The translations under genes were made by a program, and so were the position numbers. From positions 1 through 35,770 of the forward strand of contig QHPD01000009.1 in assembly GCA_003218975.1 (NCBI GenBank): a stretch of 35,770 nt of DNA, given 5' to 3'. The first letter of the stretch is position 1. The number at the start of each line of letters is the position of its first letter. Shown here one piece after another: positions 1 through 35,770 of this stretch. The DNA comes from Verrucomicrobiota bacterium. Lineage in GTDB: Bacteria; Verrucomicrobiota; Verrucomicrobiia; Chthoniobacterales; UBA10450. The notes under the pieces are model-generated. The model was not told the DNA's origin, ran no database searches, and was given only the letters and a program-made list of their open reading frames with translations.

Positions 1-1
1 C

Positions 2-1978
2 TACTACGCGCCCACTGATCACGCGATCAACCCGTCATGGACGCCTGATGGTCAGCGCCTGCTGTTCGTGTCGAATCGCGAAGTGGCCTACGGTACTGGC
101 GACATTTGGTCAGTGTCAATCAACGCGCCCGAAGATTTGAAAAAAGTCTTTAGTGAAGAAACCGAGTGGCGTGCGCAGCCACAGGTCGCACCCGATGGCC
201 GCCGGGTTCTGTTCAGCAGTTATCATGGCCGCCAGTGGCAACAGCTCTGGTTGACCACTATACAGGGTGCCTCGCCATTCCCGTTGACCTTTGGGGAGTT
301 CGATCGTACCCAAGCACGATTTTCGCCCGATGGCAGCCACGTTGGCTACATCAGCAACGAAGAGGGCAATACGTCGCTCTGGGTTGAGGAGGTCGTTGGC
401 GGCGCGCGAATTCGCATCAACGCCACGCAACGGCATTATTTAAGGGAGGTCGGCCACCTCAAGCTGAGTGTGCGAGATGAGCGTGGCAAGAGAGTGCCCG
501 GGCGAGTGAGCGTACTTGCTGCTGACGGCCGCGCCTATGCACCAGATAATGCCTGGATGCATGCCGATGACGGCTTTGATCGCAGCGTGCAGGCGTTCGA
601 AAACCACTACTTCCACTGTCCGGGCGAATGTACGCTGACGCTACCGATTGGTGACGCGCGGTTGGAGGTGTCTCATGGCTTGGACTACGCCACTGCCGAG
701 CAGCACGTCGCGATCACGACGGAAGACAATACGAGGACGGTCTCACTCAAGCCACTACGCTTGCCGGCTCAATACGGCCACTTCGCCAGCGCCGACCTGC
801 ATGTGCACATGAATTATGGTGGGCACTATCGAAACACGCCTCAGAATTTGGTCGAACAGGGTCGTGCCGAACACCTGGACACCATCTACAACCTGATCGT
901 CAACAAGGAAGAGCGCATTCCGGACATCGCGCAGTTCACTACGCGGCCGTTGCGTAAAGACAACATGCTGCTGATGCAAGCACAGGAATTTCACAGCAGC
1001 TATTGGGGACATCTGGGCCTGCTGGATTTGGACGATCATTTTCTAACCCCCGATTTTTCGTCCTATCGGGAAAGTGCCTTCAGCAGCCCGTATCCGCACA
1101 ATGGCGTGGTCGCTAGCCTGGCACACGCGCAACATGGTTTGGTCGGGTATGCACATCCGTTCGATGGCCCGGTTAATCCCGACAAAGATTTCGAACTCAG
1201 CAATAGTCTCCCGGCCGATGTTGCCCTGGGAAACGCCGATTATTACGAACTGGTGGGTTTCTCTGATCACCGCTCCACAGCGGACGTCTGGTACCGCCTG
1301 CTCAATCTTGGTTTTCGCGTTCCAGCTGGCGCAGGTACCGATGCGATGGCGAACTACGCTTCGTTGCGTGGCCCGGTAGGCATGAATCGGGTATTCATCG
1401 CCATTGTGGGCGAGACCACGCCGGAAAAGCTGCACTCAGGTTTAAAGGAGGGTCGGACTTTCGTCAGTAACGGCCCCTTACTGGGCTTGCAAATCGATGG
1501 CAAGCATCCGGGCGACGCGATTACACTCGCCAAGCCGACGACGCTGCCTTACCAGGCATCTTTTCGTTCCATTGTGCCAATCGATCACTTTGAGCTGATC
1601 TTCAATGGTCGGGTGATCGCCAGTCATCGGCTTGACGGGGCGCGCACGCAGGCGGATGTCAGTGGCAACGTTGAGATTCCTGTCAGCGGCTGGCTGGTGC
1701 TGCGCGCCTGGAACGATCACGCCGATCCAAGGATACAAGACATCTATCCTTATGCCAGCACCAGCCCGATCTATGTAACGGTTGATCGGCAAGCGCCGAG
1801 CTCGCCTGATGATGCTGCCTATTTTGTGAGCTGGCTAGATCGCGTGATCGCCGGCGTAACGGCGCGGAGCGACTACAACAGCCCTCAGGAAAAGCAGGAC
1901 ACGCTGCAATACCTGAACGCGGCACGCACGATATTTCAAACACGAATAGAAGGAGCGCGCCCGACCGTGTTTCCGTAG
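2..1978 (+). CDS. TolB-like propeller fused to CehA/McbA-type PHP metallohydrolase (5' truncated)
   Basis: The reading frame is open from base 2 at the window edge, so the N terminus is missing. The visible protein starts with TolB/PD40-type beta-propeller blades (PSWTPDGQRLLFVSN, PQVAPDGRRVLFSS, ARFSPDGSHVGYIS). A beta-sandwich-like stretch follows (LKLSVRDERGKRVPGRVSV), and then a PHP-like metal-dependent hydrolase domain that opens at the HxH motif of ADLHVHMN (about 792-811). Further His and Asp residues that could bind metal occur downstream (YAHPFDG, GAGTDAM). This arrangement matches CehA/McbA family metallohydrolases, whose founding members hydrolyse carbamate esters; the substrate here cannot be told. 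It ends at a TAG at 1976-1978 and no partner gene follows. The domain order is seen directly; the enzymatic role is family inference. Confidence 0.8.
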   Translation, partial: YYAPTDHAINPSWTPDGQRLLFVSNREVAYGTGDIWSVSINAPEDLKKVFSEETEWRAQPQVAPDGRRVLFSSYHGRQWQQLWLTTIQGASPFPLTFGEFDRTQARFSPDGSHVGYISNEEGNTSLWVEEVVGGARIRINATQRHYLREVGHLKLSVRDERGKRVPGRVSVLAADGRAYAPDNAWMHADDGFDRSVQAFENHYFHCPGECTLTLPIGDARLEVSHGLDYATAEQHVAITTEDNTRTVSLKPLRLPAQYGHFASADLHVHMNYGGHYRNTPQNLVEQGRAEHLDTIYNLIVNKEERIPDIAQFTTRPLRKDNMLLMQAQEFHSSYWGHLGLLDLDDHFLTPDFSSYRESAFSSPYPHNGVVASLAHAQHGLVGYAHPFDGPVNPDKDFELSNSLPADVALGNADYYELVGFSDHRSTADVWYRLLNLGFRVPAGAGTDAMANYASLRGPVGMNRVFIAIVGETTPEKLHSGLKEGRTFVSNGPLLGLQIDGKHPGDAITLAKPTTLPYQASFRSIVPIDHFELIFNGRVIASHRLDGARTQADVSGNVEIPVSGWLVLRAWNDHADPRIQDIYPYASTSPIYVTVDRQAPSSPDDAAYFVSWLDRVIAGVTARSDYNSPQEKQDTLQYLNAARTIFQTRIEGARPTVFP

Positions 1979-2770
1979 TACGGAGGCGGTGCATTGTGAG
2001 TATCGCTATGGTCACCACGACAGTAACACATAACATCGGACCGCGACCGTTAATGTCTCAATTCCATTGGGGCCCGCGTAAAACGCCGTTGCCGGGTCGC
2101 AAACCGTTATTGACTGTGTCCGGGCGCTGCGGTGGGCTTACCCGGCTTACGCAATACTACGCGCCTACGTGAAATTTTTTTAGCCACGCGCCCCTTAGCT
2201 TATTGAGCGCTTCCAAGGGAATTAGTGTTTTCCAATCGAAGTGTGGCGCGGCAGGCACCGGCAGTCGCCTCGCAATCCGGTAGCTTCGCGCATCGGCAAC
2301 GCATGAGTTTCTCGCCTGGAGTTGATGCTTGGTCGTACGATGCTCTGCGAGTCGCCGCTCGTCGTGACGCCGCTCGCGGATCTTACGATCGACAAGGACC
2401 TTAAAGCTATCCTCAACTCCAATTCGACCAATTAAGTGAAATTTCCCCGAATTCATTATTTTTTCTCTCGCGGTTCAATAGGAGGTGCGATGAAAAGTTT
2501 TCGCTTTTCGATCGTGTCTCCTATCCTGACCCAACAGATGCATCGGATACACTTCAAGATCTGGACGTCCCAGCTGTGGAAGTAGCGATAGTGAAGCAAG
2601 GCGTAAGCTCTTCCAGCCGGGCCAACATTACGTCTCCTGCATAATTTAGTCGTTGGCACCATCGCGTTGCGCCAGAGTTTGTCGGCAAGGCCTGCATCTA
2701 TAGGCACAGCGCGCCGTTGATTGAGCCAACTCGGCGTTTATTGCGATCGCGGCTTGTAAGCTTGTTCCGC
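1979..2770. other. About 790 bp without a convincing gene
   Basis: Frames on both strands are short, and their translations are rich in Arg, His and Cys with no domain I can recognise. A 31-codon plus-strand frame at 2490-2585 has an AGGAGG-like site just before its ATG, and two minus-strand frames (2456-2707 and 2157-2456) touch end to start. None has convincing coding character. The stretch could be decayed genes or spacer. I see no tRNA, transposase remnant or long repeat in it. Confidence 0.5.
1996..2172 (+). CDS. Possible small protein of 58 aa (doubtful)
   Basis: A short open frame begins with GTG 17 bases after the preceding gene ends. It is preceded by a good Shine-Dalgarno-like GGAGG at 1982-1986, nine bases before the start. 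The product is rich in Thr, Pro, Gly and Arg, has no hydrophobic segment and no motif I recognise. The ribosome site and continuous frame are the only support; it may be a chance frame in otherwise non-coding DNA. Confidence 0.18.
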   Translation: MSIAMVTTTVTHNIGPRPLMSQFHWGPRKTPLPGRKPLLTVSGRCGGLTRLTQYYAPT

Positions 2771-3172
2771 TCAGATTTGCGCCAGGATCGTCACCCAATA
2801 GCGAAGTTGGTTGACGTTCACAGTGGCGCGGCTCGAACTAAGAAAGAGTTCAACGCGCACTTCGACCCTTTCAGATTCATCGTCCCAGTCAGCCTCAACC
2901 GAATTGATTTGGACCGTGTAATCCGACGGCACTCCTCGTTTGGATACGCCTTGGGAAGCCACTGAAGCCGCAGCGATCGCCCGATAAAACTGCCCGCGCG
3001 TAAGGGTCGGGCCCACCAGGAAAGTCCATGTCGGGTTGACCGGATCGGGATCACCACTCGCGAGAATTTGGACGTTGGCTGCTCCGGTAACGGTAAACAG
3101 TCGATTCGCTCCGTCGGGCCCGGCGACGACTGCTTCCAGAATTTGTTCTCCACTCGTGGTTGTTTCAGGCAT
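2771..3172 (-). CDS. Hypothetical protein, 133 aa
   Basis: An ATG at 3172-3170 is preceded on the coding strand by AAGGA about eight bases upstream, a reasonable ribosome site. The product has a balanced, acidic, beta-rich composition with alternating hydrophobic residues (VQINSVEADWDDESERVEV, VRVELFLSSS) and no signal peptide or membrane helix. It looks like a small all-beta domain, possibly part of a larger assembly, but I recognise no family. It lies 145 bp downstream of the TPR glycosyltransferase gene on the same strand and could be read through from it. Coding status is likely; function is unknown. Confidence 0.55.
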   Translation of the reverse strand: MPETTTSGEQILEAVVAGPDGANRLFTVTGAANVQILASGDPDPVNPTWTFLVGPTLTRGQFYRAIAAASVASQGVSKRGVPSDYTVQINSVEADWDDESERVEVRVELFLSSSRATVNVNQLRYWVTILAQI

Positions 3173-3317
3173 TGCGTCGTTTCCTTGTAGATTCGGGTTG
3201 GAGTGTCAGGCACTGGAAAAGGGCTGTCAATGCGTTCGCAGCACTCAGGGAGATTTCATTGCCGCGCATTTACACGCTGCTCCATCGTGGGCAACGGCCT
3301 GGACAAGATCGTAACGT

Positions 3318-5135
3318 TTAGCGACGATTCGCTTCAATCGCGTCGAGCATTTCGCGGGCTACGGGTTCGTTAGGCACAATCTGCAATGTCGCCCGCAGAT
3401 GCGGTATCGCTTCGTCGTACCGGCCAAGTTTAACCAGAAGCATTCCGAGATTGCGATGGATTGCGGGCTGCTGCGGTTCGAGCGCAAGCGCTTCCTCATA
3501 TTCGCGGATCGCTTCCTCATAACGACGCATCGCTTCTTCAGGGACTGTGGAAGCCGATTCGCTCAAATGGTTTGCGGTGATTGTCAATGCGTTTGCGAGA
3601 TTGGTCCGGATTTTCGCGACTCCGGCGCTCCGGGCGGCGGACGGCTTCGCCTCTTTCAACTGCAACGCCTTGCGATACTCGGCGATTCCTTCGTCAAATC
3701 GCTCCAGCCGGCAATAAGCCAGGCCAAGCTGGTTATGAATATCGGCCAGCTCCGGCTTCAGTTCCGCCGCGCGACCGGCATGGTAAGCGGCCTCCGCGTA
3801 CCTTTCCTGCTTGAAGCGGCGTTGTGCGATCTGAATGTGAGCCTGCCACGCATCGGGATTTTTGGAGAGATTATCCTGCCAAAGCCTCTCTTCATTGCGA
3901 TAAATTTCCGCTCGGCTGAAGGCGTCTGTTCCCATTGCGCCAACCAGCAACGTAACAATGGCGGCAGTGGCAATTTTAGTTGGTTGTCGCTGGTTCCACA
4001 CGTATGCTACGCCCGCGCTGAAAAGTGCAAGCAAGGAAACGTCCGCAAAATACTGGTGATGATCGGCGACGAGCGTGCCACTGCGGACGTAGGCCATTCG
4101 AACGAATCCGAGCGCCGGAAGAAGGGCGACGACGAAGCAGGCAACCGCAAAAAGAGCGCCGCGTGTCCCACGATTCCGCCAATGCCAGAGGCCAGCCAAG
4201 ATGGCGATAAGGCCAATCAAAGGCAACCATTCCAGAACGCTCGGAGAATCGAATCGCCAGTTTGGGTAAATCGCCATCAATCGGACAGGGGCGAAGAGAT
4301 GCCCAGCGTACCACCACATTGCCATTGCGGCGTTTACCAAGCGGCGAGATAGCGACCCGATAACAATCTCTTCTTCACCGATACCGCGGTTTTGAAACCA
4401 CATTGTGACCAGGCCAAAAACGATCCCGATCAAGAAAAATGGCCAGGATCGTACGATGTCGCGTCGAAGGTTTTGAGTGGTCCGCCTTCCGGGCGATTTT
4501 TCCTCCCGCCACCAGGCGCAGAGAAGCAGGACGACGGGCAAAAACACGACTTGCGTTTTTGAGAGCAGCGCTAACGCGAAGAAAACCAGAGACGCGGCAT
4601 AGGCAGTCGCCGAGTTACGCAGCTGCTTCTCGTCGAGCTCAAGAAAATAGAGGATCGACAACAACGCGAAGAACATCGACAGGAGATTTTTCAACTCGGA
4701 AATCCACGCCACTGATGCCACATGAACCGGATGGATCCCGAAGATGAGGCCGGCAAGCCAGGCACCGGGAATGTTCAGCCGCACCAACAACCGCCACACA
4801 AGCAACGCGTTTGCAGCTTGCAGAAGAACATTAACGGCGTGATAGCCGGTTGCGTTGCCAACAAAAAGATGATGCTCGGTCCAAAATACGGTATTGGTAA
4901 CCGGGAAGTAATCTGCCGTTCTTCCACCTGACCAGATTTCTACCAAGCCCGAAAAGTTTTGCAGCAACGGGTTGCCGGTTATTAGAAGAAAATCGTCCCA
5001 CACAAAATCTCCCCGAAGAGCCGGCAGGTAAACCAACACTACGGCGATGATGATTGCCGCAACGAGTGCCGGCTTCCGCCACACCATGGATTTCGTGGGT
5101 GCGACCCGTGCATGGCGTTGCACTAGCGGCTTCAT
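3318..5135 (-). CDS. TMTC-like multi-pass membrane glycosyltransferase with C-terminal TPR repeats
   Basis: The N-terminal two thirds hold about nine to eleven membrane helices in the style of GT-C lipid-linked sugar transferases. An acidic WDD motif (FVWDDFLLI) lies in the first extracytoplasmic loop, and the HPVHVASVAWISELKNLL block is typical of TMTC-like bacterial proteins. The last 170 or so residues are TPR units (AYCRLERFDEGIAEYRKAL, LLVKLGRYDEAIPHL) that probably bind protein. By family it should transfer a sugar from a polyprenyl-phosphate donor to a periplasmic acceptor; donor and acceptor are unknown. I prefer the ATG at 5135; an in-frame TTG five codons upstream (5150) is possible, and neither has a clear ribosome site. 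It is divergent from the MaoC gene. Confidence 0.75.
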   Translation of the reverse strand: MKPLVQRHARVAPTKSMVWRKPALVAAIIIAVVLVYLPALRGDFVWDDFLLITGNPLLQNFSGLVEIWSGGRTADYFPVTNTVFWTEHHLFVGNATGYHAVNVLLQAANALLVWRLLVRLNIPGAWLAGLIFGIHPVHVASVAWISELKNLLSMFFALLSILYFLELDEKQLRNSATAYAASLVFFALALLSKTQVVFLPVVLLLCAWWREEKSPGRRTTQNLRRDIVRSWPFFLIGIVFGLVTMWFQNRGIGEEEIVIGSLSRRLVNAAMAMWWYAGHLFAPVRLMAIYPNWRFDSPSVLEWLPLIGLIAILAGLWHWRNRGTRGALFAVACFVVALLPALGFVRMAYVRSGTLVADHHQYFADVSLLALFSAGVAYVWNQRQPTKIATAAIVTLLVGAMGTDAFSRAEIYRNEERLWQDNLSKNPDAWQAHIQIAQRRFKQERYAEAAYHAGRAAELKPELADIHNQLGLAYCRLERFDEGIAEYRKALQLKEAKPSAARSAGVAKIRTNLANALTITANHLSESASTVPEEAMRRYEEAIREYEEALALEPQQPAIHRNLGMLLVKLGRYDEAIPHLRATLQIVPNEPVAREMLDAIEANRR

Positions 5136-5260
5136 GATCGATAAAACCAACTAACCACGAATCCGCCTCGGCGAAAACTGCTGGGGACAGACCGCCTTTA
5201 CAACGCGCCGCATGATACACGTTGCCGAAGAGCGGGTAATACGGCAAAAGGTTTGTTCCT

Positions 5261-5705
5261 ATGACTCATCGCTATTTCGAAGATCTAAAAGTCGGCGCTC
5301 GATTCGAATCAGATGTTTATGTCGTGACGGAAGCCGAGATTATCGAGTTTGCGCGCCGGTTTGATCCGCAGTCGTTTCATCTCGATCCAACGAAGGCGGC
5401 CCGAGGTATTTTCAAGGGTTTGATTGCGAGTGGTTGGTACACGGCTGCAATCACCATGCGTCTTTTTGTGCAAACATTGAACTTCGTTGAAGGCGCGATC
5501 GGGCTGGGTGTCGATGAATTGCGCTGGCCGAACCCGGTGCGCCCAGACGATGCACTGAGAGTGGAGACAGAAATTGTCGATCTTCGACTGTCGCGCTCGA
5601 AGCCGGGTTACGGAATCATTCGGCTGCGGAACGTGACCACAAATCAGCGCGGCGAAATTGTGCAGACCATGTTCGCAAACGCAATGGTGCCAGGGCGCGC
5701 GGCCT

Positions 5706-5716
<11 letters not shown>
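5261..5716 (+). CDS. MaoC-like hot-dog fold dehydratase
   Basis: The 151-aa product has the single hot-dog fold length of MaoC/(R)-specific enoyl-CoA hydratases. The N-terminal [13 protein letters not shown] matches the usual MaoC opening. [14 protein letters not shown] is the hydratase-2 motif with the Asp and His positions of the active site, followed by the [12 protein letters not shown] helix. Such enzymes hydrate trans-2-enoyl-CoA in fatty acid or polyhydroxyalkanoate metabolism, but many small relatives have unknown substrates. The ATG is preceded by an AAAGG-like site. Its 3' end overlaps the convergent aldo/keto reductase by 11 bp. Confidence 0.85.
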
Positions 5717-6695
<979 letters not shown>

Positions 6696-6701
6696 TGCTT
6701 G

Positions 6702-7643
6702 CTAAGATTCGATTGTCAGTTTCATCGCGGTTGCGAAATCGTCAGGCAATGGTGCTTCAAAATTTTTCCATTCGCCGCTACCTAGATGGCGAAAACCCAA
6801 TTTCCACGCATGCAACATTTGTCGCGGGAAATCCTTTGCCAAGCGCGACGCATAAACTTTATCGCCCAGCACCGGATGACCGAGATGGTGAAGATGCACA
6901 CGAACCTGATGCGTGCGTCCGCTATGCAATCGGCATTCGATCAGGCTCGCCTTGTCCCCTGTGCGAATGACGCGGTATTCAGTTTTAGCTGCGCGACCAC
7001 GTGGCGAAGCGACGCTCATGCGTTGTCGATGTGCCGGGTGTCGCCCGACTTTTTCTTCGATTACGCCTGTCTGTTTGCACAACTTCCCGGCGACGAGCAC
7101 GAGATAAATCTTTTCGACTATGCGCTCGGCAAACTGTCTCGACAATTCTCGATGCGTCGCATCATTTTTCGCGACGACAAGACAACCGCTGGTGTCTTTA
7201 TCGAGACGATGCACGATGCCAGGTCGTTCCTTTCCGCCGATCCCGGATAACGTCGGGCAATGGCTGAGCAATGCGTTGACCAAAGTGTGCTCGCGATGAC
7301 CGGCACCGGGATGAACGACGAGCCCGGCCGGTTTGTTGATGACGATGAGATCGTTGTCTTCGAAGAGAACGTCGAGCGGAATCGGTTCCGGCCGGGTCTC
7401 GATCTTTTCAGGCGGCGGTTCGGTGACTTCGATCTTATCACCGGTTCGCAGAAGTTGCCGTGGCCGAGTAGTGGCGCCGTTGAGGCGGACGAAGCCGATG
7501 CGGATTAGTTGCTGGATTCGGGAGCGAGAATGTTCTGGAAGTTCCCTTGCCAGAAACCGATCGAGACGGACTCGTGCATCCTCTTTTGGCACAATGAATT
7601 TCGACATTGCCGATTTGTCGCTTGCGGGTTTCAAGCTCGCCAT
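6702..7643 (-). CDS. rluD: RluA/RluD-family 23S rRNA pseudouridine synthase
   Basis: An N-terminal S4 RNA-binding domain (RLDRFLARELPEHSRSRIQQ, then IRIGFVRLNG) is followed by the RluA-type catalytic domain. The signature GIVHRLDKDTSGCLVVAK contains the catalytic Asp, and ECRLHSGRTHQVRVHL is the second conserved block. Proteins with this S4-plus-catalytic layout usually modify U1911/1915/1917 of 23S rRNA, so RluD is the likeliest equivalent, though RluC-type specificity cannot be excluded. The start is uncertain: the ATG at 7643 is used here, and a second ATG 12 codons later (7607) would remove a short polar leader. It lies upstream of the aldo/keto reductase and is divergent from the kinase gene. 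Confidence 0.9.
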   Translation of the reverse strand: MASLKPASDKSAMSKFIVPKEDARVRLDRFLARELPEHSRSRIQQLIRIGFVRLNGATTRPRQLLRTGDKIEVTEPPPEKIETRPEPIPLDVLFEDNDLIVINKPAGLVVHPGAGHREHTLVNALLSHCPTLSGIGGKERPGIVHRLDKDTSGCLVVAKNDATHRELSRQFAERIVEKIYLVLVAGKLCKQTGVIEEKVGRHPAHRQRMSVASPRGRAAKTEYRVIRTGDKASLIECRLHSGRTHQVRVHLHHLGHPVLGDKVYASRLAKDFPRQMLHAWKLGFRHLGSGEWKNFEAPLPDDFATAMKLTIES

Positions 7644-7706
7644 CTCTTTGCTCTAAAATTCGTCAATGTTACAGTCCATTTCCATGTCGATTGAGGAGAG
7701 TTCGCC

Positions 7707-8687
7707 ATGACCCAAGCCTGTCCGGCTTGCAGCACGGCCATTGATACGAGCACCTATGAGCCGCTTGCGCGGGTGATTTGTCCCAAGTGCGGCGAGAAAA
7801 CGCGGGTGCAAAGAGCGTTTGATCAGTTCGAGGTCGTCGAGACGCTGGGCGTTGGCGGCATGGGCAGCGTTTACAAGGCGCGGGATACGCTCCTCGATCG
7901 GTTTGTGGCGCTGAAGCTCTTGCGCACAGATCTTAGCAGCGGAAAAGACCATCCTTCGAGATTCCAACATGAGGCGCGCATTGCCGCTTCGGTCAATCAT
8001 CCCAACGTCATACGGGTCTTCTCATCCGGAACTGATCACGGGCAATTTTATGTGGTGATGGAGCTGGTCGATCATGGGAGCCTCGATGATCTCATCGAAA
8101 AACGGAAACAGTTGCCAGAGCAGCAGGTCCTTGAGTGCGGGATTCAAGTCGCAAGAGGGCTGCGTGCGGCCCACCAGCAAGGTCTTATCCATCGCGATGT
8201 AAAGCCGGCCAACATCTTGTTTGCTGACGAACACACCGCCAAGATCAGCGACTTCGGTCTGGCAGGCGTGGCAGGGGAAGGGTCCGAAGCCGGAGCTGAG
8301 ATTTGGGGGACGCCATACTACGTCGCGCCGGAGCGATTGAGCAACGGGTCGGAAGATTTCTGCAGCGATATCTACAGTCTCGGTGCAACTCTTTTCCACG
8401 CCGTTGCGGGCAAGGCGCCTATCGAAGGCAACACAAATTCTGCCGCTGCACTGCTTGATTTAAAGAAACAGCCACTCCATTTGCGCGCCGTGGCGCCCGA
8501 AGTATCTGAGGCGACAGTCAGCATCATTCAACGCATGATCGCGCCGGATCCCGTGCAGCGTTTTTCTTCCTACAACGAATTAATTTCCCAGCTCGAGCGA
8601 GCGCAGCGCGCTCTGAAAGGCATCGACAATGTCGGTGGAATTCGCGGGCGCCGGCGCCGATGGTTTGCTCGCCTGCGAAATCAGTAG
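7707..8687 (+). CDS. Ser/Thr protein kinase with N-terminal zinc ribbon
   Basis: A two-CxxC zinc ribbon (C5, C8, C25, C28) precedes a complete Hanks-type kinase domain of about residues 41-300. Visible elements are the glycine loop GVGGMGSVYKA, the ATP-binding Lys K70 (VALKLL), E89 of helix C, the catalytic loop HRDVKPANIL with D164, DFG with D182, the activation-segment GTPYYVAPERL, and SDIYSLGATL. The catalytic residues are intact, so it should be active. There is no membrane helix or extracellular sensor, and the short tail is Arg-rich (GRRRRWFARL), so it is probably cytoplasmic. A GAGGAG site lies about eight bases before the ATG. The substrate is unknown; a second regulatory gene, a cyclase, lies nearby. 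Confidence 0.92.
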   Translation: MTQACPACSTAIDTSTYEPLARVICPKCGEKTRVQRAFDQFEVVETLGVGGMGSVYKARDTLLDRFVALKLLRTDLSSGKDHPSRFQHEARIAASVNHPNVIRVFSSGTDHGQFYVVMELVDHGSLDDLIEKRKQLPEQQVLECGIQVARGLRAAHQQGLIHRDVKPANILFADEHTAKISDFGLAGVAGEGSEAGAEIWGTPYYVAPERLSNGSEDFCSDIYSLGATLFHAVAGKAPIEGNTNSAAALLDLKKQPLHLRAVAPEVSEATVSIIQRMIAPDPVQRFSSYNELISQLERAQRALKGIDNVGGIRGRRRRWFARLRNQ

Positions 8688-8888
8688 CGAAACTACTGCA
8701 CCTTCGGCGAGCAAGTGCGTGGAGTTCGCCGCCTTCGCGTTGCTGCGGCGTGCCAAGAGAAATCTCGACCCACCTGGGCGGCGCATCATCGCCGCGCCAG
8801 AGTGAACGAAACTTGTCCGCGAGAGTCATATTTACACACGCCTTAGCCATAGTAGATTTTTCGGCGCGACTATTTTCGTCGTCATCCC

Positions 8889-10481
8889 ATGGAACAAAGC
8901 CCGCCACCATTTCCTTCACCGGAAGAACTGAAAGCCAAGATCACGGAGTTCATGAAACAGAACTTCGGCGAGCGGGTTGCAGTCACGACTTTTGCGGAAC
9001 CGGAGCCCCCCGTTGCCGCTGACGAAGAAAAACCGGAGAAGATCGAGCGTCGGGAATTCGAGTTCAATCTTCTTCCGCGGGACATCAAAGCGCATTTGGA
9101 CCGATTCGTGATCAAGCAGGAAGAAGCGAAGAAAGTCCTTTCGATTGCGGTTTGCGACCATTACAACCACGCAAAGTATCTGCGCGCGCTGGAGAAAGAA
9201 GACCCGAGGCGCGCGGAAGAAACCGAATACATCAAGCAAAACGTAATCCTGGTCGGGCCGACCGGTGTCGGAAAAACGTATCTCATCAAGCACATTGCCG
9301 AGCTTATCAAAGTGCCGTTTGTAAAAGCCGACGCGACCAAGTTCAGCGAGACTGGCTACGTCGGCGGGGACGTCGAAGACCTGGTTCGCGAGCTGGTGCA
9401 TAAGGCCGACGGCGACGTTAACCTCGCGCAGTTCGGTATCATTTACATCGACGAGATCGACAAGATCGCGTCAGCAGGAAATTTGATTGGGCGCGATGTG
9501 AGCGGGCGCGGCGTGCAGACGACGTTGCTGAAGTTAATGGAGGAAACCGAGGTGCCCGTGCGCAGCATGAACGATCTTCAGGCGCAGCTCCAGGCGGCGT
9601 TCGAGTTTCAACGCCGCGGGAAGGCGAAACGCGAGACAATCAACACGCGGCACATTCTTTTTGTAGTAAGCGGTGCGTTCGAAAAGTTGAAGGAGCAAGT
9701 CGCGCGTCGGGTGCGGCAGGGGCAGATCGGATTCCGAGCCGAGCCGGTTCAGGTGATGGACAACGAGCTCTTCCAGCATGTTACCACGCAGGATTTTGTG
9801 GAGTACGGGTTCGAGCCGGAGTTCATCGGGCGACTTCCGGTGCGAGTCGTGTGCGAAGATCTCGATGCGGACGATCTCTTCAAGATCATGAAATATTCCG
9901 AGGGCAGCTTGCTCCGGCAATATGAACGGGCGTTTTGCGCCTATGGCATCGAGATCAGCTTCGAAGATGAAGCGCTGCGCCTGCTGGCGGAAGCGGCTGC
10001 GCAGGAAAAAACCGGCGCGCGCGGATTGCTCACGGTATTTGAAAAATTATTCCGCGATTACAAATATTATCTGGCTGGCTCGGGTTTGAGCCAGTTGCGT
10101 GTCACGGCGGAGCTGGTGCGCGAACCGAGGCGCGTGCTGGACCGGTTGATGGTGGAGGGACACAAGCTGGAAGCGCAAACGCTCGAAGCCAGCCTGCATC
10201 AATTCGTCGAGAAATTCAGAGCCGACCATGGATTGGAAATTATTTTCGACGAGACAGCAGTGCCGCGTTTGGTTGAGCGCGCACAGGCTGAACGGATGAA
10301 GATGAGCGATCTTTGCGCTCACCTGTTCAAAGATTATCAATTCGGGCTGAGCCTGATCAAAAAGAACACCGGCCAAACGAGGTTTGTGATTAATGCAGAG
10401 GCGGTCGACGCTCCGGACAAATTTTTGAGCGAACTGGTCGTCCGATCGTATTATCCGGTCGCAGCGGCACAGAAAGCCTGA
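8889..10481 (+). CDS. ClpX-like AAA+ unfoldase lacking the zinc-binding domain, with an extended C terminus
   Basis: The ATPase core is ClpX-like: Walker A GPTGVGKT (123-130), pore loop GYVG (156-159), Walker B IIYIDEID (184-191), a GQIGF sequence (278-282) where ClpX carries its ClpP-docking IGF loop, EFIGRLPV (311-318) with the Arg-finger region, and the sensor-2 block KTGARG (374-379). The N-terminal 60 residues lack the four-Cys zinc domain of true ClpX and are Pro/Glu-rich. After the first C-terminal small subdomain (about 330-413) come about 115 extra residues. Residues 448-516 repeat the pattern of that subdomain ([11 protein letters not shown] against [11 protein letters not shown]). 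It probably unfolds proteins for ClpP or remodels complexes. It heads a run with the cyclase (6-bp gap) and recR. Confidence 0.85.
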
Positions 10482-10487
10482 TTGTTC

Positions 10488-11726
10488 ATGAAGCGTTCGC
10501 TGATCACCACGCTGATAATCGGAGTCGCTGTCGCCCTCATCGTCGGGCTGTTGCACGCAACCAGGGCGATAGTCGGCCTTGAGACCGCTCTTGGGGCGCT
10601 TGTGTCTCACTACGGCAGTGCGACAAGAGTCGTCGGCGAGAAATGGCAGTACGTTTTCGTTTTGTTACTGGCGCTCGGTGTCGCGTGGCTGAGTTTAAAC
10701 AGTCTCCCGCAAAATCGCACTCGGTTGTTGGTCGTTCTCTTATTGATCGAACTGCTCGGCCTATCCTGGGTCTGCTCGCTTTACCGGGTATATTTTCAAC
10801 CGCTGCCTTCCATTTTCGCGGTCGTGCTCGGATTAGTCGCTGCGGAAGGATGGATCGCCTTTTCGCAACGAGATCGCTCGCATTTGACGCGAACTTTTGC
10901 CAGGCACTTGTCGAACAAAGAACTTCGTCATCTCAGCGAGACTTCGTTCGATGCCCAGCCAAAAAGCTATGAAGTCAGCGTCGTGGCTTGCGACGTCGCC
11001 AACAAATATGCACTTGGTGAAGATTCTGAGCCTGCGATTTTCGCCAAAATCGTTGAAGCATTTATTCAGCAAGCGACCGACCGTCTCCTGGAAGCGGGCG
11101 CTTGTCTGCAAGCTGCTGATGGCGAGGGCGTGGTCGCGATTTTTGGATTTCCAGCTAGCAATGCCGGGCACGCCGAAAAAGCGGTGCGTGTCGCCCTCAG
11201 TTTAGTCGAGGACTTTCGCAAACGTGAGCAGAATGATGGAGAGCTTCGTGAAAACTGCGACATCCACGTGGGAATCAGTTCCGGTGGGATAATTGCCGCT
11301 TCGTTGAAAGATTCGGGGAAGCCACGCCTGTTAACAAGCGGCGAACCAATCGAGCTCGCCCGCAGGTTCTGTGCTGCAAACAATTTCTATGGATCGAACA
11401 TTCTGATCGGCACACGCACTTTTGATCTGGCAAGCCAGGACATCGTCGCGCGGCCAATTGATTTTGTGAAGGGAATCAACGGGCAGGACCGACATGAAAT
11501 TTACGAGCCACTTTGGCTGGCCGCTAAAGCCAAGCCGGAACTTATCGCGCGCCGCGATTTTTTCTGGGCGGGAGTGGTTCTCTATCGGGAGAAACGTTGG
11601 GCGGAAGCATACACGGAGTTTCAGAAGGCGCGCGGCTCGGATGAAGAGAACGATCCTCCGTTGCAGTTTTACTTGCGCCGGCTGGAGCCGCTTGTTCTTC
11701 ATCTGATGGAAGCGCCGCCGGATTAA
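10488..11726 (+). CDS. Membrane protein with degenerate class III nucleotide cyclase domain
   Basis: About four N-terminal membrane helices (first 125 residues) precede a guanylate/adenylate cyclase-like domain of about residues 162-345. The first metal Asp survives (VVACDVANKY). The second metal position reads ADGEGVVAIFG with Glu in place of Asp, and the usual GDxVNxAxR block reads GEPIELARR, so the transition-state Asn is replaced by Glu. Catalysis is therefore doubtful, and it may be a pseudo-cyclase or regulatory partner. The C terminus (RWAEAYTEFQKAR) resembles a single TPR-like hairpin. I use the ATG at 10488; a TTG two codons upstream is in frame. It sits between the ClpX-like gene and recR with gaps of 6 and 13 bp, so it is almost certainly co-transcribed with them. 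Confidence 0.75.
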   Translation: MKRSLITTLIIGVAVALIVGLLHATRAIVGLETALGALVSHYGSATRVVGEKWQYVFVLLLALGVAWLSLNSLPQNRTRLLVVLLLIELLGLSWVCSLYRVYFQPLPSIFAVVLGLVAAEGWIAFSQRDRSHLTRTFARHLSNKELRHLSETSFDAQPKSYEVSVVACDVANKYALGEDSEPAIFAKIVEAFIQQATDRLLEAGACLQAADGEGVVAIFGFPASNAGHAEKAVRVALSLVEDFRKREQNDGELRENCDIHVGISSGGIIAASLKDSGKPRLLTSGEPIELARRFCAANNFYGSNILIGTRTFDLASQDIVARPIDFVKGINGQDRHEIYEPLWLAAKAKPELIARRDFFWAGVVLYREKRWAEAYTEFQKARGSDEENDPPLQFYLRRLEPLVLHLMEAPPD

Positions 11727-11739
11727 ACCCGCGTCTGTT

Positions 11740-12345
11740 TTGAGAAAGACGGAGTATCCGGCAGCAATCCGGAATCTGATTACGCAGCTACGGCAAATGC
11801 CCGGAGTCGGACCTCGCTCTGCGGAGCGAATCGCGCTCTGGATGGTGCGGGCGCGGAACGATCAGCCGGAACAAATTGCGCGCGCTGTCATAGACACTCG
11901 CCAGTCAATTCGTTCCTGCAATCTTTGCGGATTTTTTGCCGCCGGCGAGATCTGCGAAATATGCGCGGACTCCTCGCGCTCAGCGGAGCTGCTCTGCGTC
12001 GTAGAACAGCCTACCGACATCCTCCCCCTAGAGAAAACCGGCGCCTTTCGCGGCCGATACCATTCTCTCGGCGGTAAAATTTCGCCGCTCGATCATGTGG
12101 GGCCAGAAGATTTGCGCATCAAAGAATTGATGGAGCGTGTCGATCAAGAAAAAATTTCCGAGGTCATTTTCGCGCTGCCCGCCGATGTCGAAGGCGAAGC
12201 GACCACAAATTACATTGTTGATCTTTTGAAGGGCAGACCAGTCACGCTCACGCGGATTGCGCGGGGCATCCCAGCCGGAGGCGGCTTGGAATCGGCTGAT
12301 GAATTGACCCTCTCGGCCGCGCTCTCGGGTCGCACGAAACTGTAG
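11740..12345 (+). CDS. recR: Recombination mediator protein RecR
   Basis: Full length (201 aa) and clearly RecR: the N-terminal helix-hairpin-helix RQMPGVGPRSAERIA, a C4 zinc finger (C60, C63, C72, C75 in CNLCGFFAAGEICEIC), a Toprim domain beginning LCVVEQPTDILPLEKT, and the C-terminal IARGIPAGGGLESADELTL. RecR works with RecO/RecF to load RecA on single-stranded DNA at gaps. Translation appears to start at TTG 11740; no better start is in frame. The usual neighbours dnaX and ybaB are absent; instead it follows the degenerate cyclase. Its TAG stop (12343-12345) lies within the left arm of a palindromic element. Confidence 0.95.
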   Translation: MRKTEYPAAIRNLITQLRQMPGVGPRSAERIALWMVRARNDQPEQIARAVIDTRQSIRSCNLCGFFAAGEICEICADSSRSAELLCVVEQPTDILPLEKTGAFRGRYHSLGGKISPLDHVGPEDLRIKELMERVDQEKISEVIFALPADVEGEATTNYIVDLLKGRPVTLTRIARGIPAGGGLESADELTLSAALSGRTKL

Positions 12346-12388
12346 GGGAAGCGGTTCGCTTCCCGGGAGGTCAACGGCGCCCCCTACA
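12341..12388. repeat. Palindromic element that supplies the recR stop codon
   Basis: Outer inverted arms TGTAGGGG (12341-12348) and CCCCTACA (12381-12388) enclose a perfect inner hairpin GGGAAGCG-gtt-CGCTTCCC (12346-12364). The right end CCCCCTACAATT is identical to the right end of the element inside ftsY, which suggests one family. It may also act as a stem-loop between recR and lipA, though no T-run follows. Confidence 0.6.
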
Positions 12389-12395
12389 ATTCCTT

Positions 12396-12415
12396 TTCAA
12401 CGCTTTAACGTTGAA
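12396..12415. other. Short perfect hairpin upstream of lipA
   Basis: TTCAACG and CGTTGAA form a perfect 7-bp stem around a 6-base loop, ending 16 bases before the lipA ATG. It is AT-rich and lacks a U-tract, so a classical terminator is unlikely. A role in lipA translation is possible but not shown. Confidence 0.35.
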
Positions 12416-12431
12416 TTACGTTTAGTTGAAA

Positions 12432-13322
12432 ATGTCGTGCGCGAAAATTGATCCGGCATTGCACCAGGCGCAAAAGCCGTCCTGGATAAAGGTGCGGCTA
12501 CCGTCGAATCCGGTTTTCTTTTCGACGAAAGCGCTCATTTCCGATCTGCGCTTGCACACGGTGTGCGAAAGCGCGCAATGCCCGAATCGCTGGGAATGCT
12601 GGAGCCAGGGCACGGCCACCTTCATGATCGCGGGTGACCGTTGCACGCGCGCCTGCGGATTTTGCGCCGTAACAACGGCGAAACCATTCGCACTTGAAGA
12701 AGACGAGCCGCAGCGCGTGGCCGAAGCTGTGCGTCGGATGAAATTAAGGCACGTCGTGATCACCGCGGTTGCGCGTGATGATCTCAAAGACGGCGGTGCC
12801 AATCATTTCGCATGCACCATCACTGCGATTCGGGAAATGGATCCTTCCGTGATTGTTGAAGTGCTGGTTCCCGATTTTCACGCCCAGGATTGGTGTATTC
12901 AGACCGTACTCGATGCCGGGCCGGACATTTACAATCACAACATGGAAACGGTGGAACGCCTCACGCCGCTGGTGCGCTCGCGCGCCAAATATCATACGTC
13001 CTTGCGAGTTTTGCGTCGGGCGAAGGACCTATCGCCCTGCGTTGTGACGAAGAGCGGAGTGATGCTCGGCCTCGGCGAAAAAGAGACGGAACTCTTCCAG
13101 ACGATGGATGATTTGCGCGAGGTAGGCTGCGAAGTTCTCACAGTGGGCCAGTATCTGCGCCCGAGTCCGAAGCATCTGCCGGTTGTCGAATACATCACGC
13201 CCGAGCAGTTCGATTATTATGGCGACATCGCGCGCCAAAAAGGTTTTCTCCATGTCGCTTCGGGCCCGCTTGTCCGCAGCTCGTATCACGCGGCAGACTT
13301 TCATCCGGTCGTGCGCAGATGA
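12432..13322 (+). CDS. lipA: Lipoyl synthase (radical SAM)
   Basis: LipA inserts two sulfur atoms into octanoyl groups on lipoyl domains of 2-oxoacid dehydrogenases and the glycine cleavage H protein. Both iron-sulfur sites are visible: the auxiliary-cluster cysteines in CESAQCPNRWECW and the radical SAM CxxxCxxC in CTRACGFC. Downstream blocks AVARDDLKDGGA, NHNMETVERL, KSGVMLGLGE and TVGQYLRPSPKHLPV are typical of the family. The length is normal. I chose the ATG at 12432; a TTG two codons upstream is also in frame. Its TGA overlaps the ATG of the following glycosyltransferase (ATGA), indicating coupled translation. No lipB is in the window. Confidence 0.97.
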   Translation: MSCAKIDPALHQAQKPSWIKVRLPSNPVFFSTKALISDLRLHTVCESAQCPNRWECWSQGTATFMIAGDRCTRACGFCAVTTAKPFALEEDEPQRVAEAVRRMKLRHVVITAVARDDLKDGGANHFACTITAIREMDPSVIVEVLVPDFHAQDWCIQTVLDAGPDIYNHNMETVERLTPLVRSRAKYHTSLRVLRRAKDLSPCVVTKSGVMLGLGEKETELFQTMDDLREVGCEVLTVGQYLRPSPKHLPVVEYITPEQFDYYGDIARQKGFLHVASGPLVRSSYHAADFHPVVRR

Positions 13323-14026
13323 CGGAGGCGGCCCGGGAGCGGCTCGCTCAGATTCGTTTAAGAACCGCCGCGATTATCCCCGCGTACCGCGAAGAGAAAC
13401 ATATCAGCGACGTCGTACGCAGGACACGGCGGCAACTCGATCATGTGCTGGTCGTCGATGACGGCTCAGAAGATGCGACTGCACAGCGAGCGCGCGAAGC
13501 CGGCGCTGAAGCGATTATTCACAATCAAAACCGTGGCAAAGGCGAAGCGATCAAGACGGCATTGCGTCACTGGTTAGATCGACAATTTACTTACGTGATC
13601 ATTCTCGATGCCGATGGCCAGCATCGTCCCGAGGAGATTGAGAGGTTCATCGCAGCAGCCGCATCCGCGGCAGGGCCTGCGCTTTTTCTCGGCAATCGCA
13701 TGAACGATCTTACGGGGATGCCGTTTGTGCGGCGCGTTGTGAACCGTTACATGAGCAATCGGATTAGTGGGGCTTGCCGGCAAAAGATTCCCGACACGCA
13801 ATGCGGCTTTCGCATGTTAGATCGACAATTGATTCCCGAGCTTCTTGGCGGCGGTGGAGACCGCTTCGATTACGAAACCGAAATGCTTATCATCGCCAGT
13901 CGCAAAGGCTATCGGATCGAATCAGTCCCGATCACCACGGTTTATTCCGATGAAGTTAGTAACATTCGTCCGCTGCGCGACGCCTTTCGCTTCTTCAAGT
14001 TGATGCGGCGATATTCGAAAGTGTAA
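13319..14026 (+). CDS. Family 2 glycosyltransferase (DPM1/polyprenyl-phosphate type)
   Basis: A 235-aa GT-A fold enzyme with TAAIIPAYREEKHISDVV at the nucleotide-binding start, VVDDGS (45-50) and the metal-binding DxD as LDADGQH (96-102). The later DTQCGFRMLDR block is common in dolichol/polyprenyl-phosphate mannosyl- or glucosyltransferases. It has no membrane helix, so it is a soluble or peripheral enzyme that could make a lipid-linked sugar donor for GT-C transferases such as the two in this window; this link is inference. Its ATG overlaps the lipA stop by four bases, although no metabolic link to lipoate is evident. Confidence 0.88.
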   Translation: MTEAARERLAQIRLRTAAIIPAYREEKHISDVVRRTRRQLDHVLVVDDGSEDATAQRAREAGAEAIIHNQNRGKGEAIKTALRHWLDRQFTYVIILDADGQHRPEEIERFIAAAASAAGPALFLGNRMNDLTGMPFVRRVVNRYMSNRISGACRQKIPDTQCGFRMLDRQLIPELLGGGGDRFDYETEMLIIASRKGYRIESVPITTVYSDEVSNIRPLRDAFRFFKLMRRYSKV

Positions 14027-14173
14027 CAGCGTCGCTGCGAGTGCTCCAAATACCCCTCGGAGACGCACAGCGGGCGTCGCAGACTGATCGGTAATCGCAA
14101 TTCCACAATTTTTTCACTGGACTGGCGGGTTCTCTCTGTCATGCTGCTCACTTCAAGCTAGTCAGGAGCGCCT

Positions 14174-15007
14174 ATGAATTCGCGACATCTGTGCCAATTG
14201 ATTGCAGTTAGAATCGCAGCGTTAACGGCGGTAATCGTCGGCTTCTCGTTAGCCCAAGCTTTCGCCGCACCAACCGAGGCCAAGGCGGTGGCCGTGAAAG
14301 GCAATGTGAAGAGTGGTCCTCCTGCGGCCCCGGTGTTGCCTCAGGTTCAACAAGGAAGCAACATCCACGTCGGCCACGCAGTTAATACCGCGGAGGTGAG
14401 CGAATTGCTGATGTCGCCATTTCAGGGTTCTGCAGTCCGAGTGCTTGAAAAAAGTTCGGTGATCCTCCAGGAAGCGGATTTGCAGAAGAGCGGTGAAAAA
14501 GTCATCGGCCGGAAAGCAGTTCTGGAGCTTAAAAAGGGGACCGGGCAGGTGATAGTGGACCCGCGACAGAAGACGGATATTAAAATTACCACTCCACAGT
14601 GTGTCGCCGCGGCGCGCGGAACAGTTTACCAGACTGCCGTGGTTGATAAGGAGACGACCGTTACCATCGTTTTGCGCGGTGAAGTGGTTGTGACCTGCGA
14701 GGATTCAAAAGGGCGGCACGAGACAGTAGTGAAAGCCGGGATGAAATTGACGACCAGAAAGAAGCGGGGCGAGGGAGGCAAAGAGGTCCTCGGGCCCAAC
14801 GAGCCGGGACCGGGGGATTGTGTCAGTATCTTGGAGCCGGCAACCAAAGCCGAGCTTGCCGGCCTCGCCGACCTGGAAAACGTATTCGGTGGACCAACTA
14901 CTGCTGCGGTCCCCTTTCCTACAGACATCCAAACCCCAATTGAAGAATTGCTCAATCCGAAGGACATCTCAGGCGGCCCGATCGTGGCTTCGCCTGAGCA
15001 ACCATAG
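14174..15007 (+). CDS. Secreted FecR-domain protein
   Basis: A clear signal peptide covers the first 32 residues or so (hydrophobic stretch IAALTAVIVGFSLAQAFA). A FecR domain then spans about residues 90-200, with the characteristic ITTPQCVAAARGTVYQTAVV and VTIVLRGEVVVTCED strands, followed by a Pro-rich, low-complexity tail. Unlike classical FecR anti-sigma regulators there is no membrane helix or sigma factor partner. Stand-alone secreted FecR proteins are often found beside CHASE2 cyclases, and one lies convergent 43 bp away here. It may be a periplasmic ligand or partner of that sensor (inference). A GGAG site precedes the ATG. Confidence 0.85.
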   Translation: MNSRHLCQLIAVRIAALTAVIVGFSLAQAFAAPTEAKAVAVKGNVKSGPPAAPVLPQVQQGSNIHVGHAVNTAEVSELLMSPFQGSAVRVLEKSSVILQEADLQKSGEKVIGRKAVLELKKGTGQVIVDPRQKTDIKITTPQCVAAARGTVYQTAVVDKETTVTIVLRGEVVVTCEDSKGRHETVVKAGMKLTTRKKRGEGGKEVLGPNEPGPGDCVSILEPATKAELAGLADLENVFGGPTTAAVPFPTDIQTPIEELLNPKDISGGPIVASPEQP

Positions 15008-15050
15008 CCTGAGGAACGGCCGGCGTGGCAGGGCTCGGAGCTGCCTCCGT

Positions 15051-17210
15051 TTACTTAGCTCGCGAAACGTGAACAGCGTCCCAAGGCTCTGGCGAAGGTC
15101 TGCTCAGTTGCTCGCGGCAAATTTCTGAATAATGACTCGCGCAATGGTCGGCGGGTTCCATTTCTAAGTACTGCTCGAACCCGACCAGCGCCCGCTTGAA
15201 GTCGCCGGCAACATATGCGGAGAAGGCGTCCTCATAAACGCGTACTATATCAGGGATAGACTCGCCCGGCTGCAATTCCCGTATCAACCCGCACACAGCT
15301 GTCGCTGCTTGTTTTCCAACCAGGCGGAAATGACCGAGTGTGCGGCATAAAAATTGGTCGCCTGCCAGTGCTCGTGCCTTCTCTCCCACTGCGATGTCGA
15401 CGTGCCAATATTTGGTTAAGCCCTCGATGCGCGAGGCGACGTTCACCGCGTCACCGAGCACGGTGAATTCCATTCGCTGTGGAGCTCCAACATTCCCTAC
15501 CAACACTTCACCGTGTTCCAATCCAATCCCAATTTTATGCGTGGACAGGTTCTCTGCCTGCCACTTCTGATTCAATTGCGCCAATGCCACGCGCATATCG
15601 AGCGCTGCCCGTAAGGCGAGGCGAGCGTCGTTTTCCAGTCCGGTGCTAATTGCGTCGCCCCAGACCGCCATGATCGCGTCGCCGATGAACTTATGCAGCG
15701 TACCGCCGTGGCGGTTCACACAGGCGACCATCTCGGTGAAATATTCGTTGAGTTGGGCGATGAATACTTTCTCCTCGGCTGATTCACTCCATGTCGTAAA
15801 GCCTCGAATATCCGAGAACAGAATCGTCACCGGCTTGCGGACTCCGCCGCGTTTAACCTCGTCGGGGTTCTTCATGACTTGCTCGAGAACCGCTGGAGCG
15901 AGGTAGGAAGAGAAAGCGTTCCTGATTTTTCTTTTTGCCTGTTGCTCCTGCAAAAGTCGGCGGCCTCCGCTGCCTAGTTGTAGCGCCACGAACCCGAGCA
16001 CCGGTACACCAAGCGGCAGCCACAGATTTCCCTTGATAAACAAGAAGTACATTGCCGCTAGCGTGGCCACGACCACAGCCGAAAGCACCGCGGCGGCCCG
16101 CGGAAAATCCAGATGCTCAAAAATCCGCACAGTTGCATAGGCGGCGAGCAGCCAGCCGATCCAGATTATCCAGGCGTTTCCGATTCGCAGATAATCCTGG
16201 CGCAAGATGTTGTCGAGCACGTTCATGAAGACCAATGGAACCAGACTACGCTCGTTTAACGGGCTCGGTCCGATCTCGGAAGACCCCGTAGATGTGAGCG
16301 TGACAACGAGCAGTTTTCCATTCAGGTCGGGCAGACTTCCCACGGGTTCGTTGCGATACTTCCGCCCCAACTCATCATGCAGGTTCGCGTAGCTCCCATT
16401 TAAGAAACCATCCTCTTCGTAGCGATAGTTGATCCAGAATTCGCCCTCGCGATTTATCGGGATTCTGCGAGTTACCTGCGGGCTTTCTAGATAAATAGCG
16501 TCGCCGAGGACAATTCGAAGCTGTTGAGGTTGGAGTTTCCAAAACTGCATCAACGATTGCAGCGGCAGACTCGGATAAAAATGATCGCCGATTTTTAACA
16601 CCAGCGGCACTTTGCGCCGTACGCCGTCTAGCGCAGGTACCGAATCGGCGAACCCAAAAAAGCAAACTTTTCGCAATGCCTCTACCGGAATAAGCGCCGA
16701 TTCATGGTCCGGCACGGCGTTGCCCCCTTCGACGCGGGTCAAGGGTTGTGTCAGGCCAAAATTCACGCCCCGAACAGAATGCTCGCTTTGTGATGCGGTA
16801 GTTGATGCAGCCAGAATCACTGGCGCGCCGAGCATCCCGATACCTTGAATGAACGCCTCGTCATTAATCCCATCTTCTTCCGAGAAAAGGATGTCCCAGG
16901 TCACCGCGGCTGGCTGTATCGCAGAGAGAAACCCGAGAAGTTCGCCATGAAAAACGCGTGCAAACGGCCAGCGCCCGAACTTCGTTTGAGTGGTGTCATC
17001 GATTCCGACAAAGAACAAACGCGAGTCGGCATGCTGACCAGATGAATATCGCAGTCTGGTCAAGTAATCGAGCAGGGAAAATTCGAAGCGCTTCGCTGGA
17101 GCCGTTTGGGCTGCGGCCAGACAGACCGCCAGCCAAACAATGGGCGCATAAAGTGAATAACTGCGCCACCAATTCCCAATGAACAACCGACCTCGCACAG
17201 CACACACCAT
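15051..17210 (-). CDS. CHASE2-domain adenylate/guanylate cyclase
   Basis: One N-terminal membrane helix, an extracytoplasmic CHASE2 sensor domain (FVGIDDTTQTKFGRWPFAR, AAVTWDILFSE), about three further helices, then a class III cyclase domain and a short TPR-like tail. The cyclase domain is complete: metal Asp in FSDIRGF and in FIGDAIMAVWG, the substrate-specifying Lys in TLHKFIGD, and the transition-state Asn and Arg in GDAVNVASRIEG. It should be active, most likely as an adenylate cyclase. I chose the ATG at 17210 because the hydrophobic helix follows soon after; a GTG at 17252 adds 14 residues. It follows mlaD by about 150 bp on the same strand. Confidence 0.9.
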   Translation of the reverse strand: MVCAVRGRLFIGNWWRSYSLYAPIVWLAVCLAAAQTAPAKRFEFSLLDYLTRLRYSSGQHADSRLFFVGIDDTTQTKFGRWPFARVFHGELLGFLSAIQPAAVTWDILFSEEDGINDEAFIQGIGMLGAPVILAASTTASQSEHSVRGVNFGLTQPLTRVEGGNAVPDHESALIPVEALRKVCFFGFADSVPALDGVRRKVPLVLKIGDHFYPSLPLQSLMQFWKLQPQQLRIVLGDAIYLESPQVTRRIPINREGEFWINYRYEEDGFLNGSYANLHDELGRKYRNEPVGSLPDLNGKLLVVTLTSTGSSEIGPSPLNERSLVPLVFMNVLDNILRQDYLRIGNAWIIWIGWLLAAYATVRIFEHLDFPRAAAVLSAVVVATLAAMYFLFIKGNLWLPLGVPVLGFVALQLGSGGRRLLQEQQAKRKIRNAFSSYLAPAVLEQVMKNPDEVKRGGVRKPVTILFSDIRGFTTWSESAEEKVFIAQLNEYFTEMVACVNRHGGTLHKFIGDAIMAVWGDAISTGLENDARLALRAALDMRVALAQLNQKWQAENLSTHKIGIGLEHGEVLVGNVGAPQRMEFTVLGDAVNVASRIEGLTKYWHVDIAVGEKARALAGDQFLCRTLGHFRLVGKQAATAVCGLIRELQPGESIPDIVRVYEDAFSAYVAGDFKRALVGFEQYLEMEPADHCASHYSEICREQLSRPSPEPWDAVHVSRAK

Positions 17211-17359
17211 AAAATCATTACGACGGAGGACAAGCCTGTCACCGCGCCCCACGGGCTTTCTCTAGCGGTAAGATGGGCAGTCGCAATTCCGCCCTGGCAG
17301 CGAAACCAAGATTCTAGCAAAGTGCCGCACCACAAGGTTTGGGAGGGGGCTATTGCTGG

Positions 17360-18241
17360 TCACGGTTTTTTTGCCGGCAGAGGTTTGGAGCTTTTGAGGA
17401 TTTCTGATTCCGGTGTGAGCTTGGCCGGTTTGCCGCTGAAAATGATGCGGTTTGGTTTTTCCGCGAGCGCTTCCACGAGCGCTTTCGCGTGCGTGCTGAC
17501 CACCTTCAAATTCAAGAGAACCACGTGCAGCTGTTTCATTTGTTCCTGAAGCTGCTTGTCAGTTGTGCTGATGAATGTGTCGGCCGTGCCCAACACCTTG
17601 TCTGCATCTTTGGACATGCCCTCGAGGTTTTTGACCACATTCTGTAAATTGTCCACGTCCAACTTTAGCGAATCGGCCAATGGCCCGAGCTTTGGCGTGA
17701 ATTGATCGAGATCGACTTTCAACCCCTTCACCGTCAGGTTCAGATTGTCCAGTAACCTGTTCGCGTTCTCGAACAGTGGGCCGGCTGCTGCGGTGATCTG
17801 TTCAAGACCGTACGCCGGATGGCCTTCGATCGCTGCGTTGTTTGCCAGTGTCTGACCTCCCGGTGTGCCTGCCGAAAGGGCCACAAATTTTGGTGAGAGC
17901 ATTGTATCGGAGCTGAGCGTGGCCGTGACATCTGTGGGCAGTGGAGGAATCCCTTCGTCCAAACTGACCGTCACCCGCACGGCGTCCTTTTTGTTTGCGC
18001 TCGCTTCACGCTCTTTTGCGGTGAGGTGGCGCATCGCGATCACGCGTCCCGCCGGCGCGCCGGCATAGCGCACTTCGGAATGGATTTTAATTCCAGTCAC
18101 ATCTTCATAGTTAATCTGCAAAGTGCGCCTTGGTTTTTTCAAACGATAGCCAGACAACGCAAAAGTGAGCGCCGCGAGCAGGACGACGCTGCACGCGATC
18201 ACGAACAAGGCGACGAGGTAATCGGACAGATTGCGCTTCAT
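17360..18241 (-). CDS. mlaD: MlaD-type MCE protein of a phospholipid ABC transporter
   Basis: One N-terminal membrane helix (LVALFVIACSVVLLAALTFAL) anchors a single MCE domain (INYEDVTGIKIHSEVRYAGAPAGRV, about residues 43-140). A long helical, coiled-coil-like tail follows (DNLQNVVKNLEGMSKDADKV). MCE proteins form hexameric rings in the periplasm that bind and pass lipids between inner and outer membranes. At 293 aa it is longer than E. coli MlaD because of the C-terminal helices, which may form a tunnel as in other MCE proteins. Its ATG overlaps the mlaF stop (ATGA), so it belongs to the mlaEFD operon. Retrograde phospholipid transport is the family role; the cargo here is unproven. Confidence 0.88.
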   Translation of the reverse strand: MKRNLSDYLVALFVIACSVVLLAALTFALSGYRLKKPRRTLQINYEDVTGIKIHSEVRYAGAPAGRVIAMRHLTAKEREASANKKDAVRVTVSLDEGIPPLPTDVTATLSSDTMLSPKFVALSAGTPGGQTLANNAAIEGHPAYGLEQITAAAGPLFENANRLLDNLNLTVKGLKVDLDQFTPKLGPLADSLKLDVDNLQNVVKNLEGMSKDADKVLGTADTFISTTDKQLQEQMKQLHVVLLNLKVVSTHAKALVEALAEKPNRIIFSGKPAKLTPESEILKSSKPLPAKKP

Positions 18242-19092
18242 GGATGCTTGTGATGAAAACGGAACCGCGCGCCGAAAAACGGGCGGGGCCGGACATGTTG
18301 ATGATCTTTATGCTCTTCCTGTGAAAGGTTCAACGGAATCGGACCGTCGGCCTTCCCGTGGATAAATTGCTGCACTTCGGGATTTGAACTGTTCCGAATT
18401 TCATCTGGCGTGCCTTGCGCCACAATCGACCCGTGGCCGAGCATAATCATCCGCGTGGCGATGCGAAAGGCGCTAGTCATATCATGTGATACAACCACTG
18501 CGGTCATGTGGCTGCCTTTAGTCAAATTCAGTGTTAGCTCGTCGACGACGGCGGTCATGATTGGATCGAGCCCCGAGGTCGGTTCATCGCTGAATAGCAA
18601 CTCGGGATCGAGAGCAAGCGCACGCGCAAGTCCCACCCGCTTTTTCATCCCGCCACTAATTTCATCTGGCTTAAGATCTTCAAAGCCGGTCAGCCCAACC
18701 ATCTCAAGCTTTTGTTTCACGATTTGTTCGATTTCGTCGGGCGACTTGTCGGTGTGTTGCACCAGTGGCAGGGCAACATTCTCGCCCACTGTGAGCGACG
18801 CGAGTAGCGCGCCGGATTGGAATAGCATCCCGAAGCGCAGCCGCACTCGTTCAATTTCACGTTCGGTCATTCCTGTAACTTCTTCTCCAAAAAGTTTCAC
18901 CGATCCTGAAGTCGGTTTCATGGAGCCGATCATGTGCCGAAGCAGAGTGCTCTTGCCACAACCGCTGCCGCCCATGATAACCAGCGTCTCGCCTCGATGG
19001 ACATTGAATGAGATACCGTCGAGCACCGCGCGATCCCCGAATCGCCGGACGAGATGTTCTACCTCGATGATAGTTTCTCCGTTTGCATTCAT
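18238..19092 (-). CDS. mlaF: MlaF-type ABC transporter ATPase
   Basis: A complete ABC ATPase: Walker A GGSGCGKST, Q-loop LFQSGALLASLTV, signature ISGGMKKRVGLARALA, Walker B LLFSDEPTSGLDP and switch His in VVSHD. The LFQSGALL Q-loop and the GGMKKRV signature are typical of the MlaF/Ttg2A lipid importers. The ATG at 19092 overlaps the mlaE stop by four bases (ATGA). The frame stays open further upstream, but that part reads as an arginine-rich shadow of mlaE. The C-terminal tail after the ATPase is His-rich (HKDHQHVRP, RFHHKHP), which is unusual and could bind metal. Confidence 0.93.
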   Translation of the reverse strand: MNANGETIIEVEHLVRRFGDRAVLDGISFNVHRGETLVIMGGSGCGKSTLLRHMIGSMKPTSGSVKLFGEEVTGMTEREIERVRLRFGMLFQSGALLASLTVGENVALPLVQHTDKSPDEIEQIVKQKLEMVGLTGFEDLKPDEISGGMKKRVGLARALALDPELLFSDEPTSGLDPIMTAVVDELTLNLTKGSHMTAVVVSHDMTSAFRIATRMIMLGHGSIVAQGTPDEIRNSSNPEVQQFIHGKADGPIPLNLSQEEHKDHQHVRPRPFFGARFRFHHKHP

Positions 19093-19829
19093 GCGCTGAA
19101 AAAGAAGATCCCCGTTAATACCGCGTTCGTCACCAGCATCGCCAGCAATGCTTGCACGACCGAAGCCGTTGTGGATTGGCCGACACCTTCGGCGCCGCCT
19201 TCCACATTTAGCCCGGCGTTGCACGCTATCGTGATCACGATCCACGCAAACACGACGCTCTTGATCATTCCCGAATATAAATCCCACGTATCCGCGCTTT
19301 CCAGCGCGCGCATCACATAGCCGGCGGTATTGAAATCGAGGGCAAAACGACAGACCGCCCAGCCGCCCAGGATGCCGATGTAATTGCCAAAGATGGTCAG
19401 CGCCGGCAGCATGACGAGCATGGCCAGAAACCGCGGCACCACCAGATACTGGACCGGGTTGATGGCCATTACTTCAAGCGCTTCGATCTCCTCGGACACT
19501 TTCATCGTTCCCAACTCCGCTGCCACGGCAGAGCCGCTCCGGCCAATCACGATGACCGCAATTAAGACAGGCCCCATCTCGCGCAGGAGCGTGATCATCA
19601 CCAGATCGGGAATGTACATTTCTGCGCCGAGACTCTGGAGCGAATGGGCAGCCTGCATGGCCAGCGTCACGCCCACACTAAACGCCGTTAGCGCCACCAT
19701 CGGCGCCGCGCGCACGCCGATGAACACCATTTGCCGGAAGATCGGCGCGATTTTAAAAAATTGCCCGCTAAACGGCGCGATCAAAATCCAGTAGAGAAGG
19801 CTGAGATTAAGCTGGAGATAGTTTTTCAA
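19089..19829 (-). CDS. mlaE: MlaE-family lipid ABC transporter permease
   Basis: The 246-aa product is a MlaE permease with five or six membrane segments and the conserved core (MGPVLIAVIVIGRSGSAVAAELGTMKVSEEIEALEVM), here quoted by its first and last parts: MGPVLIAVIVIGRSG and LGTMKVSEEIEALEVM. It pairs with MlaF and MlaD to move phospholipids across the envelope. It is the first gene of the three-gene run, and both downstream junctions overlap by four bases. Its first 20 codons and upstream 60 bp are partly duplicated at 21627-21739, beyond the FAD oxidoreductase gene. Confidence 0.92.
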   Translation of the reverse strand: MKNYLQLNLSLLYWILIAPFSGQFFKIAPIFRQMVFIGVRAAPMVALTAFSVGVTLAMQAAHSLQSLGAEMYIPDLVMITLLREMGPVLIAVIVIGRSGSAVAAELGTMKVSEEIEALEVMAINPVQYLVVPRFLAMLVMLPALTIFGNYIGILGGWAVCRFALDFNTAGYVMRALESADTWDLYSGMIKSVVFAWIVITIACNAGLNVEGGAEGVGQSTTASVVQALLAMLVTNAVLTGIFFFSA

Positions 19830-19890
19830 AACGTCGCAGTTGCGGACGCGCAGAATGACAGGCCGATTGGTATGACGAAAGCCGAAAGTT
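19773..19890. repeat. Copy 1 of a duplicated segment: mlaE 5' end and upstream region
   Basis: This stretch, the first 19 codons of mlaE and about 60 bp in front of it, aligns in the same orientation with 21627-21739. The first 54 bases differ at about seven positions by eye. Shared blocks include GAGATTAAGCTGGAGA, GCGCAGAATG and ACGAAAGCCGAAAGTT. The two copies bracket the FAD oxidoreductase gene as direct repeats. Confidence 0.75.
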
Positions 19891-20034
19891 CGACGTCTTG
19901 GGTTATGTGCAACGTGCGACTAAAGAGGGTGCCTGGCGGATTAGGCGGGCGGATCATTTGAGTGAATATGAGCGTGGCTGCTCTTTCAAAGCCCTAAAGG
20001 ACGCTCCTGAAATCCAACCCCAAGTCACCGAAGA

Positions 20035-21585
20035 TCACCTGCGCCGCATTTCTCCTTGGCGCCATTGACACGCCGGTTCGGGGTGACTACCAGAACTACA
20101 CAGGTACACATTAGGGACCGGGGTTTTGTATTGACCGAGCTCGGGAATCGGGCGCAGCGAACCGTTTTGATACGGGAGAAACGCGCCGTGTCCGAGCGTG
20201 CCTCGAACGGCGCTGATGATCCTGCGCGAGATGTCAACGGGGGAGTGGGCTACGCGTTTGAGAATTTTGGTCTTCAAGTCGGGAATGTAGGTGGCAGTAA
20301 TGAGGTCAATGAGGTAATCAGCGTACGGTTCGCGCGCCTCGTCCCAAGTGCGTCCCGGAACTCTGCCGGTTGCGTCACCGGTAATAACATAGGGGACACT
20401 CAAGACCACGAATTTCATCAGCGCTTTGCCGGCTGGTGCGCGACCGGGGTCTATAGCGGAGTCATTCCAACTCACGATCATCGGTGCCGAAGGCAGTGCA
20501 CCACCGCGACATTGTAGATAGACCCGTGCGAAGAAGTCGAGCGACGGTTCGGTAAGATGAACATGCGCGGATTGGCGCGCAGCGGGTCCGGCTTTGTAGT
20601 GGATAGGGCTCTCCAGCGCGACGAACATGACAAAAACTGAATCGCCCCACTCGTATTCCTCCATCTTATCGACGATTTCTCGTCCCACCATCCCGGCACC
20701 GAGCAGGTCCATAACGAGGTGCCCTGGGTCCACATTCGAGACGACCAGCTCACCGACCGGAATCTCCGCGCCACTTGCCAGGCGTACGGCAGTGGCACGT
20801 TTTGCATTGCCCAGAATTTTCTCGACAAGCACGTTCGTGCGGATTTCTCCGCCATGCGCTTGAAGATGTTCAGCGAGAGCGAGCGTAACGCGGTTCATCC
20901 CGCCTTTGACTAGATTGTTGCCGACGTGTTGTAAGACGGAAGCAAAGAGCCAACTGAGCTCCGCGCCACCGGCGTCGTCGGGCGAGGTGCCGAGAAAAGT
21001 GGCAAAGGAGCCGAACAGGGTTTTGGTCGCCTCTGCTTCAAGCGTCTGGTTCGCCCACGATCTTACACTCTGCATGCTAAACCGATAGGCTTCCATGCCC
21101 GCAGGCGATGCGGCGAAGTCCGCTGCTGCTACCGGGAATGAAGGAGGCGGTGAAAACATGCTCGCAGTGATCGCGTCCCTTTGCGCGAGGAAGCGTTTCA
21201 TCAAGACACGCCATGTCTCGGCGTCCTTGCGGGAGTAGTAGGCAATGTCCCCGACTGTCTTTCCAATGTCCCGATGGACGCTGATGATGTCGCCGTTAGG
21301 AAAAGCATGCGAGAAAGGAATCTCTGGTTCGATAAGTTCGTAGCGATCGAGCAAACCCAGTTCGTGCGGGACCGGTGAAAGGTTTGCCAGTTGATATCCG
21401 CTGGCGTGAATGTCCGACCAAAACCCAGGCAGGGTTTCCTCTTCGGTGACGGTCATGCCGCCAACCGTGTGATATTGCTCAAGGACGAGAACCTTCAGCC
21501 CCGCCCTGGCGAGATAACAGGCGCACGTGAGGCCATTGTGCCCTGCGCCGATGACAATGGCGTGTTGAGGATTCGGCATGCTCAA
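20035..21585 (-). CDS. Phytoene-desaturase-like FAD oxidoreductase with a probable C-terminal frameshift
   Basis: The N terminus has the FAD-binding dinucleotide motif (VIGAGHNGLTCACYLARAG, then a Glu-ended strand VLVLE) of the CrtI/NAD(P)-FAD-dependent oxidoreductase superfamily. The body is of normal length and includes VGELVVSNVDPGHLV. It resembles bacterial relatives of human PYROXD2 more than carotenoid desaturases, and no carotenoid genes are nearby. The C terminus departs from the family after SSGSHPEP. Adding one G at the CCGG on the coding strand (about 20071-20076) restores HPEPGVSMAPRRNAAQVI, a normal ending, with the stop moving to 19994-19996. Either the gene is damaged or the assembly has a one-base error. 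It sits between the two copies of the mlaE 5' repeat. Confidence 0.82.
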   Translation of the reverse strand: MSMPNPQHAIVIGAGHNGLTCACYLARAGLKVLVLEQYHTVGGMTVTEEETLPGFWSDIHASGYQLANLSPVPHELGLLDRYELIEPEIPFSHAFPNGDIISVHRDIGKTVGDIAYYSRKDAETWRVLMKRFLAQRDAITASMFSPPPSFPVAAADFAASPAGMEAYRFSMQSVRSWANQTLEAEATKTLFGSFATFLGTSPDDAGGAELSWLFASVLQHVGNNLVKGGMNRVTLALAEHLQAHGGEIRTNVLVEKILGNAKRATAVRLASGAEIPVGELVVSNVDPGHLVMDLLGAGMVGREIVDKMEEYEWGDSVFVMFVALESPIHYKAGPAARQSAHVHLTEPSLDFFARVYLQCRGGALPSAPMIVSWNDSAIDPGRAPAGKALMKFVVLSVPYVITGDATGRVPGRTWDEAREPYADYLIDLITATYIPDLKTKILKRVAHSPVDISRRIISAVRGTLGHGAFLPYQNGSLRPIPELGQYKTPVPNVYLCSSGSHPEPACQWRQGEMRRR

Positions 21586-21626
21586 GACACAACAACGATC
21601 TCGGGCGCCGCGAAGCGACTCACGTT

Positions 21627-21739
21627 CGGCGCAATTAAAATACAGTAGAGCAGACGGAGATTAAGCTGGAGACAGTTTTTCACTTGCCCTTTGAGCGCGC
21701 AGAATGCCAAGGTGTGCGCGTTTACGAAAGCCGAAAGTT
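21627..21739 (-). pseudogene. Copy 2 of the duplicated segment: truncated mlaE 5' fragment
   Basis: Read on the minus strand from GTG 21683, this stretch encodes VKNCLQLNLRLLYCILIAP. That closely matches the mlaE start MKNYLQLNLSLLYWILIAP, after which the similarity stops. The upstream part also matches the region in front of mlaE. It is therefore a gene-end remnant with its leader, not an independent gene. It ends about 40 bp upstream of the FAD oxidoreductase start and could have carried a promoter to that gene. Confidence 0.75.
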
Positions 21740-21791
21740 TAGCGCGCTGATTACAAACTCGACTGCAGACTGAGGATCGACCCAGGACGCA

Positions 21792-22679
21792 ATGGCTCAA
21801 AGCGAAATAGACTCTATCCGCGCGCTGCTGAGTTCTAAACCGCGACCTAGTGGATGGCCTGAGCGGCGAAAACGCCTCGACGATGTCGGTTCTGTCTGGC
21901 CCGTAGCCGACGACGTGAAGCTCGCTACAGTCGATGTTAGCGGCATGCCGGGGGAATGGTCGATCGCTCCGGGCAGCGATCCTTCCCGCGTTCTGATGTT
22001 TTTTCATGGCGGTGGTTATTGCTCCGGCTCAATCGTGAGTCATCGTCGCCTGGTGACTGAGGCGGGCCGAGCGGCCGGAGCGCAGACTCTGGCGGTCGCC
22101 TATCGACTAGCGCCCGAGGATCCGTTCCCCGCAGCATACGACGACGCGTTGACGGCGTGGCGTTTTCTGCGGGACCAGGGCATTCCGGCTGCGCGCATCG
22201 CGATCGGTGGCGACAGCGCGGGTGCTGGACTCGCAGTTGCATTAATCGGCCGGCTCCGCGATGCACACGAGGAGCTTCCGGGTTGCGCGTGGCTAATTTC
22301 GCCTTGGACGGACCTCACGATGTCAGGTTCGACGCTTACCAGCAAGGACACCGTCGATCCCCTCATCCACAAGGAGTATCTGAATGAATTGGCCGAGGCG
22401 TATTTGCCCGCGGGAACGAATAGGAAGGACCCGCGTGTTTCTCCTCTTTACGCCGATCTCAGGAGCTTTTCTCCAATATTAGTCCAGGTAGGTTCTGCCG
22501 AGACGTTGCTCGATGACGCTGCTCGCTTCGCGGCCGTAGCTGGTGCAGCCAACGTCGCGGTAACTCTGGAAGTCTGGCCGCACATGATCCATGCGTGGCC
22601 TCTATGGAATGCTCATCTGGAGCCCGGTCGCCGCGCACTCGTTGGGGCAGGTGCATTTATGCGGAGACATCTTACCTAG
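21792..22679 (+). CDS. Alpha/beta hydrolase of the hormone-sensitive lipase family
   Basis: A 295-aa esterase/lipase with the HSL-type oxyanion motif HGGGY (72-76) and nucleophile elbow GDSAG (Ser142). The likely acid is in SAETLLDDAARF (Asp241 region) and the catalytic His is in HMIHAW (H267). There is no signal peptide, so it is probably cytoplasmic. HSL enzymes hydrolyse short acyl esters; the natural substrate is unknown. The ATG at 21792 follows a weak purine stretch. It is divergent from the FAD oxidoreductase gene across the mlaE 5' remnant, and convergent with the conserved unknown at 22758-23279. Confidence 0.92.
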   Translation: MAQSEIDSIRALLSSKPRPSGWPERRKRLDDVGSVWPVADDVKLATVDVSGMPGEWSIAPGSDPSRVLMFFHGGGYCSGSIVSHRRLVTEAGRAAGAQTLAVAYRLAPEDPFPAAYDDALTAWRFLRDQGIPAARIAIGGDSAGAGLAVALIGRLRDAHEELPGCAWLISPWTDLTMSGSTLTSKDTVDPLIHKEYLNELAEAYLPAGTNRKDPRVSPLYADLRSFSPILVQVGSAETLLDDAARFAAVAGAANVAVTLEVWPHMIHAWPLWNAHLEPGRRALVGAGAFMRRHLT

Positions 22680-22689
22680 TTCTGCCACT

Positions 22690-22725
22690 CCGCGAGCCGG
22701 TGTCGCGGACTCTTCGGGAGAGTCC
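22690..22725. terminator. Bidirectional stem-loop between convergent genes
   Basis: Two perfect overlapping hairpins lie between the stops at 22679 and 22758. CCGCGA/TCGCGG spans 22690-22708, and GGACTCT-tcggg-AGAGTCC spans 22707-22725 and is followed by CCTTCGATTT. Placement between convergent genes supports a terminator for both, though the T-tract is weak. Confidence 0.55.
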
Positions 22726-22757
22726 CTTCGATTTACCATCAAACATGCGACAAGCGG

Positions 22758-23279
22758 CTACAACAATCCGCGCTTGCGCAAATCGCCGAGGTTTCCGCCG
22801 GAGGAGCGTTCGACCAGGTCGATGGTGAATTTAAGCAAGCAAACCTCCCACGCATCGTCCACACCTTGGATGATGGCACTAAGTGGTTCGCTTGCGCTTT
22901 CCACGCGGCGTTTCGTCCGATTAATGACCGCATCGATCGAATCGCGAAGCGTCTGCTCGCTCAGATCGGTTTTGCGGAATTGAAAACCGTAACGAAGCAC
23001 CGCGATGTTCCGAGCGTGTTCGCGCAGTTGATCGACGTATCGCTCCGCTTTCTCGCCGAAACCTTCCAGCAGCAGCCGGCAATAGTGTTCGGGTGTGAGA
23101 ATCTGCGGGCGCTCGGCGTGAATTTTTCCGTTGCGGATCCGTACCTGATCGACCCGGTCCATCAGCTCGGAAATCAGATAAAAATTAAAGCTGGTGCTGC
23201 CGAACGTCGCAATCTGACGCTCGGGTGCAAGAATCACCTGCGTGTTTTCGATCGCGTAATCGAAATCGTCCCTGGTCAT
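22758..23279 (-). CDS. Conserved hypothetical protein, 173 aa
   Basis: A soluble, mostly helical and charged protein without signal peptide, Cys motif or membrane helix. The composition (STSFNFYLISELMDRVDQVRI, GFQFRKTDLSEQTLRDSID) is that of a genuine gene with a normal ATG at 23279. I recognise no family. It is the last gene of the long minus-strand run, 134 bp downstream of msrB. That gap contains a GC-rich imperfect hairpin (about 23380-23396). It may be independently expressed. Function unknown. Confidence 0.75.
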   Translation of the reverse strand: MTRDDFDYAIENTQVILAPERQIATFGSTSFNFYLISELMDRVDQVRIRNGKIHAERPQILTPEHYCRLLLEGFGEKAERYVDQLREHARNIAVLRYGFQFRKTDLSEQTLRDSIDAVINRTKRRVESASEPLSAIIQGVDDAWEVCLLKFTIDLVERSSGGNLGDLRKRGLL

Positions 23280-23413
23280 TGTCGATCCACTAAATTAGCT
23301 CTACAGCATCGGAAGTTCAAAAACGAATGCCGGCCTCCGGGCGACACGGTACGCCAGATTTTGCCACAGCGCCGAGCTTCGCCGAGCGAGGCGCCTCTAG
23401 CGTCCAGCTTTTG

Positions 23414-24028
23414 CTATTGACCCTGCGGTTGCTGGCCTTCGCTCTGCTGGGATTGAAACAGCGAGAGATATTCGCCGTAGCCTTCTGTTTTTAATTTTTC
23501 CACTGGAATAAAACGCAGCGCGGCGGAGTTGACACAGTAGCGCTCGCCGGTCGGCGCGGGGCCGTCCTGAAAAACGTGGCCGAGATGGGAATCGCTTGAT
23601 TTTGCGCGAACCTCAGTGCGCTCCATTCCAAAAGAGGAATCCCGTTTTTCCGCCACCTTGCCCTTTGAAATCGGCTTGGTGAAACTGGGCCAGCCCGTGC
23701 CGCTGTCGAATTTATCAAGTGAACTGAAGAGCGGTTCGCCGGTAATTACGTCGACATAAATTCCGGGCTGATGATTATCCCAGTAGGCGTTGTGAAACGC
23801 CGTCTCCGTGCCGCCCTCACGCGTCACATGATACTGGTCCTTGGTTAATTGCCTTTGCAACTCGGCGTCGCTGGGAATTGGTTTTGTAGGATTCATCACC
23901 TCGGCTTCTTTCTTTTGCACCTGAGCATAGCCGAACAGGAGCGAGCCCACAATTACAACAAGTGTGCCGGCCAAACCAAGCCACAGAGTTTTATGCGAAT
24001 GTTTGTAAGTTAATTGCATGCTGTTCAT
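23414..24028 (-). CDS. msrB: Membrane-anchored methionine-R-sulfoxide reductase MsrB, zinc-free one-Cys form
   Basis: An N-terminal membrane helix ([21 protein letters not shown]) should place the enzyme in the periplasm as an anchored protein. The MsrB domain (about residues 58-187) carries [19 protein letters not shown] and the catalytic Cys165 in [13 protein letters not shown]. Both CxxC zinc pairs of zinc-type MsrBs are replaced ([21 protein letters not shown]), and Cys165 is the only cysteine, so no internal resolving Cys exists. It would need a thiol partner for recycling. The C-terminal tail is Gln-rich. An ATG three codons in (24019) has a better-placed AGGG and may be the true start. 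Confidence 0.92.
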
Positions 24029-24148
24029 CCCTGATTGCTCCCCTGAGATCGCTCCCTTAAGCAGTAGTTCACTTTACGCGCAACAGCCTTTTCCGGCAGA
24101 TGCGCAACGCTTCCTCCTTAAATCGGATTCGCAGACAAGACGCAAAAT

Positions 24149-24174
24149 GGCCGGGCGCAGCCTGCGTTCGGGCC
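24149..24174 (-). terminator. Terminator-like hairpin downstream of the MFS gene
   Basis: On the minus strand, GGCC...GGCC arms with an inner CGCA/TGCG stem form an interrupted hairpin about 36 bases after the MFS stop, followed by ATTTTGCG. The stem is imperfect and the T-run short, so termination before msrB may be partial. Confidence 0.4.
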
Positions 24175-24209
24175 AGTTGTCTCACGAATGCGCTCCGGCC
24201 CGAATTTTG

Positions 24210-25730
24210 CTAGTCAATATCCTGCCGACCAGCCTCGGGCACGCGGATGTAGCGACGCAGGGCAACTAATCCAATTGGCGCGACTGACGCCGCCAGAGCA
24301 AAGATTAGCCACATCGTTCCGGAATGCCGCGGCCCGTGTGCGGGACAAAAGGCAGCCAGCAACCATCCTCCGGTTCCAACAAGCAGTTTCCCGATAAGAA
24401 ACGGAATGTACGATAGCGCGCCATACGACGCTTCTTGACCCTTTGGAGCAATCGCGGCCGCATATTCGTAAACCCGCGGCGAGTAGAAAGCTTCGCCAAT
24501 TGAAAAGATCGATATGTAGATCGCGATCATCATGTAGTAGGGGTGAATGCTTCCCTTCACTCCCAGATAACCGTGACCGATCCAGTGCCCAATGAAGCCT
24601 TGGGCCGATCGTTGAAACCAAGGAGGCGGTAAGGCCATGACAAAAACAGAAGCCGCGCAAATCGCTCCTCCTACGATCACCATTCGGTAGGCCGAATATT
24701 TTTGCGTGAGCGCGCCAATGATTGGCACCAGAATGATGATGAGAATGTAATTGATATTCGAGAGGTGACCGATCGGCGCGCCGTTCCCCAGCTCGCGGAT
24801 ACCGAATTTGGGAAACACGTAGTCCATTTGCAGGAAGATCAGCTTCAGAAATCCGATCAAGAGAAGAAAAGCGAGAAGCCGATAGAAACCGGATTGGCCG
24901 AGGAGGCGCTTGAACAGCGCGACCGTGTCGGTGGCACTGCCGCGTACGGTCAACCAAATGCGCTCCCAAAACGGACCTGAGGTGTACCGCACTGGCTCCG
25001 CATTGAACCGGACGCCTTCATCTGTCGCTTCAGCACCTCTGCGCAGAAAATAAATCGTTGGAAAAAGCAGCACCTCAAAGCCGAGGCTCATGAGGAAAAG
25101 CGTGCGATAAGTCGTTATGTGCAATCCAAAGAGATTTAAATAGCCATACTCGCCTAACGAGTGGCGCACGTAGTCGAAAACGCTGCCAGCAATCAGGTAG
25201 CCGACGTTCATGACCATGTAAATGATCGAAAAGGAAATCGAGCGTTGTAGTGTCGTAGAATAGCGTCGCGTTGCTGCGATGAGCACCGGCGTACCGAGTG
25301 CCTCGCCGATCACTAAAGGAAACAAGCCGCCGGCGAGCGCCAGCCATGGTATCGTCGTGAACACCATCACGGCGCGCGCTGCGAGGCAGATACTGACGCC
25401 AACGAAAAAAGTTCGGCGAAGGCCCAGCGCGTCGGTCACCGAGCCAGCTAAGAGCGTGAACACGGTCATCGCCGGTGCCCATATCCAGCCAACCAAAGCT
25501 CCCGCTGTTTGATCGTTGAACCCAAGATCCGATGACAGCCATAAGATCAGCGTCTTGTTTGTGATCGAGTAGGCCGAGATAATCAGCAGCTTGATGAGAA
25601 ACGTAAGCCACAACTCGCGTTGAGCTCCCTTCAGCACAGTGAATTTCGCGAGGAAACCGCGCAGTCCTGTGGTCGCTAGTGGAGCGACGCTGTCTTCCGG
25701 CACGAGTGTCTCTTTGAGTGCTTCTGCCAC
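24210..25730 (-). CDS. Major facilitator superfamily transporter
   Basis: A 506-aa protein with about twelve membrane segments. The MFS loop 2-3 motif is recognisable (AGSVTDALGLRRTFFVGVSI, compare GxLaDrxGrrr). The extracytoplasmic and central loops are long and there is a cytoplasmic N-terminal stretch of about 40 residues. The overall look is nearest to peptide/POT-like or sugar-cation MFS carriers, but substrate residues (for example the POT ExxER motif) are not evident, so I leave the substrate open. It begins 15 bp after ftsY ends on the same strand and is likely co-transcribed. Confidence 0.85.
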   Translation of the reverse strand: MAEALKETLVPEDSVAPLATTGLRGFLAKFTVLKGAQRELWLTFLIKLLIISAYSITNKTLILWLSSDLGFNDQTAGALVGWIWAPAMTVFTLLAGSVTDALGLRRTFFVGVSICLAARAVMVFTTIPWLALAGGLFPLVIGEALGTPVLIAATRRYSTTLQRSISFSIIYMVMNVGYLIAGSVFDYVRHSLGEYGYLNLFGLHITTYRTLFLMSLGFEVLLFPTIYFLRRGAEATDEGVRFNAEPVRYTSGPFWERIWLTVRGSATDTVALFKRLLGQSGFYRLLAFLLLIGFLKLIFLQMDYVFPKFGIRELGNGAPIGHLSNINYILIIILVPIIGALTQKYSAYRMVIVGGAICAASVFVMALPPPWFQRSAQGFIGHWIGHGYLGVKGSIHPYYMMIAIYISIFSIGEAFYSPRVYEYAAAIAPKGQEASYGALSYIPFLIGKLLVGTGGWLLAAFCPAHGPRHSGTMWLIFALAASVAPIGLVALRRYIRVPEAGRQDID

Positions 25731-25745
25731 GGTCTTGAACGTCAG

Positions 25746-26663
25746 CTATAGCATGTTCGCGATAAATTCGCTCGCGTCGAATGGCGCGAAATCGTCGAGC
25801 TTTTCACCGGTGCCGACAAAGCGCGTTGGAATTTTGAGTTCATCCTGGATCGCAACAACGATTCCGCCCTTGCCGCTGCCATCGAGTTTGGTGACGATCA
25901 GGCCGCTGAGCCCAATGGCGCTCTGAAACTCGCGCGCCTGGCTGAGCGCGTTGCTGCCAGTGGTTGCATCGACCACGAGCAGCGTCTCGTGCGGCGCATC
26001 CGAATCGAATTTGCTGAGCGTGCGTTTCATCTTTTGCAGCTCGGCCATGAGATTCGTTTTGGTGTGTTGACGACCGGCCGTATCGCAAAGTAAAAAGTCG
26101 ATCTTATTCTTCGAGGCAGATTGGTAGGCGTCGTAACAAAGCGCAGCCGGGTCGGCACCGTACTGACCGCTGAGCATCTCTGCCCCGAGTCTTTTGGCCC
26201 AAACGCCAAGCTGCTCGATCGCAGCGGCGCGAAAAGTGTCGGCTGCCGCCAGCATAACTCTATGTCGATCCTGTTGTAGGGCGTTTCTGTGAACCCCGAA
26301 ACTATTCGGGGCTGACACAGACCCCCTACAATTGCCCACGTGCATCAGGTAGTGCGCGAGTTTGGCTGTCGATGTTGTTTTGCCGGTTCCGTTCACGCCG
26401 ACGATCAAAATCACGGTTGGTTTGCCTTCTGCTCGATGGATTGGCGCCGGATCAGGCGGCAAAATCCGCGCAGTCTCCTCACGCACGGCTTTGATCACGT
26501 CGCCAATTCCAAGCAAAGACCAGGCCTCGCGCTCCTGAAGCGTCTTGATGATTCGCATTGTCATCGGGACACCGAAATCGGCTCGGATTAACGCTTCTTC
26601 GAGCTCCTCCCAATCAATCGGTTTTACAGCAAATTGTTGGGCGAGAGATTGGAGGAAGTTCAT
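25746..26663 (-). CDS. ftsY: Signal recognition particle receptor FtsY with an in-frame palindromic insertion
   Basis: This is the NG-domain GTPase that docks SRP-ribosome complexes at the membrane. Visible motifs are G1 GVNGTGKTT (89-97), DTFRAAA (142-148), G3 DTAGR (194-198), G4 TKLDGSGKGG (258-267) and the closing FVGTGEKLDDFAPFD. There is no long acidic A domain, as in many bacteria. Between KLAHYLMHVG and HRVMLAAADTFR, where homologues have almost no gap, lie about 23 extra residues (111-133). They are encoded by a 58-nt hairpin element plus short flanks. The insert lies between the P-loop helix and the next strand, probably as a surface loop, and the reading frame is kept. An alternative is that the gene product is impaired, which is unlikely for an essential single-copy gene. 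Confidence 0.95.
   Translation of the reverse strand: MNFLQSLAQQFAVKPIDWEELEEALIRADFGVPMTMRIIKTLQEREAWSLLGIGDVIKAVREETARILPPDPAPIHRAEGKPTVILIVGVNGTGKTTSTAKLAHYLMHVGNCRGSVSAPNSFGVHRNALQQDRHRVMLAAADTFRAAAIEQLGVWAKRLGAEMLSGQYGADPAALCYDAYQSASKNKIDFLLCDTAGRQHTKTNLMAELQKMKRTLSKFDSDAPHETLLVVDATTGSNALSQAREFQSAIGLSGLIVTKLDGSGKGGIVVAIQDELKIPTRFVGTGEKLDDFAPFDASEFIANML
26274..26331. repeat. 58-nt palindromic element inserted in frame inside ftsY
   Basis: Perfect 8-bp ends TTGTAGGG/CCCTACAA surround further pairing blocks TCTGTG/CACAGA and a perfect inner stem CCCCGAA/TTCGGGG with a 4-base loop (coding-strand reading). The whole element folds into one long interrupted hairpin. Its plus-strand right end CCCCCTACAATT matches that of the element at the recR stop. 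Confidence 0.85.
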
Positions 26664-26679
26664 GGATAAAATCGTGAAT

Positions 26680-26711
26680 CGATGTAACGATGTAACGATT
26701 TAACGATGTGA
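26680..26711. repeat. Four tandem 8-bp units between nusB and ftsY
   Basis: Units CGATGTAA, CGATGTAA, CGATTTAA and CGATGTGA lie head to tail in the 52-bp gap. They are flanked by near-inverted ATCGTGAATCG and CGAATCACGA, so the region can also fold. It may be a slippage repeat or a protein-binding site. Confidence 0.7.
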
Positions 26712-26715
26712 CGAA

Positions 26716-27156
26716 TCACGAATCTGATTTCGTCACCGCTTCTCGCGCCGGCCGATCCAAATCTTTCCGCACACGATCGAGAATGCCGTTTACAAAACGG
26801 CCTGATTCCGCGCCGCCGAAAGTCTTTGCCAGTTCGATTGCTTCGTTGATTGAAACAACCGGCGGAATATCATCGCGATAAAGCATCTCATAGATCGCGA
26901 GCCGGAGGATGTTGCGATCGACCACTGAGATACGCCGGAACTCGTAATTCTCGCAGTAGCGCCGGATGCGCTCGTCGATCTCCGGGAGATGCGCCACCAT
27001 TCCTTCGATGAGCGGCTGCGCGAACGCACGCACGCGCGGCTTGGCTGGGCAAAATTCCCAGAAATCCTCGATCTTCTCCGGCCCTTCGCCGCGCTGGAGA
27101 TCGCGCCAGAAATGATATTGGATTGCCGCTTCGCGCGCCCGTCGCCGTTTGCCCAT
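26716..27156 (-). CDS. nusB: Transcription antitermination factor NusB
   Basis: A 146-aa helical RNA-binding protein with the family opening KRRRAREAAIQYHF and the conserved core RISVVDRNILRLAIYEML, followed by VVSINEAIELAKTFGGAESGRF and VNGILDRVRKDL. NusB with NusE (S10) binds boxA in rRNA leaders and prevents premature termination. It follows ribH by five bases, the widespread ribH-nusB arrangement, and precedes ftsY. The length is normal for the family. Confidence 0.96.
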   Translation of the reverse strand: MGKRRRAREAAIQYHFWRDLQRGEGPEKIEDFWEFCPAKPRVRAFAQPLIEGMVAHLPEIDERIRRYCENYEFRRISVVDRNILRLAIYEMLYRDDIPPVVSINEAIELAKTFGGAESGRFVNGILDRVRKDLDRPAREAVTKSDS

Positions 27157-27161
27157 AAAGA

Positions 27162-27638
27162 TTAGCTCCCACGAAGGTCCAACAGGAGATTCGCGATTTC
27201 CACCGCCGCTCGCGCGGCTTCGGTGCCACGGTTGATTTTATTTTCGAGGCAGCGCGCACGCGCTTGAGTTTCGTTGTCAAACCTGAGCACCACGTTGATC
27301 ACTGCCACGGCGTGTTCAACTGCGATCCGTTGAAGGGCGTCGGTGACAGAGCGGCTCAGATTTTGTGCATGATTCGTTTCTCCCTGCAAAATCACGCCGC
27401 AGGCAATAATCGCGTCACTGCTTGCCCGCGACGCCAACTCGCGCACGACCACGGGGATTTCGAATGCTCCGGGCACGTGGTAAACAGAAATCGTCGCGCC
27501 CGGTGCAAGTGCGCGCAGCTCCTTGGTAGCATGATCGACGAGACCCTGTACGTATCGCGGATTAAACCTGCTCGCGACGATATAGAACCTGCGTTTGGCC
27601 TTGGCGATTCGAGGACGAGGCGGTGCGGCGGTCGACAT
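27162..27638 (-). CDS. ribH: 6,7-dimethyl-8-ribityllumazine synthase
   Basis: RibH condenses the RibA/RibD product with the RibB product (3,4-dihydroxy-2-butanone 4-phosphate) in the penultimate step of riboflavin synthesis. Visible family features are the substrate-binding SRFN near residue 23, VPGAFEIPVVVREL, and the active-site GVILQGETNHAQN with its catalytic His. The C-terminal NVVLRFDNETQARAR block varies from the common VLTxxxxEQAxxR. The 158-aa length is normal. It lies between ribBA (41 bp upstream) and nusB (5 bp downstream). Confidence 0.96.
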   Translation of the reverse strand: MSTAAPPRPRIAKAKRRFYIVASRFNPRYVQGLVDHATKELRALAPGATISVYHVPGAFEIPVVVRELASRASSDAIIACGVILQGETNHAQNLSRSVTDALQRIAVEHAVAVINVVLRFDNETQARARCLENKINRGTEAARAAVEIANLLLDLRGS

Positions 27639-27679
27639 TCGTTTTCAGCGTGACAACTTACTCGAGCGGCAACCCGCAA

Positions 27680-28897
27680 TCACAGCATGTGACCCAGCTT
27701 CACCTTTTTGGTCTCGAGGTATCTGGCGTTATGGGGATTGGCCTCGGTGCGGATCGGCACCTGCTCGATCATTTCGAGGCCGTATCCCTCCAAGCCGACA
27801 ACTTTCTTCGGGTTGTTTGTGAGAAACCGGAACTGCCGTACGCCGAGATCGAAAAGAATCTGCGCGCCCAGCCCGTAATCGCGCAGGTCGCTTGGGTACC
27901 CGAGCTTGGCGTTGGCCTCCACGGTATCGAGTCCTTCCTCCTGTAATTTGTAAGCATGGATTTTTGCCGCCAACCCAATGCCGCGTCCTTCCTGACGCAT
28001 GTAAACCAAAACGCCGTTGCCCTCCTCCTGGATTTGCCGAAGCGCCGCGTGCAATTGATTTCCACAGTCGCACCGGCGCGAAGCGAAAACGTCGCCGGTG
28101 AGACATTGACTGTGCACACGCACGAGCGTCGGTTTGTTCTTGTCGATCTTGCCTTTCACGAGCGCCAGATGATGCTGGCCATCGAGCTTTGAACGATACA
28201 AATGCAAATCGAAATCGCCGTAGTCGGTTGGCATTTTCACGATTTGCTCCAGCTCCACCAGCTTCTCGCGAACCCGCCGATAAGCGATCAAACTTTGGAT
28301 CGTGCAAATGCGGAGCCCATGTTTTTTGCGGAATTCCATCAGCTCCGGCAAACGCGCCATCGTGCCGTCATCGTGCAAAATTTCACAGAGCACACCCGCC
28401 GCTTGCAGCCCCGCCAGAGTTGCCAGATCGACGGCTGCTTCCGTGTGACCGGCACGCCGTAATACGCCGCCATCCTGTGCGCGCAATGGAAATACATGCC
28501 CGGGTTGGTTGAGGTCCTCCGGCGATGATTTCGAATTGGCGATTGCCAGGATTGTCGTGGCGCGATCGTACGCACTGATGCCGGTGGTTACGCCCCGCGC
28601 CGCGTCCACGGAAACGGTGAAATCGGTCCGGTGCTTTTCGCGGTTTTGTGTGACCATTCGTTGTAAACCGAGTTGCTCGGCGCGCTCATTCGAAATAGGC
28701 ACGCAAATCAAGCCGCGCCCGTGTGTCGCCATGAAATTCACGGCTTCTGGCGTTACTTTTTCTGCTGCCATCACCAGATCGCCTTCGTTCTCGCGATCGG
28801 CATCGTCGGTCACGATGACCATGCGCCCCTTAGCGATGTCGCTCACCACATCGTCAATGGCATCGAACTGAAATGTCTCCGCCGTCTTTGCAATCAT
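27680..28897 (-). CDS. ribBA: Bifunctional 3,4-dihydroxy-2-butanone 4-phosphate synthase / GTP cyclohydrolase II
   Basis: The RibB half (about residues 1-200) carries the acidic metal site DDADRENEGDLV and the HTEAAVDL block. The RibA half (about 205-405) has its zinc cysteines C265, C276 and C278 in CLTGDVFASRRCDCG, RQEGRGIGLAAKI, and the closing LTNNPKKVVGLEGYG. Together they supply both precursors of riboflavin from ribulose 5-phosphate and GTP. The RibA half appears complete, so the fusion should be truly bifunctional. No FMN riboswitch is recognisable in the short upstream gap. It heads ribBA-ribH-nusB-ftsY. Confidence 0.97.
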   Translation of the reverse strand: MIAKTAETFQFDAIDDVVSDIAKGRMVIVTDDADRENEGDLVMAAEKVTPEAVNFMATHGRGLICVPISNERAEQLGLQRMVTQNREKHRTDFTVSVDAARGVTTGISAYDRATTILAIANSKSSPEDLNQPGHVFPLRAQDGGVLRRAGHTEAAVDLATLAGLQAAGVLCEILHDDGTMARLPELMEFRKKHGLRICTIQSLIAYRRVREKLVELEQIVKMPTDYGDFDLHLYRSKLDGQHHLALVKGKIDKNKPTLVRVHSQCLTGDVFASRRCDCGNQLHAALRQIQEEGNGVLVYMRQEGRGIGLAAKIHAYKLQEEGLDTVEANAKLGYPSDLRDYGLGAQILFDLGVRQFRFLTNNPKKVVGLEGYGLEMIEQVPIRTEANPHNARYLETKKVKLGHML

Positions 28898-28951
28898 CGG
28901 AACAATACCATTACGTCCAGCGCCGCTCTGAGCAACTCTCTACTCAGCCTT

Positions 28952-28972
28952 GGGCGATTGGGTCAATCGCCC
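28952..28972. terminator. Perfect hairpin overlapping the stop of the gene upstream of ribBA
   Basis: GGGCGATT and AATCGCCC form a perfect 8-bp stem around a 5-base loop. The TGA of the minus-strand gene (28963-28965) lies in the loop and left stem. A second weaker stem CTGAG/CTCAG follows. It may be an attenuator or terminator before ribBA; no long T-tract is present. Confidence 0.45.
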
Positions 28973-29682
28973 TTACCTGTGGCGACGATTGCTTCCGGCC
29001 GATACATGTCGCGGTTGCTTGCCTGAAACTCGGCTTTCAGTTTCATCTTGAACTGCGCAAGGTCGACAAGATCCCAGCGCGTGAATTTCCACATCGATCT
29101 AGGAGAGATCGCTTCACCTCGCGGTTCGTGCTCGAAGCCAACGATGAAATGCACCGCGTCATCGCGCACTTTGTTGGTCGCTGTTTTCGGCTCGAAATAA
29201 AACGCGCGGAAACTGCTGTCGCGGCTCCCCGCCGCATAAAGTTTTGGGTCCAGATAAAATACGCGCTTGCTCTCCAGATCGACTATGCGCAAGTCGGGAT
29301 AACCTGAGCGCTGCACTTTGTGTTCACTCGTGAGCGGAAGATCGCAATGCAAACCGACAGTGGCGTTCAGCAACTCCCGCAAAGTATCTTCAAAATGGCT
29401 GCTCACTTCGTTGATGCGATCGACATTTTGGATCGCGCTATCCGGCGCATTCAATCGCTTCATCGTTTCATCGCACGCTGCGCTGATCGCTTTTGGGACG
29501 CGCCGATCGACTGGGTTGTTCGTGTCGAACCCGAACACTTTCTTCCCGGTAGTATCAAAAATCACTTCGCTGAATGGGACACCGCGCAGTTGTCGATCTT
29601 CATCCAGCAACCATGGGATGAGTTGATCCACTGCCCTCTTCGGCGCTGGCGATAATTGAGCCATCGCGGCGCTCGCCAGCAT
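28963..29682 (-). CDS. Unknown protein with a PD-(D/E)xK nuclease-like motif
   Basis: I recognise no named family. Numbering from the ATG at 29682, a helix Glu (E98 in HFEDTLREL), then GYPDLRIVD (PD at 129-130) and FYLDPKLY (D145, K147) match the order and spacing of the PD-(D/E)xK nuclease fold. A beta-strand-rich end follows (RAFYFEPKTATNK, VHFIVGFEHE). The frame stays open upstream to 29880, but that part runs through a palindromic element (29694-29751) and reads unlike a protein N terminus. For that reason I chose 29682, which has a weak GGGA nine bases upstream. A longer form with a signal-peptide-like segment (MLASAAMAQ end) cannot be excluded. Nuclease function is a motif-based guess. 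Confidence 0.65.
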   Translation of the reverse strand: MLASAAMAQLSPAPKRAVDQLIPWLLDEDRQLRGVPFSEVIFDTTGKKVFGFDTNNPVDRRVPKAISAACDETMKRLNAPDSAIQNVDRINEVSSHFEDTLRELLNATVGLHCDLPLTSEHKVQRSGYPDLRIVDLESKRVFYLDPKLYAAGSRDSSFRAFYFEPKTATNKVRDDAVHFIVGFEHEPRGEAISPRSMWKFTRWDLVDLAQFKMKLKAEFQASNRDMYRPEAIVATGKGD

Positions 29683-29693
29683 TGTCGTCCCGA

Positions 29694-29751
29694 CCCAGCT
29701 ACTTGCAGCGCATAGAAAACGTTGTGGGCAAAAACCAATCAAGTAGCTGGG
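29694..29751. repeat. 58-nt palindrome with perfect 12-bp arms
   Basis: Arms CCCAGCTACTTG (29694-29705) and CAAGTAGCTGGG (29740-29751) are perfectly inverted around a 34-base spacer. It ends 12 bp before the preferred start of the downstream minus-strand gene. The sequence is not similar to the CTACAATT-ended elements, though its length is the same. It looks like a REP-type or other non-autonomous palindromic element. Confidence 0.8.
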
Positions 29752-30014
29752 GAGAGCTCTCACCCAAACTCGAGGGCCATACCGATGACTGGCTGCCTTC
29801 GTTCCGTTGGAGGTCATCGCTTCCGGATTCAAAATCGCTGCGCCTTCCTCAGCAAGACCAAACCCGCTAGCCGCAGGCAACGGCGTGCGCTAAACATTCC
29901 CTTACAGCACCGCCACCGATTTGCTAAACGCAACAACCTGGCTATCCGCGCGATCTCGCCTTAACCAATGAAGTGAGGATTGCGCAAAGGCTGAAAAAAG
30001 AAAATGCTAAACCG

Positions 30015-30040
30015 CCGTGGCTGGTGCTCTGGCGCCACGG
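30015..30040. other. Hairpin just upstream of the fcl start
   Basis: CCGTGGC and GCCACGG form a perfect 7-bp stem with a 12-base loop, ending seven bases before the fcl ATG. It could hide the ribosome-binding region or end upstream transcription. No other regulatory site is apparent in the 29880-30047 gap. Confidence 0.4.
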
Positions 30041-30047
30041 TTAACTC

Positions 30048-30980
30048 ATGGATAAATCGGATAAGATCTTCGTGGCTGGTTACCGCGGTCTGGTGGGCAG
30101 CGCTTTGGTCCGCGGACTCGAACATGGGGGTTTCCATAATTTGCCGAAGCGCGACCGCTCGCAGCTTGACCTGGCCGACGAACGCGCCGTGCAAAATTTC
30201 TTCGCGCAAGAGAAACCTGCGATCGTCATTTTTGCTGCCGCAAAGGTAGGCGGTATCAAGGCGAACAATGATTATCCGGTCGAGTTTTTGCTCGATAATT
30301 TGCGGATCCAGAACAATGTCATTTATGCGGCGCACAAGGCCGGAGTGCGCAAACTGCTTTTCATGGGAAGCTCCTGCATCTATCCTAAGTTTGCACCTCA
30401 ACCAATTCCGGAAACAGCGTTGCTGAGTGGCCCGCTCGAGCCGACCAATGAAGCTTATGCGATCGCCAAGATTGCTGGCATCAAGCTTTGCCAGGCGTAC
30501 GCTCGCGAGTACGGTGCAACCTTCATTTCCGTCATGCCAACTAACCTATACGGGCCGAACGACAACTTCGATCTGGAGACATCACACGTGTTGGCCGCGC
30601 TCCTGCGCAAAGCGCACGACGCGAAATCACGCAATGCGCGCGAGCTTGTTGTGTGGGGATCGGGGACGCCGCGTCGCGAATTTTTGCATGTGGACGATCT
30701 TGCCTCGGCATGTCTGTTTTTGCTGGAGAAATACGATTCTCCCGAAATTATCAACGTCGGGTGCGGCGAGGACATCTCGATCCGCGAACTGGCGGAGTTA
30801 ATCTGTGATGTTGTCGGGTTCGATGGTGAACTCGCCTGGGACGCGACCAAACCAGATGGCACACCGCGAAAGTTGCTCGACATCACCAAATTGCGCGCTC
30901 TCGGCTGGCAGCCGACTATCCCACTTCGTGAGGGCATCGCGCAAACCTACGAATGGTTTTTGAAAAATGTCGCGCGCTGA
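30048..30980 (+). CDS. fcl: GDP-L-fucose synthase
   Basis: A short-chain-dehydrogenase-type epimerase/reductase that converts GDP-4-keto-6-deoxymannose to GDP-L-fucose using NADPH. The N-terminal cofactor motif VAGYRGLVGSALVRGL, KVGGIKANNDYPVEFLLDNL, the catalytic Ser in MGSSCIYP (107-109) and YAIAK (Tyr137, Lys141) are all typical. PTNLYGPNDNFD and RREFLHVDDLA complete the match. The length (310 aa) is normal. The companion GDP-mannose dehydratase gmd is not in the window. It opens the plus-strand envelope run; the next gene begins six bases later. Confidence 0.95.
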   Translation: MDKSDKIFVAGYRGLVGSALVRGLEHGGFHNLPKRDRSQLDLADERAVQNFFAQEKPAIVIFAAAKVGGIKANNDYPVEFLLDNLRIQNNVIYAAHKAGVRKLLFMGSSCIYPKFAPQPIPETALLSGPLEPTNEAYAIAKIAGIKLCQAYAREYGATFISVMPTNLYGPNDNFDLETSHVLAALLRKAHDAKSRNARELVVWGSGTPRREFLHVDDLASACLFLLEKYDSPEIINVGCGEDISIRELAELICDVVGFDGELAWDATKPDGTPRKLLDITKLRALGWQPTIPLREGIAQTYEWFLKNVAR

Positions 30981-30986
30981 AAACAT

Positions 30987-31913
30987 ATGTCGATAAAGAA
31001 ACCTCGCGTTGGCGTTGTGGGTGTCGGCCATATCGGGAGCAATCATGCGCGGCTCTACGCCGAAATTCCATCGGCTGAATTTACCGCCGTGTACGATATC
31101 GATCTTGCGAGAGCAAACGCGATCGGGCGAAAATTCGGTGCAACGCCCGCAAAATCGCTCGATGAGTGTATTGAGATGGTTGACGCTGCTTCGGTGGCCA
31201 CGCCGACCAACACGCACTACGAAGTTGCGCGGTCGCTGCTTGCGCGGGGCAAACATGTGTTGATCGAGAAACCAATCACCGAGAACACCGCGCACGCTAG
31301 CGAACTCGTGGAGTTGGCGACGCGCACGAACGTGGTTTTCCAGGTCGGCCACGTTGAACGATTCAATCCGGTTTTGAGCGTGCTGGAAAAACATCTGACC
31401 CATCCGCGATTCATCGAAGCCCATCGGCTCTCGCCTTACCCGCAGCGTGGCACCGACATCGGCGTCGTTCTCGACTTAATGATCCACGATCTGGAAGTCA
31501 TTTTGCACTTTGTGCGTTCGCCCGTGCAAAGCATCGACGCGGTGGGCGTGCCGGTCCTGAGCCGTGGCGAAGACATCGCCAACGCGCGGCTGCGTTTCGA
31601 GAATGGTTGCGTGGCAAATGTTACTTCGAGCCGCATCAGTCCAGAGCGGATGCGCAAGATTCGCGTGTTTCAGGAGGACGCGTATCTATCGCTGGATTAT
31701 CAAAATCAAAGCGGCGAAATTTATCGACGCGCAGGCGCATACATCACGCGCGACAAGGTCGAGATCGAACGCGAAGAGCCGCTCAAACTGCAGCTAACCT
31801 CGTTCGTCGAATGCGCAAGTACCGGCCGCGAGCCGCGGGTTTCTGGGTTTCAAGGGACCGCAGCATTGGAGCTGGCAGTGGAGATCACGAGAAGAATCGC
31901 CTCGGGTGGCTAA
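30987..31913 (+). CDS. Gfo/Idh/MocA family NAD(P)-dependent oxidoreductase
   Basis: The N-terminal Rossmann motif VGVVGVGHIGSNHARLY, the EKPIT motif (94-98) with the catalytic Lys, and the later LDLMIHDLEVIL with the conserved Asp/His are those of sugar dehydrogenases in this family. The substrate is not determined. In several bacteria such an enzyme sits beside lpxA/lpxB; some members (GnnA) oxidise UDP-GlcNAc to make the amino-sugar variant of lipid A. Here the end overlaps the lpxB start by eight bases, which supports a lipid A or LPS sugar role. No GnnB aminotransferase is visible, so that specific role is unproven. Confidence 0.9.
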   Translation: MSIKKPRVGVVGVGHIGSNHARLYAEIPSAEFTAVYDIDLARANAIGRKFGATPAKSLDECIEMVDAASVATPTNTHYEVARSLLARGKHVLIEKPITENTAHASELVELATRTNVVFQVGHVERFNPVLSVLEKHLTHPRFIEAHRLSPYPQRGTDIGVVLDLMIHDLEVILHFVRSPVQSIDAVGVPVLSRGEDIANARLRFENGCVANVTSSRISPERMRKIRVFQEDAYLSLDYQNQSGEIYRRAGAYITRDKVEIEREEPLKLQLTSFVECASTGREPRVSGFQGTAALELAVEITRRIASGG

Positions 31914-33048
31914 GACGATCTATTTCGTCGCTGGCGAAGTGAGCGCGGACAACCATGGCGCGGCGTTGATGCGTTCGCTCCGTGAGCTAGATAGCGATCT
32001 TCAGTTCGTTGGGCGCGGCGGTCCGCACATGCAAGAAATCGCTGGCAAGCGACTCAAAAATTGGATCGGCGATTCAGCAGTCCTCGGATTGTGGGAAGTA
32101 ATCAGGAAATACGGTTATTTTCGACAGCAATTCCGAAAAACGCTCAATGAGATTGAAGAGAGTAAACCCGATAGGGTCGTATTGATCGACTATCCGGGGT
32201 TCAATTTGCGACTCGCTCGCGCATTGCGGACACAATCAGCGCAACGAAAGATAATTTACTACATCAGCCCGCAGGTATGGGCCTGGAACCGCGGCCGCAT
32301 CAAAAAGATGGCGCGCTTTCTCGATCTGGTGCTCTGTATCTTTCCGTTTGAGGCCGAACTCTACAATGAATCGGGGCTGCGCGCGGTATTTGTCGGTCAT
32401 CCCGTGATCGAAAGACTGGAGACCGAGAGGATCTATACTAAGCGCGATCCGGACCTAATCGGCCTGTTTCCTGGCAGCCGTTTGCGCGAAGTGCGGAAAA
32501 TTTTTCCCCTTCTGCTTGAAGCAGCGAATCTCCTTAAGCGGCGAAAGCCCAGCTTGCGCTTTGAAGTTGGCGCGAGCTCTCCGGAACTCGCCAGCGAAAC
32601 GCAAAAAATGATTGATTCGAAGTCGCCAGATCGACAAATGATTCATATCAAAGTCGGTGAGACAGCGGCGATTATGCAGCGCGCATTCGCAGGAATCGTG
32701 GCTTCGGGAAGTGCCACGCTTGAGGCAGCTTATTTCCGGCTGCCGTTTGTGCTGATTTACAAGGTCGCGTGGCCGACCTATCTGGCGGCGCGACTCGTTG
32801 TGACCGTGAAATATCTTGGTATGCCCAATGTGCTCGCCAACAAAGAAGTGGTTCCCGAATTTATCCAGCACCGGGCAAAGCCGAATCTCATCGTCAAGGC
32901 CGTGTGGCGATTAATGGAGAACCCAGAGGCGCGCGCGCGGATGATTGCCGAATTCGATGAAATCGTCGGCAAGATGGGCAAAGGCGAAGCGAGTGAAAAA
33001 GCGGCACGAGCAATTATTGGAAGATCCGACATGAAGCGAGTTAACTGA
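31906..33048 (+). CDS. lpxB: Lipid-A-disaccharide synthase
   Basis: LpxB joins UDP-2,3-diacylglucosamine and lipid X to form the lipid A disaccharide at the inner membrane. The family-specific blocks are clear: AGEVSADNHGAALMRSL, YYISPQVWAWNRGRI (LpxB hallmark), VGHPVIE, and GLFPGSRLREV (186-196). SGSATLEAAYFRLPFVLIYK precedes the acceptor region. The 380-aa length is normal. It begins with GTG at 31906 inside the preceding oxidoreductase gene. This gene is the best evidence that the organism has an LPS-bearing outer membrane. Confidence 0.96.
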   Translation: MAKTIYFVAGEVSADNHGAALMRSLRELDSDLQFVGRGGPHMQEIAGKRLKNWIGDSAVLGLWEVIRKYGYFRQQFRKTLNEIEESKPDRVVLIDYPGFNLRLARALRTQSAQRKIIYYISPQVWAWNRGRIKKMARFLDLVLCIFPFEAELYNESGLRAVFVGHPVIERLETERIYTKRDPDLIGLFPGSRLREVRKIFPLLLEAANLLKRRKPSLRFEVGASSPELASETQKMIDSKSPDRQMIHIKVGETAAIMQRAFAGIVASGSATLEAAYFRLPFVLIYKVAWPTYLAARLVVTVKYLGMPNVLANKEVVPEFIQHRAKPNLIVKAVWRLMENPEARARMIAEFDEIVGKMGKGEASEKAARAIIGRSDMKRVN

Positions 33049-33055
33049 TCATGCG

Positions 33056-33703
33056 ATGAAAATTTGGGATATCTCACGGACGCTCTGGAACGATCTGGCG
33101 GAATGGCCCGGTGACGAGCCGTTTCATTTTCGCCTAACAAAAAAGATAGCGGACGGCCAGAGCGTGAATCTTGGCGCAATTACCATGGGCGTGCACAATG
33201 GCACGCACGCTGACGCGCAATTTCATTTCGATGCGGCCGGCGAATCGATCGAGAAAGCGCCGCTCGAAGTTTATTTGGGTCGCGCGGTGGTTGTCGATCT
33301 TGCCGAAAGTTTCTCGCAGCGTAGGGAAAAACAGCTGATCACAATCGAAGATCTCCAGGCGCATGCTGAGGAAATCGGGAAGACCTCGCGGCTTCTGATA
33401 AAGACGGGGCGATGGAGCGATTCGGCTGTTTTTCCAAAGCAAATTCCTGTGATCGCCGCGCAGGTTCCATCGTGGCTACAGAAAAATGGGGTCAAGCTGT
33501 TGGGATTGGATGTCCCCTCGATGGATGAGATTGACTCGAAGTCGTTGCAGAACCATCATGCCCTGGCCGCCGCTGGCATCGCCATCATTGAATCGCTAGA
33601 CCTCAGTCGCGTCAGCCCAGGGATTTACAATCTGGCGGCGTTGCCTTTAAAAATCGCGGGCGGCGATGGCGCGCCGATGCGAGCGGTGCTCTGGAGCGAC
33701 TAA
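33056..33703 (+). CDS. Kynurenine-formamidase-like metal-dependent cyclase family protein
   Basis: A 215-aa protein of the KynB/cyclase family. The zinc motif HxGTHxDxxxH is present as HNGTHADAQFHF (His47, His51, Asp53, His57). The start WDISRTLWNDLAEWPGD, LLGLDVPSMDEIDS and the Gly-Asp-Gly-Ala-Pro end match bacterial KynB, which hydrolyses N-formylkynurenine in tryptophan breakdown. No other kyn genes are in the window and the gene lies eight bases after lpxB, so the true substrate could differ; I therefore give no symbol. Confidence 0.88.
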   Translation: MKIWDISRTLWNDLAEWPGDEPFHFRLTKKIADGQSVNLGAITMGVHNGTHADAQFHFDAAGESIEKAPLEVYLGRAVVVDLAESFSQRREKQLITIEDLQAHAEEIGKTSRLLIKTGRWSDSAVFPKQIPVIAAQVPSWLQKNGVKLLGLDVPSMDEIDSKSLQNHHALAAAGIAIIESLDLSRVSPGIYNLAALPLKIAGGDGAPMRAVLWSD

Positions 33704-33717
33704 GCGAACGGCCAAAG

Positions 33718-35265
33718 ATGCGACTCTGCTGGCCGGAGAATTTTCTGCAGGGCAAACGTAGCGTTTGGATTACCGCTGCGATCACGTTCTTTTTGTTTCT
33801 CATCGCGAATTTGCCGTGGCAGCTCGACGATTATGATCAGGCCAAGCAGGCATTTACTTCCTTCGAGATGATCAAGGAAGGACGCTGGTTTTATCAGCAC
33901 ACGCCCCACGAGCACGTGGCGACCAAGCCGCCGTTGATAGGATGGATTTCGGCTGGCCTCTTTTCGATAACGCGCTCGTGGGACATAGCCTGGCGGCTGC
34001 CTTCGTTTCTGGCAGCGGTTGCGATGGCGATCTTGTTGTTTCGCGCGGCGACCTCCGCTTACGGATCGGTTGCCGGCCTGATTGCGTTCAGCGCGTTCGG
34101 ATTGAATCTGCTGAGTCCCCGGCTGGCGACGCTGGTGCGCACTGACATGCCCTTGGCGCTGGTGATTTTTCTCATCGGCCTGCTGATCTGGGAAAAGATT
34201 CGGAGAGGAACAGTGTGGAAACCGCGAGATCGAATTTGCCTCTTTGCATTGCTAACGGTCGCAATGCTGATCAAAGGCCCGATTGTTTATGCGTTTTTGC
34301 TGCCGGGGATTGTGGTGTTTCAATGGCGGCACGGCAGGGTCGGTGCGCTGCTCCGACTCCCGAAGGCTTTCGGAACAGCCCGGCGCCCCTACCAATCCGC
34401 GCCGCTACAGAGCGCGTGGTCTAGCTGGTGGCCATGGGTTGCTTCGCTGGCGATTTTTTTGCTGTGGGCAATCGGCGGCATTCTGTTTATTCCCGGTTTT
34501 TTCCACGAAGTTGTCGTGCGCGAATTCGCAGCGCGTTTTGCCGAGACGGTCCATCATCCGCAGCCGGTTTATTTTTATCTGCCACATCTGTTGCACAAAT
34601 TTGCGCCTTGGAGCGTGCTAATGATCGCGGTGGCGATTGTCGATCTTCACACGCGGAATTGGCGGTTGCCTTCGGCCTTTCGCGAAATGTCGCCTGAAAC
34701 TTTCTGGCTGCTTTGCTGGGGCGTTGGTGGTCTAATCGCGATGTCGCTGATTCCATCCAAGCGTGTTGATCGAATTTTTCCCGTTGTTCCGCCACTCTGT
34801 CTGCTTTTGGCTTCACAAATTAATCATAGGGTCGGCGCGCTGCGCCGACTCCCGGAGGCTTTCGGGACAGCGCGGCGTTCTTACCTCGGCATCGCGTTGG
34901 TTTCCGCAATCTTGTTCACCGGCGTCTACACTATTTCAAAGGTCGTTGCCGGCTATCGCGATCATCGCGACGCGCTTGCCGTTTTCGGAAGAAAGGTTCG
35001 CCATGAAGCAGAAGCGCGTCAGTGGCGTTGCGAAGTCGTTTCCGCGAAGGACGAAGGGCTGCTCCTTTACCTGCGGAGAACGCAGTTCATTGAGCCTGAT
35101 CGCGCCCTTGCGGAATGGAACCGCGAGAACATCGATGCCCTGGTTGTTTCAACCGAGAAGGCACCAGCTGTAATGCCGCAGCTTCAAGGTGCTGCCGTCT
35201 CTCAATTAAAATCAAACCAGGCAAGAGACGGCCGGCAAACAGGGTACGTGCTGATCACGCGTTAA
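33718..35265 (+). CDS. ArnT-like GT-C glycosyltransferase carrying two in-frame palindromic repeats
   Basis: A 515-aa protein of about ten to twelve membrane helices in the ArnT/PMT-2 (GT83-like) family. The acidic first-loop motif LDDYDQAKQAF, then EMIKEGRWFYQHTP and ATKPPLIGWISAGLF, match the D...E...KPPL pattern of undecaprenyl-phosphate sugar transferases. By family it would add a sugar to lipid A or another periplasmic acceptor, which fits its place after lpxB. Two copies of a 58-nt repeat are embedded in the gene in the same frame. They encode RVGALLRLPKAFGTARR (about residues 207-224) and RVGALRRLPEAFGTARR (about 371-388). These hydrophilic arginine-rich insertions interrupt an otherwise hydrophobic protein and fall in loops between helices. 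Confidence 0.85.
   Translation: MRLCWPENFLQGKRSVWITAAITFFLFLIANLPWQLDDYDQAKQAFTSFEMIKEGRWFYQHTPHEHVATKPPLIGWISAGLFSITRSWDIAWRLPSFLAAVAMAILLFRAATSAYGSVAGLIAFSAFGLNLLSPRLATLVRTDMPLALVIFLIGLLIWEKIRRGTVWKPRDRICLFALLTVAMLIKGPIVYAFLLPGIVVFQWRHGRVGALLRLPKAFGTARRPYQSAPLQSAWSSWWPWVASLAIFLLWAIGGILFIPGFFHEVVVREFAARFAETVHHPQPVYFYLPHLLHKFAPWSVLMIAVAIVDLHTRNWRLPSAFREMSPETFWLLCWGVGGLIAMSLIPSKRVDRIFPVVPPLCLLLASQINHRVGALRRLPEAFGTARRSYLGIALVSAILFTGVYTISKVVAGYRDHRDALAVFGRKVRHEAEARQWRCEVVSAKDEGLLLYLRRTQFIEPDRALAEWNRENIDALVVSTEKAPAVMPQLQGAAVSQLKSNQARDGRQTGYVLITR
34336..34393. repeat. In-frame palindromic repeat, copy 1, inside the ArnT-like gene
   Basis: It starts AGGGTCGG and ends CCCCTACC. Internal pairs are GCTG/CAGC, TCCGA/TCGGA and CCGAA/TTCGG around GGCT. 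Its right end GGCGCCCCTAC resembles the right end of the recR element (GGCGCCCCCTAC). It is about 84% identical by eye to copy 2, located 492 bp downstream in the same frame. Confidence 0.8.
34828..34885. repeat. In-frame palindromic repeat, copy 2, inside the ArnT-like gene
   Basis: It starts AGGGTCGG and ends TTCTTACC, with a 7-bp outer stem CGCGCTG/CAGCGCG and an inner TCCCG/CGGGA stem. It is the same length, orientation and reading frame as copy 1; nine or so bases differ, several of them compensating changes in the stem. Confidence 0.8.
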
Positions 35266-35290
35266 TTTTTCGAGTCTGAGGCGAAGGTGA

Positions 35291-35770
35291 TTACGTAAAA
35301 TAAGAATAGATTCCGTTCGCGCGACGGCGACGGCGAGCGTTTAGCTCGCGGGTGCAAACACGATCAGCGCCCGTTGTCTTATTTGCATCCAGCAACACCG
35401 GTTGCCCGTTATGCAGGACATAGTCAAACTTGCCGTAATCGAAACCGAGACGACTTCGCGCCTCTACGATCTGTGGATGCGGCGCAATCTCTTCAATGTG
35501 GACAACTGTGTGATCTTTCACGATCGGATCTGTCGCGGCGAGCCGGGTACAAGTGGAGCAGTTCCCCAGAAATTCATAATTACGAACAAAGAAAAAGTTG
35601 CCATCTTGCTCGGGAAGAAATTTTTCCACAACCAAGTCATTCCGCTCAAAAACGGCCGGTGACACGTCCGTGAGACGGTTGTAGATTCGGTATTTGGAAT
35701 GCGTTTCCAAACCGGTGCCGATCGCATGATCTCGCACAAAACGGCTGGCTAACAGCTGCCACCGATGTCT
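35291..35770 (-). CDS. ATP-grasp-like protein (5' truncated at window edge)
   Basis: The frame is open through the right edge of the window, so the N-terminal part is missing. The visible 159 residues resemble the C-terminal half of an ATP-grasp domain: DLVVEKFLPEQDGNFFFVRNY (quoted in part: VVEKFLPEQDGNFFF) and the closing metal/ATP-binding YGKFDYVLHNGQPVLLDANKT (quoted in part: FDYVLHNGQPVLLDANKT). ATP-grasp enzymes form carboxylate-amine or -thiol bonds; the substrate cannot be told from this fragment. The tail is Arg-rich. It is convergent with the ArnT-like gene, whose stop is 25 bp away. Confidence 0.65.
   Translation of the reverse strand, partial: RHRWQLLASRFVRDHAIGTGLETHSKYRIYNRLTDVSPAVFERNDLVVEKFLPEQDGNFFFVRNYEFLGNCSTCTRLAATDPIVKDHTVVHIEEIAPHPQIVEARSRLGFDYGKFDYVLHNGQPVLLDANKTTGADRVCTRELNARRRRRANGIYSYFT

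Follow-up and report, generated by a model that had tools for sequence, protein, structure and literature searches.

Two palindromic repeats in the gene of a membrane glycosyltransferase very probably represent a GTAG-tagged REP dimer that inserted in frame within the gene, was spread by RAYT transposases and survives as a near-neutral passenger in two loops of the protein. The gene lies in the window, the 35,770-nt stretch of DNA analyzed here (Table 1), which comes from a 3.06-Mb genome of the Candidatus Udaeobacter type. Relatives with names comprise Candidatus Udaeobacter and Verrucomicrobia MAGs from grassland soil, and every genome compared was a MAG. The repeat is referred to below as family A, and other repeats found in the same loops as families B to F.

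Table 1. Features of the glycosyltransferase gene in the window
Feature	Position	Strand	Basis or remark
ArnT-like (GT-C fold) membrane glycosyltransferase, 515 aa	33718..35265	+	ORF, Pfam PMT_2, AlphaFold2, fold search
Copy 1, GTAG-REP dimer, family A long form	34333..34393	+	Encodes ~GRVGALLRLPKAFGTARRPY, loop 1
Copy 2, GTAG-REP dimer, family A long form	34825..34885	+	Encodes ~HRVGALRRLPEAFGTARRSY, loop 2
Likely right-end remnant of family D (GGTAGGGCGCGACCGCCGGGCGCGCC)	34398..34413	+	Inferred from right-end likeness

The host protein and the two copies

In a profile search, the product of the host ORF matched Pfam PMT_2. Its score against the NCBIfam ArnT model PRK13279 was 42 bits, far under the cut-off of 567, and orthology to ArnT itself is therefore not claimed. 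A sequence search of the PDB with the protein returned no match at E 0.01. The AlphaFold2 model (mean pLDDT, 89.6) was matched best by ArnT (5f15; Z, 30.1; rmsd, 3.5; 441 residues) in a fold search, with 5ezm as the next solved relative (Z, 29.1). As modeled, the host protein has the ArnT fold. Both repeats lie in one frame of this ORF, as stated in a preliminary description of the window, which had placed them in a membrane glycosyltransferase.

The loop 1 insert (residues ~206-226) is predicted to lie between helices 189-212 and 238-257, and the loop 2 insert (residues ~370-390) between helices 354-369 and 380-414. The insert regions include the lowest-confidence internal stretches of an otherwise confident model, with pLDDT blocks of 62 and 59 in loop 1 and a block of 56 at residues 371-380 in loop 2 (<50 at 372-375). 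Positive charge prevails in both loops whether or not they hold an insert (mean net charge, 2.5 to 3.5), and on that basis the positive-inside rule predicts that they face the cytoplasm. The active site of ArnT-type enzymes is periplasmic, and both loops are probably cytoplasmic and away from it. The glycosyltransferase with its inserts is a predicted translated product.

A repeat search of the window detected a single 58-nt repeat family at exactly 34336-34393 and 34828-34885. The copies are spaced 492 nt apart (3 x 164) and are 86% identical, an ungapped match of 50 of 58 positions that is far beyond chance within a 1.5-kb gene; the preliminary description had given these positions and this spacing exactly and had put the identity at about 84%. 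Their same-frame translations are RVGALLRLPKAFGTARRPY and RVGALRRLPEAFGTARRSY. The GTAG tag is degenerate in the window copies (GGCAGGG, CATAGGG), and the ends of copy 1 read GGCAGGG...CCCTACC.

A dispersed family of GTAG-tagged repeats

Searches of the genome and its relatives found the element to be widespread. BLAST with the repeat identified six places in its own genome, and a search with a covariance model of seven copies identified about 20 distinct places there (counted at E < ~0.001). Family A is dispersed at many non-homologous places. A 26-nt search with the left half (GGTAGGGTCGGCGCGCTGCGCCGACC), allowing up to 2 mismatches, recovered it and its compensated variants in 25 of the 35 genomes of the genus, with 0 for the reversed control.

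The family A consensus is a 52-nt GGTAGGG-hairpin-hairpin-CCCTACC, in which two units, each composed of GTAG and a palindrome, are inverted so that GTAG faces outward at both ends. Aligned copies gave the long form TGGTAGGGTCGGCGCGCTGCGCCGAC[tCCCGAAAGCTTTCGGGg]CAGCGCGGCGTCCCTACCA, where the square bracket around tCCCGAAAGCTTTCGGGg marks the variable part. In the commoner short form, a second full hairpin (GGACGCCGC..GCGGCGTCC) takes the place of the bracketed segment. Such an arrangement is known as a REP dimer, BIME or REPIN. Tag, inverted units and dispersal are all present, and by sequence the window repeats can be classed as a GTAG-tagged REP dimer. Rfam returned no match at either threshold, and the CGTC tag of RPE-4 and RPE-6 is absent, the ends of family A being GTAG/CTAC.

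Stem pairing had been described for both window copies, a claim that stood only in part. Many stem variants in the family are changed on both sides (GTCGGC..GCCGAC, GACGGC..GCCGTC, GCCGGC..GCCGGC and GTCGTC..GACGAC), and copy 2, folded singly as DNA, was marginal compared with shuffled sequences (z, -1.75). However, copy 1 folded no better than shuffled sequences (z, 0.15), and two consensus stem pairs are broken in it. Since paired changes keep the stems across family A, the hairpin is real and copy 1 is decaying.

Repeat turnover in the two loops

Orthologues or relatives of the glycosyltransferase were found in 47 of 58 genomes and in 78 named loci, and 64 were usable for analysis of the loops. 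In distant orthologues and early branches of the clade, loop 1 measures 17-18 aa and loop 2 about 20 aa, with no repeat in either; inside the clade, inserted loops reach 42 aa (loop 1) and 56 aa (loop 2). Many species among the 64 orthologues have no insert at either loop. Because the repeat is missing from the loops of distant orthologues, the segments are insertions and not part of a conserved fold. The comparison agrees with the preliminary description on three points. The peptide (RVGAL.RLP.AFGTARR) is foreign to the enzyme family, being absent from more distant orthologues; repeated insertion of an element encoding an acceptable peptide is borne out; and the segments lack the family-wide conservation that would have spoken against insertion. 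Family A at loop 2 is, however, common to about ten congeners, apparently as an inherited insertion.

Family A occupies the loops in either orientation. Other occupants are family B (GTAGCCGTCGCC..GGCTAC, i.e., CTGTAGCCGTCGCCCTGTGGGCGACG..GGCTACAG), family C (GTAGCCACGGCTC..GGTGGCTAC, i.e., CTGTAGCCACGGCTCTGTGAGCCGT..GGTGGCTACAG), family D (GGTAGGGCGCGACCGCCGGGCGCGCC), which fills loop 1 in many congeners, family E (GACGGCTTCCCAGCCGTC type), which is nested within A in loop 2 of L020 and L030, and family F (GTAGCCGGGGTC, i.e., GTTGTAGCCGGGGTCGGTGACCCCGGC). In L022, a segment encoding LVLSEVK is nested within D. Family C is dispersed in 32 of the 35 genus genomes; evidence for dispersal or RAYT linkage covers the loop families other than D, E and the LVLSEVK segment.

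On a gene tree built with the loops masked and recomputed on DNA, with occupants assigned by eye, the occupant changed at least 11 times at loop 1 and at least 9 times at loop 2. In loop 1, A is set against B in the sister pair formed by the window and L114 and in the close pair L117/L123. L117 has A in loop 1 and C in loop 2, and A also fills loop 1 in genome G002 (L092) and in L124. Transfer of occupants in recombined blocks was considered and is unsupported, as occupant changes did not clearly drop on local flank trees (11-14 changes versus 11 on the whole gene for loop 1 and 8-10 on parts versus 9 for loop 2), a comparison of low power given the short flanks.

At the compared sites, no target duplication was visible. 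Family A carriers at loop 2 lack a host segment (..IYRW) that is mostly kept by family C carriers, and they show a net gain of 2-5 aa for an element of 52-61 nt. This loss and small gain argue that deletion or replacement, and no simple insertion, accompanied family A at loop 2. In loop 1, CGCGCCGCTACAGAGC, just to the right of copy 1, is similar to the right-hand end of the segment in carriers of D (for example, CGCGCCATTACAGAGC in L019/L122), and the window element seems to have replaced or overlaid a D element whose right end survives there. Since insertion of 52 or 58 nt alone would cause a frameshift, surviving copies would be expected to carry compensating changes.

Reading frames and other host genes

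Translation of the consensus in six frames showed that on each strand the TAG of GTAG stops one frame and leaves the other two open. Six of the approximately 20 family A copies in the window's own genome lie inside conserved genes, in several frames, a number below random expectation as judged from typical bacterial coding density. These genes encode the glycosyltransferase (two copies, with frame type GRVGALRR..), CysS (VGTPRRGVRSAQRADP), a Lhr-like helicase (VGTSRCDVQAAQRPVPT), PgeF (VGSALRPDHEPRG) and an LplA-like ligase (GEDAALRRPRTAQRAMPT). The preliminary description had drawn attention to the choice of the same frame in both window copies. The frame is indeed shared, but it is not special, since two frames are open per strand and others are used elsewhere.

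In CysS, the insert separates the catalytic domain from the DALR domain. Among congeners, the linker between these domains is occupied by family A facing either way, by one half unit alone or by a different repeat (NVQRSTSNAQRP), and its sequences point to a similar kind of occupant turnover as in the glycosyltransferase loops.

Several further insertions were observed. The cysS linkers of many congeners (L225-L252) contain a AACGTCCAACG-type repeat, the source of the peptide NVQRSTSNAQRP, which is apparently translated and has no GTAG hairpin. Family A was found in congeners inside ORFs resembling, by eye, DnaE polymerase (L084), PLP decarboxylase (L098) and HemW (L102). On contig C3 of the window's own genome (L058), an RluA-family pseudouridine synthase has a D-like segment (GRARPEPAPRGQSAPV) inside its domain and carries family A at the C-terminus.

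RAYT transposases

Matches to REP_Tyr_transpos (NF047646, REP-associated tyrosine transposase) were found in 33 of the 35 genus genomes and at nine places in the window's own genome. At locus L206 of a congener (genome G004), family A lies on both sides of a RAYT ORF (1367-1426 and 1889-1948), and the TAG stop of this ORF is supplied by the GTAG of the downstream element. Sequence data thereby link family A to a RAYT gene that it borders on both sides. Other families adjoin RAYT genes as well: family F units in L194, L195, L197, L199-L202 and L205, B in L207, C-like units in L211 and an A-like unit in L215. Among the tested Y1 transposase loci of the window's own genome, none was flanked by family A, though RAYT-like genes are present; local mobilization may therefore be past or have acted in trans.

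At L214/L045 in the window's own genome (contig C51), a RAYT above the NCBIfam cut-off has GTAGCC-type REPs on both sides and is likely a REPtron of the family B type. RAYT-domain matches also occurred in very long open frames of ~900-1600 aa (G007:C205, G000:C63, G031:C379 and others), perhaps Y1 transposase domains fused to larger proteins.

Origin of the inserts

We propose that family A, as is supposed for REP dimers in general, was mobilized by RAYT tyrosine transposases in the form of single-stranded hairpins, which would leave no target duplication. Its open frames encode Arg-rich peptides of ~17-20 residues. Copies that disrupt essential parts or the reading frame would be lost, and those in inter-helix membrane loops with a net length change that is a multiple of three would survive as near-neutral passengers, later to decay or to be overlaid or replaced by other REP families. 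Under this proposal, RAYT would be the mobilizer of family A, the inserts would be neutral, and purifying selection would account for in-frame survival.

The pair might instead reflect one insertion followed by gene conversion that made copy 1 from copy 2 or the reverse. The copies share orientation, frame and long form, and both carry a G (AGGCTTTC for AAGCTTTC) that is found in 0 of the 23 other core matches listed from the 35 genomes, a hint of either intragenic conversion or one donor lineage. Copy 2 also looks older: about ten congeners have A in loop 2, and copy 1 is absent from the sister species. However, the copies are 86% identical to each other and reach 87-90% identity with long forms elsewhere, so that overall identity does not mark them as a pair and intragenic copying is unneeded. 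Shared frame and orientation would be about a 1-in-4 event if not due to common descent, and loop 1 can be filled without a donor in loop 2, as in L117, G002 and L124. We regard such copying as unlikely. Duplication within the gene was rejected as a full explanation, as the family is dispersed and loop 1 occupancy is independent of loop 2.

It is extremely improbable that selection keeps the segments as normal working parts of the enzyme. Both loops are basic, an Arg-rich insert fits a cytoplasmic loop under the positive-inside rule, and several species share A at loop 2, but distant orthologues lack the segments, sister species carry unrelated peptides in the same loops, frames and orientations vary, inserts are nested, and AlphaFold2 assigns the inserts no confident structure. 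Domestication, by which an mRNA hairpin or Arg-rich peptide would pace translation between helices or domains, is consistent with the location of the inserts between helices and between CysS domains and with stems kept at the family level. This role is very unlikely given the lost pairing of copy 1, which folds like its shuffles, and the many species free of inserts at both sites, and neutral insertions would survive in permissive linkers anyway. The terminal inverted ends (GGTAGGG/CCCTACC), dispersal and lack of a gene of its own would also suit a MITE of the classical type, which a DDE transposase moves with duplication of the target site. That origin is highly improbable, since no such duplication is visible at the compared sites and both the GTAG-plus-hairpin design and the flanked RAYT genes point to a REP/RAYT system.

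The loops could be recurrent landing pads for a succession of unrelated REP families, in which a resident GTAG/CTAC hairpin is a favored target or recombination substrate for the next family. This proposition is doubtful, but several observations hint at it: in the window, A adjoins what seems to be a remnant of D; E sits within A in L020 and L030, and a further repeat within D in L022; sister species differ in having A or B; and the cysS linker shows similar turnover. If true, REP-by-REP replacement would amount to directed rewriting of protein linkers.

Relation to known systems

Intragenic GTAG-tagged REPs have been described by Di Nocera et al. (2013), with the highest number in the verrucomicrobium Opitutus terrae (PMC3733652). 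That study already reported GTAG-REP dimers, RAYT association and use of the element's TAG as a stop codon (PMC3733652). It also described in-frame copies that encode 20-30 aa, a gene (uvrA) with two inserts, and recB genes of two Xanthomonas species in which different REPs occupy roughly the same position (PMC3733652). Family A shares with these elements the GTAG end, short stems, dimers, in-frame copies, a two-insert gene, the TAG used as a stop and RAYT, although the genus differs and the likeness is at the level of architecture and context. The element itself is of an already published type; the extension is dense same-site turnover in two genes of one genus. Here, same-site occupancy is followed over ~30 species, with at least six repeat families, in two loops and additionally in the CysS linker. 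The literature searched contained no paper joining Udaeobacter with palindromic repeats.

Rickettsia palindromic elements are likewise palindromic repeats inserted in-frame in genes of likely functional proteins (PMC3733652). RPE-4 and RPE-6, however, form a CGTC-tagged class apparently without a dedicated transposase in an obligate intracellular host, whereas the present elements are GTAG tagged and associated with RAYT in a soil bacterium. Mobilization of REPs by RAYT via single-stranded hairpins is described in the literature, and the REPtron or REPIN-RAYT (TnpAREP) system resembles family A in its GTAG-plus-palindrome units, inverted pairing and Y1 gene bordered by repeats (PMC8266576). 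Typical REPs are mostly intergenic (PMC3733652), while 6 of the ~20 family A copies here are predicted to be translated.

Mobile palindromes inserted in frame have rarely been documented as a source of new protein segments. The genus offers a dense comparative series (~30 species, with the essential cysteinyl-tRNA synthetase included) in which gain, decay and replacement can be traced, and in which neutral passage in permissive loops and targeted insertion become testable alternatives. The two glycosyltransferase loops appear to be places where genomic parasites can park and are tolerated. As a warning for interpretation, a lineage-specific loop that is modeled with low confidence in a Udaeobacter-type protein can be a translated REP.

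Other repeats in the window

A single GTAG REP of another type (TGTAGGGGAAGCGGTTCGCTTCCC) lies at 12342-12370, and its TAG is the stop of the ORF at 11740-12345. A repeat pair at 19773-19890 and 21627-21739 matches over 56 nt (88%) plus 44 nt (75%). The second copy appears to duplicate, at a stray position, the start of an MlaE-like permease gene (19089-19829, minus strand) and is situated upstream of a phytoene-desaturase-like gene, both genes being named by eye.
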